Positions 1 to 64,000 of a DNA stretch of 64,000 bases are shown here, one piece after another (position 1 is the first letter of the stretch; each line of letters opens with the position of its first letter). The position numbers and the translations under genes were made by a program. Origin of the DNA: Deltaproteobacteria bacterium (GTDB taxonomy: Bacteria; Desulfobacterota_D; UBA1144; Nemesobacterales; UBA2774); contig JAVKFU010000018.1 in the NCBI GenBank assembly GCA_040223695.1, positions 310,001 through 374,000 of the forward strand, read 5' to 3'. The notes under the pieces are model-generated. The model was not told the origin of the DNA. It searched no databases and saw only the letters and a program-made list of their open reading frames with translations.

Positions 1-429
1 GATTTTTACAGGAAGCAGAGGGAACTGATGGGGAAGGTAGTAGCGGAGAACGACGCCGTGATCACGACTGCCGCAGTGCCGGGTAAAAAAGCTCCAGTGC
101 TGGTTACGGAAGACATGGTGTCGGGAATGCGGCCCGGCTCAATTATTGTGGACCTCGCGGCAGAGACAGGAGGGAATTGTGAGCTGACCGAAGCCGGTAA
201 AACCGTGGTGAAGCACGACGTAAGTATAATTGGCCCGGTGAACCTGCCGTCCAGCGTGCCTTATCACGCGTCTCAGATGTATTCTAAGAATATCTCCAAC
301 CTGCTTCTCCTCATGGTTGAAGAAGAGGAGCTGAAAATAAATATGGAAGACGAAATAATAAAAGAGTCTATAGTGGTGGATGACGGTAAATTGGTGAACG
401 ACCGGGTAAAGGAAAGTTTGGGACTGTAA
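1..429 (+). CDS. pntAA: NAD(P) transhydrogenase subunit alpha part 1, C-terminal part (5' truncated)
   Basis: The reading frame is open from base 1, so the gene begins outside the window and only about 142 C-terminal residues are seen. They match the end of the soluble NAD(H)-binding subunit of proton-translocating transhydrogenase: the stretch AVITTAAVPGKKAPVL followed by the acidic IIVDLAAETGGNCE is the Rossmann-fold part that binds NAD(H). The enzyme passes hydride between NADH and NADP+, coupled to proton entry across the inner membrane. The next two genes encode the membrane and NADP(H) parts, so this is the three-polypeptide form in which the alpha subunit is split. A strong ribosome site and short gap lead to the next gene, as expected for an operon. 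Confidence 0.93.
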   Translation, partial: DFYRKQRELMGKVVAENDAVITTAAVPGKKAPVLVTEDMVSGMRPGSIIVDLAAETGGNCELTEAGKTVVKHDVSIIGPVNLPSSVPYHASQMYSKNISNLLLLMVEEEELKINMEDEIIKESIVVDDGKLVNDRVKESLGL

Positions 430-457
430 TTAATCATCGATAAGGAGGGAGGTCTGT

Positions 458-739
458 ATGGACAGTTTTTCAGTTGTATTCACAATATTTGTTCTGGCGG
501 CATTTGTGGGCTTTGAAGTGATTTCCAAAGTCCCCCCAACTCTTCATACACCCCTTATGTCGGGCTCAAACGCGATATCCGGTATTACCATAGTCGGCGC
601 AATTATTTCCGCGGGCACCCAGCATACCTGGCTTACAACCGTGCTCGGCTTTCTGGCGGTTGTTTTCGCCGTGATCAACGTGGTCGGCGGATTCATGGTA
701 ACAAACAGAATGTTAGCAATGTTCAAAAGGAAGGATTAA
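458..739 (+). CDS. pntAB: NAD(P) transhydrogenase subunit alpha part 2 (membrane segment)
   Basis: A 93-residue hydrophobic protein with three predicted membrane helices. It corresponds to the membrane-spanning C-terminal part of alpha in enzymes where alpha is split (the Rhodospirillum-type PntAA/PntAB arrangement). The motif SKVPPTLHTPLMSGSNAISG is the diagnostic family signature. The start ATG follows a near-perfect Shine-Dalgarno (AAGGAGG, about 10 nt upstream). The gene lies 28 bp after pntAA and 3 bp before pntB, so the three are surely co-transcribed. It forms part of the proton channel together with the membrane domain of PntB. Confidence 0.95.
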   Translation: MDSFSVVFTIFVLAAFVGFEVISKVPPTLHTPLMSGSNAISGITIVGAIISAGTQHTWLTTVLGFLAVVFAVINVVGGFMVTNRMLAMFKRKD

Positions 740-742
740 GGA

Positions 743-2152
743 ATGTCTCCCGGACTGGTAAACATAGCGTATCTGATAGCGGCAGCTTTATTTATCATCG
801 GCCTGAAAGGGCTTTCTCATCCCAGGACCGCGGTAAGGGGAAACTTGCTCGGCGCTCTGGGCATGCTGATTGCGATTGTAGTTACTCTGCTCGATAAAAA
901 TATTGTCGGATTCGGTGTAATATTCGCGGGATTAATTATCGGCAGCGGCATAGGTGCCGTGCTGGCGATCAGGATACAGATGACCGCGATGCCCCAGCTG
1001 GTGGCCCTTTACAACGGTTTCGGCGGTATAGCCTCGGTCTTCGTAGCCGGTGCTGCCCTGTTCGAAGCGGGGCATCTCGCAGGTACTCCGTTAACGGTGA
1101 ACGCGGACACCCAGTTTTCCCTTTCTATTTTTGCTTCCGGGTTTATCGGGGCTATTACATTCTGGGGGAGCCTGGTTGCTTTCGGAAAACTTCAGGGATT
1201 GACTAATGAGGGCTCTGTCCGCTACCCCGGAGATCAGGTAGTTAAAATCGCGCTGGCAATATTAATGATTATCCTGGCTTATGTAATGGTTGTCTATCCG
1301 TTATCATCGACACCGTATTGGTTGATGGTAATCATGGCGTCATTGCTGGGCATTCTGGTTGTTATACCCATTGGCGGGGCCGACATGCCTGTGGTAATCG
1401 CCATTTTGAACTCCCTGTCGGGACTCGCCGCTGCGGCGACGGGATTCGTTTTATATAACACCGTACTCATAGTCGCTGGTACGCTGGTGGGCGCTTCAGG
1501 AATAATCCTGACATTGATTATGTGTAAGGCGATGAACCGTTCCATAGCCGATGTGCTTTTCGGCACATTCGGCGCCGCTGCGGACGGTCCGTCTTCTGAC
1601 GATGTTTATGCCGGAAAGGTCAAATCGACATCCGCCGAGGAAGTCGCCATGCTGCTCGAAGGAGCGCGCAAGGTTGTGGTGGTCCCCGGATACGGAATGG
1701 CTGTAGCTCAGGCTCAGCACGCTGTAAGGGAGCTTTTCGATCTTCTCGAGAAACACGGTATAACCATGGAGTTCGCCATACACCCGGTCGCGGGACGTAT
1801 GCCGGGCCACATGAACGTCCTTCTGGCGGAGGCCGATATACCTTATGACAGGCTCAAGGATATGGACGATATTAATCCGGGTTTCAAGCAAGTGGACGTT
1901 GCCATTGTAATCGGCGCCAATGACGTTGTTAACCCCGTGGCGAGAACAGACCCCAAGAGCCCGATAGCCGGTATGCCGATACTCGATGTCGATTACGCAA
2001 AAACCGTTGTAGTTATCAAGAGGAGTCTCAGCCCCGGATTCGCGGGAATTCCCAACCCTTTATTCGCCGCGGATAATACCCTCATGCTCTTCGGCGACGC
2101 CAAGAAGATGGTCGATGAGATGGTGAAGAGTGTAAAAGAGGATATGGGCTAG
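743..2152 (+). CDS. pntB: NAD(P) transhydrogenase subunit beta
   Basis: A 469-residue protein of the usual length for PntB. The first 280 or so residues are a run of hydrophobic helices (proton channel). The last about 180 residues are the NADP(H)-binding domain, with the glycine-rich VVVPGYGMAVAQAQH loop and the HPVAGRMPGHMNVLLAEA and VAIVIGANDVVNP signatures. The start has AAGGA immediately upstream, 3 bp from the end of pntAB. The complex supplies NADPH using the proton gradient. Nothing is missing in the visible motifs. No clear terminator was found after the stop; a weak 5-bp GGGGA/TCCCC hairpin lies at 2200-2216. Confidence 0.96.
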   Translation: MSPGLVNIAYLIAAALFIIGLKGLSHPRTAVRGNLLGALGMLIAIVVTLLDKNIVGFGVIFAGLIIGSGIGAVLAIRIQMTAMPQLVALYNGFGGIASVFVAGAALFEAGHLAGTPLTVNADTQFSLSIFASGFIGAITFWGSLVAFGKLQGLTNEGSVRYPGDQVVKIALAILMIILAYVMVVYPLSSTPYWLMVIMASLLGILVVIPIGGADMPVVIAILNSLSGLAAAATGFVLYNTVLIVAGTLVGASGIILTLIMCKAMNRSIADVLFGTFGAAADGPSSDDVYAGKVKSTSAEEVAMLLEGARKVVVVPGYGMAVAQAQHAVRELFDLLEKHGITMEFAIHPVAGRMPGHMNVLLAEADIPYDRLKDMDDINPGFKQVDVAIVIGANDVVNPVARTDPKSPIAGMPILDVDYAKTVVVIKRSLSPGFAGIPNPLFAADNTLMLFGDAKKMVDEMVKSVKEDMG

Positions 2153-2407
2153 GAATTTCTTCTCATGAGTCCTTTTTTATTCTGCCCGGTTTGTCGAGAG
2201 GGGATTCAATTTCCCCAAATAGTATCCTTTTTCCGTTGTTTTCATCCCTGATGTGTCAAGCGTTTGTAACCGAGTTTTTGAATCCCGTCTCACGCATTTG
2301 ACCTGCGCGTATTCCGCAATCATTTGTACATTAAATTGTAAATTAATATACCTTTCTAGAGTTATTGTATTATAATATGTAATATAAACAGGTGGATAAG
2401 GTGTAAA

Positions 2408-2605
2408 ATGCCCTGGAATGGTAATGATACATATGTTATTTGCGAGGATTGCGGAGCAGTTTGCGTTAGGTTCGGATGGTTCAACCGAGTTTTAAGCGTG
2501 CTGCTCTACAGAAGATTTAAGTGCTGTCTCTGCTCGAATAAAGATTCGCTGTGCCCTAATTGCCGCAAATATAAAAACAGGGCTGAACGTCTGAAACCGG
2601 AATAA
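2408..2605 (+). CDS. Small cysteine-rich, zinc-ribbon-like protein
   Basis: A 65-residue basic protein of unknown function. It has three paired-cysteine motifs: CEDC near residue 12, CCLC near 40 and CPNC near 50, a pattern fitting one or two structural zinc sites as in zinc-ribbon or rubredoxin-like knuckles. The start is supported by AAGGTG 4 nt before the ATG, and a TATAAT-like box lies at 2371-2376. It stands alone, converging on the RND gene 39 bp away. There is no signal peptide, so it is probably cytoplasmic. No family could be named with confidence. Codon use looks like the neighbours, which supports a real gene. Confidence 0.6.
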   Translation: MPWNGNDTYVICEDCGAVCVRFGWFNRVLSVLLYRRFKCCLCSNKDSLCPNCRKYKNRAERLKPE

Positions 2606-2644
2606 TGTTTCCGGGTTGGATTTCAAGAATGCGGCAGTCAGAGC

Positions 2645-5600
2645 TTAAGTTCTTTTTTCCCATTTAATTATTTTCAAATCGAGAACGAATATTGAGTAGA
2701 AAACCGGGACGAGTACGAGCTCGATGACCGTGGCAAGGGCAAGGCCTCCTATCTGGGCATAGCAGAGGGGCTGCCATAGAGGCCCTCCGTGAATGGCAAG
2801 CGGAAAAAGGGCGAGTATAGTAGCGCCTACTGTTATCAATATCGGTCTGAGACGCTCAATTCCCGCATCCAGAAGCGAGTCCTTGAAATCTTCCCCTTCG
2901 CTGTGCTTTTCCTCGATGTAGTCAAAGAGGACTATGACGTGGCTCACTATTACGCCTACGAGGCTCGCAATACCGAGGAACGCCATAAAACCGAAAGGCT
3001 CGCGCATAATTAATAGAGCGGTAAGCGACCCGACTACACCGTAGGGAACTGCCGCGAAAACAAGGAACGGTTTCAGCGCATTATTGAACTGAAGCACAAG
3101 GGCCAGGAATATGGCTATGACCGAAATACCGAGGACCATTGTGAGGTTTCTAAAACCTTTGACCTGTTTAGATTTCTCTCCGGCCCATACAAATCTATAA
3201 CCGGGCGGCAAAGAGTCGATAAATTCGTCAATCTCCTTTTCGGCTTTGCTCAGGATTGTCGAAGGAAGCTCCCCGGGTTCGGGGAATGCGATCACGGAGA
3301 TCGTGCGGAAATGCTCGCGTCTCGCAATCCTCGATGTATTCATTCCGTAGTCTATTGATGAAACTTCCATCAGGGGGATTTTCGTCTCGTTGTCCCCGCC
3401 GTAAACATAGAGACTTTGAAGATCCGAGAGCTCGGCCCTTTCATCGATCCTGAGCCTGGCCACAACGGGAATCTGTTTGTCCCCTTCCCTGAATGAAGTG
3501 ACCTGAGCGCCGCTCAGTCCCGCGGCGGAGGATACGGCGATGTCTTGATTCGTTATTCCGGATAAGTTGGCGCGGTCGGGATCGACCTTTAAGCTGACTA
3601 TAAAGCTCTCTTCAAACCAGTCGTCTCTTACCCCCATTGTGCCCGGCGTATTCCGTAATATCGTTTTTAGTTCGCCCGATAGTCTCCTCAGAGTCTCAAT
3701 GTCGGCGGCTTCAGCTTCGGGATCGGAAGATATGTTGGCCTGCCCCGAAAGGTGCATTTCAATCGGATAGTCGATGGCGTTTAACTGAAGCTGTCTTACC
3801 TCGAAATAAGCGCCGGGGATCTTTTCGGTAAGCGCTTTCTGAAAGATCGGGGCAAGCTCAGGAGTGGCTTTTTTATCTTTCAGCTTGATTATGAGCTGGG
3901 CATAGTTTTTCTGTCTCTGCTCGGGCGCGACTGTGTACCAGAATCTGGGACCCCCTCCGCCAATGAAAGAAGTTACCGATTCGAGCTGATTTTCCTCCTT
4001 TTTGCCATCCGCATGGGCAGCGGCGGTCTCCCGGATGACATTCTCGGCTTTACTGGCTACCTCGTTCGTGTTGGAAAGAGTGGTTTCGTTCGGAAGCCAC
4101 ACGTCGACATACGATAGATACTGGACATCTTCCGGGAAGAACGAGGTCTTTAGATTCATGATTACTATCCCGCCTAGTGCGAAGACCACGATGGAAAACA
4201 GCAGAACACGCTTCCTGTGGTTAATAGCGTATCTGCCCGTTCTGTAGTAAAAGCCGTAAAATCCCTTTTTTCTCTTTTCCTCTATAGTAGGCTCTCCGCT
4301 TTTTCTCGGTCTCAGCAGGTAGTAGGCGAGGAATGGGACGAATGACATCGATACGATTCTTGATGAGACGAGGGCGCTTGCCATGACTACAGGTAGGCTG
4401 GATATGAATTCTCCCGTCGTTCCGGTGAGAAGGAGGTACGGGATATATGCCACGATATTCGTGACGGTTGCAAACATTATCGCACGGGCGAGCTTCGTAG
4501 GCCCGAGCCATGAGGCAACAACGGGTGGATGACCTATTGCAAGATTACTTTTTATAGCATCGTTTGCGACCACCGGATCATCCACCAGGAGCCCGAGCGC
4601 AATTATAAGAGTAGCTATCGAGACCTGCTGAAGCTCAATTCCGAGCAGGTTCATAAATCCGAACGTCATGGCAAGGGTCAAAGGAATTGAGATGGCCATC
4701 AGCAGAGCGGAGCGCCATTCACGAAAACCGATCAAGGCGACCAGAACCACCAGGACTATGGCTTCAATAAGCGCCTCCATGAAGAGGCTAAGGTTTTCGC
4801 TCACCTGAAGGGGCTGGTCCGAGGTCTTGGCTATAATCAGGTCATCGGGGATTATATGCTGGAGCTCCGCCTTCGCTTCATCCAGCGCCTGACCGAATTT
4901 GCCTATCTGGTCACCCGAGCGCATCTGCACCGCAAGGGTTACGGCACGGCTCCTCTGCCATTTGCCCGATTCGTCCCGCCACATGTAGTAGTTCAAAAAA
5001 GTGGGCGGGCTTTGATACCCTCTCACGATTTCAAAAATATCACGCAGATAGACGGGCACGCCGTCCGCTGTCTCGGTAATTGCTACATTCCCTATCTCCC
5101 TTACATCGGTGAATTCGCCCGAGGGATATACAATTACTTCCGTGCCGCCTATGTCGAGCACTCCCCCTGGCAGATCGGTATTCCGGGCGTTCAGGGTATT
5201 CTTTATATCGGCCGGAAGGATGCCGTATGATGCAAGCACGTCCTGGGAGTATTCGAGATAGACTCTCTGTGGAAGAACTCCGGAGCGCTCTATGATCGAG
5301 ACCTCCTCAACCGACTGAAGCGTCTCGGCAATGAGTTCGGTAACATCCTCAAGCTCCGTGTAAGTATATTTATCCCCGGCCACGGATTGCAGAGTTTCTT
5401 CCGTTTCCTCAGGACTGGCTATGAGTACGGGCTCCCAGGCATCAATATGAAACCCCGAGAGACCGAGTTTTTCTTTCGAGAAATTTCGGGTGAACGCGAG
5501 AAATGTTTTCTCGTCAGTTAAGACCGAAGCGTCGAGTCCTATGAATCCGGAACCTTTTATGATGCGAGGATCCTCGGCAATTCCCTTTTCAAGCAATGAT

Positions 5601-6274
5601 ATTGAAAGCAGTTCGAATACGCTCTCGATGCTGTCGGTATCGACCGCGCCCGGAAAGGCAAGTATAAATGTCATGCGTTCTGACGTTTCATGTTCGGACG
5701 CTCGGGAGCGCACTGCCTCGATAGACTTTTCGATATTCCGGGCGCGTATAGCGATCTCGATTTCGCTTTCCTTGGGGCTGGCTACGGTAAGCATCATGGC
5801 TGCCGTATTTCCGAAGCCGCTATTGAACTGAATTGGGCCTGCGCCTTCGGGCAGGCGATTATTTAAATAGTCGAGCCTGAGATTTATGTCGTTGAACTCT
5901 TTTGTCGTATCCTTCAGACCTTCCGACAGCTGGACTTGTACAATAGAAACCCCGGGTAGTGAAATTGATTTGATCGCGAATTCGTCCCCGGGGTCGGGCT
6001 CGTGCAGGGAGGAATTCTGGGCGATTGTTTCTTCTATAGGTTTAGTGACGAGCTGTTCTACTTTTTCGGCGTCAGCGCCCGGCCACGGGCATATAGCGAC
6101 AGCGACGAGGACCGGTATATCGGGGTCCTTTTGCTTGGGCATTACAATATAGCTGTAGGCGCCCCATGCAAGCACTGCTATCATAAGAACCCAGGAGATT
6201 GAGCGATTCTCGGTAAAATAGCGTGCAGTGTTGTGTTTATTTGCGATTAGGTCTTTGTCTTTGGGATGGGGCAT
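2645..6274 (-). CDS. RND-family efflux pump, inner-membrane permease subunit
   Basis: A 1209-residue resistance-nodulation-division transporter, longer than AcrB (about 1050). It has an N-terminal membrane helix at about residues 25-45, a large periplasmic porter region with extra sequence, a helix bundle around residues 490-640, a second periplasmic region and a final bundle. The proton-relay acidic pair is present in GLLVDDPVV. The matching TM10 stretch reads GVIVSHVIVLFDYIEE, without the lysine AcrB has there. With the adjacent adaptor and TolC-like genes it should form a tripartite pump driven by proton entry. Substrate cannot be told from sequence. The start ATG lacks a clear Shine-Dalgarno. 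It is last in a minus-strand operon, 49 bp after the YtoQ-like gene. Confidence 0.9.
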   Translation of the reverse strand: MPHPKDKDLIANKHNTARYFTENRSISWVLMIAVLAWGAYSYIVMPKQKDPDIPVLVAVAICPWPGADAEKVEQLVTKPIEETIAQNSSLHEPDPGDEFAIKSISLPGVSIVQVQLSEGLKDTTKEFNDINLRLDYLNNRLPEGAGPIQFNSGFGNTAAMMLTVASPKESEIEIAIRARNIEKSIEAVRSRASEHETSERMTFILAFPGAVDTDSIESVFELLSISLLEKGIAEDPRIIKGSGFIGLDASVLTDEKTFLAFTRNFSKEKLGLSGFHIDAWEPVLIASPEETEETLQSVAGDKYTYTELEDVTELIAETLQSVEEVSIIERSGVLPQRVYLEYSQDVLASYGILPADIKNTLNARNTDLPGGVLDIGGTEVIVYPSGEFTDVREIGNVAITETADGVPVYLRDIFEIVRGYQSPPTFLNYYMWRDESGKWQRSRAVTLAVQMRSGDQIGKFGQALDEAKAELQHIIPDDLIIAKTSDQPLQVSENLSLFMEALIEAIVLVVLVALIGFREWRSALLMAISIPLTLAMTFGFMNLLGIELQQVSIATLIIALGLLVDDPVVANDAIKSNLAIGHPPVVASWLGPTKLARAIMFATVTNIVAYIPYLLLTGTTGEFISSLPVVMASALVSSRIVSMSFVPFLAYYLLRPRKSGEPTIEEKRKKGFYGFYYRTGRYAINHRKRVLLFSIVVFALGGIVIMNLKTSFFPEDVQYLSYVDVWLPNETTLSNTNEVASKAENVIRETAAAHADGKKEENQLESVTSFIGGGGPRFWYTVAPEQRQKNYAQLIIKLKDKKATPELAPIFQKALTEKIPGAYFEVRQLQLNAIDYPIEMHLSGQANISSDPEAEAADIETLRRLSGELKTILRNTPGTMGVRDDWFEESFIVSLKVDPDRANLSGITNQDIAVSSAAGLSGAQVTSFREGDKQIPVVARLRIDERAELSDLQSLYVYGGDNETKIPLMEVSSIDYGMNTSRIARREHFRTISVIAFPEPGELPSTILSKAEKEIDEFIDSLPPGYRFVWAGEKSKQVKGFRNLTMVLGISVIAIFLALVLQFNNALKPFLVFAAVPYGVVGSLTALLIMREPFGFMAFLGIASLVGVIVSHVIVLFDYIEEKHSEGEDFKDSLLDAGIERLRPILITVGATILALFPLAIHGGPLWQPLCYAQIGGLALATVIELVLVPVFYSIFVLDLKIIKWEKRT

Positions 6275-6323
6275 TTTCTTTTTTTCTGAAGCACGGTTGT
6301 TCCGGATATCAGCGCCGGAGATA

Positions 6324-6770
6324 TTATTTTAAAATTATATACCGCAGAATTTCCACTACCTGAGCCGGCGTCCTCGTAGTCGCCCGGGCCGCGGCGTCCA
6401 CTTCCTTGAGCGCATGGTCATGTTCCTCGTCGTGGAGAGTTATAACAGGTTTTCCCAAAGCGCTTGCGTACCCCGCGTCGAACGCCGCATTCCACTGCTT
6501 ATATTTGGGGCCGAATCTGACAATTACAATATCAGAATTAATTATCAGGGTATTGGTCCTTATGGAATTTATTCCGGCCCCCTTTCTGTCGCGCCAGAAA
6601 TTCGAGTCCTCGTCCCCGAGTATCTGAACCCCGCACATATCGCTCGCTTCATGATCCGTGATCGGTGAGTGAAACCTTAGGGGAAGTCCCGAAGAGCCCT
6701 CAATAACTCGCTCCCTCCAGTCTGAGTGTATTTCGCCGGAAAGATATACGTTCCAGATGTGTCCGGTCAT
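6324..6770 (-). CDS. YtoQ-family protein (nucleoside 2-deoxyribosyltransferase-like fold)
   Basis: A 148-residue cytoplasmic protein resembling the YtoQ family. Recognisable parts are the start WNVYLSGEIHSDWRERV, the middle stretch IRTNTLIINSDIVIVRFG and QWNAAFDAGYASALGKPVI near the end. The fold is related to nucleoside 2-deoxyribosyltransferases, in which the AFDAGYA region helps bind the ribose. No reaction has been assigned to YtoQ itself, so I give none. The start has a strong AAGGAGG about 8 nt upstream. It sits between the adaptor and permease genes of an efflux operon, an unexpected place for a cytosolic nucleotide-type enzyme. Confidence 0.8.
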   Translation of the reverse strand: MTGHIWNVYLSGEIHSDWRERVIEGSSGLPLRFHSPITDHEASDMCGVQILGDEDSNFWRDRKGAGINSIRTNTLIINSDIVIVRFGPKYKQWNAAFDAGYASALGKPVITLHDEEHDHALKEVDAAARATTRTPAQVVEILRYIILK

Positions 6771-6859
6771 ATTATCATCCTCCTTGGGACTGTCTGAGCG
6801 ACATCTGTTAAATGATTTACCCTTCTAATTCACAACAGGGGCCCGTCTGCAATCAGATC

Positions 6860-7984
6860 CTACGGTATTACATTTACCTCCTGGCCGTCATGAACAATCT
6901 GAGCGCCCATTACTATTACCTCCTCGCCCCTTTCGAGCCCTTCGGCTACTGCTATCATGTTCCCGTAAACGCTGCCGAGCCCTATGTCTTTTTTCCTGGC
7001 AATGGTTTTTCCGTCACGCCGCTCGGTGACGTAAACCGCGTAACCGTCCTTATTATTTTCGGAGCGCACGACTGAATTCAGGGGCAGGAGTATGGCAGGT
7101 TCATTCCCGCCCGCAGGGTCAAGTGCGAGAGAGGCTATCATGCCCGGTTTGAGGAGATTTTCAGGGTTGGGGACTGTAATCTCTATATTGAACACTCTCG
7201 TTCTCTGGTTTGCTGAAGGCGCTATTTCGGTCACCCTGCCGAGGAAAATAGTATCTTTTATCGACTCGGTAGTAACAGCCATTTCCTCGCCTAGCTTTAT
7301 ATCGCCCAGAATTACATCCGGCACTGAAAACAGAACTTTGACGGAGCTTAAGTCCGCTATGACGAATGCTCTTGTTCCCGGTCTCACATAGCTCCCTACT
7401 TCAATATCACGTTTCAGGACCATTCCGTTCATGGGTGGCCTGAGCGTGCAGTAAGCGAGATTCTGCTCTGCTGCCACTACCTGCGCCTTGCCCCCTTTTA
7501 CCTGGGCCGCCGCTACCTGGTACTCTTTCCTGTCTCGTTCGTAATCGGGCGCCGTGATGCTTTTGGTTGAGTACAGGATTGACGCCCTGTTGAAATCTTC
7601 CGTGCCCTTCTCGAGCGAAGCCTGCGCCTCGGCAAGCTGAGCCCTGGCCTCAACCACCTTGGAGAGGTATTCGGTCTGGTCAATCGCGGCAAGCGGCGTC
7701 CCTTTTAAAACTTCGTCTCCCTCCTGGACATCCCGCAAACGCCCTTCCACTCCCTCTACCTGAAGTATTTCCTGAACATAGCCCTCGACCTTGAAATCAA
7801 GCTCTACCTGCGTGTAGGGATTCACGGTCGCTGTATAGCTTAGAGCGCCCTTTACATTCTGAGGTTCTGCAGTTTGTACTCGGACGGGTGTAACGGCCTT
7901 ATCGTAGTCATCTCCGCCGCATCCGATAAGGGCAGTAACTGCGATTGATAATGCTCCGGCAATAGAGATGTATTTATTTCTCAT
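6860..7984 (-). CDS. RND efflux periplasmic adaptor (membrane-fusion) lipoprotein
   Basis: A 374-residue protein of the HlyD/AcrA adaptor family. It begins with a lipoprotein signal ending in ALIGC, with Cys22 as the expected lipidation site. Then comes the split lipoyl/barrel-sandwich domain around an alpha-helical hairpin (about residues 100-165, rich in Ala/Glu/Gln), a beta-barrel domain, and a membrane-proximal domain ending at VIP. It would bridge the RND pump and the outer-membrane channel. Its ATG abuts the stop of the TolC-like gene with no gap, so translation is probably coupled. Confidence 0.92.
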   Translation of the reverse strand: MRNKYISIAGALSIAVTALIGCGGDDYDKAVTPVRVQTAEPQNVKGALSYTATVNPYTQVELDFKVEGYVQEILQVEGVEGRLRDVQEGDEVLKGTPLAAIDQTEYLSKVVEARAQLAEAQASLEKGTEDFNRASILYSTKSITAPDYERDRKEYQVAAAQVKGGKAQVVAAEQNLAYCTLRPPMNGMVLKRDIEVGSYVRPGTRAFVIADLSSVKVLFSVPDVILGDIKLGEEMAVTTESIKDTIFLGRVTEIAPSANQRTRVFNIEITVPNPENLLKPGMIASLALDPAGGNEPAILLPLNSVVRSENNKDGYAVYVTERRDGKTIARKKDIGLGSVYGNMIAVAEGLERGEEVIVMGAQIVHDGQEVNVIP

Positions 7985-9475
7985 TCACTCTTCTCCCATC
8001 GCTTTTTCGAGCTCCGCTCGCGCCGTCCAGTATCCGAGCACTGCCTTTTGATAAGCGCTGTTCTTCTCCTCAAGCGAGGACTCCGCCTCGAGCACCCCCT
8101 GGAGGAGCGCCGAGCCTTCCCTGTATTTATTCATCTCCACACGGAGCCTCTCCCTTGCGGCCGCCTGCTCCATTTCCGTAACATTTATGAGCACGGCGGC
8201 TTCCTCAAGCTTACGTATCTTTGAGTTTACGTCAATAAGCACAGTGGATTCGGCCTCATCGAGCTCATTTCTCGCTTGAAGCACGCCCCTTTTTTTCTCC
8301 GCTATCTCTTTTTGCTTTCGTCCCCAGTCGAATACGTCCCATTTTGCAAAGAGGCCGATAGTAGCGATGTTTTCAGGCAAGAGCTCAATATCCGGGTTTG
8401 CCGTATACTGAAACTCCACTCCGATTTCCGGAATATACTTGGACTTTTTCAGGCGCACTTCATTTTCGGCGAATTCAATGCCCAATTTTGCGGCTCTTAC
8501 CTCCGGGCGCTGGAAGAGCGCCAGCTCTTCAGCGTTTTCGATGTCTATGACAATAGGTTCTGCGCTGGGTACGGGAGTGACCGCAAAGGGTGTTTCTATA
8601 TCCCGGCCCATAAGATTGTTTAATCGCTCCTTCTCGGTCGCGAGCTCATTTCTGAGTTTAAACTCATCGTATTCCGCCCTGCCAAGTCTGGCTTTTACCT
8701 CCAGACTCTCAGATTCGAGTGCCCTTTCTACCTCAACGTATCGATTGACTAATATATAGAGTTCCTTCAGAAAGACTATTTTTTCCTGGACGGCTTCGAG
8801 AGAGCTCTGGGATTTTAGAATATTGTAGTATTCCTTTTTTACCCTGTCAGCAACTTCCTGACGTCTGAATCTAAGGTCCTCGCCCGAAAGCTCTTTTTGC
8901 ACTTCCCTCTGTCTTACCAGAAGCGATATTTCATATAGATGGGAAATGGGCTGTCCTACCGTGGCCGTTAGAAATGTGGTAAAGTCCGGTGCCGTCCGGA
9001 TTTTAACTGTCTCGGCGGGTATAGGGCCGATTCCGGCGAAATCACCGAAGACTCCTTTCTGAAACGTGAACGCTTCTTCGGTCAGGTGATAAAGCTCATA
9101 CAAGCTGAAGTCGAATTCAGGAAAAAGTCTAGTGCGCGCGGCTTTTATGGCATCACCGGCTTTCTCTACCTCGAGAAGCGCGTTGTCGATATTCTTGTTA
9201 TCGCGGAACGCTATGTCGAGGGCTTCTTCAAGAGTTAATATCTCTATTTCCTCCGCTGCCGGTATTTCCGGTTCGTCCGGGTTCACGTCCTCGCACAGAG
9301 CTGTCATCGGTATCAGCAGAAGGAAGAGGATAGTAGCGGGAAAAGATGCGATGAGATAATTCGATATTGTTTTAAAGCTGAACAGATCTCCCGCTCCGCT
9401 TTCATTCAACATTGGTAAGGTTGATCTCACAGTGTGCGGTATACGGTCCGCGGCGGTGTCGATATTTAGCAGCAT
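7985..9475 (-). CDS. TolC-family outer-membrane efflux channel
   Basis: An outer-membrane factor with the two-fold repeated helical layout of TolC (TLEEALDIAFRDNKNID and a matching second half, with long coiled-coil helices). The open frame extends to 9529. I place the start at the ATG at 9475 because GGGAGG lies 9 nt upstream of it, while no ribosome site precedes 9529. The hydrophobic signal segment (FPATILFLLLIPMTALC) then begins about 47 residues in, which is late for a signal peptide; an ATG at 9412 would place it closer but has poor Shine-Dalgarno. It is the first gene of the efflux operon and diverges from the malate synthase/isocitrate lyase gene. Confidence 0.88.
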   Translation of the reverse strand: MLLNIDTAADRIPHTVRSTLPMLNESGAGDLFSFKTISNYLIASFPATILFLLLIPMTALCEDVNPDEPEIPAAEEIEILTLEEALDIAFRDNKNIDNALLEVEKAGDAIKAARTRLFPEFDFSLYELYHLTEEAFTFQKGVFGDFAGIGPIPAETVKIRTAPDFTTFLTATVGQPISHLYEISLLVRQREVQKELSGEDLRFRRQEVADRVKKEYYNILKSQSSLEAVQEKIVFLKELYILVNRYVEVERALESESLEVKARLGRAEYDEFKLRNELATEKERLNNLMGRDIETPFAVTPVPSAEPIVIDIENAEELALFQRPEVRAAKLGIEFAENEVRLKKSKYIPEIGVEFQYTANPDIELLPENIATIGLFAKWDVFDWGRKQKEIAEKKRGVLQARNELDEAESTVLIDVNSKIRKLEEAAVLINVTEMEQAAARERLRVEMNKYREGSALLQGVLEAESSLEEKNSAYQKAVLGYWTARAELEKAMGEE

Positions 9476-9698
9476 TCCATCAATCCTCCCTGCTGAATTA
9501 TCCTTAATACGCAGAATTCTTTCAAACATGACTATGTTGATTTATATTATAGTAAGATACGCGATGAAATGAAGTCCTGATTACTTCTATTCGGGTTACA
9601 GAGGGGAATTTGCATGACCTGTTTATAACTTATATAAATCTGGTAAGCTAGAACATACCGCCCGGGGTCGGGGTTTAATGTTAGGCTTGTGTAATTTT

Positions 9699-9715
9699 AT
9701 TGTGCGTTGCACAAT
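9699..9715. promoter_or_regulatory. Perfect inverted repeat, possible operator upstream of the glyoxylate fusion gene
   Basis: ATTGTGC-GTT-GCACAAT is a perfect 7-bp inverted repeat with a 3-nt spacer, about 85 bp upstream of the predicted -35 and 170 bp upstream of the start codon. It has the shape of a dimeric regulator site. It does not match the IclR or FadR consensus as I know them, so the binding protein is unknown. Confidence 0.4.
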
Positions 9716-9799
9716 AAGCCGGGATGTTATCTAAATTGTAGAATTCTCGCTCCGCAAATTAAAATATTCAACAATTTCGGCGCGATATCAGCATATTAG

Positions 9800-9827
9800 T
9801 TGATTTGTCAAGTACTTATATTATAAT
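9800..9827 (+). promoter_or_regulatory. Predicted sigma-70-type promoter for the glyoxylate fusion gene
   Basis: TTGATT at 9800-9805, 16-bp spacer, consensus TATAAT at 9822-9827. The start codon lies 60 bp downstream, giving a short 5' leader that ends in AAGGAGAAGGAG. Confidence 0.55.
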
Positions 9828-9886
9828 CATGTTTCCTTTTTTAAGTTTTGCAAAGCAAAAAAAGCCAAGTAAGGAGAAGGAGATCA

Positions 9887-12800
9887 ATGAGTACCGTTCA
9901 TAATTTACCGAAAGGATCTTTAAAGTCCGTATCTGCGCCGAGGAGCCTGCAGATTAGAAATGATCTGGAGAGCGAATATTCCGATATTTACACTCCCCAG
10001 GTTCTCGATGCGTTAAAGGCGCTATCGGTTTTTAACAAAGACCAGAAAATGCTTATGGAAAAAAGGTATGCCAGAAGAGCGCAGCGCTTTCGCAATAAAG
10101 AAAGGATACGGTTTCTCAATCCTGAGGATTTTATACCCCGCACAAATATAAAGGTACAGGACGCAAGGGACGGGAAGTTTGTGGGTTCCGACATATCGCA
10201 TGATCTGGAGAGACAGTGGATTCAGGGCACAGGGCCCGCGGCAAAGCCGAATACTTCTATAGAAAAAAGCATACGCAACGTTGCATACGCGCTATTATCA
10301 GGAGCTGACGGATGGATGTTCGACGGAGAGGACGCGCTCGGTCAGATCAATACCATGTCTCTCGATAATCAGCGGAACCTTAAGCTTGCGATTAATAAAG
10401 ATCCTGTATTCATGGATACGGCGGAGCGGATCTCCAGGGATATGAACGAGTGGGCACAGGGATTTTTCGGACGCGATATAATCACGGACTGGAGGAAGCA
10501 GCTCGACTTTACAACTAAAATTTTCCGCGCCCGCGGACTGCATCTTGACGACAGACACATAAGGGATGAGAACGGTATCGCGCTTTCGGCTTCAATTGTC
10601 GATGTTGTGCTCTATATAGTTAACAACTACAGGGAGCTTCAGAGTGCGGGTTCTTCCATTGTTCTTTATCTCCCCAAGATTCAGACCGCCGAAGAAGCGG
10701 CATTCTGGAACGAACTCCTTACCGCACTTGAAGATCATCTCGATATACCTGTGGGCTCTATAAAGGTCTATGTGCTTATAGAACAGCTCGAAGCTACTTT
10801 TCAGCTTATGGAAATACGCGCGGCTCTCGGCAGGCATTTCGTGGGATTCAATACCGGAAGATGGGATTACATCAACAGCGTGTCGGACGCAATGGCCTGG
10901 GACGCGACATTTATCAATCCTAATATCGAATCTATTACAATGACTTACGGTTACATGAGAAACTATGAGGACCGTGTGAGGAAAGCGGTGAATACGCCGG
11001 GGATTAACAATAATTACGCGCTCTGGCAGGGCGGTATGGAGCCGAATATTCCTGTCGGAACAAAGAAAGGCGTTGAGGAGGGGATGAAGAAGGCCGTGGC
11101 AGGCGCTGTAAGGGAGCAGAAAGAGGGAGCAAGCGGAAAGTGGGTCGCTCACTGGAAGATGGTCCATATCGTGAGGCCTGTATGGGAAAAGGTCGGCGAG
11201 GCCAACCAGATGGGAAGGAAATTCCTGCCCCTTACCTACACGGACGAGGACGCGGACGGTCTCACGCTGCTTGAGCCGGCGCCGAGGACTGTGCGCGGCG
11301 CGAGGAATCTCCTGAGCGTGGGTCTTCAGTACGGAAACGCGTTCGGACAGGGTTTTCAGGCGGCGGCTCTGAAGCCCGCGGATTTCTTCGGGAATGACGA
11401 CATTCTCTATTTGATGGAGGACGCCGCTACCGGTGAAATAAGGCTCAGTATTCTCTGGGAATGGATACACAAAGAAGCGATACTCAACGAAAACGATAAA
11501 GAAACTGGAGTCAAGGCGGGCGATATCTTTACGGTGGATCTTTTCGAGAAGCTTCTCGCCGAGGAATACGACAAACTCCTCAAGGCGAAAGATAAGGACG
11601 TTCATGACGATTCCAAGCCGACTACACTCCCCATAGCGCGGGAGATAGTAGAGACTTATGTGCTGGACGATGCGAAGACTCCATGGTACATCGATTTACT
11701 TAACATTAATTTAAACAATCATGACCTATCTACGGCGAAAATAAGGATCAGGCAGTACATGGACGCGTTCAAGAAGGACGGGACCAGGATTACCGAAAAT
11801 CTGGACTTTCTGCCGGACGCGCGTCTTGATAATTTCCTTGAGGACGAGCTCGTATCGTTTGAGAGGGAAGTTCAGGAAACAAAGGATTGGTTTGCAACCT
11901 CCAGGTTCAAGGGGATAAGAAGGCTCTACTCCGCGCGTCAGGTTGTACAGCAGCGGGGCACCCTTGAAACCGATTATACGGTGGCCAGAAGGTACTCGGA
12001 GGAATTTTATAACCGCCTGAGAGAACTGTACTCCAGGGGCGAGCAGATTACGAGTTTCGGGCCTTATTCTCCGGGGCAGGTAGTTGCGATGAAGCGTATA
12101 GGGATAGAGGGTATTTATCTGGGCGGATGGGCGACTTCCGCCAAGGGCTCGACCGACGAAGACCCGGGCTCGGACCTTGCCAGTTATCCACTCAGTCAGG
12201 TGCCCGATGAAGCCGCCGTTCTTGTGCGCGCGCTTCTCACCGCTGATAAAAACCAGAAATTCTTCAGATCAAGGATGTCCGACAAGGAAAGAAAGGCTAC
12301 CCCCAGAGTCGATTACAGACCCTTCATAATAGCCGACGCTGACACCGGACACGGCGGAGACGCCCATGTAAGAAATCTCATAAGACGATTCGTCGAGGCG
12401 GGCGTTACCGGATACCACATTGAAGACCAGAAACCCGGAACCAAGAAGTGCGGTCATCAGGGCGGTAAGGTTCTCGTGCCCGTGGACGAGCAGGTGAAGA
12501 GACTAAACGCAGCGAGGTTTCAGCTCGATATAATGAAAGTGGCCGGAATAATCGTCGCGAGGACGGATGCAGAAGCTGCGACACTCCTTGACGGAAGAGG
12601 GGATGAGCGTGATCATCCGTTTATTCTCGGAGCCACGAATACGGACGTGCCTGGATACAAAAACTGCTATCTGGCAATTCTGAAAAGATTCTTCGACAAG
12701 GGAATAACCGATGTAAACGGTTTTATGCTCTACCAGATATCGAATGAGGAATACGAGGAGGCCTATGAGTGGTTCGATAAGGTCGGATTAACGTCCATCA

Positions 12801-14137
12801 TAGACAAGAGCATACAGGCCCTTAAAGAGGGTAAGGAAAGGAGTATTACAAAACCGCTCGATAACGCCGCCACGAAATTTGTGGAGACATGGGAGGTAGA
12901 GTCGGGACTAATGACTTACGCTCAGGCTGTGGCGGACGAGATGGAGTTCCAGATAGAAGAGGGCAGAAGCCTTGATATGACAATCGAGAAATGGTTCAAT
13001 TTTGCAAAACGGTCTTCTTTCCATCATGCCCGGGAGAAGGCGAGATCAATGGGTATAGAAGCTGAATGGGACTGTGAATTATCAAGGACACCCGAGGGTT
13101 ATTACCAGGTAAAGGGCGGTATAGAGTACGCGATTGCGAAATCCCTCGCGGTGGCCCCCTATGCGGACCTTATTTGGATGGAAACTAAAACGGCCGATTA
13201 CGAAGAGGCCAAGGAATTTGCCGAAGCCATACACGCCGTTTACCCGGACAAGATGCTGGCATACAACCTTTCGCCTTCATTTAACTGGGATACGACGGGC
13301 ATGAGCGAGGAGGAGATGAGGGAGTTCCCGAAGGAAATAGGAAAGCTCGGTTTCGTATTCAACTTCATCACTTACGGCGGACATCAGATAGACGGTCTCG
13401 CGGCTGAGGAATTCGCAACGGCGCTCAGGCAGGACGGGATGCTCGCGCTCGCAAGGCTTCAGAGGAAATTCAGGCTCCTCGACTCACCCTACAGAACTCC
13501 GCAGTCACTGGTCGGCGGCCCCAGACTGGACGGCGCTTTATCCGCTTCCTCCGGACGTACGGCAACTACAAAGGCAATGGGTAAAGGCTCTACGCAGGTG
13601 CAGCATCTTGTTGAAACCGAGGTTCCGCCGAGGCTTCTTGAGAATTGGCTCGAATTATGGTCCGAACATTACGGAATTCCCGGACATTTCAGCGTGAAAT
13701 TAAAGCCGCACACATCGGGCTCGGAGCTGCTTGAGCTTATGGTTATAGACGATCTCGATAATAAAGTGGCGGACGTGATATTTTCCACCATACACGACAG
13801 ATGGGGTAGTAACTTCATATCCGTCAGGGATCAGAATACGTACGATCTAAAGTTACGTCAGAAACGCTTGATGGCCTTGATTCATCTCTTCCTTATCCAT
13901 AGGTACAAGGCTGTCTCGGTGCATTATGTGAGTCCTACCGAGGACAACCAGAAGCAGGCGGAAGGGATGAAATCGCTTGGAATTTATGACGAGGTCAACA
14001 CGGAAATAGGGCATATAATTGTAGCTCGTATTAATATGGAACGTGTTAAGGAGCTGCTCAGCTCAGACCTTGTGGAACTCAAGAAATTTATCGCCAAGAA
14101 GTCCAAAGGGAAGGCGTCCAGAAAGAAAACCAAATAA
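9887..14137 (+). CDS. Malate synthase / isocitrate lyase (ICL2-type) fusion: bifunctional glyoxylate-cycle enzyme
   Basis: One uninterrupted 1416-residue frame holding both glyoxylate-shunt enzymes. Residues about 100-610 are malate synthase of the A-like type: [32 protein letters not shown] and [10 protein letters not shown], whose Asp512 matches the catalytic aspartate. Residues about 640-1416 are isocitrate lyase: [31 protein letters not shown] and the active-site KKCGH with Cys855. The lyase is the long form related to mycobacterial AceA2/ICL2, including the roughly 170-residue C-terminal extension. The frame opens at a TTG at 9848, but the ATG at 9887 follows a strong AAGGAGAAGGAG and is the better start. 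Isocitrate would give succinate and glyoxylate, and glyoxylate plus acetyl-CoA gives malate, within one polypeptide. It is monocistronic, with its own promoter and a hairpin after the stop. Confidence 0.93.
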
Positions 14138-14153
14138 TTAGAAAATACCGCTT

Positions 14154-14198
14154 GCCCGGAGACTTCTTCGGCATATGCCGGGGTCTCCGGAGGGCTTT
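14154..14198 (+). terminator. Probable transcription terminator after the glyoxylate fusion gene
   Basis: A hairpin with outer arms CCGGAGAC (14156-14163) and GTCTCCGG (14183-14190), and an inner CGGCATATGCCG palindrome. It lies 19 bp after the stop codon. The following T-rich tract is short and mixed (GGGCTTTCTG), so it may be a weak intrinsic terminator or an mRNA-stabilising hairpin. Confidence 0.55.
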
Positions 14199-14249
14199 CT
14201 GTGATTTATATCTTTGTAAGAATGATATAGGGGGTTATAATAATCAGGT

Positions 14250-14339
14250 ATGGAAATACTCGCCCCTATGATCTACGCTCTGGGTCTTTTGGTTTTTGTT
14301 CTGCTCATTATATTCCGTGCCAGGAAGGAGCAGGATTAG
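14250..14339 (+). CDS. Possible 29-residue single-helix membrane peptide
   Basis: A short frame encoding MEILAPMIYALGLL then a hydrophobic run and a basic tail RARKEQD. It has one membrane helix of about 20 residues with positive charges after it, the composition expected of small bacterial membrane proteins. It is too short for standard gene calls. The upstream AGGGGG is 15 nt from the ATG, which is far. It lies between the terminator of the glyoxylate gene and the convergent rhodanese gene. It could be chance; only the protein character supports it. Confidence 0.3.
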   Translation: MEILAPMIYALGLLVFVLLIIFRARKEQD

Positions 14340-14478
14340 AAAGCTTCAGAAACCCGTATAGTTAAATCCCCCCTTTTTACGATTAATACGATAGCCTCCC
14401 CCGTTAGTCTCTTCGCTTTCACATTCACAGGGCGCCGGGTTGAGGTGACGCAAAATAGCGCTAAGGCAATAAGTAGTT

Positions 14479-15402
14479 TTATTGTTTTCTTCTAAGATGT
14501 TTTGATTTGTAGCCCTGTCTTTTACGGGATTTTTTCTTTGAGTAAGACTGGTATGCCAGGGCGCATTCGACAGAGCAGCAGCCCTCAAGCTCATCTCCGC
14601 AGCTTTCACATAGAATTACAAGCTCATCACACGGGGGGTATTTGCAGTTAAAGTAACGGTCGCAGCTCGCACCACAGTGAATGCAGGAAGAAATGCATAC
14701 GCTCCCGGGCTCTATTTCGGAAATAAGCCTCTGGTCGAATACAAAGCACTTTCCCTCCCAAACTGTATTCGGGTATTTCTGGCAAAAATTAATAATCCCG
14801 TCTTTTAACTGATAAACTTCGGTAAAGCCCCGGCTTAACATATACGAGGTGGCTTTTTCGCACCTGATGCCGCCTGTACAATAAGTGACGATTTTCTTGT
14901 CCTTCTTATGTTTCAAGCTTTCAAGGGCTTGAGGAAATTCCCTGAACGAGTCGATGTCGGGTGTTATGGCATTCTTGAATTTACCAACCTCGGACTCATA
15001 GTTGTTTCGCGTATCAAGAATTATGAACTCCTCTCCGTTCTCATATAACTCCAGCAGTTCTTCGGGCGAAATATATTTGCCTCTTTTCCTCATATCGAGG
15101 GGCTGCTCCATTCGTATAATCTCCTCCTTCACCCGGACTATCATCTTTTTGAACGGCTGGAATGTTCCCTCCTCTTCCTTGAACGCTATGTCGGAGAACT
15201 GCGGAATACCTGACAGGTATTCCTTATATCTCCGGATTTGATCTTCCGATCCTGAAAGCGAGCCGTTTATTCCTTCCTTTGCAACGAGTATTTTCCCGAG
15301 CAATCCCAGCCTTTTGCAGAAATCCCTCTGTTCGGATGCAAATTCCTCCGGCTCGTCCATTTCAGTGAATTTGTAAAAGAGAATTATATGAATCTGGCTC
15401 AT
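14479..15402 (-). CDS. trhO: TrhO-type rhodanese (tRNA uridine 34 hydroxylase family)
   Basis: A 307-residue cytoplasmic protein with the layout of TrhO/YceA: an N-terminal acylphosphatase-like domain (KILVAKEGINGSLSG, about residues 36-51), a rhodanese domain (FIILDTRNNYE and the active-site loop YCTGGIRCEKA, catalytic Cys175), and a C-terminal cysteine-rich segment with many Cys pairs that may bind zinc. The E. coli homologue hydroxylates U34 of certain tRNAs, a step in making 5-hydroxyuridine-derived wobble bases. The protein ends in a very basic tail (SKKKSRKRQGYKSKHLRRKQ), suitable for RNA contact. It is monocistronic. The xfp gene upstream on the same strand is separated by a terminator at 15601-15655. 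Confidence 0.9.
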   Translation of the reverse strand: MSQIHIILFYKFTEMDEPEEFASEQRDFCKRLGLLGKILVAKEGINGSLSGSEDQIRRYKEYLSGIPQFSDIAFKEEEGTFQPFKKMIVRVKEEIIRMEQPLDMRKRGKYISPEELLELYENGEEFIILDTRNNYESEVGKFKNAITPDIDSFREFPQALESLKHKKDKKIVTYCTGGIRCEKATSYMLSRGFTEVYQLKDGIINFCQKYPNTVWEGKCFVFDQRLISEIEPGSVCISSCIHCGASCDRYFNCKYPPCDELVILCESCGDELEGCCSVECALAYQSYSKKKSRKRQGYKSKHLRRKQ

Positions 15403-16012
15403 GATTGTTTTTCCTGAAACTTTCTCCCGTGAGAATTAATTCGATTCGCCCGGTTATGAATAAAAGCCCCATTTAATATACCAAAAACCCTGGATTGATA
15501 AAGGATTTTTAATATCTCGTATTAATGTGAACATCGGCTCAGTAAGATTAATCTCTGCCGAGCTTACTTTTAAAGGCGGAATTAAAGACTTGGAACTCAC
15601 ATAATAAAAAGAAAGAGGGAACACTCAATGCTGAAAATGTTCCCTCTTGTCTTTAAAGGAGGATGGAGGATGAATTTAAGCAAATTACTTAATTTATGGT
15701 AATAATATAAAGCATCATGCTTAAGGTGTCAAGCGAAATTTTCCCTATTCCCATATACAGACTAAATATTCAATTATTTCATCAACTTACACTTATCAAG
15801 AAAAAGATTTTTTTCCTCAAGTTAGTTGTGTTTCTATAAACTTCATTGCCTGGGAGCCGCTGACACTGTTTTTTTTAGGTTCTTTTATGAGGTCATCTGC
15901 CGGCAAGGAGACGGTTCTATTATTCTAACGCTTGTAATTACCTCCTGCACTTTTTTTCTGTCCGGTATCCGGATTCTTTCCCTATATTGGCATTATTCCC
16001 ATACAGAATTAA
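15403..16012. other. Intergenic region between phosphoketolase and rhodanese genes
   Basis: About 610 AT-rich bases. It contains the minus-strand terminator at 15601-15655 and presumably the rhodanese promoter near 15440-15530. A plus-strand frame overlapping the end of xfp (15826-16119) has no coding character. No RNA gene was recognised. Confidence 0.5.
15601..15655 (-). terminator. Rho-independent terminator (minus strand), end of the phosphoketolase transcript
   Basis: Read on the minus strand: AAAGA-C-AAGAGGGAACA, a 14-nt loop, TGTTCCCTCTTTCTTT, then a U-rich tract (TTTTTATTAT). The stem is 11 bp perfect plus 5 bp after a single bulge. It lies 360 nt beyond the xfp stop and just upstream of the rhodanese gene. 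On the plus strand it lacks a T tract. Confidence 0.75.
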
Positions 16013-18388
16013 TTATTCGCCGGCATGTAACTCGTTCGTCCACTTCCAGTTTTGAATCTCCGGCATATCCTCACCGTGCGCAAGAGCATAGCGTCTATGT
16101 TCGTCAAGCTTATCGTTAAAGTGAGTTATGATGTCGCCGGATATTGACTGGAGGCGCCCGACCCTGTGCAGCACTTCTATTGCGAGATGGTAACGGCTCA
16201 TCGCGTTGCAGGCAACCATGTCGAAAGGAGTGGTTGTTGTGCCTTCCTCCATATAACCGCGTACATGAAAGCGCTCGGGCTCGGGCCTACGGTAGACGAG
16301 TTCATGAATAACCCTCGGATAGCCGTGAAAGGCAAACACAACTGGCGCGGTATCGGTAAACAGATCTCTGAATGAAGCCTCGTCGAGCCCGTGCGGGTGG
16401 TCTTTGTGAAGATTGAGTGTCATCAAATCGACCACGTTGACCAGGCGGACCCTGAGTTCGGGAAGGTGTTTGCGGAGAAGCCACGCAGCGGCCACGGTCT
16501 CAAGCGTGGGCACATCGCCCGCGCATCCCATTATCACATCGGGCTCGGAGCCGCCGTCGTTTGATGCCCATTCCCAGACGGAAGCTCCTTTTGCGCAGTG
16601 TTTACGTGCCGAGTCCATGTCAAGCCACTGGAGCTCCGGCTGTTTACCTGCAATGATAAGGTTTATATAGTCCGTTGATCTGAGACAATGGTCCGCTACT
16701 GAAAGGAGGCAGTTTGCGTCGGGCGGGAGATAAATTCGCACTACGGAGCTTTTCTTGCTCATAAGCGAGTCGATGAAACCGGGTCCCTGATGGCTGTAAC
16801 CGTTATGGTCCTGCCGCCATGAGTGAGAAGTCAGGAGGTAGTTAAGTGAGGAGAGGGGCGCACGCCACGGTATTTCTGAGCACATCTTGAGCCATTTGGC
16901 ATGCTGATTGAGCATAGAGTCAACAATCGTTGCGAATGCCTCGTAGCAGGGAAAGATTCCGTGCCTCCCGGTTAATAAATAACCCTCGAGCCATCCCTGA
17001 CACATGTGCTCGCTCAGTACTTCCATCACTCGGCCGTCAGGGGCTATATGATCGTCCGTATCGATAATCTTTTCTACTAAGCAGCGGTCTGTTACCTCGA
17101 AAACTGCGTTTAGCCTGTTGGATTTCGTTTCATCAGGACAGAAGAGACGGAAATTCTTCTGATCCTCATTCTTTTTGAAAACGTCACGGAGGAATTCGCC
17201 GAGCTCGCGAGTGGATTCAGCTGTGAGCGTCCCCGGCTCTTTTATGTCAAGCGCATAATCTGAGAAATCAGGGAGGTCGAGCGCCGCAAGCAGCTTCCCT
17301 CCGTTCGCATGGGGGTTCGAGCCCATGCGCCTATCACCGGAAGGGGCCAGTTCCGCAAGGTCCCCGATTATGCGGCCGGATTTATCAAATAGCTTCTCCG
17401 GCTCATAGCTCCTCATCCAATCCTCCAAAATCCTCAAGTGCTCCGGGTTCTCCCTTACGTTTGTCACAGGGACCTGATGCGACCGGAACGTTCCCTCAAT
17501 CTGAAGACCATCGATGGATTCGGGCGCGGTCCAGCCCTTGGGCGTGCGGAGGATAATCATTGGCCAGTCCGGGCGCCGCGTAAACCCCTTTCTCCGGGCG
17601 TCTTCCTGAATGCCCTTTATTTCGGCGTATATTGTATCCAGCGTCTTTGCCATACTTTTATGCACTTTATGGGGGTCGTCTCCTTCGACGAAATAGACGG
17701 AATATCCGAGGCCGCCGAAGAGTGACCTGAGCTCCTTGTCACCAGTTCTTCCCAGCACCGTCGGGCCCGCTATCTTGTAACCGTTTAGGTGGAGGACAGG
17801 GAGTACGGCGCCGTCCCTCGCAGGATTCAGGAATTTGTTCGACTGCCAGCTCGCCGCAAGCGCGCCGGTTTCGGCTTCTCCGTCCCCTACGACGCAGGCT
17901 ACCAGCAAATCGGGGTTGTCCATAGCGGCACCGAAGGCGTGTGCAAGTGAGTACCCGAGTTCCCCTCCTTCGTTAATGGAGCCCGGAGTCTGCGGTCCCG
18001 CGTGGCTCGGCATTCCTCCCGGCCATGAGAACTGTCTAAACAGCCGGAGCATTCCTTCTTCGTCCTGCGTAATGTCGGGATATATTTCGGTGTATGTGCC
18101 TTCGAGGTAGGTATTGGCGAACAGGGCGGGACCTCCGTGCCCGGGGCCCGCGATATAAATAATGTTTGCGCCGTAATCCCTGATTATTCTGTTCAGGTGT
18201 ACGTAAATCAGGTTCAGGCCGGGAACTGTTCCGAAGTGTCCCAATAGTCTGGGCTTAATATGTTCGGCCTTGAGGGGCTCGCGGAGAAGGGGATTTTCTT
18301 TAAGATATATCTGCCCGACGGATAAATAATTCGCGGCCTGCCAGTATCTATGAATTTTATCGAGTAATTTTTTAGAGAGAGTAGCCAC
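16013..18388 (-). CDS. xfp: Xylulose-5-phosphate/fructose-6-phosphate phosphoketolase
   Basis: A full-length (about 791 residues) thiamine-diphosphate enzyme. It splits xylulose 5-phosphate (and often fructose 6-phosphate) with phosphate into acetyl phosphate plus glyceraldehyde 3-phosphate (or erythrose 4-phosphate). Family signatures seen: [15 protein letters not shown] near the start, [43 protein letters not shown] (ThDP/Mg site) and [16 protein letters not shown]. The frame extends to a TTG at 18403, but the GTG at 18388 has GGGGG 8 nt upstream and is the more likely start. It is monocistronic. No phosphotransacetylase or acetate kinase gene is in the window, so the fate of acetyl phosphate is not shown here. 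Confidence 0.95.
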
Positions 18389-18970
18389 CGTTTTAACCCC
18401 CAAAGTGAAGAGCTTGTTCTAACTGATGCAGTATTAAAATCTAGGATACATACCGTAACCCTAGATTCATAGCTTTTTTTATTACAGCGCGCTTTTCACA
18501 CGCGGTACTTCATCCGATGATAGAAAATTCTATTGCGGATGACAAACTCCTGTTTCACTTTGACTCTGTGAAACCACCTGTTTTAGTTCAATAATTTATA
18601 TAGATGAACCCTATATTCGCTCGTCTATTAAAATATTTAAATACGTTTTAGTAAATCTGAGTCTTTCCAGTATTACCTTCTTGAGTCTGGGGGGAGTTTT
18701 ATAAATGGGACGGTTGTAATCAGGTTATAAAGTGGAACTCGGTCATCTCTGCGCAATGCCGGCTTTTTGAGAAATTTTATTTTCTTCCTGACTGTCACTA
18801 ACTAACCGGATCGATATAGTTGCGAATACCTATAGCTATAATTTAAGTATTACGAATTAATCTCATAAGTTTAACGTCACGAGGGCTGGTTCATCCTGTT
18901 TGTTCAATAGCTGGATCCTAGGCGCATAAGGGACGTCCCGTCATATTATTCTTATAGATTTTGTTACTAC
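18389..18970. other. Intergenic region upstream of xfp with two hairpins
   Basis: About 580 AT-rich bases. Two inverted repeats stand out: 18511-18541 (CATCCG/CGGATG outer arms with ATAGAA/TTCTAT inside) and 18552-18574 (GTTTCAC/GTGAAAC, 9-nt loop). They lie 110-190 bp upstream of xfp and could be operators or leader structures. No coding sequence is supported; the minus-strand frame at 18918-19337 is a shadow of the glucosidase gene. Confidence 0.4.
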
Positions 18971-21649
18971 TCAGATTTCGTCTATTGTGCCGTACTCGCC
19001 TGACTGACGTATGAGTTTTGCTACGAGTCCGGTCCATCCAGTCTGGTGGCTCGCCCCGATACCCGCGCCGTTGTCCCCGTGAAAATATTCGTAGAAGGGT
19101 ATGCAGGAGTTCCAGTGCGGGTCTGTCTGAAATTTCTCCGTGCCTCCGAAAACGGCCCTTCTTCCGGAGGCGTCCTTTTTGAATATCCTCACCATCCTGT
19201 GCGATATCTCCGCGGCCACCTCCCACAGATTCATATAGTTGCCCGAGCCCGTAGGGCACTCGACCTTGAAATTGTCTCCCAGGTAATGGTGGAATTTCTG
19301 AAGCGACTCCAAGATGAGGAAGTTCACGGGAAACCACACGGGACCTCTCCAGTTCGAGTTCCCTCCGAAGAGACCGCTTGAAGACTCAGCGGGCTCGTAA
19401 TTGACGACATGCTCATGGCCGTCAGCCCGGAAGACGTAGGGGTTATCCTTGTAGTATTTCGACAACGCACGGATTCCGTAGGGGCTCAGGAACTCGTTTT
19501 CATCGAGCATTCCTCGGAGAATGAGCCTCAGTTTATGCTGATCCACGATCGAGAGAATTCTCCTTTCTCCTATGCCCTTTGTCTTCATGCATGCAACATT
19601 GTTTTGAAGGTCCGGCCTGTTCTCGATAAACCATTCCATCCTTCTGCTGAATCCCTTGAGCTTTTCGAGGGCATCGGGTTCGAGTGTCTCTATCGCGTAG
19701 AGCGGTATCAGTCCTACCATTGACCTCAGCTTCATCGGGAGATGACCGCCGCCAGGAAGGTGAAGAACGTCGTAGTAGAAATTATCATTCTCATCCCAGA
19801 GTCCGTCGTGGCCGCGGTCTGGCTGGTTTATAGCCTTCGCTATGTAGAGGAAATGTTCGTAAAATTTACTGGCTATATCTTCATAACTCGGATTTTCTTT
19901 CGCAAGCTCGATAGCGATTGTCAGCATGTTGAGGCAGTACATGCCCATCCAGCTTGTCCCGTCGGCCTGCTCGAGGAAAACTCCGTCAGGAAGTTTTACG
20001 TTCCTGTCGAAAACGCCTATATTGTCGAGTCCGAGGAATCCGCCTTCGAATACGTTTTTGCCTTCCTTGTCCTTACGATTGACCCACCATGTGAAATTTA
20101 GGAGAAGCTTCTGGAATACCCTTTCCAGAAAGCGTATGTCTTTCCTTCCGTACATCTTTCTCTCGATATTGTATACTCTCCAGGCCGCCCACGCGTGAAC
20201 AGGAGGGTTCACGTCGCCGAAGGCCCACTCATAAGCCGGTATCTGTCCGTTCGGATGCATGTACCATTCTCTTGTCAGCCGGGTAAGCTGGCGTTTGGCA
20301 AAGTCGGGATCAATCATCGCTAGCGGGATTGTATGAAACGCGAGGTCCCAAGCGGCAAACCACGGATACTCCCATTTGTCCGGCATGGAAAGTATGTCGT
20401 CGTTATAAAGATGGGTCCATTCGCGGTTTCTTCCGCTCTTGCGCGACTCGGGCGGAGGGGGGAATAGGGAGTCCCCATCCAGCCACTCCTCGACGACGTA
20501 GTAATAATACTGTTTCGTCCAGAGCAGGCCGGCGAAAGCCTGCCGCTTTATGGTTTTTAAATCTTCCGGCATCGCATAGGAGCAGATTTTTTTATGAAAC
20601 TCATCGGCTTCCCTGATTCGCCTGGAAAAAACCGACTCAAAATCCCTTCCGAACGGGGCGGACATATTATGGTCATCGCAAAGCCTGAGCTTCACGGTGC
20701 GGGCCTCGCCCCCGGGAATGGCAAGAGCGTAATGAGAAGACATCTTTGTCCCGTTCCCCTTGGGATTTACCGCGCTCTCGTCGCCTTCGACTATGTAACG
20801 GTTAATGCCGTCTTTTACATACGGGGAGGGATTTTCGGTGCCGAAAAGCCTCTCAAAATTGCTTTCATTCTCGGTGAATAGAAGGCTTGCCGAGTTGTCG
20901 CAGTAAAGCCATCTTTTGCCGAGCGTATGGTGGTCGGCCTCTACCACCTTTATTTCCTCTTCTGATTCCGTGTATCTCATAGAAGGTTTTTGACCCCCGT
21001 TCCAGGACCATGTATTCCTGAACCAAAGAGTGGGAAGCAGGTGCAGAACCGCTTCTGAGGGGCCCCGGTTTATGATAGTAATTTTTATTAGAACATCCTC
21101 GGGGTTTTTTTTGGCGTACTCGACGAATATATCAAAATAGCGGTTCTCGTCGAATACCCCGGTGTCGATCAGCTCGTATTCCGGTTCAAGACGGGACCTT
21201 CTTGTGTTTTCATTGACCAGATCCGAATAGGGGTATGCGTTCTGGGGGTACTTATAAAGACATTTCATATAAGAGTGTGACGGCGTATTGTCAAGGTAAT
21301 AATAATATTCCTTTACGTCCTCACCGTGGTTGCCCTCATTTCCGGTGAGACCAAAAAGGCGCTCTTTCAAAATCGGATCATGTCCGTTCCACAGCGCGAC
21401 CGCGAAGCAAAGCCTTTGATGGTTATCTGAAATTCCTGCAATGCCGTCCTCTCCCCATCTGTAGGCGCGCGAGCGGGCATGGTCGTGGGGCAGGTATTCC
21501 CAGGCTGTGCCCCCCGGGCTGTAGTCTTCCCTTACGGTTCCCCATTGTCTTTCGCTGAGGTAAGGCCCCCACCTTCTCCAGTATGCCTTTCTTTCCCTAT
21601 CCTGCTTTAATCGTTTTTCTTCCGTAGTGAGTTTGGCTGGTTTGGTCAT
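18971..21649 (-). CDS. GH63-like glucosidase
   Basis: An 892-residue protein resembling bacterial glycoside hydrolases of family GH63 (mannosyl-oligosaccharide glucosidase relatives). The first half is a beta-rich domain ([20 protein letters not shown]). The second half is an alpha/alpha-barrel with [20 protein letters not shown] (near 20330 in the DNA), [37 protein letters not shown] and [14 protein letters not shown], acid- and Trp-rich stretches typical of the clan's catalytic cleft. There is no signal peptide, so it should act in the cytoplasm on an alpha-glucoside; mannosylglycerate- or glucosylglycerate-type compatible solutes are one possibility (inference). It stands alone, with no linked transporter. 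Confidence 0.82.
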
Positions 21650-22000
21650 CGTAGCGGTAGCACAGGGCTTTTTCTAATATTACCTGTACGAACCGGGTGA
21701 TTGTTCTCACTCCGGATGGGTTCAGGTATAGCGCTCTTTATTCCTCCTTTTATTTTTTACTGCAATACGCTGTTACGGGGCTCCATGCCAACCGCAATCC
21801 GTTTCGCGAGAAACCGATAAAACCGAGGTGCGTTAGCAATCCTGTAATGATATCACCAATAAGGGCAAATATATATCAGAATTGGAAGCCTTATAAAGGG
21901 ATGGCGGCCCGTGTGGATAAATGGTTTGAATAATGTGCTCCGGCAGAAAGGCGGGTTTCTTTCCTAATATGCGGCCACGAAATAATAAACAGGGAGCACT
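21650..22000. other. Intergenic region between the DUF2934 and glucosidase genes
   Basis: About 350 bases upstream of the glucosidase gene. A plus-strand frame (21697-21933) has no recognisable protein character. No clear promoter or terminator was seen. Confidence 0.4.
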
Positions 22001-22243
22001 TCAGCTATTAGAATCTTTATTTTTCTTTTTGCCGCTGCTTACCATCTTTTCTGCCTGAAGCCAGTGTTCGACGTCTTTGCCGTCTATACGTCCGCTTTGC
22101 TCGTATAACTCGTAGGCCTTTTTTGCTATTTTGTCATGGATGGATTTATTTGCGGACGCCGATCTTTTCCTCGGGGTTTTAGGCGCTGCCGCTTTTTTAG
22201 CCGCTGTCTTTTTAGGCGTTGTTTCTTTATTATTAGTTGCCAT
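22001..22243 (-). CDS. DUF2934 protein with lysine/alanine-rich tail
   Basis: An 80-residue basic protein. The N-terminal half is Lys/Ala/Pro-rich (repeats like KKTAAKKAAAPK), resembling histone H1-like tails. The C-terminal half, IHDKIAKKAYELYEQSGRI then EHWLQAEKM, is the DUF2934 motif, a short helical domain of unknown function. The tail suggests binding to DNA or another polyanion; this is inference. The start follows AAGGAGAAAG about 5 nt upstream. It is a single gene. Confidence 0.75.
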   Translation of the reverse strand: MATNNKETTPKKTAAKKAAAPKTPRKRSASANKSIHDKIAKKAYELYEQSGRIDGKDVEHWLQAEKMVSSGKKKNKDSNS

Positions 22244-22752
22244 ATTGCTTTCTCCTTTATCTCTGATTATCAGGAAGAAATAACTGTTTTAATGTAAGAA
22301 TATATGAAACTATGTCGGCTGTCATCTGTAAATTTTAGGGTTTAGAAATTGCTCTTGGTTAATCAATTTATAGGCGGTTGTTTTATAGAAAAAGCCGGAC
22401 AGGAATCGGGAGCTAATTTAACTCCTTTACCTGATTGGGGTTGATAATAACTTTTCACTTGCTGTCTCAAAATTCAGAGATGTCTGCGGCTGGTGGGGGG
22501 CACGAGCTCTTTAAGGGCGACCAGTATAGTCTTATGAGAGGCGCCGTTCCCGGCCTTCTTATACCAGAGAAAAGGTCGGTCCTGTTATATCTCTTGGAGC
22601 AAAAATTTGCGCGATTCCCGTAAGGCCGGGCGTCACGGAATGCCTTATTGAAGATCCTCTTATCTTATTTAGAGGCAGAGGTTAAGCGGCAGCTTCTTTA
22701 TTATGCAAGAGCAAAAGTTAACTGACGAGAATTATTTTGGGGGAGCCTATTC
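22244..22752. other. Intergenic region between the bcs operon and the DUF2934 gene
   Basis: About 510 bases. A weak hairpin CCTCT/AGAGG near 22655-22674 could end the bcs transcript. The plus-strand frame at 22435-22623 has no protein-like character. The AT-rich part near 22290-22380 should hold the promoter of the DUF2934 gene. Confidence 0.35.
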
Positions 22753-25700
22753 TTACCTTAATTCCCAGAGGTCATTGCTTTTTGAGGGCGCCAAGCCGGT
22801 TCGTGAAAACAGATAATAACGAAGCGTGAGACCGGCGGATAATTCTGTAAAATCCGCGGACCTGTTTATATCACCAAATGCCCCTAAGGCAATATGCGGA
22901 GTCAGGAGCTTAAGTGTTTCTATATTAATGTCGAAACCTATGCGGGATGAAGTCTCCCCTTTAAATTCACCGTCTGATTTATCATTTCTGAGCGGCAGAA
23001 ATGGAGCGTCTTCTGTACGGAAATAGAGATAGCCCACGGTTCCCTGAGCGCTCAGCCAGAACGATTTGTATGACCTGGTTACAATACCGAGGGTAGGGCC
23101 TGTCATTATAAATATTTCAGGACTGAAGTATCCTCCGTGACCAAGTGTGAAGAAGTTTGAGTTGCGCTCGAAGTGTTCGCTTGTAAAAAACAAGCCGAGA
23201 GATATATCGAATTCGTGTTTGTTAAACGTTCTTCCTGCGGATACGGTTCCGTAAACGGCATTGTTGCCCTTCACATTATTCCCCCAATAGTAATCATAGC
23301 CCCCGATTATTGAAAACCAGTAGCGAGGAACAGGGGTGAGGCTAAGCTCGGCTTCCGCTCCCGTTTTGAGCACTCTTCCCCATTCTCTGCTGCCGAACGG
23401 ATCCTCGAGCCCAACGTAGGACAGAATGGATTCCTTTACCGATTCCTGGTGAATGTTTAAACGCCAGCGGTTCTGCTCTGCCTCGAATGAGAAAGTAGGA
23501 AGTGGAAACACGGGGCCGTTAAGCGGCGTAACGCCGAGCCTGGCGCTATAGTTGATATATCCTTCTTTCTCAAAGCTTATTTCCGGAGTAAATACCCGGA
23601 TCGAGTTGATTAGATCACGCCTCTTCGGACCTCCGTCAGGCGCGGTGCCCACGAACGGGGAAGAAGGAGCGTCGCCGGAATACAGCCAGTGCGGGGCGAA
23701 TGAAAAGCGGATATCGTTCCCCCATTTGAGCGGATACGAGAATACAGCCGGAAAAGCGAGGTCGTTTAACTCGGAAATACCGGAATCCCCGCTTTTATGT
23801 CCGTATGACGGGTTAAACTCAAACGACGGTTTATCGATATTGTGATAGGGAGCTTCCGGGTCGGAATCAATTTGCGAAGCGGTTATAGGCATGCCGCTTG
23901 CGGCAAGGTATTTCCCGGCAGCCTTCTTCAATGATTCATCCGAAGTCCTGCCTATTTCGTAACTAAAATTGATAGCCTCCTTACGCTTGCCTAATTGATC
24001 GTAAGTGCTGAGGATGGCCTCCGCAATTGTTGAATCCCGTGTTTTTTCGAATAGTGCTATAAATAAAGGAAGCGCTTGGTTGAATTTGTTCCGGTTGTAT
24101 AAAATCCATGCAAGCATAGTGCGGGCGCCCTGATTCTCCGGATCAATCACGAGCGCTTTTTCTATATACGCCTCAGCCTCGGCATAGTTTTCTTCTTCAT
24201 AAAGCTTATTGCCTCTTCTAAGATAGATTTTGTTCTCAATTTTTTCTCTCTCCCCGGTTTCTATGCTTGACTGTTCTAATAAGCCCAGGGCCTCATCCTC
24301 CTCGTTCAGCTCTATGAGAGCGTATATCAGACCGATTGTAAAATCGCCGTTTGAAGGATCTCTCTCGTGAAGTTTAGAAAATATTTCATAAGCCTCTTCG
24401 TAGTTATTCGCATTATAGCTGTGCCATCCCTTTACGAGCAGGGCATCCGGGTCCTGAGGATTAATAAGTAAAATCGCGTCCGCAAGTGTGGTAATTTTCT
24501 CTTCGTCATGGGAAATACCGGCGATCCGTTCCTTTAAAACGTCTATTTTCAGCTCATTGACTCGCTGCTTATAATCACCGGGCAAACCGCCCCGCTTCAT
24601 TTCGGCATCTATCAGTTTATTTATTTCAGAATATTCCAGAAGGGATTTTAATTCGTAGAGGACGCCTACCCTCAAATCCCATTTATTCAGGCATGCCGCA
24701 AGCAGGTCGTAGTAGATCTCCCGCGCTTCATCTTTCCTGCCTTGACTATTTAGCATCTCCCCTGCCTTGAAAAATACCCCCGGTTCCATACATTTGTTCA
24801 GTCTGTCTTGATACTTTCTGGTGAGACTAATCAGCGCTGCCGTATCATTTGATTTTTCCGCTTTTTTGAACTCATTTGATATGCTGGGATGTAAAGGCTT
24901 ACGACTTTTACTTTCCTTGATCTTTTTTTCCCACTCTTTCTTTCCCCGATTGCCTAATTTAGATATGTGGAGATTTGCCTTACCGTACTGGTTTTGTTCT
25001 ATCAAAAGGTTGAGCAGGACGGGCAGAGTTTGCTCAACCAGATACTGTTTCACCAGGAGTTCTTCGAGTATAGAAATTGCCCGTTCTTTTTCGTTGAGTT
25101 TAATGTAGCAGTAAGCAAGCCCGAGCCCTGCCTCCAGCGATGTTCCGGGGTGGCTCCCGGCTTGTTTAAAAAATTCTACGGCCTCGTTACACCTTTCTGC
25201 CTTATATCCCTTCCAGCCTCTATTCAGGTTTTGCTCGGCATCCGCCCGGGATGCCTTAGCCGGGACGTCTGCATCCCGGAATTGTTCAGGGTTTTTTATC
25301 GCCCCCGTTCCCTGCTGCTCCCTTTTCTTGATGTCCAATAGATTAGTCTGCCCCTTTTTTTTATCGGGCTCAGGCTCCTCGCGGACCGTTTCTTCGGGGG
25401 ATTCGCGCTTCGATCCTCCTGCTTTGATTTCCGCGGGCTGCGGCGCCTGAGACAGCTTCAGGACGCCGGGATTTCTTTTCTCCCAGGATACAGGCTCTTT
25501 TGAGACGCCTGGCGGAATCATAAGAACGGTCAGTCCCTCTGCAGCCGGGAGGTACAGGAGTGTGGCGCTGTTGTAACCGGCTTCTTTAAGGGTATTTATG
25601 TAAGGGGCGAGCCCTTGTTTGTCGCTCGATTCGCCCGCTCTGAGAGCGTATTCGTCCCCTGATTTTTTAATGGATAAAGTTATGGGGAGCAACCGTGAAA

Positions 25701-25833
25701 CCCGCTCGGCCAGCCTCTTGGCGGATTCCAGATCCGTGAACGATGCAATTTGGATTGTGTAGATATTTTGGGCTTCGGCCAAAGCTGCGGAACTTATTGC
25801 TAAGGCCAACAGGAGAACCTGAATAACTTTCAA
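22753..25833 (-). CDS. bcsC: BcsC-like cellulose export protein with SPOR, TPR and beta-barrel regions
   Basis: A 1026-residue secreted protein. It has a signal peptide (residues 1-21), then a SPOR-like domain (about 22-95, YTIQIASFTDLESAKRLAERV), a charged low-complexity linker (about 110-200), a series of tetratricopeptide repeats (about 200-640; for example YEEAYEIFSKLHERDPSNGD) and a C-terminal beta-barrel (about 690-1010, alternating aromatic strands). BcsC guides cellulose through the periplasm (TPR) and outer membrane (barrel). The SPOR domain, usually a binder of denuded peptidoglycan, is not part of classical BcsC. It starts with TTG (25833), overlapping the TGA of bcsZ, so it is translationally coupled. 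It is last in the operon. Confidence 0.85.
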   Translation of the reverse strand: MKVIQVLLLALAISSAALAEAQNIYTIQIASFTDLESAKRLAERVSRLLPITLSIKKSGDEYALRAGESSDKQGLAPYINTLKEAGYNSATLLYLPAAEGLTVLMIPPGVSKEPVSWEKRNPGVLKLSQAPQPAEIKAGGSKRESPEETVREEPEPDKKKGQTNLLDIKKREQQGTGAIKNPEQFRDADVPAKASRADAEQNLNRGWKGYKAERCNEAVEFFKQAGSHPGTSLEAGLGLAYCYIKLNEKERAISILEELLVKQYLVEQTLPVLLNLLIEQNQYGKANLHISKLGNRGKKEWEKKIKESKSRKPLHPSISNEFKKAEKSNDTAALISLTRKYQDRLNKCMEPGVFFKAGEMLNSQGRKDEAREIYYDLLAACLNKWDLRVGVLYELKSLLEYSEINKLIDAEMKRGGLPGDYKQRVNELKIDVLKERIAGISHDEEKITTLADAILLINPQDPDALLVKGWHSYNANNYEEAYEIFSKLHERDPSNGDFTIGLIYALIELNEEDEALGLLEQSSIETGEREKIENKIYLRRGNKLYEEENYAEAEAYIEKALVIDPENQGARTMLAWILYNRNKFNQALPLFIALFEKTRDSTIAEAILSTYDQLGKRKEAINFSYEIGRTSDESLKKAAGKYLAASGMPITASQIDSDPEAPYHNIDKPSFEFNPSYGHKSGDSGISELNDLAFPAVFSYPLKWGNDIRFSFAPHWLYSGDAPSSPFVGTAPDGGPKRRDLINSIRVFTPEISFEKEGYINYSARLGVTPLNGPVFPLPTFSFEAEQNRWRLNIHQESVKESILSYVGLEDPFGSREWGRVLKTGAEAELSLTPVPRYWFSIIGGYDYYWGNNVKGNNAVYGTVSAGRTFNKHEFDISLGLFFTSEHFERNSNFFTLGHGGYFSPEIFIMTGPTLGIVTRSYKSFWLSAQGTVGYLYFRTEDAPFLPLRNDKSDGEFKGETSSRIGFDINIETLKLLTPHIALGAFGDINRSADFTELSAGLTLRYYLFSRTGLAPSKSNDLWELR

Positions 25834-26867
25834 TTGGTGTTTCCCTTAGCCAAGAGATAGAGAGTAAAGGAATAATAATCGTCTTTCTCCTCTTGTAATT
25901 TGGCCCTAGCTTCTTCAAACAGTTTGTCGCTTAACGCATCTTCTCCCATAATCCTGGCAACCCTTGCGTAGACGGCGTAAAACCCTGCGGGCGCAGATTT
26001 TAGCGAGATGCTGTCATTAACTAGATTCACCCAAAGCGGGATATAGCCGATTTTATCGTAAGTGCTCAAAATTTCCTTTATTCCGGCGGGAAATTCGGGT
26101 TTCACTTCAAATGACATGTATAGCGGTATTCTAATCGCCTCGTAGCCGTAGTTCTCACTTCTCTCCGTGTATATGGAGAACCCGGATTTTTTTAAAATTA
26201 CCCAATCGGCCGGGAGTTGAAGTGTGGAAAATGAAGCTTCGGACAGGATTGAAGAACAGTCTTTGTAGACCTTATCCCAGAAAGGCTTTTTATCCACTTC
26301 CGCAAAGGCCCGGAACGCGGGCAGAATGAAATAAGAGGGATTGATCACAAAACCCTCCTCCTTCTTAAATCCATAATAAGCGGGCATGAGAAGAGTACGT
26401 CCCTGCCAGTTAAAGGCCAGTTCTTTTCTGATCCTCTCGATTATTTCTAATGCTTCAGCTTTATATTCTTGCTTGTCCCATTTTTTTACAGCCTCGATCA
26501 GTGCGAATGCAGCCAAGATATCGCCATCGGTAGCGTTGTTGTAATCAATTACCTCCCACCTTTTATCCGATCTCTTTCCCCAGAGCCACGCCAAGAGACC
26601 GTCCTCCCTTACATTAAGGTTGTTTTTAGTCCACACACGGATTTGGTCGAACAATACTTTATCGTCATGCATGACGGCTAAAAGCATTCCATAGCCTTGA
26701 CCCTCTGAATGAGAAGCGCTTTCCTGATAATAATCGATAACACGCCCGTCCTTACTGATAAAATGTTCTTTATACTGTTCCCATCCGGGTTCTTCCTGGG
26801 AGTAGGCATAACCGTAAACAAAAACAGTCAAGAAGCATGATATGGCGTAGAATGTTTTAATCCTCAT
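25830..26867 (-). CDS. bcsZ: Cellulase BcsZ (GH8 endoglucanase)
   Basis: A 345-residue periplasmic glycoside hydrolase family 8 enzyme with an N-terminal signal peptide (FYAISCFLTVFVYGYAYS). The catalytic-acid region SASHSEGQGYGMLLAV and the second motif NNATDGDILAAFALIEA are both intact. In bcs operons this beta-1,4-endoglucanase trims or proofreads nascent cellulose and is needed for normal export. The gene overlaps bcsB by 11 bp at its start and bcsC by 3 bp at its end. Length and motifs are normal for the family. Confidence 0.93.
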   Translation of the reverse strand: MRIKTFYAISCFLTVFVYGYAYSQEEPGWEQYKEHFISKDGRVIDYYQESASHSEGQGYGMLLAVMHDDKVLFDQIRVWTKNNLNVREDGLLAWLWGKRSDKRWEVIDYNNATDGDILAAFALIEAVKKWDKQEYKAEALEIIERIRKELAFNWQGRTLLMPAYYGFKKEEGFVINPSYFILPAFRAFAEVDKKPFWDKVYKDCSSILSEASFSTLQLPADWVILKKSGFSIYTERSENYGYEAIRIPLYMSFEVKPEFPAGIKEILSTYDKIGYIPLWVNLVNDSISLKSAPAGFYAVYARVARIMGEDALSDKLFEEARAKLQEEKDDYYSFTLYLLAKGNTN

Positions 26868-29115
26868 ACCTGTCGCTCCTGATTCTCCTTAATACATAGA
26901 ACGTGCTGGCGGTCAATATTAACAAGGAAATCGCCAGTAGTGCGAAGAACTTCCATCTGGATGTGTTTATGACTGACTTTACCCGGTTAGCGGTTGACAG
27001 CTTGCCTGTATAGTAGCCCCGTCCGACGTCTAGAGACCACACTTTATATCCTTCAGGCGTAAAATCAACAAGAGCGAGATCCCCTCGGGAATCACCCTGG
27101 ACGGAACTGTCCAGCAGCGCGCTGGTCAACGCTAATAAATCATTGTCCGAAGCCGCGGTAACCAAAAGCACGGAGCGTCCCGGTTGATACGGTGACTCAA
27201 ATTCCATAATCACTCCCTGGTCGTTTCCCAGGCCTCCGGTCTGTTCGCTGTAAGCTGTTTCTATTACAGATTCGGATTGTAGTTCCGAGGTCCCCGCAGC
27301 ATAATTTTTAATTTTCCCCCAGGTCGAAACGGACTCGTTCAGGTTAAGGTTGTTAATGACAGGATAAGGGGCGGTTACCATAGGGCCGTACTTTAAAGGA
27401 GCTTCCTTTCTTATATTCTCCGGTACGGTTGCTATATCGCCGACGACGATGATTTCACGGTTCCAATCCTTTGGTTCCTCAAATCCTATATCGATATTCA
27501 AGAGCGGGTAGCCGATTTTCTGACTCATAAGACCTATAAGATTTAGGGATGAGCTGATTGTTTTGTAATCAGGCCTGGTTATGTACAGAGTTGTCTCCCT
27601 GCCGTCCGGCCACCGCGTAAACGGGAATCCGTCTTGAAAGAAAAGCTCTATCCTGGGCAGCTCCACCCAATGAGACAATGAGGGGAATTTGAATGTGGAA
27701 TCATCGAATATACTTAAAAAGAGATTATCGACTTGAATTAATTCGCATTGACCTGTTACGGATGGGGTGAGCACCGGTTCGAACCTGATGATATTGTCGC
27801 CTCTATTGAAAAGATAACTTGGAATCGAGATCTTGTAGTTGCTGAAAACGGCGCCGTTGGGGTTGTCGAGATGTATGGCCGTAACAATTTCATCGTTCAA
27901 TAAAATGTTTAAAACCGAGTCCGAGCGCATACCGGCTCCGTAGGCTAAATGTAGAGAAATCTCTGCGTATCGGTTTTCTTCAATAAGAAGATCGGTCGGC
28001 AGTCGAAATGACAGATCTTTAGTCTGAGGGGAAAAGCCCTTGAAGCTGTGATTGGGGAATCCGAGTGTTTTAAACGCGTAAATACTACCGGGATTGATCA
28101 TTAGCTTTCCCGAATATGGATGAACTGCGGGCAAAAGAATCTCTTTTATTTCCATCTTATCCGTAGCTGGAAAAGGAAATGAGAGAACTGCTATCGCGGT
28201 TACGGCTAACCGGATATCCTCTAAAGTATTCCCTGAAACTATAATAAGCGCCCTGGTATTGTTATCAGTGGATTTATTTCCATCGGACGGAATTTCTCCT
28301 TCATCCGCGGGGCCAACCGGATTGTCTTTTTCGGCGGGGTTATGCATTATCCGTATATAAGGGCCATTAATGTTCAAGTTCGTTTTTCCTACAAGGCCCT
28401 CCACAAATTCTTTTCTCCCGATTATCACGTTATCGACACCGGGCGTTATCTCGTTTGAAGTGCTGAACTCCACTTTTCTGTAGTCGAATCTGAGCGCTAT
28501 GCCGGAGGCGACCGTGCTTGCCAACAGGGCGGATTCGGGTGAGTTATATTCCGAAACTATGTTTACTTGTCCATAAGGAAAGGTCTTGGGATCGAATAAA
28601 AAGTCGGATATGGAAGATAGCTCCAGGGGAACCGGTTTCAAGTCGTATGTCAGCTCTATGGACGCCTCGTCAAGTTTAAGGGTAGTCCATAGTTCGGGCG
28701 CGCAGGGGAACTCGCACTCCAATGTGTAATGCTGGGTTACGTAGAAGGTCAGATCATTGTAGCCCGGGTCCAGTAGATCAGCAGGCAGCTGCACTCTCGC
28801 TATACCCTCCGGAGCAAGGGGGTTTAACTCTATCTGAGCAAGAGGATAGCTGTTTAATTTGAGGATTAAACGGGAGTTTTGAGCCAGGAGAGCAGAAGAA
28901 TTGACGTATCCGAAATCGATGACGGCTGATTTGACCGCCCATCTTTCGGGGATTGGCAACTTGATGTTGAACTCTGCCTCTGAGCACTTAAGGTCCGTTA
29001 TGCCTACGGGGGCAATTTTATGAAGCGGAATATTGACTGTTTCCGCTCCAGCTCCGGAAGCCGTGTATAGCAGCAAAATGATAGTGAAAAATTGAATAAG
29101 GTTTTTTACATTCAC
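26857..29115 (-). CDS. bcsB: Cellulose synthase periplasmic subunit BcsB
   Basis: A 752-residue protein with a signal peptide (residues 1 to about 24), a large periplasmic region of beta-sandwich (cellulose-binding-like) and flavodoxin-like modules, and a single C-terminal membrane helix (FFALLAISLLILTASTFYVL) followed by a short basic tail. That tail anchor is what activates BcsA in the known BcsA-BcsB complex. It lies 5 bp after bcsA and overlaps bcsZ. The order A-B-Z-C is typical of proteobacterial bcs operons. Confidence 0.92.
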   Translation of the reverse strand: MNVKNLIQFFTIILLLYTASGAGAETVNIPLHKIAPVGITDLKCSEAEFNIKLPIPERWAVKSAVIDFGYVNSSALLAQNSRLILKLNSYPLAQIELNPLAPEGIARVQLPADLLDPGYNDLTFYVTQHYTLECEFPCAPELWTTLKLDEASIELTYDLKPVPLELSSISDFLFDPKTFPYGQVNIVSEYNSPESALLASTVASGIALRFDYRKVEFSTSNEITPGVDNVIIGRKEFVEGLVGKTNLNINGPYIRIMHNPAEKDNPVGPADEGEIPSDGNKSTDNNTRALIIVSGNTLEDIRLAVTAIAVLSFPFPATDKMEIKEILLPAVHPYSGKLMINPGSIYAFKTLGFPNHSFKGFSPQTKDLSFRLPTDLLIEENRYAEISLHLAYGAGMRSDSVLNILLNDEIVTAIHLDNPNGAVFSNYKISIPSYLFNRGDNIIRFEPVLTPSVTGQCELIQVDNLFLSIFDDSTFKFPSLSHWVELPRIELFFQDGFPFTRWPDGRETTLYITRPDYKTISSSLNLIGLMSQKIGYPLLNIDIGFEEPKDWNREIIVVGDIATVPENIRKEAPLKYGPMVTAPYPVINNLNLNESVSTWGKIKNYAAGTSELQSESVIETAYSEQTGGLGNDQGVIMEFESPYQPGRSVLLVTAASDNDLLALTSALLDSSVQGDSRGDLALVDFTPEGYKVWSLDVGRGYYTGKLSTANRVKSVINTSRWKFFALLAISLLILTASTFYVLRRIRSDRYED

Positions 29116-29120
29116 AATAG

Positions 29121-31364
29121 TTATCCTTTACCAGCTGTATTTATTTGATACTTTTTAACACCCGCCTTGAGCAAATAATTTAATTTGGGTTTAAGGTAGT
29201 TTTGTGTCAGGCCTTTGAAATTATCCATTCCCCCATATATGCCTTTTTTAATGAAATAGATAAATCCATGCCAGAACCCTATGCTTTTCAGCTTATCTTC
29301 TCTGAAATTGTTCCATTTGGAGCTGTCACCGTAAAAAAATCTCACAAGGTTTGCAAATGTTTCTTTATCTTCGAGCAGCTCATATTCAACACCGACCTCT
29401 ATTTTATCCCGATTGTTAATTGTTCTTGCCAGCCGGCCTTTGAAGCTATATTCCTCGCCGTAGCTATCCTCCAGGTCTACGTATACCTCTTCTCCACGTT
29501 CTATATCAAACTCCGATTTCGAAGGAGCGGCGCATAGAATCCCGGCTCCGCCAAGAGAAAGGTCTTTAATATTTCCATCGATCGAAAAATCGAGACGAGG
29601 AAAGAAAATTCTTGCCTTCGTCTCAATGGGAAGCCTGTGGAACCTTCTGGTATATCTCTTTTCCCATACAACGCCGAGGCACGCCAAAATTATAATCAGA
29701 TTATAGAGACCCCATACGCCGCAAATGGCAATAACATCCCGATCGACCGGCTCAGCGACCCATCTTATTGCAGCGATTGGAAAACTGATTAAAATCAGGC
29801 CCAGCAATATGTAGAAAGGTTTTGACAAGGAGCTTAAGAACTGTGTTTGTATATTTTTGCCTTTCGGAGTGATTTTGAAACTCGGGAACCTCGGATTTAA
29901 AATTGCAGAGAGAACTGCCGGTAAAATAAATATAGATTGCACACTTTCATACAGCTCTGAGAAGAAGGACCACCTCACTCTGCCGTAGAGAAAATCGGAG
30001 ACTATAAAGGTGCCAACGACATGGGGAACGGCATATGCAAGCACCTGCTCGACCGATGCGTTGTATATCTTGAGGCCGAAAAAAATGAAGGCAAGAGGGG
30101 CTAAATAGAAGACTATTCGCGTAAATCCGAAAAACCAAAAAATACATGATGTCGCATAACATATACGCTGGTATATGTTTAGTCCCCTCTTGAATAGCGG
30201 ATTTTTTAAAATGAAAATTTGGGTCATTCCCTGTGCCCAGCGGCTCCGTTGTAAAATAAAATCCTCGAACGTTTCCGGCGACAGGCCGCATACCATCGGG
30301 CGGGACACGTATGCGCTGTTATAACCCCTCGAGTGCAATTCAAGCGCGGTCTCTGCATCTTCAGTTATAGTTTCGCCTGCTACTCCGCCTATCTCTTCCA
30401 AATATCTCCTTTTCAGGATAGCTGCCGAGCCGCAGAAATATGCCGAGTTCCAGAAGTCCAGACCGGGCTGTATGCCACTGAAGAACATTTCGTTTTCCAT
30501 CGGAGCATCGTTGAAGGTGAATAAATTCTTTTCGACTGGACTCGGATTAATAAAGAAGTGAGGAGTTTGAACCAAAAAGAGCTTTTCATCCTTGAGAAAG
30601 AGGCCTACCGTGTTTTTTAAGATATCGCTTGTGGGAACATGATCGCAATCCAGAACAAGCAGCAGCTCTCCACTTGAGTGCTTTAATGCGTTGTTCACAT
30701 TTCCGGCTTTGGCTTTTTCATTCTTTTCTCTTGTTATGTAACTAATTCCCAACTCTTCGGCCAGCATATTCAGATTTTTATATCTTTCCCATGCTAATTT
30801 CGACGTTTCAGGATTATTTCTTCTGGCAACGGTACTGCCGTCATCCAGAATATAAATGTTTACCTTGTCTGTGGGGTAGTCTATTTGTTTACAGGCCACA
30901 GCAGTAATGTGCACTATTTCTTCAGATTCGGTATATGTCGGGATAAAGATATCAACCGTGGGAAGATTCTCATCACCAGGCAAAGGAACGGGCGCCCTGT
31001 TTAGAGGCCAGATATTTACAAACATTCCCAGTAAATGAACCAGGATGCTGTAGCTTTCGGCCAGGTAAAGAACCATAACTCCGATAAAATCAACCAGGCC
31101 CAGGTAATACAACGTGTCGGAAGTTCTCCAGGACCAGTATCTTAAAGAAATGAAAGCGGCGATTAAAAGAAATAAGATTCTAACCGGGATTTTTCGTAAG
31201 AGATTATGCTTTCCTTTAAAAACGAACAGGGGAATCAGGAGCCCCCATCCGACTATAAACTGAAAGGACAGGGGAAGATAGATACTCGATAAGTAAAGGA
31301 AAAGAGCGGTGCTAAAAATAGCTGCTGAAATAACAAGAAGATTCTTATTTATATAATTTGTCAT
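29121..31364 (-). CDS. bcsA: Cellulose synthase catalytic subunit BcsA with PilZ domain
   Basis: A 747-residue membrane glycosyltransferase of family GT2 that polymerises UDP-glucose to beta-1,4-glucan and feeds it through its own channel. Seen: four N-terminal helices, the GT core with DDG (174-176), DCD (239-241), TED (334-336, catalytic base) and QRSRW (372-376), then four further helices. A PilZ domain (about 590-690) has RRFHR and DLSLGG, the two halves of a cyclic-di-GMP binding site. The enzyme should therefore be switched on by c-di-GMP, which the GGDEF proteins encoded upstream on the same strand can make. It is the first gene of the operon; 288 AT-rich bases upstream separate it from the KaiB-like gene. 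Confidence 0.96.
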   Translation of the reverse strand: MTNYINKNLLVISAAIFSTALFLYLSSIYLPLSFQFIVGWGLLIPLFVFKGKHNLLRKIPVRILFLLIAAFISLRYWSWRTSDTLYYLGLVDFIGVMVLYLAESYSILVHLLGMFVNIWPLNRAPVPLPGDENLPTVDIFIPTYTESEEIVHITAVACKQIDYPTDKVNIYILDDGSTVARRNNPETSKLAWERYKNLNMLAEELGISYITREKNEKAKAGNVNNALKHSSGELLLVLDCDHVPTSDILKNTVGLFLKDEKLFLVQTPHFFINPSPVEKNLFTFNDAPMENEMFFSGIQPGLDFWNSAYFCGSAAILKRRYLEEIGGVAGETITEDAETALELHSRGYNSAYVSRPMVCGLSPETFEDFILQRSRWAQGMTQIFILKNPLFKRGLNIYQRICYATSCIFWFFGFTRIVFYLAPLAFIFFGLKIYNASVEQVLAYAVPHVVGTFIVSDFLYGRVRWSFFSELYESVQSIFILPAVLSAILNPRFPSFKITPKGKNIQTQFLSSLSKPFYILLGLILISFPIAAIRWVAEPVDRDVIAICGVWGLYNLIIILACLGVVWEKRYTRRFHRLPIETKARIFFPRLDFSIDGNIKDLSLGGAGILCAAPSKSEFDIERGEEVYVDLEDSYGEEYSFKGRLARTINNRDKIEVGVEYELLEDKETFANLVRFFYGDSSKWNNFREDKLKSIGFWHGFIYFIKKGIYGGMDNFKGLTQNYLKPKLNYLLKAGVKKYQINTAGKG

Positions 31365-31652
31365 GTATGTTTCTATAGACCTGTGTTCAGTGCTATTAAC
31401 AAGCGCAAGAGACTATAATTAAAGAATTGCAAAAACTATGCCAGAATATAGTAACGTTCTATAAGCTATATGTATTATTGGTTTTTTGTATATATAGATG
31501 GCAAACTGCCGAAGAAGATTATGACAAATTTTGCCAATTATAGACTGGGAAAAGAGACTAATAGCGATTATAGATGTGCATAGACGATTATTTTATATGG
31601 ATTCATAGTATTTTCAGCAGCAATATATCTAAATTCCTCTTGAGCTTGAATC

Positions 31653-31913
31653 TTAATCCAGTAAAAGCTTGAAAATAACTTCCTTGGCTTTCATATCTCC
31701 TACGACTCTTGTTGATGGCGGAGGGGAGATCCGCAAGATAGTCGGTGTAATTATAATATTGTCCTCCAGAGCTTGCGGGGGGTTTTCCAACATGTCAAGA
31801 ACCTCAAGAGAGTATTGGCCCTTTAACTTCTTCTCGAGAAAATTTTTGATATCGCGAACAGCTTTTTCGTTCTCTTTATTTTTGCCGACAATGTAGAGTC
31901 TAAATTCATTCAT
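31653..31913 (-). CDS. KaiB-like protein (copy 1)
   Basis: An 86-residue protein with the KaiB thioredoxin-like pattern: EFRLYIVGKN at the start, a helical stretch, YSLEVLDMLENPPQALEDNI, then IIITPTILRISPPPSTRVVGD. In cyanobacteria KaiB binds KaiC to set clock phase; many other bacteria carry KaiB homologues with uncertain roles, some linked to stress or kinases. No KaiA or KaiC gene is in the window. It lies 22 bp after a single-domain response regulator on the same strand, a pairing repeated at 41500-42195. Confidence 0.88.
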   Translation of the reverse strand: MNEFRLYIVGKNKENEKAVRDIKNFLEKKLKGQYSLEVLDMLENPPQALEDNIIITPTILRISPPPSTRVVGDMKAKEVIFKLLLD

Positions 31914-31935
31914 TTCGATTTGCCCCCCCTTTTCT

Positions 31936-32319
31936 TCATAGGATTTGCGGTTCCTTAAAAATGATTTTTATAACGAGGGTTATCTTTTCATTATTTAAAG
32001 GCTTACTTACAAGCTCAAAATTAAGTCCATCTCTCTCCGCCTCTTTTAACTGGCTGAGGAACTCTTGATGAAAGGCGGTGATTATGTAGACCGGAACTTG
32101 CTTGTCAATCTTTCTCAGCTCTCCGAGTGTTTCTATTCCATCCATGCCCGGCATTTTTAGGTCGAGAAACACCAGGTCATATTTCTGAGCCGACAGCTTC
32201 TCAACCCCTTTTTCTCCGGAGTCCGCCGTATCCAGGGAATAACCTTCATCTTCCAGAACGAATACGAATGATTCCCTGACGAATTTGTCGTCATCAATTA
32301 CGAGAATTCGCTTACTCAT
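31936..32319 (-). CDS. Single-domain response regulator (pair 1, with KaiB-like)
   Basis: A 127-residue receiver domain alone. It shows the acidic pocket (IDDDKF near residue 8), the phosphorylated aspartate in YDLVFLDLKMPGMDG, and the conserved switch Thr/Lys region (ITAFHQEF and SKP). With no output domain it must act by protein contact. Its ATG overlaps the stop of the upstream hybrid kinase by 4 bp (ATGA), so that kinase is the likely phosphodonor. The sequence is clearly paralogous to the regulator at 41500-41907 (shared RESFV, SGEKG, DLKMP and ITAFH/VTAFH). Confidence 0.9.
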   Translation of the reverse strand: MSKRILVIDDDKFVRESFVFVLEDEGYSLDTADSGEKGVEKLSAQKYDLVFLDLKMPGMDGIETLGELRKIDKQVPVYIITAFHQEFLSQLKEAERDGLNFELVSKPLNNEKITLVIKIIFKEPQIL

Positions 32320-33461
32320 TGCTTTGTCCTCCTTTCGACTGGCAGTAAAATGGTAAATTTTGTGCCTACACCCACCTCACTACGGCATGTAATATCGCCA
32401 TCATGGGCATTAATAATGTTTTTACAAATCGAAAGCCCGAGGCCCGTCCCTTTTCCCACGGTCTTTGTCGTGAAGAAAGGATCGAAAATCCTCTGCAGGT
32501 GCTCGGTCGCTATGCCGTCAGCCGTATCTTCTATCACTATTTCAACATGGCTTCCATTTCTGTTCATATCTATTATTATTTCTTTCCTCTCTCCCTTTTC
32601 CAGGGCGTCAATAGCGTTTGAGATGAGATTAAAAAATACCTGCTGCATATTGTTAGGTCTCATCCAAACCTCAAGATCACCGCCGTTAGTGCGCTGTGTT
32701 ATACGGATGCCGGATTTCGTGATGCGATAGTGCGCTAACTTTAGTACACGATCTAGCACTTTAAGGCAGCTCTCTCTCTGGAATGACTCGCCATCACTGT
32801 GTGAAAAGGTCAACAGTACCTCCACTATCTCAATGCAGCGTTCGGTCGCTTCTTTAGCGATTGAGAGGTAGTCATACCTTCTGTCGTCTTGATCCGTTTT
32901 CCTGAGTCCCATCTCTATTGCATTGATTATGCCCATGAGCGGATTATTTAATTCATGAGCAACGCCGGCAACCAAGGTGCCCACGGCGCTCATTTTTTCG
33001 GCCTGAATCAGCATCTGACTTGTCGTCCTCAATTTATCGTGCGCTTCCTCAATTTCCGTCTTTTTCCTTTGTAATTCGGTTTCTGCAAGTTTGCGCTCTA
33101 TCGCATAATTGATAGAACGAATAAGCAGATTGCTGTCGATCTGCCCTTTTACGAGAAAATCCTGGGCTCCTTGCTGAATGAGTTTAAGCCCCAGAGTATC
33201 ATCATTATTTCCGGTTAAAACCACGACGGGTATCTCGGGCACTGCCGATATAATACTTTTCAGAGTGTCTATGCCTTGAGCGTCCGGCAGCGAGAGGTCC
33301 GAAATGACAATGTCAAAATCCTTCTCGCCGATACGCTCGATTGCATCGTCCAGACACTCGGCGTTTGTGAGCTCTACGCGGTCAATAGATGATTCAAGCA
33401 AAAGTTCCTTAATTATGCGTGCGTCCCCGGGGTTGTCTTCGACAAGTAAAAGATTTATCAA
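32316..33461 (-). CDS. Hybrid REC-histidine kinase (soluble)
   Basis: A 381-residue cytoplasmic kinase with an N-terminal receiver domain (about 1-120, [10 protein letters not shown] and DIVISDLSLPDAQG), a short coiled coil, HisKA (AGVAHELNNPLMGI, about residue 170) and a HATPase domain with N, G1 and G2 boxes (NLISNAID, DTADGI, GKGTGLGLSI). A receiver placed before the kinase suggests that it is itself tuned by phosphorylation from another kinase, perhaps the large PAS kinase upstream. It overlaps the following response regulator by 4 bp. Confidence 0.9.
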   Translation of the reverse strand: MINLLLVEDNPGDARIIKELLLESSIDRVELTNAECLDDAIERIGEKDFDIVISDLSLPDAQGIDTLKSIISAVPEIPVVVLTGNNDDTLGLKLIQQGAQDFLVKGQIDSNLLIRSINYAIERKLAETELQRKKTEIEEAHDKLRTTSQMLIQAEKMSAVGTLVAGVAHELNNPLMGIINAIEMGLRKTDQDDRRYDYLSIAKEATERCIEIVEVLLTFSHSDGESFQRESCLKVLDRVLKLAHYRITKSGIRITQRTNGGDLEVWMRPNNMQQVFFNLISNAIDALEKGERKEIIIDMNRNGSHVEIVIEDTADGIATEHLQRIFDPFFTTKTVGKGTGLGLSICKNIINAHDGDITCRSEVGVGTKFTILLPVERRTKQ

Positions 33462-33572
33462 CTTTTAAACCTCCTTTGTCCGTTGACGATTACTCTCTCA
33501 GAGGTGCTCATCAAAATATTTACAGCAAGTGCTTCAATCCTGAATATTCTATTAGCTATCATGTTTCTTCCT

Positions 33573-34049
33573 TTATTCCGCCTCGGGCAGTTTGACGACT
33601 GTAAACCAGAAGTCTTCGACTGATCTTATTACGTCATAAAACTGAGCGAGGTCCACCGGTTTGGTTATATAGCAGTTGGCGTGAAGAGAGTAGCTTTTCA
33701 GAATATCCTCTTCCGCGCTCGATGTTGTAAGAACCACAGTGGGTATGAGTTTCAGATCGTCATCCATTTTAATTTCCCGCAAGACTTCTATACCGTTTTT
33801 CTTAGGCAGGTTCAGATCGAGCAGTATAAGATCCGGTTTCGGGCAGTCGGCATATTCCCCGGTTTGTTTTAAAAAAGAGACGGCTTCCTCTCCGTCTTCA
33901 ACCACGTACAGCGTGTTGTATACTTTCCCTTCTCTGAGCGCTTCCTGCGTAAGGCGCGCATCGCCTGGGTTATCCTCTACCAAAAGAATATCGATGGGGT
34001 CGCCTGAAAATTTAGAGTTCTTGTTTCGTTCCATATGATGAGTTTTCAT
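33573..34049 (-). CDS. Rcp1-like response regulator
   Basis: A 158-residue receiver protein of the Rcp1 group that partners phytochrome-type kinases: [32 protein letters not shown] (phospho-Asp), [11 protein letters not shown] and YITKPVD. The open frame runs to 34157, inside the kinase gene upstream. The ATG at 34049 has a perfect AAGGAGG 8 nt before it and is the true start. The kinase upstream has the HDLQEPLR type of HisKA found in phytochrome-like kinases, so the two form a likely pair. Confidence 0.9.
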
Positions 34050-34068
34050 TCTTAATGCCCTCCTTAGG

Positions 34069-37000
34069 TTATGAATAGTGGCGGGGGAGCGTAAAATAGA
34101 ATACGGAGCCTTTCGCGGGTTCTGACTCCACCCATATACTGCCACCGTGGCGCCCAACTATCTTTTTACACATCGCAAGACCCATGCCGGTACCATCATA
34201 CTTATCCCTTCCATGAAGACGCTGAAAGATTATGAAAATACGCTCGAAATATTTTGAGTCTATACCGATCCCGTTATCCTTCACCGAAAACAGCCATTCT
34301 CCGTTTTTCTCCTCGGCGCCGATGTGTATTTCAGGGTCCCTGCTGTCCCTGTATTTTATGCCGTTAGCTATGATATTCTGGAATAACTGAGTGATTTGCG
34401 TCGAATCTACCTCCAGATTCGGAAGCGAGTCGCGTGTCACGACAGCGCCGCTTTCCTCAACAGCAACTTTCAAATTGGATAAAGCATTATCTAAAACAAC
34501 TTCCAAATCGGCTGTTTCGAAATCCTTCCCCCTTGTTGCGACGCGAGAAAACATTAGCAGATCATTTATAAGCGACTGCATTCTCTTTGAGCCGTCTACC
34601 GCGTATTCGATGAATTCGCAGGCGTCAGAATCGAGCTTGTCCATATATCTGCGCTCTAAAAGCTGAAGGTAGCTTGAAACCATCCTGAGGGGCTCCTGTA
34701 GGTCGTGAGACGCAACGTACGCGAACTGCTCGAGCTCAGTATTGGATCGCTCCAGCTCCTCAGCCTGTTTCGCGTTATTTATCGCTACCTCTATTTGCCG
34801 GGCTATAATATCAAGCAGTTTTAGGTCGTCAGGGCTAAAGGAGTTTTTCTTCAAAGAGTTTATATTTATACATCCTATGGTTTTCTCCCCGTGCCGTATC
34901 GGCATCGACGCGTAACTCTTTGTCCCTACTTTTCTTCCGGCGGGGCCAATAGAGTTATCCCTATCCACGTCGTCACAGTAAAGTTGTTTCCCCTCTGTTA
35001 TGGTTTTCCATGTGTAGCCCTGCGGATAAGGTATCTCTTTCACTTTATCTATAAACCAGCCGGGAAACCCTTTGTGCGCTTTTATTTTCGCGGTTTTTCC
35101 CTCAACCAGATAGACTGCCACATTCCCCACCCCGTTCAGGTTTTTATAGATTGATTCAGCGGCGTTATCCAGGACGTCTTCCAGTTTTATAGTGCTGTGC
35201 ACACTGCGGGTTACATCGCTGATTATGGATTCATACTGGCTTTTTTTGGATAGTTGCTCAAGAGTTTCATTAAGCGCTTGCTCCGCTTCCTTTGCCTTAG
35301 TTATATCCAGTATTTGTGATACGAAGTAGAGGGGGTCACCATTCGTGTCCCGAACCAGGGAAACACTTAAAAGAATCCACACTATATGTCCCGCTTTATG
35401 GATATAGCGCTTTTCCATTTTATATGTTTTGATTTCGCCGCTCAGCACTTTTCCCGCATTATCGAGGTCTATCTCGAGATCCTCAGGATAGGTTATTGTT
35501 TGAAAGTCGGTCTCAAGCAGTTCCTCAGCCGGGTAACCTACTATCTCGCACAAAGCGGAGTTAACCTGCAGCCATTTGCCCTGAGGAGATACGAGAGCCA
35601 TTCCGACTGCGGAGTTTTCGAACGCCCCGCGGAATCTCTCTTCGCTTTCGCGGAGCAGGTCATCGTGTTTTTTGCGCTCGGAGATGTCTCTGAATGTAAC
35701 GACCGCGCCTGTGAGTTCACCCGTTTTATCGCGAACGGGAGCGCTGGTATATTCTACAGGAAAGCTTGTGCCGTCTTTTTTCCAGAATACTTCATCTTCA
35801 ACGTGATGAGTTTTCCCGTCTTTATACGCCGCATAAATAGGACACTGCTCCTTCGGATAAGGAGTGCCGTCCGGTTTCGTGTGGTGAAGTATGTCGTGTT
35901 GAGATTTACCCAGTATTTCTTCTGTCTCCCATCCTATCATTTCGGCTGCCGCCGGGTTAACAAATGTGGTATTTCCATCTATGTCCAGACCGTATATCCC
36001 TTCTACAGCCGTATTTAAAATCAAATCTTTTTCTTGATTGGTTAACTCGAGTTCGTGTAGTAATTTCTTTCGCTCGGAAGCCTGTTTTTCAAGTTTGATG
36101 TTGCTCTCATTGATTAATTCAGCGCGGGCATAATTTGTTTGGTACTGATAAATAGTCAACGGCAGGAGAATTCCCATCAGGATTCCAAAAACCAGAACCG
36201 CACCGGGGAGATGAGATTGAAATTTAGAAAGGGAAATCTCGGTCGGCCATATCTCAATACGCCAGGAGGCATTGTTAAGTTCCAGATTGAAATCTTTTCC
36301 CAGTCCCTCTTTCCTCTCTGCTATTATGCTGGAAGTGGAATAAATCTTTTGCTCACCGTCATAAACATCGACCAAGTAACCGAGGTCTTTCTCCCTGTCA
36401 AAAATAAAGTCAAATAATTCCTGAGAGCTATATATACCTACAATAAATCCCCCGAACTCATCTTCTATATATAAAGGTACAAAAACCATAAATCCTCGTT
36501 CAGCCTTAAGTGGTTCTATATGCTCGGAGACTGTCATCTTGCGAGTATCCCGCGCCTCTTTCATGGCTGAGCGCAGGCGGTCTTGCAATAATAAGTCATT
36601 ATTATGATAAGACTCTATTAAATCAGCGGACTCAATCCAGCGGAGACGAAATGAGGAGTCTATCCATGCTACAGAACTGAGACCGGGCTGATGATCAATG
36701 TAGTTCCCGGCATCAGATTGCCATTCAGCTTTTAACGTACCGCCGGAAATCTCCCATCGTCTTGCCATACGGATTAAGGCCAGTAATTGACTTTCAGTAA
36801 GCGTTTGTATCCTTAACTCGATATTGTTCGTTTGTCTCTCGACTATTTGATTTATCCTTTCATGCTCCTGAGTTCTCAAGGCTTCCCATAGCCCGATAGT
36901 AATTATTATGATGACAATAGACGCAAAGACAGGCAGCCAACGGGGCACTCCCAATTCAAGGATTGATTCACGCAGGGCAAAAAGAAAAACACCCGTTCCA

Positions 37001-37623
37001 AGGACCGTGAATCCAATCGCCGTATGAAGGGCCATGAACGTGTAATCATCCAAACCAAAAAAAGTGGTAATTTCCAGGCCTGACAGATAAACAAACAAAG
37101 TTCCCGCCCCCAGAGCTAATAGGAGAGAGCTGAGAACGGCTAAAATCAGGGACCGCCGCTTTGGTAACACATACGTACCCGCAATCGATAACGCTGCAGA
37201 GGTGAGAAGAAAGGAGACTGCTGTGGTCGGAGCCATCCGCCCGGCGTGTGAGGTTTTTATAATTATATAATGCTCAATGAAGAGCTGGTCTATGCCGAGG
37301 TTTATACCGACGATGTACTGAATCAGTGTAAGAAGGGCCATGATTCCCAGGATTACACTTAGTATGATAGCAAGACGGAATCGATGAAAAACGACTGCAA
37401 TAAGTCCGACGCCGCCGAGAATAAATCCGACCGCGGCGTTATACTGCATCGGCGCGAGCGATGAGTGAAGCTGCACGAGGCTTATATTGTGCGTGTACCA
37501 ACCGACAAGAACCATGAGGCCTAGAGCGGACCCAAACGCTCCTGTGAGCACTATGAAAATATTTAACACGTATTCTCTGCTCCGGTTATTCAAAGAAGAA
37601 CTTGAGCCATTTTCTGTGTTCAT
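34069..37623 (-). CDS. Membrane-bound CHASE-PAS-PAS-GAF histidine kinase
   Basis: An 1184-residue sensor. Residues about 20-250 contain six to seven membrane helices. About 265-480 is a CHASE-like extracytoplasmic sensor flanked by a further helix at about 490. Then come PAS domains at about 545-665 and 670-790, GAF at about 800-960 ([24 protein letters not shown]), HisKA with [19 protein letters not shown] and a HATPase with NGIKY, DNGIGID and GTGMGLAM. The kinase core is of the phytochrome-like type. It lies 19 bp before an Rcp1-like regulator, its probable target. Ligand unknown. Confidence 0.9.
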
Positions 37624-37785
37624 AGTCTGCGCGTCCAGTGGCCGTGATAGTCGAAAATGTTTTCATCAGGTATAAAACCGATTGGCGTGGTTTTTGCCCC
37701 TTCTGATTCTTGCTGAATGCTCTGCCGCTTAATTTTCATTTTCATACGATGTCTTCTCTTTAGTGAATTTAAATGCAGTATTTTT

Positions 37786-39054
37786 CTAAAAAGAAATCTT
37801 TGAGCTCCTCGTTTTTTTGTTTTGTTTATCTTCGTACATAAGCTCATCGGCAATACTCACAAGATTTTCGAGGGTGGCCGGCTTAGAGGGATCGTAGTGT
37901 GCTGCGCCGATGCTCATAGAGAGAGCGTAAGGGCGGGTTTCATTTCTCTGGAAAGAGTCGATGTTTTTCTGCATGCGCCTTTTAATAAGATCGGCGCCGT
38001 TCTCAGACGTGTCCTTCGCCAGAATTACAAACTCGTCTCCGCCGAACCTGGCTATTATATCGGAATCCCTGAACGTCTCTTTTAGAATTTCACCGGTGTC
38101 GACCAGAGCCTGACTTCCTATGAGGTGCCCTAATGTATCGTTTATTTCTTTGAGTCCGTCCAGGTCTATAAATAAAATCAAGAAGCCTTTATGAGACTCA
38201 TTAAGCGTACTAATATGACGTTCCGCAAGGCTGAAAAAGCCCCTTCTGTTATAAAGCCCGGTGAGGTCGTCGGTAATGGATAAATTATATAGTTTTTCCT
38301 CTTTCTTTTTGCGCTCCGTGACGTCTCTGAGCGATGCCAGGTATGCGGTTTCACCATGCCATTCTATCTGCACTACATGCATCTCCATTACTATATGAAC
38401 GCCGCTTTTGTGCATAATGTTGACTTCTGTCTTTTTACCCGTAGCCAGCGGAAAGCCGAAATTAGTTCCCATCATTTCTTCTTCATTGCGTCCAAAGAGA
38501 ATTTCAGCCGCCGTGTTAACGTACTGGACGTATCCCTCTTTATTTATTATAACTATGCCGTCGGCATTGCCATCAAGCACATTACGGAAAAGATCCACTC
38601 TCCCCACGTCCGGCGCTTTGTCGCGCTGATTACTATCAAATTTGAATCTGTGGTAAGCATGCAAGATGCTGCGTGCCAGATTCACGCTCTTCATCTCGCT
38701 CTTTATAAGGTAGGCCCGCGCTCCCATCTGAATTGATTTCATCGCTATCGCTTCATCATCAGTTGCCGTTATGATAATTACAGGGATGTCCGGGGCATGT
38801 TTTTGTATTCTGATAAGTGTATCGATTTCCTGACTGTCCGGGAGACTGAGGTCTAAAAGCATTAAGTCTATAGGATTGAGTTTTAATTGTTGAAGGCCTT
38901 TTGAAAGACAGTCCGCCCACTCCACTTCAAATTTTGCTCTTTTTGAATTCTGAAGCTTCCTTTTAACTAATTGGGCATAGTCGTAATTGTCTTCGATCAA
39001 CAAGACTTTAATTCGCTCGTTTTGCAGATCGTCATCTTCTTTGTTGATACTCAT
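37786..39054 (-). CDS. REC-PAS-GGDEF response regulator (diguanylate cyclase)
   Basis: A 422-residue protein: receiver domain (about 1-130, LIEDNYDYAQL, LMLLDLSLPDSQ), PAS (about 150-255) and GGDEF (about 265-420). The catalytic site is intact (RFGGDEFVIL), and an RDSD inhibitory I-site lies exactly five residues before it, so it should make cyclic-di-GMP with product inhibition. Phosphorylation of the receiver probably controls dimerisation. The product is the likely activator of the PilZ-bearing BcsA encoded downstream on the same strand. Confidence 0.92.
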   Translation of the reverse strand: MSINKEDDDLQNERIKVLLIEDNYDYAQLVKRKLQNSKRAKFEVEWADCLSKGLQQLKLNPIDLMLLDLSLPDSQEIDTLIRIQKHAPDIPVIIITATDDEAIAMKSIQMGARAYLIKSEMKSVNLARSILHAYHRFKFDSNQRDKAPDVGRVDLFRNVLDGNADGIVIINKEGYVQYVNTAAEILFGRNEEEMMGTNFGFPLATGKKTEVNIMHKSGVHIVMEMHVVQIEWHGETAYLASLRDVTERKKKEEKLYNLSITDDLTGLYNRRGFFSLAERHISTLNESHKGFLILFIDLDGLKEINDTLGHLIGSQALVDTGEILKETFRDSDIIARFGGDEFVILAKDTSENGADLIKRRMQKNIDSFQRNETRPYALSMSIGAAHYDPSKPATLENLVSIADELMYEDKQNKKTRSSKISF

Positions 39055-39227
39055 TCTTAATCGTAATTAATCCATACAATTTATTGATTTTGATCTATTC
39101 TCATACTCAAACCTAATAATTTGCAATAATCGTGCCAATATTGATAGATACCTTAACCTCCTGTTGTCAATATATATATTGATCATAGAAATTGCGCTTA
39201 TACAAAAGAAACTGACAAATTTTGTAA

Positions 39228-40997
39228 TTATTCCGGCTGGATTGGTATCCCGCGTAATAAATCACTATCTTGATGCAATAATTTCGTAAATTCTTCGGCG
39301 GGAAGGGGACGGCTGAATAGGTACCCCTGAATTTCATCGCATCTAAGGTTGTGAAGGAAGGTCAGTTGCTCTCGGGTTTCGACGCCTTCCGCTACCACTT
39401 TTAGTCCGAGACTGTGCGCCATCGTGATAATAGCTTTTACGATCACGGAATTATCGGTGTCTTCGGGCAATCCGTTTATAAAGGAGCGGTCAATTTTTAT
39501 GGTATTTATCGGAAAGCGTTTGAGATAGCTTAATGAGGAATAGCCGGTTCCAAAGTCGTCTATCGAGATTTTTACTCCCATATCTCGTATATCTCGCAGA
39601 ATCTTCATATTTGATTCAACGTCCATGATGATTGAATCTTCCGTTAGCTCGAGTGTCATCAAATGAGGATCGAGGCCAGTGTTTTCCAGCAGCCGGACTA
39701 TGCTTTCTGTAAAGTCGCTCTGCCATAACTGCATCGCGGAGATATTAATGGAAGCATAGAGGGGAGGAATTCCCTCAGAATTCCAAATACGGTTTTGATT
39801 ACAGGCTTGCTCTAGGGAGATTTCGCAAATAGGCACAATCATCCCTATTTCATTAATTACATCTATAAATTCTCCGGCGGCAACAATACCGCGCTCCGGG
39901 TGCTGCCATCTGAGAAGCGCTTCAAAACCGGTTATCCTTCCTTGGGATAAAGATACTATAGGCTGATAGTAGATTAGAAATTCGTTGTGCTCAAACGCCC
40001 GTCTTATCTCCGATTCCAGTTGCAAGTTTTTCATGGCCTTCGTGTGCATTTTCTCGTCGAATATCTGATAGGTATCTCCTCCTCTTTCTTTGGCGCGGTG
40101 CATTGCGTTCTCGGCATCACGCAAAAGGGCCTCCGGCTCGTCGGTACTGCGGTCACCGAAGCGTATGCCCAGGCTCGTGGATACGTAAACTTCATGACCG
40201 TTTACTTCTACAGGTGAGGCCAGTTTGGTTTGAACCCGGTTTACGATACGCATTACTTCCCCGAGGTCCTTCGCATCTTCAAGAAGTATGGCAAACTCAT
40301 CTCCTCCGAAATGGGCTATAGTGTCTAGTTTGCGGAGGCATGATTCGAGCATCCTGGCGACCGCGATAATGACCTTGTTGCCAGCCGTCTGTCCGATGCT
40401 GTTGTTTATCAGCTTGAAGCGGTCGATATTCACAAAAAGCAGGGCGAATGAAAAATCTTCGTTTCGTTTTATTCTCTCGCAGAATTGCCCCAGGCGGTCC
40501 ATAAACAACACTCTGTTGGGCAGGCCCGTTAACTCACTATGAAATGCGTTATGAATCAATTTCTCTTCAGCGCGTTTCCGCCTTGTGATATCCCTCACTG
40601 ACGCGAGGTAAACGCTCCTGCCATCCCACTCGGTTTCCACTACCCGGAGTTCAACCGAGAGGACTTCTCCGTTCCCGCGGACTATGGTCATCTCGCTTGA
40701 TTCGCCTTCTATGACCGGCAAGCCGAAGCTTTTTCCTAGTATCTTTTTTTTCTCCAATCCGAACAGAGCTTCGCCCGCGGGATTAATGAAACATACAACT
40801 CCGTCGCCGTCGATAACGATAATTCCGTCGGCGTTCTTCTCTATTATGTTTCTGAAGCGTTCCTCGCTGGCTTTAAGCTCCGCCTTAGCCTTTTTGAGAG
40901 ACTCTTCGAGAAGCTCGTATTTTTCCCCGATGTGAGCGGGCGTTTTGTCCTCGGTTCTGTCCTCGCTTTTTTCTTTGACATATTGTTTTTCTGTCAT
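39228..40997 (-). CDS. PAS-GGDEF-EAL cyclic-di-GMP turnover protein
   Basis: A 589-residue cytoplasmic protein: coiled coil (about 20-45), PAS (about 45-150), GGDEF (about 155-320) and EAL (about 330-580). The GGDEF site is intact (HFGGDEFAIL) and RKLD forms an I-site five residues upstream. The EAL domain has GFEALLRW, the NISAMQL and ELTEDSI metal/substrate motifs and DDFGTGYSSL with KIDRSFI, so it looks active as a phosphodiesterase. The protein may act in either direction depending on its PAS signal. It diverges from the RR-KaiB pair across 500 bp. Confidence 0.93.
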   Translation of the reverse strand: MTEKQYVKEKSEDRTEDKTPAHIGEKYELLEESLKKAKAELKASEERFRNIIEKNADGIIVIDGDGVVCFINPAGEALFGLEKKKILGKSFGLPVIEGESSEMTIVRGNGEVLSVELRVVETEWDGRSVYLASVRDITRRKRAEEKLIHNAFHSELTGLPNRVLFMDRLGQFCERIKRNEDFSFALLFVNIDRFKLINNSIGQTAGNKVIIAVARMLESCLRKLDTIAHFGGDEFAILLEDAKDLGEVMRIVNRVQTKLASPVEVNGHEVYVSTSLGIRFGDRSTDEPEALLRDAENAMHRAKERGGDTYQIFDEKMHTKAMKNLQLESEIRRAFEHNEFLIYYQPIVSLSQGRITGFEALLRWQHPERGIVAAGEFIDVINEIGMIVPICEISLEQACNQNRIWNSEGIPPLYASINISAMQLWQSDFTESIVRLLENTGLDPHLMTLELTEDSIIMDVESNMKILRDIRDMGVKISIDDFGTGYSSLSYLKRFPINTIKIDRSFINGLPEDTDNSVIVKAIITMAHSLGLKVVAEGVETREQLTFLHNLRCDEIQGYLFSRPLPAEEFTKLLHQDSDLLRGIPIQPE

Positions 40998-41499
40998 TTG
41001 CTCAAATGTCCTATCCTGTTTTTCAGTAATTCCTCTTCAGCGCCGTGTTAATTTCAATACCAATTAATTTTAATACCAAAATGTATTTTTTGGCTCACTC
41101 GAATGAAAGTTCGTAGAGAGCGGGAGATCAATACAAGCATGAAATTCGGTTGAGGCCGGGATCTGCTAGCATAAACAGAGTCCCGGAATATGTTCCTGAG
41201 GCCACAAATGTCTTAAGCGGTTATTGGCTTCCTGCCTCCTGGTTAATGGCGGCGGGTCGTCGCTCCATTCATAATTTTTTAAACCTGCCGGGGCCATAAT
41301 ATCTTTACATAATTGGCTCCCTAAGCGCCTATCAATCCACACTTTATTGTTGCGTTGCGTTTTTATTTAGTTGCATTGTTTTTTTATTAATCAGTACTAT
41401 AATTAAAACTGAATTCTTGTTCCGCTGATTATTTTTAAAATTTAAAAAATTTGATTAGACCTTCAAGGAGAATTTGCAGATGGGGGGAAGAAAAAATCA
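40998..41499. other. Divergent intergenic region with a short leader frame
   Basis: About 500 bases between the GGDEF-EAL gene and the second RR-KaiB pair. The last 130 bases are very AT-rich and should carry the plus-strand promoter. A seven-codon frame at 41480-41503 (MGGRKNQ) with AAGGAG 9 nt before its ATG ends in an ATGA overlap with the response-regulator start. No RNA gene was seen. Confidence 0.45.
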
Positions 41500-41907
41500 A
41501 TGAAGGGAAAGAAAGCACAACCTGTGAGTAAGCGCGTTTTAATTATTGATGACGAAGACGTCGTGAGAGAATCGTTCGTTCTGGCATTCAAAGACACGGA
41601 TTACGAGGCGGACGGGGCGGAATCGGGCGAGAAGGGAATAGAGCTACTGCGGAATACTAAATACGACTTGATATTCCTCGATCTTAAAATGCCGGTAATG
41701 AACGGAGTAGAGACATTAAGAGAGATACATAAACTGGATAAGGAAGCGCCTGTTTTCATAGTCACTGCTTTTCACGAGGAGTTTCTGGGCAAACTGAGCG
41801 AGCTGGAGAAAGACAAAATATCTTTCGAGGTTGTAAGAAAGCCCATCGGCAAGAACGAGATTACCTTAATCGCGGGAAGCGTGCTGTCGGGTCCGGTCGC
41901 TCTGTAA
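41500..41907 (+). CDS. Single-domain response regulator (pair 2, with KaiB-like)
   Basis: A 135-residue receiver protein: IIDDEDVVRESF (acidic pocket), YDLIFLDLKMPVMNG (phospho-Asp), IVTAFHEEF and VRKPIG. It is closely similar along its length to the regulator at 31936-32319, differing mainly by a short lysine-rich N-terminal extension. The start at 41500 overlaps the stop of a seven-codon leader frame (ATGA), and GGGGGAAG lies about 9 nt upstream. No kinase is directly attached; the hybrid kinase at 42911 is the nearest. The KaiB-like gene follows after 27 bp. Confidence 0.88.
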   Translation: MKGKKAQPVSKRVLIIDDEDVVRESFVLAFKDTDYEADGAESGEKGIELLRNTKYDLIFLDLKMPVMNGVETLREIHKLDKEAPVFIVTAFHEEFLGKLSELEKDKISFEVVRKPIGKNEITLIAGSVLSGPVAL

Positions 41908-41934
41908 ATAAAATTAAGCTGGTAGGGGCTAATC

Positions 41935-42195
41935 ATGTATGAATTTAAACTTTACATTGCCGGTCAAACGCCGCAATCAAATAGTACGATTGAGGGTGTG
42001 ACCTGGTTCCTTCGGAATAGCTGTGGCGACAAACATGTTCTCAATATAGTGGATATATTGCAAAACCCGTCACAAGCTATCGATGACGGGGTTTTTGTAA
42101 CTCCTACATTGGTGAAGATAGAGCCCAAACCTGAAAGAAGGATCGTCGGGAGTCTCGAAGCCACCGGCAGGCTGTCGAATCTGCTATTTGACTAG
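41935..42195 (+). CDS. KaiB-like protein (copy 2)
   Basis: An 86-residue KaiB homologue: YEFKLYIAGQTPQSNSTIEG, HVLNIVDILQNPSQAIDDG, VFVTPTLVKIEPKPERRIVG. It has the same length as copy 1 at 31653-31913 and the same gene order (response regulator then KaiB-like), but the two have diverged clearly, so the duplication is old or both arrived separately. No KaiC is in the window. A role as a partner of the adjacent receiver protein is inference. Confidence 0.88.
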   Translation: MYEFKLYIAGQTPQSNSTIEGVTWFLRNSCGDKHVLNIVDILQNPSQAIDDGVFVTPTLVKIEPKPERRIVGSLEATGRLSNLLFD

Positions 42196-42910
42196 TTCGT
42201 ATTTCCCGTCTTTATAAGGTATTAATTTTTATTAAAATAGCCTAGACTACTGTTCTTCCAATCCCCGCATAATCTCTTTGGCCCGCGTCTCGCGCATCTT
42301 CCCAACACTTGGCCGTTTCGGCTGTCTGTAGTTAATTATAAAAATCGCGAGCCTTATATCTTAATCCTGATATAATGATGCCTTTTCTCACTTTATTCTT
42401 TACGAGAGGAAAGCACGAGAGGACAATCGCGAACAAGTGAGCAAATGGGCGCCATTGGCGGAATGCGGTACTGTGTATATGCCTGGGGAAATAATTGCGT
42501 CCCGGGGCGGTAAGGACATTTAGTGCCCTGTTACGTTTCACAGGAATCAAGATAACCTGAAGAACTCCGACTTCATCGTACGCAAAGTCTTTAAAAACCT
42601 CTCATGACTACGACGGTTGGGGAGATCATGTGTGACTTGGCCAAACCGTTTTTATTCTGCCGTGGTTAGTCAGATTCAAGTATGTTCTGCCTATTGACTA
42701 CATCACTTAAGCGCACTAATAATTTAACTATCAAGAATAGGTCAGATGAATAAGGAGTCTGTATCGCAGAGATAGGTTGCGTTTATGGTTGTCATTCTAT
42801 AATGATTTTATCCCTGAGTAAGAATTTGACATCAGAAAGCGCATTATACTTTTGGTGTGGAGAAAGTCCTTTAATAAATAGGTTATATACTCTTAACACA
42901 AGGGTGCGGT
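42196..42910. other. Long intergenic region with a degenerate copy of the tRNA-flank repeat
   Basis: About 715 bases without a credible gene. The segment 42449-42510 resembles the sequence found next to tRNA-Arg at 50937-50999 (listed separately). The frame at 42332-42550 on the minus strand has no protein character. The promoter of the hybrid kinase must lie near 42840-42900. Confidence 0.45.
42449..42510 (+). repeat. Degenerate copy of the tRNA-Arg flanking repeat
   Basis: The 26 bases at 42478-42503 match 50964-50989 at 24 positions (TATGCYTGGGGAAATARTTG then CGTCCC), and similarity continues weakly upstream to about 42449 (GCGCCATTGG against ACGCCGTTGG). The matching stretch at 50964-50989 includes the 3' end of the tRNA-Arg gene. 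This copy lies before the hybrid kinase gene and has the same orientation as the others. Confidence 0.6.
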
Positions 42911-45900
42911 ATGAGGAATGAGGATAAGATAAAAAAGCAGTTCATACAAGAGCTCGGAGAGCTGCGGAACCGCTTTATCCAATCCAGGAGCAGAGAGGAT
43001 GAGTTAACACGTGATAATAAACGTCTTATAGTAACCCTTCAAAGCATTGGCGATGGCGCCATCATCACGGATACTAAAGGGAACATATCCTTTTTTAATA
43101 CGAAAGCTGAAGAGCTTACCGGCTGGGACTCTAAGGACGCAGTAGGGAAACCGGTTGAGGAAGTATTTTGGCTTGTTAACGAGAAAAGCAAGGAACGCTG
43201 TGTGCACCCTGTTAAAAGTGCGATCGATACGGACACGAGGGTCGGACTCACTAAAGATACGGTTCTTATAACCCATCATGGCACCAAGCGGTTTGTCTCC
43301 GCGAGTTGTGCTCCTGTTCGGGATAATGAGGGAGAGATTTTAGGCGCAGTTTTAGTGTTTCGAGACATTACAAGAATTAAACAGGCTGAAGAAGCGGTAA
43401 TAGAAAGCGAGAAAAAATACCGCGCCATTGTTGAAAACAGCTACGATCTTATATATGAGGTGGATTCGGAAGGAAAGATACTTTATGTGAACCCCGTCTG
43501 TAAGGAGGTAGCGGGTTACGAGCAGAGTGAGCTTTTAGGGAAGAGCGCATTCGATTTTATACACCCTGAAGATCTCTTACATGCAAAATCTGTATTCCAA
43601 AGGGCGGTTTTGAATTTCTCTACGGAGGAGATTACTTTCAGAGCCCGGGATAAAAGTGGACAATATCACTGGCTTGAATGCACTGGAAAGTCTTTTCTTG
43701 CGACAACCGGAGAGGTCCGAGGCGTAATTATTACAAGAGAGGTTACAGAGCGTAAAGAAGCAGAAGAACGGCTTCGCGCATCAAAGACTCGTTATGATAA
43801 CATTCTGAACCTTGCCGAGGACGCGATCATTTCTGTAGACAAAAACCAAAAAATCACCTTTTTTAATCCCGGGGCAGAAAGAATATTCGGCTATAGCGCC
43901 GATGAGATTAAAGGAAAACCGTTAGATATCTTAATACCGCAGCGTATTGTAAAAGCTCACCGGGCACATATCCGAAATTTTGCCCAATCGGATTCTCCCG
44001 CCCGGCGCATGAATGAGCGCGGAGAGGTCTTTGGCCGTCGTAAGGATGGCACGGAGTTCCCCGCTGAAGCCTCGATATCCAGGTTTGAATTAGGAGATGA
44101 GATAGTATTTACTGCCATTCTACGCGATATTACCCATTACAAAAAAGCGAGAGTTAATCTTGAGAACACCCTCTCCCTACTTCAGGCAACACTAGAATCA
44201 ACTGCCGACGGCATACTTGTAGTTGACAGAGAAGGAAAGGTAACCAGTTATAACCGAAAATTTCTGGAGATGTGGCAAATACCTGAATCCGTTGCGGACT
44301 CGCGGGATGATAATCAATTGATGGCGTTCGTCTTTGATCAGTTAAAACACCCTGAGAGCTTTGTCGAAAAGATAAGAGAACTCTACGGCCGCCCGGAAGT
44401 CGAAAGCTATGATCTTCTTGAATTTCGCGACGGGAAGATCTTTGAACGCTATTCCCGTCCTCAGAGAATCGGAGAGACAATTGTTGGAAGGGTATGGAGC
44501 TTCCGTGACGTGACCCAATCCAAGCAATCGGAAGAGGAACTCAAGCTTTTGAATACCCTTATGAAATCCGTACATAGGTTTCTTAATCTTCAAGAGGTAT
44601 ATAAGGTTGCACTCGACGTGATCATAACTATGGAAAATGTAGATATGATAATGATCTATTTAGTGGATAAAGAAAAAAATGAGGCGGTACTTCAGGCCCA
44701 GAGAAACCTTCCAGAATTTTATATACAAAGAGCCGGGAAAATACCGTATCCCAAAGGGATAACATGGAAGGTGATTAATACCGGCAACATTATGAATATC
44801 GAGAACGCTCAGAAAGACCCGGACATAGGACCTGCCGGTAGAGATCTGGGACATCATAGTCTCTTGGGTACGCCTATATTTTCGGAGAACAATGTAATAG
44901 GAGTTATATGGTTTACAAGCTATAAAGAGCGCAAGTTCAGCGAAAGAGAGGTAAGATTACTTTCCGTTCTGGGAGACCAGATTGCTCAAGCCATAGCAAA
45001 GGCGAAGATGCTCGAAGAAATAAAAATCGCACAGGAACAGTTGATACAATCAGAGAAGCTGGCATCTTTAGGGATGCTCATCTCAAGCATAGCGCACGAA
45101 ATTAATAACCCTCTCACGCCCATACTAGGTTATTCTCAACTGCTGATATCACAACTCAGTACTGATGAAAAAAGTAAGCGGTCTTTGGAAGTTATAAAGA
45201 GTTCTGCAGAAAGAGTGGTAAAAATAATTGAAAAATTGCTGTCGTTCTCGAGAAAAGATAAGCTGCTCAGAATATATGAAAATATAAATCATCTGGTTGA
45301 ACAGTCACTCGAATTCAGGGAATACCAATTGAAGCTCGCCAATATATACGTGGTCAAGCACTTGGACGCCGGACTTCCTAAAACAATGGTTGATCCCAAC
45401 CAGATGCAGCAGGTATTTACAAACATAACTCTGAATGCGGAGCAGGCAATGAGCGAGTCTCAGGGTGGTGGAAAACTGATAGTGCAGACGAGGGTTAAGA
45501 AAAAAAATACTATAGAAATATCTTTTTCTGATGACGGTCCCGGGATTCCGCAAGAATTCATGAGCAAAGTGTTCGATCCGTTTTTCACAACCAAAGAGCC
45601 GGGAAAGGGAACGGGGCTGGGACTTGCCGTTGTTTATGGAATTATAAAGGAGCACGGCGGCGAAATTCACGTATCGAGCGAAGCGGGAAAAGGGACTTCG
45701 TTTGTAATAGAACTGCCTGTACAGGAACAAAAGGCTCTACCTGAGTACGATAGAGAAGAAATAGTCCCCGAAAATCCGAATTCTGTAAAAGGGAAAAGAA
45801 TCCTTGTCGTCGAAGATGAAGATTTAATTATTGACCTAATAAAAAGGGTTTTTGAAGAAGAGGATAATACAGTCGCTTTTGCTCGAAATGGAAGAGAGGC

Positions 45901-46171
45901 ACTGGAAATAATAAATGCTAACCGATATGACCTCATCATATGTGACATCAAGATGCCTCAAATGAATGGAATCACGCTCTATAATGATGTTAAAACGATT
46001 AACCCGGACTTGGTTAAAAGGTTTATTTTCATAACTGGTGATCCTAGTAATGAGACGCTTGATTTTTTGAAAGCGACCGGAAACGAATTTATAACAAAAC
46101 CCTTTAAAGTTGAAAAATTTAAGGCCCGGATTAATGATATTTTCAACAGAAACCTGGAACAAGGGACTTAA
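42911..46171 (+). CDS. Soluble multi-PAS/GAF hybrid histidine kinase with C-terminal receiver
   Basis: A 1086-residue cytoplasmic kinase. After a short coiled coil it has four PAS domains (about 40-155, 165-285, 290-410 and 415-530), a GAF domain (about 540-690), HisKA (SIAHEINNPLTPILGYSQLL, about 725), HATPase (NITLNAEQA, DDGPGI, GKGTGLGLAV) and a receiver domain at the end (VVEDEDLIIDL, DLIICDIKMPQMNG). The GAF shares IPYPxGxTWK and DIGPAGRxLG with the kinase at 34069, so the two are related. No membrane segments are present. It stands alone between copies of the tRNA-flank repeat (42449 and 46422), so it may be part of an inserted cassette. Confidence 0.9.
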   Translation: MRNEDKIKKQFIQELGELRNRFIQSRSREDELTRDNKRLIVTLQSIGDGAIITDTKGNISFFNTKAEELTGWDSKDAVGKPVEEVFWLVNEKSKERCVHPVKSAIDTDTRVGLTKDTVLITHHGTKRFVSASCAPVRDNEGEILGAVLVFRDITRIKQAEEAVIESEKKYRAIVENSYDLIYEVDSEGKILYVNPVCKEVAGYEQSELLGKSAFDFIHPEDLLHAKSVFQRAVLNFSTEEITFRARDKSGQYHWLECTGKSFLATTGEVRGVIITREVTERKEAEERLRASKTRYDNILNLAEDAIISVDKNQKITFFNPGAERIFGYSADEIKGKPLDILIPQRIVKAHRAHIRNFAQSDSPARRMNERGEVFGRRKDGTEFPAEASISRFELGDEIVFTAILRDITHYKKARVNLENTLSLLQATLESTADGILVVDREGKVTSYNRKFLEMWQIPESVADSRDDNQLMAFVFDQLKHPESFVEKIRELYGRPEVESYDLLEFRDGKIFERYSRPQRIGETIVGRVWSFRDVTQSKQSEEELKLLNTLMKSVHRFLNLQEVYKVALDVIITMENVDMIMIYLVDKEKNEAVLQAQRNLPEFYIQRAGKIPYPKGITWKVINTGNIMNIENAQKDPDIGPAGRDLGHHSLLGTPIFSENNVIGVIWFTSYKERKFSEREVRLLSVLGDQIAQAIAKAKMLEEIKIAQEQLIQSEKLASLGMLISSIAHEINNPLTPILGYSQLLISQLSTDEKSKRSLEVIKSSAERVVKIIEKLLSFSRKDKLLRIYENINHLVEQSLEFREYQLKLANIYVVKHLDAGLPKTMVDPNQMQQVFTNITLNAEQAMSESQGGGKLIVQTRVKKKNTIEISFSDDGPGIPQEFMSKVFDPFFTTKEPGKGTGLGLAVVYGIIKEHGGEIHVSSEAGKGTSFVIELPVQEQKALPEYDREEIVPENPNSVKGKRILVVEDEDLIIDLIKRVFEEEDNTVAFARNGREALEIINANRYDLIICDIKMPQMNGITLYNDVKTINPDLVKRFIFITGDPSNETLDFLKATGNEFITKPFKVEKFKARINDIFNRNLEQGT

Positions 46172-46437
46172 GTTTATTTCAAATAGTTAACGCTCTCGGT
46201 AGACTGTGGGAGCAAAAAAAAGATTTTAAAAAGGCTAGTTAAGCTTTTGAAATTGAAGAAAACGTTGAATGTTTCTGAGAAGTCTTAGCCGCGAAAAATC
46301 CTGTTAAGTGTTCTGCTTCAAAAAATTGAAACCCGTTTATTGTTTTTCTGACGAAACCAGCGGCTCTGTGCAGCGCTTATGGTTTGGCCGGAGAGTATGT
46401 ACTCCGAGGAGAAGTGGCGCAAATGCTTGAAATAGTT

Positions 46438-46571
46438 GCGTCCCCGAGAGAACGGTTCCGATGAATAAGAGGAATCGGACGCCGTTGGGAATTGCATAGT
46501 TGTCAGTATGCTTGGGGGAATAGTTGCGTCTCCGAGAGGATTCGAACCTCTGGCCTCAGGATTAGGAATCC
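46438..46571 (+). repeat. Left copy of 134-bp direct repeat (att-like), island boundary
   Basis: Matches 50895-51028 at 132 of 134 positions (the two differences are in the GGGGG/GGGGA and TCTCC/TCCCC stretches). Its last 45 bases are the 3' portion of tRNA-Arg. The identity ends abruptly after AGGAATCC, inside the anticodon arm. This is the pattern left when an element integrates into a tRNA gene and carries a copy of the tRNA end. Confidence 0.9.
46527..46571 (-). pseudogene. Truncated tRNA-Arg (3' 45 nt only)
   Basis: Minus-strand copy of the anticodon loop, the 3' arm of the anticodon stem, T-arm and acceptor 3' end of the tRNA-Arg at 50984-51057, with one change in the acceptor strand. 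The 5' half (D-arm, acceptor 5' strand) is missing, so it cannot fold as a tRNA. Confidence 0.9.
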
Positions 46572-46701
46572 GTTTCAGGGTATTTTCGTAACTTTCTGAG
46601 ATGATTAAGAATTTTATAAGTTCCTTTAATAAACGATTTCCATCTATTCCATATGGTCTATTAATTCTGTAGGGAAAGATATATTATGGATGGTTCTTTG
46701 A

Positions 46702-46974
46702 CTATTCTTTGATAAAAAGTAGGACAACATCCGGCAGTATTTCCTTCTCCAGATATAGACCAGCTACAAGCTTCTTCAAATGCATATTCTACTCTTCAAG
46801 CTGTTTGAGACGCTTCATCTCGGAGTGCATTAATCCTCCATATTTCTTTCACCACAGGTAATAGGTCTGCTCACTGATCCCCACCTTTCGGCATACCTAC
46901 TCTACGGGAACAGCTTCTTAGGCCCGTCGAAGAATAGTTGCGATTTGCTGTTCAGAAAGCTTGCTTCGCTTCAT
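46702..46974 (-). pseudogene. Remnant of IS3-family orfA (transposase helix-turn-helix protein)
   Basis: Read from the ATG at 46974, the frame gives MKRSKLSEQQIATILRRA, stop, EAVPVE, stop, VCRKVGISEQTYYLW, stop, KKYGGL and so on, then KRLKQLEE, stop, NMHLKKLVAGLYLEKEIL. It is the small OrfA of IS3-type elements (first DNA-binding helix-turn-helix, then leucine-zipper-like coil) with four in-frame stops (TAA, TAG, TGA, TAG) and no frameshift. No orfB or terminal inverted repeats were found. Its decay by point mutation suggests long residence in the island. Confidence 0.85.
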
Positions 46975-47373
46975 AGAAAAATCCTCTTGGTTATTTGCTA
47001 AAACCTTGCCTGATTTTTCTCATTTAACTTGGCCTAAATTTCGGGGAGTAGACCAGGTCATTTTTGACTTCATTACTCCCTCTGAATTGCTATATTTATT
47101 AAATCTCGCTGTAGTTCTTATACCCTATTGTTAAGGGGGGGCAATATATAAACAAATTCTTTCGAACTTCATATTTATTTAAACTGAAGTGATTTGTGTG
47201 AAAGTATCCTGTATAATAAATTAGTCTTTTATCGACAGGTAATATCACGAAAAATATCTTACAACTTCCAACCAGAAAGTACTCGGTCCCAATCTTTCCC
47301 GGATGTAGCATTTGCAACAACGCAGGTGACCGCGCGTTTTCGTTAATTTCCCAAGAAATCACAAACACGGGGG

Positions 47374-49671
47374 ATGCTCGTCGTGGAATATGACTCAATC
47401 AATTCAACTATTAACCGCGTTGCATTTATCGGTAATTACCTGCCGCGTCAGTGCGGCATCGCCACGTTCACGACAGACTTGTGTGAGGCTATCGCTGCCG
47501 AATACACTGGAAAAACGTGTATTGCTTTACCGGTCAACGACATCGATGGTGGATACTCGTACCCGTCCCGGGTACGGTTCGAACTTACCGAGAAGAACAT
47601 TGACTCTTACCGCCGCGCCGCCGACTTTCTGAATATCAATAATGTCGACCTGGTTTGCCTACAATTTGAATACGGTATCTTCGGCGGGAAAGCAGGCAGT
47701 TATATCCTGGCGCTCCTACGCGAACTGCGTATGCCGATCGTCACGACTCTGCATACCATTCTACATGATCCCAGTCCCGATCAGCACCGGGTCTTGGAAG
47801 AGGTCGCCGCCCTGTCCGATCGATTAGTTGTGATGAGCGAACGCGGTGCGGAATTTCTCCAGGAGGTCTACGGTGTGCTGCCGGATAAAATTGATCTGAT
47901 CCCTCACGGAATTCCCGATCTGCCTTTTGTGGATCCGAGTTACCACAAAGACCTTTTTGGCGTGGAGGGAAAGCTTGTTTTGCTCAGTTTTGGCTTGCTC
48001 TCGGCTAACAAAGGGATAGAAAATGTTATCGCTGCCCTGCCTGCTATTGTGGCTCGTTATCCGAACGTGGTGTACATAATACTTGGCGCGACCCATCCCC
48101 ACGTGATTCAGCATGAGGGCGAGACGTACAGATTGTCCCTTCAAAGACAAGCTCGGGAAAGAGGTGTGGAAGATCACGTAATCTTCCACAACCGCTTTGT
48201 CAGTTTGGAGGAGCTTATCGAGTTCATCAGCGCGGCGGACATTTATATTACACCTTATCTCAACGAAGCGCAGATCGTTTCCGGCACTCTGGCCTACACT
48301 CTTGGGGCGGGTAAGGCAGTGATTTCGACACCATACTGGTATGCGGAAGAGATGCTGGCCGCAGGAAGGGGCTTGCTGGTACCGTTCAAAGATCCGGCGG
48401 CGCTGGCCAGGGAGGTGATTTACCTGCTGGACAACGAATCCGAACGCCATGCCATGCGGAAGCGGGCCTATCTGTTTGGCCGGGCAATGATATGGCCGCA
48501 GGTAGCGCAGCGGTACATGGAGAGTTTTCAACGAGCCCGAGCTGAACGCCGGCATTTCATTCCCCCCGGATTTGCTCTTAAATCACAGGTTGAGCGTCCT
48601 AGTGAACTGCCCCCTCTCAAACTCGATCATTTGCGTCATATGACTGATGAGACCGGCATGCTGCAGCACGCCCTTTTTACGGTGCCCAACTATCGTGAGG
48701 GTTACACAACCGATGACAACGCCCGGGCTCTGATAGTGAGCACGCTCCTGGATGAACTGGGCAAAGGAGAGGCACTGGTACTGGCATCCCGCTATCTCGC
48801 TTTTATCTTGTATGCCTTCAGTGCCGAGACCGGACGATTTCGCAACTTTCTGGATTACCAGCGCCATTGGCTGGAAGTGGTCGGTTCAGAAGACAGTCAA
48901 GGACGCGCGTTATTAGCGTTGTCCATCGTATTAGGAAGATCAAGCGCTGCAACCCTCCGGAGTATAGCAGGACTGGTGTTCGAGCAGGCACTGCCCGCCA
49001 TTCTCAGCACGACCAGCCCACGAGCATGGGCTTTCACGCTCATCGGCATACACGAGTATCTGAGGAGATATTCCGGCGACAGCAGGGCAGGTCAGATCCG
49101 GGATGAATTGGCAGGGCGATTGCTGGCTTTATATCAAAACAGCCGCTCGGATAAATGGTGCTGGTATGAAGACGAGCTATCATACTGCAACGCCGCTCTG
49201 CCGCAGGCCATGCTCATGTGTGGTCAATGGATTCCGAATAACGCTATGACCGAAGCCGGACTGGAGTCGCTCAGCTGGCTGGCCGACTTGCAGCGCGCTA
49301 CTTCGCCGGAAGGCCATTTTGTGCCCATAGGATCTAACGGTTTCTATAAGCGGGGCTCAGAGCGCGCCCGCTTCGATCAACAGCCGGTAGAGGCCCAGAC
49401 CATGGTCTCAGCCTGCCTCGAAGCATACCGGAGCACTGGAGACAAGCGCTGGCTGGATGAAGCCCGGCGCGCTTTCGAGTGGTTTTTGGGGCGAAACGAC
49501 TTAAACCTCTCTGTTTACGACCCGACGACAGGTGGTTGCCGAGACGGTTTGCATCCGGATCGCCCGAACGAGAATCAGGGCGCTGAGTCTACGCTAGCCT
49601 TTCTTCAGGCGTTGCTGGAGCTACGCCTGGCTGAGAGTACTATTCTAACTGTGGAGGCACGATCTCAATGA
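47374..49671 (+). CDS. GT4-type glycosyltransferase fused to an alpha/alpha-toroid domain
   Basis: A 765-residue cytoplasmic protein with two parts. Residues about 15-400 are a GT-B fold glycosyltransferase of the GT4 type: YLPRQCGIATFTTDL (acceptor-side glycine loop), LLSFGLLSANKGIENVI and the donor-site region ADIYITPYLNEAQIVSGTLAYTLG. Residues about 420-765 form a helical, Trp-rich region (TDDNARALIVSTLL, DKWCWYEDELSYCNAALPQAM, EAQTMVSACLEAYRSTGDKRW) like six-hairpin glycosidases. It overlaps the following GH130 gene by 4 bp. The pair probably builds or recycles a mannose-containing glycan (inference from GH130). Base composition is visibly more GC-rich and CGN-arginine-rich than the flanks, in keeping with transfer. 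Confidence 0.85.
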   Translation: MLVVEYDSINSTINRVAFIGNYLPRQCGIATFTTDLCEAIAAEYTGKTCIALPVNDIDGGYSYPSRVRFELTEKNIDSYRRAADFLNINNVDLVCLQFEYGIFGGKAGSYILALLRELRMPIVTTLHTILHDPSPDQHRVLEEVAALSDRLVVMSERGAEFLQEVYGVLPDKIDLIPHGIPDLPFVDPSYHKDLFGVEGKLVLLSFGLLSANKGIENVIAALPAIVARYPNVVYIILGATHPHVIQHEGETYRLSLQRQARERGVEDHVIFHNRFVSLEELIEFISAADIYITPYLNEAQIVSGTLAYTLGAGKAVISTPYWYAEEMLAAGRGLLVPFKDPAALAREVIYLLDNESERHAMRKRAYLFGRAMIWPQVAQRYMESFQRARAERRHFIPPGFALKSQVERPSELPPLKLDHLRHMTDETGMLQHALFTVPNYREGYTTDDNARALIVSTLLDELGKGEALVLASRYLAFILYAFSAETGRFRNFLDYQRHWLEVVGSEDSQGRALLALSIVLGRSSAATLRSIAGLVFEQALPAILSTTSPRAWAFTLIGIHEYLRRYSGDSRAGQIRDELAGRLLALYQNSRSDKWCWYEDELSYCNAALPQAMLMCGQWIPNNAMTEAGLESLSWLADLQRATSPEGHFVPIGSNGFYKRGSERARFDQQPVEAQTMVSACLEAYRSTGDKRWLDEARRAFEWFLGRNDLNLSVYDPTTGGCRDGLHPDRPNENQGAESTLAFLQALLELRLAESTILTVEARSQ

Positions 49672-50612
49672 ATAATCAATACTCTCAAATATTTCACCGC
49701 CACGAACAAAATCCGATCTTGACCGCCGCCGATTGGCCATATCCGGCCCATAGTGTATTTAACCCCGGTGCTACATTGCTGCCCGATGGAACCACACTGC
49801 TCTTGTGCCGTGTGGAGGATCGGCGCGGGCATTCCCACTTTTGTGTGGCCCGCTCCGCCAATGGCGTTGATAACTGGCAGATTGATTCAGAGCCCACACT
49901 ATTGGCTGATCCCGAGCACTTCCCCGAAGAACTTTGGGGTATTGAAGATCCGCGCATCACCTACGTTCCCGAATTAAGAAAGTATGCCATAGCCTATACC
50001 GCCTTTACACGCGACGGCCCAGGCGTCGCCCTGGCGTTTACAAAAGATTTCTCCCACTTCGAGCGCTACGGTTTTATCATGTCACCGGAAAATAAAGATG
50101 CGGCCTTGCTGCCTCATCGTATTGACGGCCTTTGGGCTTTGATCCATCGTCCTGTCAGTTCTCCCCGCGCGCACATGTGGATATCTTACTCGCCGGATCT
50201 ACGACATTGGGGCAACCACAAGCTGATGCTGGTGGCCCGTCGCGGCGCATGGTGGGATGCGAATAAAATCGGCCTCTCCCCACCGCCCATACAAACCCCG
50301 CAGGGCTGGCTGGTGATTTACCATGGTGTGCGCCAGACAGCGTCCGGCAGCATTTACCGACTCGGACTGGCTCTGTTTGATATGGACACACCGGAGCGTT
50401 GCATAAAACGCAGCAACGAATGGATCTTTGCCCCGGAAGAACACTACGAGCGGGACGGGGATGTAGGCAACGTAGTCTTTCCTTGCGGTTATACCATTGA
50501 ACCCGGTGGTGATATCATCCGCATGTATTATGGCGCAGCGGATACGAGCATTGCCCTGGCCACCGGGAGTATTAGCACTATGCTGGAATGGCTGGAACAT
50601 AATGGTGAATGA
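49668..50612 (+). CDS. GH130-family glycoside phosphorylase (mannoside-type)
   Basis: A 314-residue five-bladed beta-propeller enzyme of family GH130, formerly called PH1107-related. Seen: HEQNPILTAADWPYPAHSVFNPGA at the start, LLLCRVEDRRGHSH, the catalytic-site WGIEDPRIT (conserved Asp), LLPHRIDGLWALIHRP and YHGVRQTASGSIYRLGLALFD. Characterised members phosphorolyse or hydrolyse beta-mannosides to give mannose 1-phosphate; the exact linkage here is unknown. No signal peptide, so it acts in the cytoplasm. ATG overlaps the glycosyltransferase stop (ATGA). It is the last gene of the island before the right repeat. Confidence 0.9.
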   Translation: MNNQYSQIFHRHEQNPILTAADWPYPAHSVFNPGATLLPDGTTLLLCRVEDRRGHSHFCVARSANGVDNWQIDSEPTLLADPEHFPEELWGIEDPRITYVPELRKYAIAYTAFTRDGPGVALAFTKDFSHFERYGFIMSPENKDAALLPHRIDGLWALIHRPVSSPRAHMWISYSPDLRHWGNHKLMLVARRGAWWDANKIGLSPPPIQTPQGWLVIYHGVRQTASGSIYRLGLALFDMDTPERCIKRSNEWIFAPEEHYERDGDVGNVVFPCGYTIEPGGDIIRMYYGAADTSIALATGSISTMLEWLEHNGE

Positions 50613-50894
50613 GTTCTCTAACGATTAGTTAGGGTTTTCTAATAACCGATCAATTATATTTTGGATCCCAAACTAATTAGTATATTTGAACTTCATGTCA
50701 GAAAATTAAAAGGTTTTTGTGAATCAAAAGGCATTCGAGAACTCCGGCAGTGAAAGCAAAATATTTAAAGTCAATCATTTAAGTCGAGCACAAAAATTTG
50801 TCAAAGTACAATTAATTCTTTGAGTATTCTTTGATAGAAGTTTAGTCGTGTATAAGTATGACGGCGTAATTCCTTAATATCATTGAATAAATTG

Positions 50895-51028
50895 GCGTCC
50901 CCGAGAGAACGGTTCCGATGAATAAGAGGAATCGGACGCCGTTGGGAATTGCATAGTTGTCAGTATGCTTGGGGAAATAGTTGCGTCCCCGAGAGGATTC
51001 GAACCTCTGGCCTCAGGATTAGGAATCC
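50895..51028 (+). repeat. Right copy of 134-bp direct repeat (att-like), overlaps tRNA-Arg
   Basis: Partner of 46438-46571 (132/134 identical). It runs from a short duplicate of the tRNA 3' end (GCGTCCCCGAGAG at 50895-50907), through about 76 bases of tRNA-flanking sequence, into the 3' 45 nt of the intact tRNA-Arg. Together the copies bracket about 4.4 kb. Confidence 0.9.
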
Positions 51029-51057
51029 TGCGCTCTATCCTGCTGAGCTACGGGGAC
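50984..51057 (-). tRNA. tRNA-Arg (anticodon CCU)
   Basis: A 74-nt cloverleaf on the minus strand: acceptor GTCCCCG pairs with CGGGGAC, D-arm GCTC/GAGC, anticodon stem CAGGA/TCCTG with loop TTCCTAA (anticodon CCT, reads AGG), T-arm AGAGG-TTCGAAT-CCTCT and discriminator G. No CCA is encoded. Its 3' part lies within the direct repeat, making it the integration site of the neighbouring island. AGG codons are common in the non-island genes here. Confidence 0.95.
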
Positions 51058-51415
51058 GTATAAGAGATTTCAATGTATTGTGCCATACAGTTAAACTGGA
51101 AATTATTTTTTTCTAGTTATTTTCTAGTCCGATAGTCAACTTAATTTACCTTAGCCCTTCCAGCTGTGCAATATGGAGAGAAGTTATGGGGCGACGCGTC
51201 ATTTTTATATGAAATTGAAGATATTCACCGCTTTTAAGCTATACGCTAGGATATCGTCCCTATTGGTTCAAATAATTTCCTTCAATCCTGACATCGGTGT
51301 CTTCGAGTGTACGTCTGGTTTCTCCCATATAGTCCATAATAGTTTTGATTATAGCCCCACACTTTACAGTATGGCGTGGAGTTGATATTATGACTCGTCT
51401 AAGGAGGTTACGGTA

Positions 51416-52321
51416 ATGGCATCTGTCAAAGTGAGTCCGAAGAAAACGAAAATAGGGTGGATAGGGACAGGGGTGATGGGGGCGTCTATGTGTATGCATC
51501 TCATAAATAAAGGATACGAGGCTGTCGTAAATAACCGGACGAGAAGAAAGGCAAAGGGTTTGGTTGATAAAGGGGCCAAGTGGGTTGATACACCTTCAGA
51601 AGTCGCGGAAAACACCGATGTCATATTCACTATTGTCGGATTCCCGAACGACGTGAGGGAGGTGTATTTCGGAGAGAAGGGGATATTCAAGGGGCTGAAA
51701 AAGGGGAGTGTGATTATAGATATGACGACCACGGAGCCTTCACTTGCGGAGGAGATTTATAAAAAAGCCGTGGAGAGGGGAGCTTCATCGATCGACGCTC
51801 CGGTATCGGGAGGGGACGTCGGGGCCAGGGACGGGTCTTTGTCCATTATGGTAGGGGGCGACAGAGGGGTTGTAGATGAGGTGATGCCTCTTTTCAAACT
51901 GATGGGTAAGAATATAGTTTATCAGGGTGGCCCCGGGTTCGGGCAGCACACGAAGATGTGTAATCAAATAATGGCCGCCGCGCTTATGATAGGGATGTGC
52001 GAGACGCTTCTCTACGGCTATAAGGCGGGGCTCGATCTTGATACCATGCTGAAGTCTGTGGGCGGGGGCGCGGCCGCAAGCTGGATGCTGGAGAACCTCG
52101 CGCCCAGGGTTCTCAAGAGGGATTTCAGTCCGGGTTTTTATGTGGAGCATTTTATTAAGGACATGGGGATCGCGCTCAAGGAGGCGGAGAGGATGAACCT
52201 CTCGCTGCCGGGCCTTTCATTGGTCCATCAGCTCTACATAGCGACCAGCGCAGAGGGCCACGGCCGCAAAGGGACTCAGGCATTATTGCTCGCGCTTGAG
52301 AAAATTTCAAATGTGAGGTGA
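51416..52321 (+). CDS. NAD(P)-dependent beta-hydroxyacid dehydrogenase (HIBADH-like)
   Basis: A 301-residue two-domain oxidoreductase. The Rossmann motif [13 protein letters not shown] starts near residue 12, then IIDMTTTEP, the substrate loop [15 protein letters not shown], the catalytic-lysine region [12 protein letters not shown] and the C-terminal [10 protein letters not shown]. Members oxidise 3-hydroxyisobutyrate, tartronate semialdehyde, glyoxylate-type or gamma-hydroxybutyrate compounds; the exact substrate is uncertain. An ideal AAGGAGG about 9 nt upstream fixes the start at 51416. The gene lies just outside the island, upstream of the tRNA, and is monocistronic. Confidence 0.92.
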
Positions 52322-52422
52322 TGGAGACTTAAAATAATTACTATTCCGAGCGTTAAAAGTGGTATATTATCTCGCTAATGGAGCGCGCATTAAAATTTCA
52401 ATAGAGAGGGTGAATAAAAAAT

Positions 52423-52662
52423 ATGAAGAATATACTTTTAGCTCTATGGTTTATGGCATTAACCGCAGGGTTTTCCGGATGTGCCAAAGTTGCGGAGGAT
52501 ATAGCTGGTCCCGCCGAGCCCGCTCAGACGGATACGCTTGAAAACAGAGTCGAGCCTCAGTATCTGGAGGATAAATATAATCCCGAAATTGAAGAGGAGA
52601 TTGAGTCCGACGAGATGCCTCTTGAAACACAGGAGGATGAAGACGCTCCGCTTATCAAATAA
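52423..52662 (+). CDS. Small acidic lipoprotein
   Basis: A 79-residue protein with an N-terminal lipoprotein signal (MKNILLALWFMALTAGFSGC, Cys20 as lipidation site), followed by a strongly acidic, probably disordered tail rich in Glu and Asp (PEIEEEIESDEMPLETQEDE). It was not recognised as a member of any family. A GAGGGTGA stretch before the ATG acts as ribosome site. The acidic tail could bind cations, which would suit the metal genes that follow, but this is speculation. Confidence 0.6.
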   Translation: MKNILLALWFMALTAGFSGCAKVAEDIAGPAEPAQTDTLENRVEPQYLEDKYNPEIEEEIESDEMPLETQEDEDAPLIK

Positions 52663-52802
52663 CCGGATAGCGCGCCGTGATTTTCATCCGTATTCCCGGT
52701 ATTATCCGCGCACGTGGATTTAAACTTGTTTCAACTATCCAACTTCCAGTCAGGGCCTTGATAATGATAAGCCGGGCAGTGCGTAGTAACATCGTATTGC
52801 CT

Positions 52803-53666
52803 CTATTTTTTGGGGACAGGTTTTATCTCGAAAATCTTGGGCCAGAGTTTGCCGGTGACAAAAAGCCTTTTTTCGCGTGAGTCGTAGGCAATTCCGTTTA
52901 GTACACCGACTTTAGTTTTTCTGTCTTCGGCGGTCAATAGCCCGTTGAGCTCGATCCAGCCCGTGACCCTTCCGGATTTCGGGTCTATGCGTGCGATCCT
53001 GTCCGATTCCCACAGGTTTGCCAAAATCTCTCCCTCGACATATTCGAGCTCGTTCAGTTTACCTACCGGTCCGTCCTCGGAGTAGACATGTAATATGCCT
53101 ACCTGTTCGAAGCTCGCGGGATCGAGAAAGTAGAGGTTTGAGCTGCCGTCGCTCATTATGAGATTTCTTCCGTCGTAGGTGATTCCCCATCCCTCTGTCG
53201 GATAGCTGAATGAAGCTAAGGTGTCCAATGTATTCTTGTTATAGACAAAACCCTTTCCGGAGCGCCATGTAAGGTGAATTATCCTCTTCCCGACAATCGT
53301 TATTCCTTCTCCGAAATGCCGGGCTGGTACTTCAATCGAGTCCAGTATTTTTCCGGTTTTGAGATCGACCTTCCTGACCGTTGATCTGCCTTTGATCCCG
53401 GTGCTTTCGTACATGATCCCATCGTCAATAACGAGCCCCTGGGTAAAAGCTCCTATATCATGGGGATATGTGTTGATGATTTCATAACCGTAGACTGTTG
53501 CAGAATTTTGCTCGTTAACGGGGGTTTTACTCTCGGAGACATCTGGAGAAACCAGGTTAAATATTAAAAGGCATACGGCATGCATAAACGTCAATACGTT
53601 GAATTGCCGGCTTATTTTAAAGAAGGTGGGTTTAGTTAGCATAAGGAATCTTTCTCTAACGTACAT
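52803..53666 (-). CDS. Glutaminyl-peptide cyclotransferase (plant-type glutamine cyclotransferase)
   Basis: A 287-residue five-bladed beta-propeller of the glutamine cyclotransferase family. It has an N-terminal hydrophobic segment (about residues 22-42) suggesting export, then YPHDIGAFTQGLVIDDG, YESTGIKGRSTVRKVDL, FGEGITIVGKRIIHLTW, GWGITYDGRNLIMSDGSS, LNELEYVEGEILANLW and VLNGIAYDSREKRLFVTGK, all typical. It converts N-terminal glutamine of peptides to pyroglutamate. Two in-frame ATGs (53666, 53642) are possible starts; neither has a clear Shine-Dalgarno. It stands alone, divergent from the outer-membrane protein gene. Confidence 0.92.
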   Translation of the reverse strand: MYVRERFLMLTKPTFFKISRQFNVLTFMHAVCLLIFNLVSPDVSESKTPVNEQNSATVYGYEIINTYPHDIGAFTQGLVIDDGIMYESTGIKGRSTVRKVDLKTGKILDSIEVPARHFGEGITIVGKRIIHLTWRSGKGFVYNKNTLDTLASFSYPTEGWGITYDGRNLIMSDGSSNLYFLDPASFEQVGILHVYSEDGPVGKLNELEYVEGEILANLWESDRIARIDPKSGRVTGWIELNGLLTAEDRKTKVGVLNGIAYDSREKRLFVTGKLWPKIFEIKPVPKK

Positions 53667-53729
53667 CCGAATTTAACTAATATAATAGCCGCTTTCTCTA
53701 TCATTTTCATCAATTATGAATACCCCCAC

Positions 53730-53771
53730 TTGACACTGGGTGTCGATTCGTATAATTTAGACTCATCTAAA
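53730..53771 (+). promoter_or_regulatory. Promoter with DtxR/MntR-type operator (outer-membrane protein gene)
   Basis: TTGACA at 53730-53735, 15-bp spacer, TATAAT at 53751-53756. The palindrome TTTAGACTCATCTAAA at 53756-53771 (TTTAGA-N4-TCTAAA) touches the -10. The same kind of site lies at the -10 of the repressor gene at 54785. A repressor there would block polymerase. Confidence 0.75.
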
Positions 53772-53845
53772 ATTATAATTAGTGTTGCAGAAACTAATTT
53801 TTAGAGAAAATGTTTCTTTTATTTTAATTAAGGGAGGAATGAGAT

Positions 53846-54703
53846 ATGCATAAATACGGTATTTCCGGACGTGTTCATTGTATGCGGCGTTTATTTCTTT
53901 CACGGTACAAAGCTTCCCGGAAAATAATTTTTTCAGACAAACTCAAATTTTTTCTTGCGGCCTTTGTGCTTTTTTATCTTTTTATTCTGGCCCAGGAAGC
54001 CCGGGCGGTCGGGGGAATTTCCAACTCGAAAGTCGTCGTTCCCAGCACCGACACGGTACCCAAAAAACATGTTGAGGTTGAGCCTTTTTTCTCTTTCGAG
54101 TTTGTGGATGACAGAGATAATACTTTTCGTTTCGGTGGCGGGGTTAGGCTTACGCTGGGCGCACTGGATAACCTCGAACTCGGGGCGAATGTAAATTATC
54201 TGGACCACGAAGACGCTAATCTGATACAGTCTGACACCAATTTTGGTGTTATTGAAACCGGAGTAAAATTCAGGTTTTTGAATCAGAGCGAGGAATTTCC
54301 TTTTTCACTTGCCTATCAGGGAGGTGTTACATTCCCGACAGGCGGGGATTCCGTCTGGATAGTCGAGCCCGGGGGGTTGATTCTAACTAAAAATTTTACC
54401 GACAGATTCTCCATGGATGCGGATTTCGTGTTCGGTATTATCGAGAACGATGCCTGGAGTTTCGTCACGGAGGTTGGTTTCGGCTATTATCTGAATTCCT
54501 GGTTTCAGCCGGTTTTAGAAGGGGCGTTCGGCTATGAAGATGCCCGGGGAGAGGAAAGCGTGTCGCTTATAAACATCACGGCCGGATTTACCGCTGCTGC
54601 CACGGACTGGCTAACAGTGATCATAGGGGTTACTCCCGAAGTCTATACGGAAAATAAAGATAAGGAAGTCATTATAACATCGGCTTTTACGTTTTTATTT
54701 TAA
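53846..54703 (+). CDS. Outer-membrane beta-barrel protein, likely metal-regulated
   Basis: A 285-residue protein with a signal segment ending in LAQEARA (about residue 53) and a body of alternating beta-strands (FRFGGGVRLTLGALDNLELGANVNYL), ending in AFTFLF with the C-terminal phenylalanine typical of outer-membrane barrels. No specific family was recognised. The start ATG has GGGAGG 9 nt upstream, although the signal then starts about 30 residues in. Its promoter carries the TTTAGACT palindrome shared with the metal-regulator gene immediately downstream, so it is probably induced by metal shortage and might help metal entry; this role is inferred. Confidence 0.75.
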   Translation: MHKYGISGRVHCMRRLFLSRYKASRKIIFSDKLKFFLAAFVLFYLFILAQEARAVGGISNSKVVVPSTDTVPKKHVEVEPFFSFEFVDDRDNTFRFGGGVRLTLGALDNLELGANVNYLDHEDANLIQSDTNFGVIETGVKFRFLNQSEEFPFSLAYQGGVTFPTGGDSVWIVEPGGLILTKNFTDRFSMDADFVFGIIENDAWSFVTEVGFGYYLNSWFQPVLEGAFGYEDARGEESVSLINITAGFTAAATDWLTVIIGVTPEVYTENKDKEVIITSAFTFLF

Positions 54704-54715
54704 TATCGTTTATTC

Positions 54716-54763
54716 TTGACACAATGTGATACGCACAATAAAATATTTTTAGACTAGACTAAA
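54716..54763 (+). promoter_or_regulatory. Promoter with DtxR/MntR-type operator (regulator gene)
   Basis: TTGACA at 54716-54721, a 17-bp spacer, TAAAAT at 54739-54744, then TTTAGACTAGACTAAA at 54748-54763 (TTTAG-N6-CTAAA). It resembles the site at 53756-53771 and lies just before the regulator start, suggesting autoregulation. Confidence 0.75.
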
Positions 54764-54784
54764 TTCTCTTTTAGGAGATTTTAA

Positions 54785-55462
54785 ATGTATACGGAATCGA
54801 TAGAGAATTATTTAAAGGCAATTTACGAAATACAGAAAGAGCAGGGGAAAGTGTCTACTAACGCGCTCTCGGAAAAATTAAGTGTAGCTCCGGCTTCGGT
54901 CACGAGTATGATAAAGAAACTTTCTGAAAAGAAGCTTATCACGCACAGACGCTACCAGGGCGTGAACCTCACTCAGGCCGGACGTAAAATAGCGCTTGAG
55001 GTAATAAGGCATCACAGGCTGATCGAGCTATATCTGGCGGAAGCTCTCGGCGTACCCTGGGACAAGGTCCATGAGGAGGCCGAGAAGTGGGAACACGTTC
55101 TGTCAGAGGATCTCGAAGACCGCATGGACGCTGCGCTCGGCCATCCGACCAGGGACCCGCACGGCTCCCCGATACCCACGAGGGACGGGGAGATAATAGA
55201 GCTAGAGTCGATACCGCTTGCGGACCTCGGCCCCGGGCAGTCGGGTGTTGTCGCGGAGGTTAGCGATCACGACCCCAGTCTCCTGCGCTACGTCGGTAAA
55301 ATGGGGCTCTATCCAAAGACAAACGTCAAGGTTGTTTCTGTCGAGCCGTTTAGCGGTCCGATGACCATAAATGTTGGAAATAAGAAACACATATTGGGCG
55401 CGGAGGCCGCTCAATACATCTTTATTACCGATGTTCAGCTGGCCGAATCTGAAATGTCTTAA
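54785..55462 (+). CDS. DtxR/MntR-family metal-dependent transcriptional regulator
   Basis: A 225-residue protein with the three DtxR-family parts: a winged helix-turn-helix (SIENYLKAIYEIQKEQGKVS, then APASVTSMIKKL), a dimerisation and metal domain (VIRHHRLIELYLAEALG, EEAEKWEHVLSEDLEDRM) and a C-terminal SH3-like FeoA-type domain (about 145-220). The length and SH3 domain resemble IdeR/TroR-type rather than short MntR forms. Binding Mn(II) or Fe(II) would let it repress genes with the TTTAGACT sites. The ABC transporters downstream make it the obvious local regulator of metal uptake. The promoter of its own gene carries the site. Confidence 0.92.
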   Translation: MYTESIENYLKAIYEIQKEQGKVSTNALSEKLSVAPASVTSMIKKLSEKKLITHRRYQGVNLTQAGRKIALEVIRHHRLIELYLAEALGVPWDKVHEEAEKWEHVLSEDLEDRMDAALGHPTRDPHGSPIPTRDGEIIELESIPLADLGPGQSGVVAEVSDHDPSLLRYVGKMGLYPKTNVKVVSVEPFSGPMTINVGNKKHILGAEAAQYIFITDVQLAESEMS

Positions 55463-55524
55463 ATACGGCTATCAGCTTTTGAGTTTAGATGTTAAGTATA
55501 AAAAAAGTAAAGGAATCCGGGAAA

Positions 55525-57441
55525 ATGAAATTAAAAAAAATGCAATTGATTAAGGGGGCCGCCTTTGCAGCATTGGTCGTTTTACTTTCGTTGCCTTTTA
55601 CTATCAGAGGCGCCGCGCACATAATAAGGGAGGAGCCTTGGCATCCTGTGGCGGCTGCCTACCTGCGAAGTTTATTTTACGCTAACCTCAAGCCAATTAA
55701 CTGGGAGCTTATAGCGAGGGAGTACGAGGACCCTATCGGCGAGCCGGGCTATGAATCAAAGACGATATACGACTTATTAGCCGTTCTCCCGAAAACCGAT
55801 AACGTAGATCAGGTGGAGTCCATACGTAAAGCTATCGCTGATAAGGACCCGAGGGCCCTTTTTTCTTCGTCAACGAGCGCCTTCTCTCAATACATCCGCT
55901 ACCACCTGGATAGAGCGGAGTCTAAACTCGGCGAGCCGGGCGCAGCGCTTAAAGATGTATTAGAAGCCAGACGGCTATATCGAGCGCTTGAGAGTTTCAT
56001 TGACCAGGCCGATCCGGACGCCTATGATCAGATGGGACGTTCATGGTTAAGCCTGACCAACAGTGTCGGGAATGCCGGTGTATTGGATATTGGCGGCGTA
56101 GCGCCAAACGAGGAAAGTTTCAATTCCGCAAGCAGTTATATTACAAAATATCTGAAGAGTAATTACGAAATTGGCGATTTAAGCGACCGGCCCGAGTTTT
56201 TGCCCTTACCTAAAAATAAATCCGGTGTGAATAACGATGTGAATATTGCCGCCTGGCTGCCTCCGGGCAGTAACTTAAACGACCAAAGCCCACTGCCCAG
56301 ACTGGTTCTTAACTTCGAGTCTCGGGGATTGGATGAAAGGGATCTTTTTCTTGTTGCGTATGGGGATATGCTGTTTGACTCGACTGAAATTCTTGGTGAG
56401 CCGGCACGCAGTTTTGGGGTTGCCTGTAGCACCTGTCACAACAGAAGTGATATAAACCAAAGTTTTATTATTCCGGGTGTCAGCCACAGGGCCGGTTCTG
56501 TGGACGTGGATGGTCACCTATTCAATCCAATATTCAACGATCACCGTAATGATTCTCTGGATATTCCCAGTCTGAGGGGCCTGCGGTTTACAGCTCCGTA
56601 TGGAAGAGACGGTCGTTTCGCGAGCCTGAGAGATTTTGTCCGGAATGTAATAGTAAATGAATTCAGAGGGCCGGAGCCTACGCCGTTTATGCTGGATGCT
56701 CTTGTAACTTACATGCTCGAATTCGATTGGCTGCCGTCAGTATATTTACGACCGGACGGCACTCTGGCTGATAAGGCGTCTGACTCAGCGAAACGGGGGG
56801 AGGTAATATTCAATACTGAGTTTGAATCGATGGGCGGAAGGGCTTGCAGCACATGCCATATTCCGAGCGCGAATTTTATAGACGGTTTACGACATGACAT
56901 CGGCTCTGCCGAACCGTCCAGTCCGGGAGCTCGAGATAGCTTCTTTGATACACCGACACTTGTAAATATCAAATACACAGCGCCTTACTTTCATGACGGG
57001 TCTCTTGAATCTCTCGAAGATGTTGTAGATTGGTTCAATACTAATTTCAGTCTCGGTCTGAACAAAAAGCAGAAAGCAGACTTAACTTCCTATCTGGACG
57101 CTGTTGGTACAGGCGATGAGCCATTTGAGGTTTTTGATAACGAGAATACTCCATTCCTGCTAGACTGGGCGGAGCTCTCGACTTTCATAAGCACTCTGGA
57201 CACCCTTATTCCGGCGGAGGATGAATATCATACAAAGCTTCTGATCGAAACGGTTTCATCCGATCTACGCGCTGACGCAATCGGGTTGCAGGACCTCGGC
57301 CAAGCGCCGATGGTTTATGAATTATCGGATAAGCTCGATGAGATACTGGATGCTGTGGAGGCGAACGACTGGAAAGAATCCGCAAGGTTATGGATGGAAT
57401 ACAAGTCTATAGAAGAAAAATACGGATCACAATTTAAATAG
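55525..57441 (+). CDS. Di-haem cytochrome c peroxidase (MauG-like)
   Basis: A periplasmic protein of 638 residues with an N-terminal signal anchor (KGAAFAALVVLLSLPFTIRG). The first about 200 residues are helical and not recognised. The C-terminal two thirds form a di-haem peroxidase of the CcpA/MauG group with two CSTCH haem sites (Cys301 and Cys441), RGLRFTAPYGRDGRFASLRD and TLVNIKYTAPYFHDGSLESL. The open frame begins at 55489, but the ATG at 55525 has AAAGGA about 12 nt upstream and gives a clean signal peptide. It is followed after 16 bp by the PhnD-like gene, so it is probably co-transcribed with the transporter. It might oxidise a substrate or peroxide linked to uptake; this is unproven. 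Confidence 0.88.
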   Translation: MKLKKMQLIKGAAFAALVVLLSLPFTIRGAAHIIREEPWHPVAAAYLRSLFYANLKPINWELIAREYEDPIGEPGYESKTIYDLLAVLPKTDNVDQVESIRKAIADKDPRALFSSSTSAFSQYIRYHLDRAESKLGEPGAALKDVLEARRLYRALESFIDQADPDAYDQMGRSWLSLTNSVGNAGVLDIGGVAPNEESFNSASSYITKYLKSNYEIGDLSDRPEFLPLPKNKSGVNNDVNIAAWLPPGSNLNDQSPLPRLVLNFESRGLDERDLFLVAYGDMLFDSTEILGEPARSFGVACSTCHNRSDINQSFIIPGVSHRAGSVDVDGHLFNPIFNDHRNDSLDIPSLRGLRFTAPYGRDGRFASLRDFVRNVIVNEFRGPEPTPFMLDALVTYMLEFDWLPSVYLRPDGTLADKASDSAKRGEVIFNTEFESMGGRACSTCHIPSANFIDGLRHDIGSAEPSSPGARDSFFDTPTLVNIKYTAPYFHDGSLESLEDVVDWFNTNFSLGLNKKQKADLTSYLDAVGTGDEPFEVFDNENTPFLLDWAELSTFISTLDTLIPAEDEYHTKLLIETVSSDLRADAIGLQDLGQAPMVYELSDKLDEILDAVEANDWKESARLWMEYKSIEEKYGSQFK

Positions 57442-57457
57442 CTGCGAGGAGTTATAA

Positions 57458-58357
57458 GTGAGAAATTTTATGATTCGACTGCCATTAGTTATCTTTGCCG
57501 CTCTTGCTGTAACTGTAATTGGTTACGGCCGGGACGCCTGTGCATTAGCCGAGGGAAATAAGGGAAAGAAGCCGCTCGTTCTGGCTTTTATTCCTCAAGA
57601 GAACCCGGAAAAACTGATCGGGGACATTGCGGTTATTACTGAGTATCTCCAGGAAGAACTTGGTATGCCCGTAAAGGGTTACGTCACACAGGATCACGCT
57701 GCAGCCGTTGAAGCCCTGCGCAATGGAGAGGCGGATATATCGTTTATGGGCGGATTGCCGTATGTGCTAGCCCACGAAAAAATAGGCGCCGAGGTAATAC
57801 TTGCCGAGGTATACAGGGGTAGCCCTACTTACCGCGGACGAATCTTCGTGCTCAAGGGTAGCGGCATAGAGAAGCTCGATGATTTAAGAGGCAAGAGTAT
57901 AGCTTTTGCAGACCCCATATCCGAATCAGGTTACATATATCCTCTGGAAACTTTTGTTGAAGCGGGTCTTATTAAGCGCGGTGACGATCCGAAAGATTTT
58001 TTCGGTGAGGTGTATTTCGCCGGAGGATATCAGCAGGCTATTCAAGCCCTTGCGAATGGCTTGGTTGACGCCGCCGGAGTGAGCCAATTTGCCGATCTTT
58101 TGCTGACTCCGGAGCAGCTGCCCAAAATCACCTGGATTGCCGAGTCAAAGCCTATTCCTTCACATCTTGTCTGCGCCAGAAAGGGGTTGGATCAAGAGCG
58201 TGTGGATGCTTTTAAAAGGGCGATGCTGAAACTCAATCAACCGGAATACAAATATCTCCTGAAGCATGTATATGGCCCGGACGGCTACGTGGAAGCTGAT
58301 CACTCGGATTATAAATCGGTTGAAGATAAAGCCCGCCAATACGGGTTTATGAATTAA
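57458..58357 (+). CDS. PhnD-like substrate-binding protein of an ABC transporter
   Basis: A 299-residue periplasmic binding protein with a signal peptide (LVIFAALAVTVIGYGRDACA). It belongs to the phosphonate/phosphite (PhnD) family: LAFIPQENPEKLIGDI, VEALRNGEADISFMGGLPYV, GKSIAFADPISESGYIYP and FFGEVYFAGGYQQAIQALANG. Ligands in this family include phosphonates, phosphite and other small anions; the family does not settle what is bound here. It starts with GTG, preceded by GAGGAGTT. With the MauG-like gene upstream and a metal-ABC operon downstream, a ligand connected with metals is possible (inference). Confidence 0.88.
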   Translation: MRNFMIRLPLVIFAALAVTVIGYGRDACALAEGNKGKKPLVLAFIPQENPEKLIGDIAVITEYLQEELGMPVKGYVTQDHAAAVEALRNGEADISFMGGLPYVLAHEKIGAEVILAEVYRGSPTYRGRIFVLKGSGIEKLDDLRGKSIAFADPISESGYIYPLETFVEAGLIKRGDDPKDFFGEVYFAGGYQQAIQALANGLVDAAGVSQFADLLLTPEQLPKITWIAESKPIPSHLVCARKGLDQERVDAFKRAMLKLNQPEYKYLLKHVYGPDGYVEADHSDYKSVEDKARQYGFMN

Positions 58358-58374
58358 TCATAGAGGCGTTTAGG

Positions 58375-59214
58375 ATGAATTTGAATTCACCAATAGAATA
58401 TAGAAATAAGGTAAAAAATCTTGATGAAATCAGGGCCCGGAATGTAATAGCAATTCGGGATATTAAGTTTCGTTACAGCCGTGATGCTTCCCCGGTTTTG
58501 AATATTGAGCATCTTATGGTCGAAAAAGGTCAGAGGGTGGCCATCATCGGGCCCAGCGGCGCGGGAAAAACTACGCTTATGCGTCTGATAAACGGATTCA
58601 TACAGCCTGAATCCGGTGAGATCGAGATTCTGGGAGTCAGGCTGCGACCGGATTCTAAACGAAGCCGGGATTTCAGGCGTCGCATCGGTTTCGTTTTCCA
58701 GAATTTTAACCTAATTGACAGGGCAACCGTGTTCGAAAACGTTTTATGGGGCAGATTGGCGTATATTAATTCACTCTTCAGTATGATAAATTGGTTCACG
58801 AGACGGGACAAGGAAGCAGCTCTCAAAGCAATTGAAGAAGTAAATCTCGTAAAACAGATCAACCAAAGAGCCGATACGCTGAGCGGGGGTCAGTTGCAGC
58901 GTGTCGCCATCGCCCGTGCAATAGCCCAGGAACCTGAAATCATACTGGCTGACGAGCCTGTCAGTAATCTCGATCCGTCACTGACCTCCGACATTATGGA
59001 TTTGCTCGTAGCGGTGAGTGAAAACCATGGAGTCACTCTTCTGATGAATTTGCATCAGGTCGAATTAGCTCAACGCTTCGCCGACAGGGTGGTTGGTCTC
59101 CGCAACGGAGAAGTTGTGTATGACAGCTCAGAAGAGATGTTTTTCAACTCTGTTCCCAACTCTATATTTGATCCTGAAGTTCCATCCTTGAAATTGCCTA
59201 AAGACCGGAACTAG
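58375..59214 (+). CDS. PhnC-like ABC transporter ATP-binding protein
   Basis: A 279-residue nucleotide-binding subunit. Walker A GPSGAGKTT at residues 59-67, Q-loop FVFQNFNLIDRATVFENV, signature LSGGQLQRVAIARA, Walker B IILADEPVSNLDP and the switch His in NLHQVELA. The FNLIDRATVFENVLWGRL stretch is characteristic of the PhnC branch. It powers uptake of the ligand carried by the adjacent PhnD-like protein. It lies 17 bp after that gene, with AGAGGCG before the ATG, and just before the permease gene. Confidence 0.93.
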   Translation: MNLNSPIEYRNKVKNLDEIRARNVIAIRDIKFRYSRDASPVLNIEHLMVEKGQRVAIIGPSGAGKTTLMRLINGFIQPESGEIEILGVRLRPDSKRSRDFRRRIGFVFQNFNLIDRATVFENVLWGRLAYINSLFSMINWFTRRDKEAALKAIEEVNLVKQINQRADTLSGGQLQRVAIARAIAQEPEIILADEPVSNLDPSLTSDIMDLLVAVSENHGVTLLMNLHQVELAQRFADRVVGLRNGEVVYDSSEEMFFNSVPNSIFDPEVPSLKLPKDRN

Positions 59215-59293
59215 GTATCAGGAAGGTGTTCCAATAGCCGGAAATTATATACGCCGTTCGATAGCAGCAAGCCTCTTTCGTTTTGGAGGCATA

Positions 59294-60016
59294 TTGCTTC
59301 TGGTTGTTCTGGTAGCATGGTCTTTCTCAGATTTAGACATTGATCTGAAAGAGCTCGTGACCAGTTTCCCGCGCATGGCTGAATTCATAGGGCGTATGAT
59401 TCCGCCTGATACCGCCGTTGCAAAAACCGTTCTGGCATCTACCGTGGAAACACTGCAGATTGCTTTTGCGGGGACTGTTCTCAGCGCTCTGGTTTCTTTC
59501 CCCCTGGGGATACTCGGCGCTGAAAACCTTTCTCCCAGGTGGGCGCATCAACCCGTAAAATGGCTTCTGGGTATTCTACGGGGAATACCGGTTATCCTGC
59601 TCGCATTGATGTTTGTAAGCACGGTAGGACTCGGTCCCTTCCCCGGTGTACTTGCACTTGCGTTTCATTCGACCGGTATGCTTGGCAAGTTTTACGCAGA
59701 GGCTTTTGAAAATGCCAGACCCGGTCCGCTTGAAGCACTCGACAGTGCCGGAGCTACCTGGCTTCAGAAAGTGCATTTCGGAGTAATAACCCAGGTGGCG
59801 CCCGATCTGGCACGGGACACACTTTTCAGGTTCGAGTTAAATCTCCGAGAATCGTTAATTCTGGGGCTTGTCGGCGCGGGAGGGATCGGATTTTATATTC
59901 AATTATACATTCGATCCTTTCAATATGATAAAGTAGCGACTCTGACGATTGTTGTTCTGTTCATGGTTGTCTTGGTGGAGCAAATGAGTGTCGCTATTCG
60001 TAAGAGGCTAAGATAG
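59294..60016 (+). CDS. PhnE-like ABC transporter permease
   Basis: An inner-membrane permease with about six helices. It has the family EAA-like loop (EALDSAGATWLQKVHFGVI) and LRESLILGLVGAGGIGFYIQ near the end, typical of PhnE. The coordinates use the first common start codon, TTG at 59294. The frame remains open upstream and reads IAGNYIRRSIAASLFRFGGI, a plausible cytosolic N-terminus. The only well-spaced ribosome site (CAGGAAGG at 59219-59226) precedes an ATA at 59234, so the real protein may start there with a rare codon. It is third in the PhnD-PhnC-PhnE order. Confidence 0.88.
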   Translation: MLLVVLVAWSFSDLDIDLKELVTSFPRMAEFIGRMIPPDTAVAKTVLASTVETLQIAFAGTVLSALVSFPLGILGAENLSPRWAHQPVKWLLGILRGIPVILLALMFVSTVGLGPFPGVLALAFHSTGMLGKFYAEAFENARPGPLEALDSAGATWLQKVHFGVITQVAPDLARDTLFRFELNLRESLILGLVGAGGIGFYIQLYIRSFQYDKVATLTIVVLFMVVLVEQMSVAIRKRLR

Positions 60017-60138
60017 CATTGCTTTTACTGAAGCTAGAAAACTGTATGATATATTTCATAGCACGAGTCTTAAGGTGATTATTTACGATTTAACTTTACG
60101 TGTTGTGAAAGTCGCTAACAGCTGAGGAGATTGCGTAA

Positions 60139-61089
60139 ATGAAAATTATAAGATTACTTGTTCCGTTCATTCTGGTTCTTGCTGCGTGCTCTTCTGATAA
60201 TCGCGAAGAGACCTCGTTAACGCGTCCGGAAGGGGAAGTAATAAACATAGTCGCTACGACCGGAATGATAGCGGACATAACCCGCGTAGTCGGGGGAGAA
60301 CATGTCAGAGTGAAGGGGCTTATGGGGCCCGGAGTTGACCCGCACCTGTATAAGGCGAGTGCCGGGGATATTTCGTCTTTGTCAAACGCTGACTTGATAT
60401 TCTACAACGGGCTCCATCTGGAAGGGAAAATGTCGGAAGTGTTCGAGCAGATGAAAAAACGCGGCATCGAAACCGTTGCTGTTACAGACGGTATCGATCG
60501 GAATATTCTCCTCACCCCTCCCGAATTCGAGGGGAACTACGACCCGCACGTATGGTTTGACGTGGCTATGTGGATGAAAGCCGTGGAGACTGTGAGAGAC
60601 AGTCTTGCCGGGATGGATCCTCCGAACAAGGATTATTACGATTCTAACACCGAGGCTTATTTGAAAGAATTGTCGGAGTTAAACGAATATATGAAAACAC
60701 TGGCGGGGATGGTGCCCGAAGATAAGAGGGTGCTTATTACCGCTCACGATGCATTTAACTATTTCGGAAGGGCGTACGGTTTTCAGGTTAAGGGGCTTCA
60801 GGGCATAAGCACGGAGTCTGAAGCCGGGACACAGGACGTGCAGAATCTCGCCTCCTTTATAGTGAAGAATAAAATTCCCGCCATTTTCGTCGAGTCCTCG
60901 GTACCGCCGAGATATATTGAAGCGGTTCAGGCCGCGGTAAGGGCAAAAGGGTTCGACGTGAAAGTGGGCGGTGAGCTGTTTTCCGACGCCATGGGCAATC
61001 CGGATACGCCTGAAGGCAACTATATCGGAATGGTGCGGCATAACATAGATACTATTGTGAACGCATTAAACAGGGGCGGTCAGTCCTGA
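60139..61089 (+). CDS. troA: Metal (Mn/Zn/Fe) ABC transporter substrate-binding lipoprotein, TroA/ZnuA family
   Basis: A 316-residue cluster A-I binding lipoprotein. Lipobox LAAC puts the lipidated Cys near residue 16. The metal ligands of the family are in place: His in GVDPHLYKA, His in YDPHVWFDV, His in [16 protein letters not shown], and Asp in ELFSDAMG near the end. The stretch [18 protein letters not shown] resembles Mn/Fe-type TroA/MntC proteins more than ZnuA, as no His-rich loop is present. Ribosome site GAGGAG about 11 nt before the ATG. The next gene overlaps its stop by one base (TGATG). Confidence 0.9.
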
Positions 61090-61892
61090 TGGAAATTGAA
61101 ACTACAGTGAGTGAAAACGCAATAGAGGTTGAGGATTTAACAGTCGCATACGGCGAAAAACCCGTCCTTTGGGACATTGATCTCACTGTGCCGTCGGGGG
61201 TGCTGATGGCGATTGTGGGTCCCAACGGCGCGGGCAAAACGACGCTCATCAAGGCCATACTGAATCTTGTAAACACGGCAGCAGGACAGGTGTTGATATA
61301 CGGGAAACCCTATACGAAGCAGAGACATCTTGTGGGATATGTACCCCAGCGGGGAAGCGTGGATTGGGATTTTCCGACAAATGTTAAGGACGTGGTAATG
61401 ATGGGTCGCTACGGATCTCTCGGCTGGATCAGACGTCCCGGAAAGAAGGAATCGGAAATGGCGCTCGGTGCTCTCGAGAAGCTGGGCATGTCACGTTATG
61501 CCGAGCGTCAGATAAGTCAGCTCTCAGGCGGGCAGCAGCAGCGCGTATTTCTCGCCCGCGCCCTCGTGCAGGACGCACAGGTCTATCTGATGGACGAGCC
61601 GTTTCAGGGTGTGGACGCCACAACCGAAAGGGCGATAGTAACACTTCTCCAGGAGCTGCGGGCTTTGGGCAAAACCGTGGTCGTCGTTCACCATGACCTG
61701 CAGACGGTGCCCGAGTATTTTGACTGGACGGCGCTTCTGAATGTGCGCCTCATCGCGAGCGGTCCTGTCGGAGAGGTGTTTACGGATGAGAATCTCCGAC
61801 TTACGTACGGCGGCCGCGTTTCATTTCTCAAGCACGGGAGCCAGACCGGTAGCGGGGACTTCGAGCGGGAAACCGGGACCAGCGGAGAGTAA
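61089..61892 (+). CDS. troB: Metal ABC transporter ATP-binding protein, TroB-like
   Basis: A 267-residue nucleotide-binding subunit. Walker A GPNGAGKT at residues 44-51, [21 protein letters not shown] (typical of Mn/Zn transporters), signature [18 protein letters not shown], Walker [13 protein letters not shown] and switch [14 protein letters not shown]. The last about 30 residues are a polar tail. Its start overlaps the stop of troA by one base. The next gene begins 2 bp after its stop, so translation is coupled through the operon. Confidence 0.94.
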
Positions 61893-61893
61893 G

Positions 61894-63039
61894 GTGGACG
61901 TCACCGAGATTCTATACGACCTTCTTTTCGATTACACATTGCGGACTGTCGCGCTCGGCTCCGCGGTGCTCGGGATAGTGAGCGGAGCCCTGGGTGCTTA
62001 CGCAGTTCTCAGAAAACAGAGCCTGCTGGGCGATGCGATGTCGCATGCAGCACTTCCCGGTATCGCGCTCGCCTTTCTACTCACCGGCAGCAAGATGTCC
62101 ATTGTGCTGATTTTAGGAGCCGCAATCGCCGGATGGATCGCCACTATCTTTATCATGAGCATCGTAAACAGCACGAGGGTCAAATATGACTCGGCGCTTG
62201 GAATGGTTTTATCCGTTTTTTTCGGGTTCGGACTCGTGCTTTTAACAATTATTCAGAAAAGACCCGATGCGACGCAGGCCGGTCTGGATAAATTCCTCTT
62301 CGGTCAGGCGGCTGCCCTTCTCGAGCGAGATGTAATAACGATGGGTATTCTGGGAGCTGTCGCGATAACAATGGTCTTGATTTTCTGGAAGGAATTTAAG
62401 CTGCTCAGTTTCGACCCGGATTTCGGAGCAACTCTCGGATTCCCTATCAGAATTCTCGACATATTACTCACGACTTTGATAGTAGTCGCAATAGTGCTCG
62501 GGCTTCAAACGGTAGGGGTGGTTCTGATGAGCGCCATGATAGTGGCGCCCGCGGCTTCTGCAAGGCAGTGGACCGATAATCTCGGAATAATGATAATTCT
62601 CTCTTCGTTTTTCGGGGCGCTGGCCGGTATCAGCGGAGCTGTTCTCAGCGCAAGCGTTCCGCGACTTCCGACAGGGCCTACTATTGTTCTCTCCGTGAGC
62701 GCAATAGTGTTTGTCTCTTTTTTAACAGCTCCCCGAAGGGGGCTTCTATGGAAATGGTTCCGGGAGCGAAAGAACAGGGGCAGGCTCCGGCTCGAGGGAA
62801 TACTGGAAGACCTCTATTCGCTCGCGCTGAGCCACGAAAATCCGGAACACGCGCATTCGGTTTCTGTGCTCAGGCTGATGAGCGGCGGGAAGGGAGGAGT
62901 GGAAAAGAGCCTCGATATCTTGAGAGAAAGAGGCCTTGTGCGTCTGGTAAGACCCGGGGAATGGGCGCTTACGAAAACTGGTATCTCGGAAGCCGAAAAA
63001 ATGATCGAATTACGGAAGGGTGAAACAAGTGAATATTGA
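61894..63039 (+). CDS. troC: Metal ABC transporter permease with C-terminal winged-helix (TroC-like)
   Basis: A 381-residue protein. The first about 280 residues are an eight- to nine-helix ABC-3 family permease (GALGAYAVLRKQSLLGDAMSH, LGLQTVGVVLMSAMIVAPAA). The last about 90 residues leave the membrane and resemble a DtxR-type winged helix (ILEDLYSLALSHENPE, VEKSLDILRERGLVRLVRPG, GISEAEKMI). The open frame starts at 61741, but that part overlaps the ATPase gene. The GTG at 61894, preceded by GGAGAG, is the true start. The tail may sense or signal metal status at the transporter (inference). Confidence 0.9.
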   Translation: MDVTEILYDLLFDYTLRTVALGSAVLGIVSGALGAYAVLRKQSLLGDAMSHAALPGIALAFLLTGSKMSIVLILGAAIAGWIATIFIMSIVNSTRVKYDSALGMVLSVFFGFGLVLLTIIQKRPDATQAGLDKFLFGQAAALLERDVITMGILGAVAITMVLIFWKEFKLLSFDPDFGATLGFPIRILDILLTTLIVVAIVLGLQTVGVVLMSAMIVAPAASARQWTDNLGIMIILSSFFGALAGISGAVLSASVPRLPTGPTIVLSVSAIVFVSFLTAPRRGLLWKWFRERKNRGRLRLEGILEDLYSLALSHENPEHAHSVSVLRLMSGGKGGVEKSLDILRERGLVRLVRPGEWALTKTGISEAEKMIELRKGETSEY

Positions 63040-64000
63040 GCAGTTTGAAGTTCAGATTATAGCGTCTCTAGTAGCGGTTACCTGCGCGATACCCGGAGTG
63101 TTTCTGGTTTTGCGCAGAATGGCTATGATGAGCGACGCTATAAGTCACGCTATTCTATTAGGTATAGTACTCGCATTCTTCGTCGTACAAGACATATCAT
63201 CCCCGATTCTTATCATAGGGGCGGCACTGAGCGGGGTTCTCACCGTGAGTCTGGTTGAGCTGCTTAACAAAACCGGGCTTGTGCGGGAAGATGCCTCGAT
63301 AGGTCTTGTCTTTCCCCTTTTATTTAGTATCGGAGTGATTCTGATCGCGCGCTACGCGTGGAACATACACTTGGACGTTCACGCAGTTTTACTGGGCGAG
63401 CTAGCCTTTGCGCCTTTTGACCGTTTAATTATCGGCGGCCACGATTTCGGGCCGAAATCGATGTACGTTATGGGATCGATACTGGCCCTTAACCTTGTTT
63501 TCATTACCCTGTTTTATAAAGAGCTTAAAGTCGCGACTTTCGACGCGGGACTAGCAGCCGCGCTCGGTTTTTATCCCGGACTCATACATTACGGACTCAT
63601 GGGCCTCGTGTCCGTCACTGCCGTCGGGGCGTTCGACGCTGTGGGTTCGATACTGGTCGTGGCTCTCATGATAGCGCCTCCGGCTGCTTCTTACCTCCTG
63701 ACCGACAAGCTGTCGAACATGATAATTTTTAGCGCGGTGATCGGGGTGATCAGTGCGGTCTCTGGATTCTGGGTTGCAATACTGCTCGATGCGAACATAG
63801 CGGGCTCGATGGCTACTATGTCGGGAGTTATATTTATTTTCGTATTTCTACTCGCTCCCGAAAGGGGACTGATCGCACTTGCAAGAAGGAGGTCGCGTCA
63901 GAGATGGGAATTTGCCGGGAGGGTGCTTGCGATACATCTCCTTAACCATGAAGGGACCCCCGAAGAAGACCGGGAATCGCGGATAGAGCATCTTGAGGAA
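63029..64000 (+). CDS. troD: Second metal ABC transporter permease, TroD-like (3' truncated by window)
   Basis: Starts with GTG at 63029, overlapping troC by 11 bp, and stays open to the window end (324 codons seen). It is an ABC-3 permease: PGVFLVLRRMAMMSDAISH, LVFPLLFSIGVILIARYAW, TFDAGLAAALGF and GAFDAVGSILVVALMIAPPA. The last visible part (RRRSRQRWEFAGRVLAIHLL then NHEGTPEEDRESRIEHLEE) is cytosolic and resembles the beginning of another winged-helix extension, as in troC. It would pair with TroC as a heterodimeric channel. The stop codon lies beyond base 64000. Confidence 0.92.
   Translation, partial: MNIEQFEVQIIASLVAVTCAIPGVFLVLRRMAMMSDAISHAILLGIVLAFFVVQDISSPILIIGAALSGVLTVSLVELLNKTGLVREDASIGLVFPLLFSIGVILIARYAWNIHLDVHAVLLGELAFAPFDRLIIGGHDFGPKSMYVMGSILALNLVFITLFYKELKVATFDAGLAAALGFYPGLIHYGLMGLVSVTAVGAFDAVGSILVVALMIAPPAASYLLTDKLSNMIIFSAVIGVISAVSGFWVAILLDANIAGSMATMSGVIFIFVFLLAPERGLIALARRRSRQRWEFAGRVLAIHLLNHEGTPEEDRESRIEHLEE

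What the first reader, a model, noticed from the sequence alone, without database searches (positions are those of the whole stretch)
9887..14137. Single-gene malate synthase-isocitrate lyase fusion with an ICL2-type lyase
One continuous 1416-residue frame joins malate synthase (N-terminal) to a long isocitrate lyase (C-terminal) with both active sites visible (Asp512, KKCGH Cys855). Known bifunctional glyoxylate enzymes are mainly eukaryotic: nematodes have the lyase first, and Euglena is reported to have the synthase first. The lyase half here resembles mycobacterial ICL2, whose C-terminal domain is activated by acetyl-CoA, which is also the malate synthase substrate. The fusion could therefore channel glyoxylate and be gated by its own co-substrate.
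Basis: partly seen in the sequence, partly recalled or inferred. Interest (0 to 1): 0.8.

Follow-up and report, generated by a model that had tools for sequence, protein, structure and literature searches.

The report
Fused malate synthase–isocitrate lyase 2 enzyme
One bacterial gene makes both enzymes of the glyoxylate shunt (the route by which cells build sugars from fats and acetate) as a single chain, with a lyase half of the type that acetyl-CoA switches on in the tuberculosis bacterium; such fusions have been noted in bacteria before, but this one turns out to be an old two-gene pair that has joined several separate times across bacterial phyla.

Summary
Window 9887-14137 (+) is one open frame of 1416 aa: a malate synthase half (about 20-640), a short linker, and a complete ICL2-type isocitrate lyase (657-1405). 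It is not an assembly error: the same unbroken frame occurs in 15 related genomes (74-87% identity) and both halves are under strong purifying selection. It is the genome's only malate synthase and only full isocitrate lyase. The lyase half aligns end to end with Mtb ICL2 (65% identity), including the acetyl-CoA-binding domain (54%; all 16 family-invariant residues shared).

The claim that such fusions are mainly eukaryotic needs correcting: papers of 2006 and 2016 list an ICL/malate synthase fusion in Anaeromyxobacter. Elsewhere the two genes usually sit side by side (synthase, then ICL2). The fused state changes at least 8 times on a 75-row tree, and one origin is rejected (p-AU 1e-8). Several fused linkers still carry the old ICL2 start codon; the window gene has lost it.

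Bifunctionality is very likely; gating by acetyl-CoA is likely by homology; channelling has no direct support. New member of a known kind, with a more informative evolutionary setting than reported.

The parts
9871..9882 (+). Tandem AAGGAG, Shine-Dalgarno-like, 4 and 10 nt before the ATG
   Evidence: read directly
9887..14137 (+). CDS of the malate synthase-isocitrate lyase 2 fusion, 1416 aa, monocistronic (divergent from the TolC-like gene 7985-9529, convergent with the rhodanese/trhO-like gene 14479-15402)
9944..11806 (+). Malate synthase half (residues 20-640): MSA-like fold, divergent long subfamily with a conserved C-terminal tail (RITENLD)
   Evidence: Pfam; phmmer to 3cux/3cuz; AF2 pLDDT 86.7; Foldseek 3cv2/3cuz TM-target 0.87-0.89
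11420..11422 (+). Asp512, predicted catalytic base of malate synthase (with Arg216, Glu299, Asp327)
   Evidence: alignment to 3cux/3cuz; all invariant in 75 homologues
11807..11854 (+). Linker (residues 641-656, [16 protein letters not shown]); relict of the intergenic region and ICL2 start, no start codon left here
   Evidence: AF2 pLDDT <50 at 646-651
11855..13615 (+). Isocitrate lyase catalytic part (residues 657-1243) with the ICL2/fungal-type helical insert (about 921-1064)
12449..12451 (+). Cys855 of the KKCGH catalytic loop
   Evidence: invariant Cys in 75 homologues
13619..14101 (+). ICL2 C-terminal GNAT-like acetyl-CoA-binding domain (residues 1245-1405)
   Evidence: 54% identity to Mtb ICL2, 16 of 16 family-invariant residues shared; AF2 and Foldseek to 6ee1/6edw

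Best explanation
The gene encodes a bifunctional glyoxylate-shunt enzyme that is the organism's only route from isocitrate via glyoxylate to malate. The C-terminal ICL2 half splits isocitrate into succinate and glyoxylate. The N-terminal malate synthase half condenses glyoxylate with acetyl-CoA to malate. The ICL2 half most probably assembles as a tetramer whose C-terminal GNAT-like domains bind acetyl-CoA and switch the lyase on, so the shunt opens when acetyl-CoA, also the second substrate, is plentiful; this would take the place of AceK-type control of isocitrate dehydrogenase, for which no gene was found. The fusion arose by loss of the stop codon between two adjacent genes (malate synthase then ICL2). 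It ensures 1:1 production and keeps the two sites in one particle, which may limit free glyoxylate. Shown here: frame, domain content, active-site residues, single copy, conservation, two-gene relatives, repeated change of state. Inferred: both activities, tetramer, acetyl-CoA activation, benefit of fusion.
For: Single frame conserved in 16 Dadabacteria-type genomes. Only one malate synthase and one full isocitrate lyase in a genome 95.6% complete. Catalytic residues of both halves invariant in 75 homologues. End-to-end ICL2 match with conserved C-terminal domain. Mtb ICL2 is activated about 50-fold by acetyl-CoA (PMC6788997). No AceK. Synonymous change far exceeds non-synonymous in both halves. 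Split relatives keep malate synthase directly upstream of ICL2, and fused linkers of relatives retain the ICL2 start codon. The distances of the two halves correlate (r 0.78, 0 of 2000 permutations as high). At least 8 changes fused/split, one origin rejected at p-AU 1e-8.
Against: No activity has been measured for any bacterial member that I found. The malate synthase half scores far below the curated cut-off for canonical malate synthase A (233 against 594.5 bits), so its activity rests on residues and fold. Acetyl-CoA contact residues could not be checked one by one. Many relatives do well with two separate genes, so fusion is not required.
Confidence: 0.8

Rival explanations
1. The fusion is a near-neutral consequence of two adjacent genes losing a stop codon; both enzymes work independently, with no channelling and no new regulation beyond what ICL2 alone has. 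(Compatible with the best explanation on activities; differs on the benefit of fusion.)
For: Split genes lie a few tens of bases apart and often in frame, so a single mutation can fuse them. State changes at least 8 times, possibly in both directions. The linker is short, variable and predicted to be disordered.
Against: Within the window's family, and in the four genomes of a second family of the order that carry the gene, the fused state is retained in every genome where the junction can be read, over deep divergence; the window gene has even lost the internal start codon that sister genera keep.
Confidence: 0.45
2. Metabolic channelling: the fusion passes glyoxylate directly from the lyase site to the synthase site and is gated by its own co-substrate.
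For: Glyoxylate is reactive, and PMC4921024 lists an ICL/malate synthase fusion among fusions around unstable intermediates. The acetyl-CoA domain is conserved.
Against: No structural evidence for apposed sites; the two halves were predicted apart and the linker is poorly ordered. PMC4921024 itself notes that fusion alone was found not to promote channelling.
Confidence: 0.15
3. The lyase half mainly serves the methylcitrate cycle (methylisocitrate lyase), with the synthase half as a side partner.
For: Mtb ICL2 gains methylisocitrate lyase activity with acetyl-CoA or propionyl-CoA (PMC6788997).
Against: No PrpD homologue in the genome; a separate 290-aa isocitrate-lyase/PEP-mutase family protein exists elsewhere; the usual neighbour or partner is malate synthase.
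Confidence: 0.05
4. Assembly or sequencing artefact that removed a stop between two genes.
For: Split relatives do exist.
Against: Same unbroken frame in 15 related genomes and open to the contig end in two more; purifying selection on both halves.
Confidence: 0.01

Closest known systems
Anaeromyxobacter ICL/malate synthase fusion (Kondrashov 2006, PMC1630690; gene-fusion survey 2016, PMC4921024)
   Same: Bacterial fusion of the two glyoxylate-shunt enzymes; an A. dehalogenans lyase copy groups with one mycobacterial copy and the eukaryotic-type lyases, as expected of ICL2.
   Different: Domain order and C-terminal domain could not be checked here; no fused gene turned up in 379 sampled genomes of the Myxococcota group. 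Different phylum.
Mycobacterium tuberculosis ICL2 (6edw, 6edz, 6ee1; PMC6788997)
   Same: Whole lyase half, helical insert, KKCGH loop and GNAT-like acetyl-CoA-binding C-terminal domain; 65% identity.
   Different: Mtb ICL2 is a stand-alone protein; here it is joined to a malate synthase.
Euglena gracilis malate synthase/isocitrate lyase (cited in PMC1630690)
   Same: Synthase first, lyase second, one chain.
   Different: Eukaryotic, very divergent; an ICL2-type C-terminal domain has not been reported to my knowledge (not tested here).
Nematode ICL-malate synthase (PMC1630690)
   Same: Bifunctional glyoxylate-shunt protein.
   Different: Reverse order, and the lyase resembles that of alphaproteobacteria.
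Malate synthase A (3cuz, 3cux)
   Same: Fold and catalytic residues of the N-terminal half.
   Different: About 27% identity, about 110 residues longer, well below the curated MSA cut-off.

Membership tests
Bifunctional malate synthase-isocitrate lyase fusion | both domains in one uninterrupted chain | tested here: met
Bifunctional malate synthase-isocitrate lyase fusion | both activities in one purified protein | not testable with these tools
   active-site residues of both halves are invariant in 75 homologues, but no assay
Isocitrate lyase 2 (ICL2) | isocitrate lyase core with KKCGH loop | tested here: met
   TIGR01346 452.5 bits over cut-off 275.9; Cys855 invariant
Isocitrate lyase 2 (ICL2) | helical insert absent from short bacterial lyases | tested here: met
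   residues about 921-1064 align with Mtb ICL2, 40% identity
Isocitrate lyase 2 (ICL2) | C-terminal GNAT-like domain | tested here: met
   54% identity over 161 residues, 16 of 16 invariant residues shared; AF2 and Foldseek to 6ee1 and 6edw
Isocitrate lyase 2 (ICL2) | activation by acetyl-CoA with domain rearrangement | not testable with these tools
   published for Mtb ICL2 (PMC6788997); no assay here
Malate synthase A (canonical, TIGR01344) | score over the curated equivalog cut-off | tested here: not met
   232.9 bits against 594.5: a divergent MSA-like subfamily, not canonical MSA
Malate synthase (any isoform) | TIM barrel with Arg, Mg-binding Glu and Asp, and catalytic Asp | tested here: met
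   PF01274 and PF20659 over cut-off; Arg216, Glu299, Asp327 and Asp512 align with 3cux/3cuz and are invariant; fold match

The most novel reading that the evidence does not exclude
A conserved malate synthase-ICL2 module, from which stand-alone mycobacterial ICL2 would be a derived exception, has fused repeatedly in bacteria to give a self-contained shunt enzyme whose lyase is switched on by acetyl-CoA, the co-substrate of its synthase half, in place of AceK-type control.
Probability: 0.35. Interest if true: 0.6.

Novelty: new member of a known kind. Interest (0 to 1): 0.4.

Why it matters
ICL2 is studied as an acetyl-CoA-gated switch in Mycobacterium tuberculosis, where it stands alone. In many other bacteria it lies beside, or is fused to, one particular malate synthase subfamily. 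That suggests a natural partner for ICL2, supplies many sequence variants of its sensor domain, and points to cultured hosts of the fused form (Bythopirellula polymerisocia, Aeoliella straminimaris) in which gating and glyoxylate handling can be tested. The repeated joining of the same two genes is also a replicated case of enzyme fusion around a reactive intermediate.

Tried and rejected
1. The genome search tool reported about 1000-aa 'open frames' with malate synthase plus short ICL1 in Planctomycetota and the Myxococcota group, which looked like a second kind of fusion. Strict stop-to-stop ORFs showed separate neighbouring genes in all 19 loci checked (L125-L143), so I dropped it. 3. I looked for control of the branch point by AceK: absent. 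4. Methylcitrate-cycle role: no PrpD. 5. No RNA family at the locus; promoter and terminator pattern counts are near chance. 7. A first ORF script had a bug and was rerun. 8. The full chain is too long for structure prediction, so the relative placing of the two active sites was not modelled.

Full report
What is there. Window 9887-14137 on the + strand is one frame of 1416 residues with an ATG and a strong tandem AAGGAG in front of it. Pfam sees malate synthase (TIM barrel 212-442, C-terminal domain 506-570) followed by isocitrate lyase from 661. Against solved structures, residues 657-1405 align with M. tuberculosis ICL2 from end to end (1133 bits), and residues 27-566 align with malate synthase A (157 bits with the synthase half alone as query).

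It is real. The window lies in a 3.03-Mb genome, 95.6% complete, whose nearest named relatives are Candidatus Dadabacteria. Fifteen other genomes of the same phylum carry the full frame unbroken at 74-87% identity, and two more carry it open across the junction to a contig end. Pairwise comparisons of close relatives show synonymous change well above non-synonymous change in both halves (for example dS 0.45 against dN 0.02 in the synthase half). The genome has no other malate synthase and no other full isocitrate lyase; the only further hit is a 290-aa protein of the wider lyase/PEP-mutase family. The gene stands alone: its upstream neighbour is divergent, its downstream neighbour convergent, and this arrangement is kept in relatives of the family.

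The lyase half is ICL2. Against the Mtb protein the barrel segments are 74% and 82% identical, the helical insert 40% and the C-terminal domain 54% (65% overall). Across 52 diverse homologues, 16 positions of the C-terminal domain are invariant, and all 16 are the same in Mtb ICL2. A predicted model of this half (mean pLDDT 81.5) matches the apo and acetyl-CoA-bound Mtb structures best. The moderate TM-scores and high rmsd in that search probably reflect the placing of the mobile C-terminal domain, which in Mtb moves by 77 A on average between states (PMC6788997). The same paper reports about 50-fold activation by acetyl-CoA with a KM near 3 uM. That the same happens here is inference.

The synthase half is malate synthase A-like but not canonical: it scores 233 bits against a curated cut-off of 594.5, is about 110 residues longer and about 27% identical, yet its fold is matched by 3cv2/3cuz (TM normalised to target 0.87-0.89). 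Arg216, Glu299, Asp327 and Asp512 correspond to the known catalytic and magnesium-binding residues (alignment; roles from PMC3112382, and general knowledge) and are invariant in all 75 homologues. A C-terminal tail ending in RITENLD is conserved also in unfused relatives, which suggests a role of its own.

Where it comes from. A scan of 85,000 species genomes returned 371 relatives, the best 80 of which were read. Sorting them and some further loci by strict open reading frames gave, among 75 complete and distinct pairs, 22 fused and 53 split, the split ones with malate synthase upstream of ICL2 on the same strand, mostly within tens of bases. Fused members lie in Dadabacteria, in planctomycetes including the cultured Bythopirellula polymerisocia and Aeoliella straminimaris, and in single MAGs labelled Krumholzibacteriia, Vicinamibacteria, Latescibacterota, Thermoanaerobaculales and Pseudobacteriovorax. 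On the tree the state changes at least eight times. Holding all fused rows in one clade is rejected (p-AU 1e-8), and so is uniting the Dadabacteria and planctomycete fusions (p-AU 3e-7). Counts of changes cannot tell fusion from fission, and single MAGs may hold errors or be mis-binned, so the two well-populated fused clades are the firm part. The linkers point to fusion by loss of a stop codon: they run 11-41 residues between two fixed borders, and in several (L008-L011, L021, L036) the methionine of the ICL2 start is still there (EDEMDDFEREV, PMSNTSFDKEI, TMSVFDQQV). In the window gene that codon is gone (GAG GAC GAG CTC GTA TCG), so a separate ICL2 is not expected to start there. The distances of the two halves correlate as expected of genes inherited together (r 0.78; 0 of 2000 permutations as high). 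The link is not absolute: in acidobacteria the long malate synthase often occurs with a short lyase elsewhere, and ICL2 with a canonical malate synthase elsewhere.

What was known. Characterised fusions are those of nematodes (lyase first) and Euglena (synthase first), but a bacterial one in Anaeromyxobacter dehalogenans was noted in 2006, together with a lyase copy of the mycobacterial/eukaryotic clade (PMC1630690). A 2016 survey listed an ICL/malate synthase fusion among fusions around unstable metabolites (PMC4921024), under an identifier whose taxid is Anaeromyxobacter sp. Fw109-5. I found no paper describing the distribution of this fusion, its repeated origin, or any assay of a bacterial member in the library searched; most subscription papers are not held.

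How it most likely works. ICL2 makes succinate and glyoxylate, the synthase half turns glyoxylate and acetyl-CoA into malate, and acetyl-CoA binding to the C-terminal domains raises lyase activity, so that the shunt opens when acetyl-CoA accumulates. The genome has no AceK, which fits control at the lyase rather than at isocitrate dehydrogenase. No PrpD was found, so a methylcitrate role is less likely. A phosphoketolase gene, which makes acetyl phosphate, lies two genes downstream on the other strand, but whether that neighbourhood matters is unknown. Direct channelling is possible and untested.

Verdict. Ordinary enzymes in an uncommon but already reported arrangement. The added value is the identification of the lyase as full-length ICL2 with its sensor domain, the conserved two-gene arrangement from which it most likely arose, and the evidence for more than one origin.

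Noticed in passing
window 16013-18403 (-): Phosphoketolase (XFP, all three Pfam domains) two genes downstream of the fusion; its acetyl phosphate could feed acetyl-CoA.
   Followed up: partly
window 28-2152 (+) and 2645-9529 (-): NAD(P) transhydrogenase subunits, then an RND efflux/membrane fusion/TolC set with a YtoQ-like gene inside; this block and the trhO-like gene at 14479-15402 keep their order next to the fusion in family members.
   Followed up: partly
L054, L056, L014 and other split loci: Unfused long malate synthases end in a conserved RITENLD tail just before the stop, with no partner fused: a possible docking or folding element.
   Followed up: no
L156 and L041 (Conexibacter sp. 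S30A1): Two separate malate synthase-ICL2 gene pairs in one complete genome, one of them next to a short ICL1 gene.
   Followed up: no
L147 (G568): ICL2 next to a canonical-type malate synthase A (30% to the window half) instead of the long subfamily: partner exchange.
   Followed up: no
L008, L010, L011, L016 linkers: An in-frame ATG preceded by a GA-rich stretch (GAGGATGAG ATG in L010 and L016) inside the fused frame could still start a separate ICL2, so both fused and free lyase might be made in those genera.
   Followed up: no
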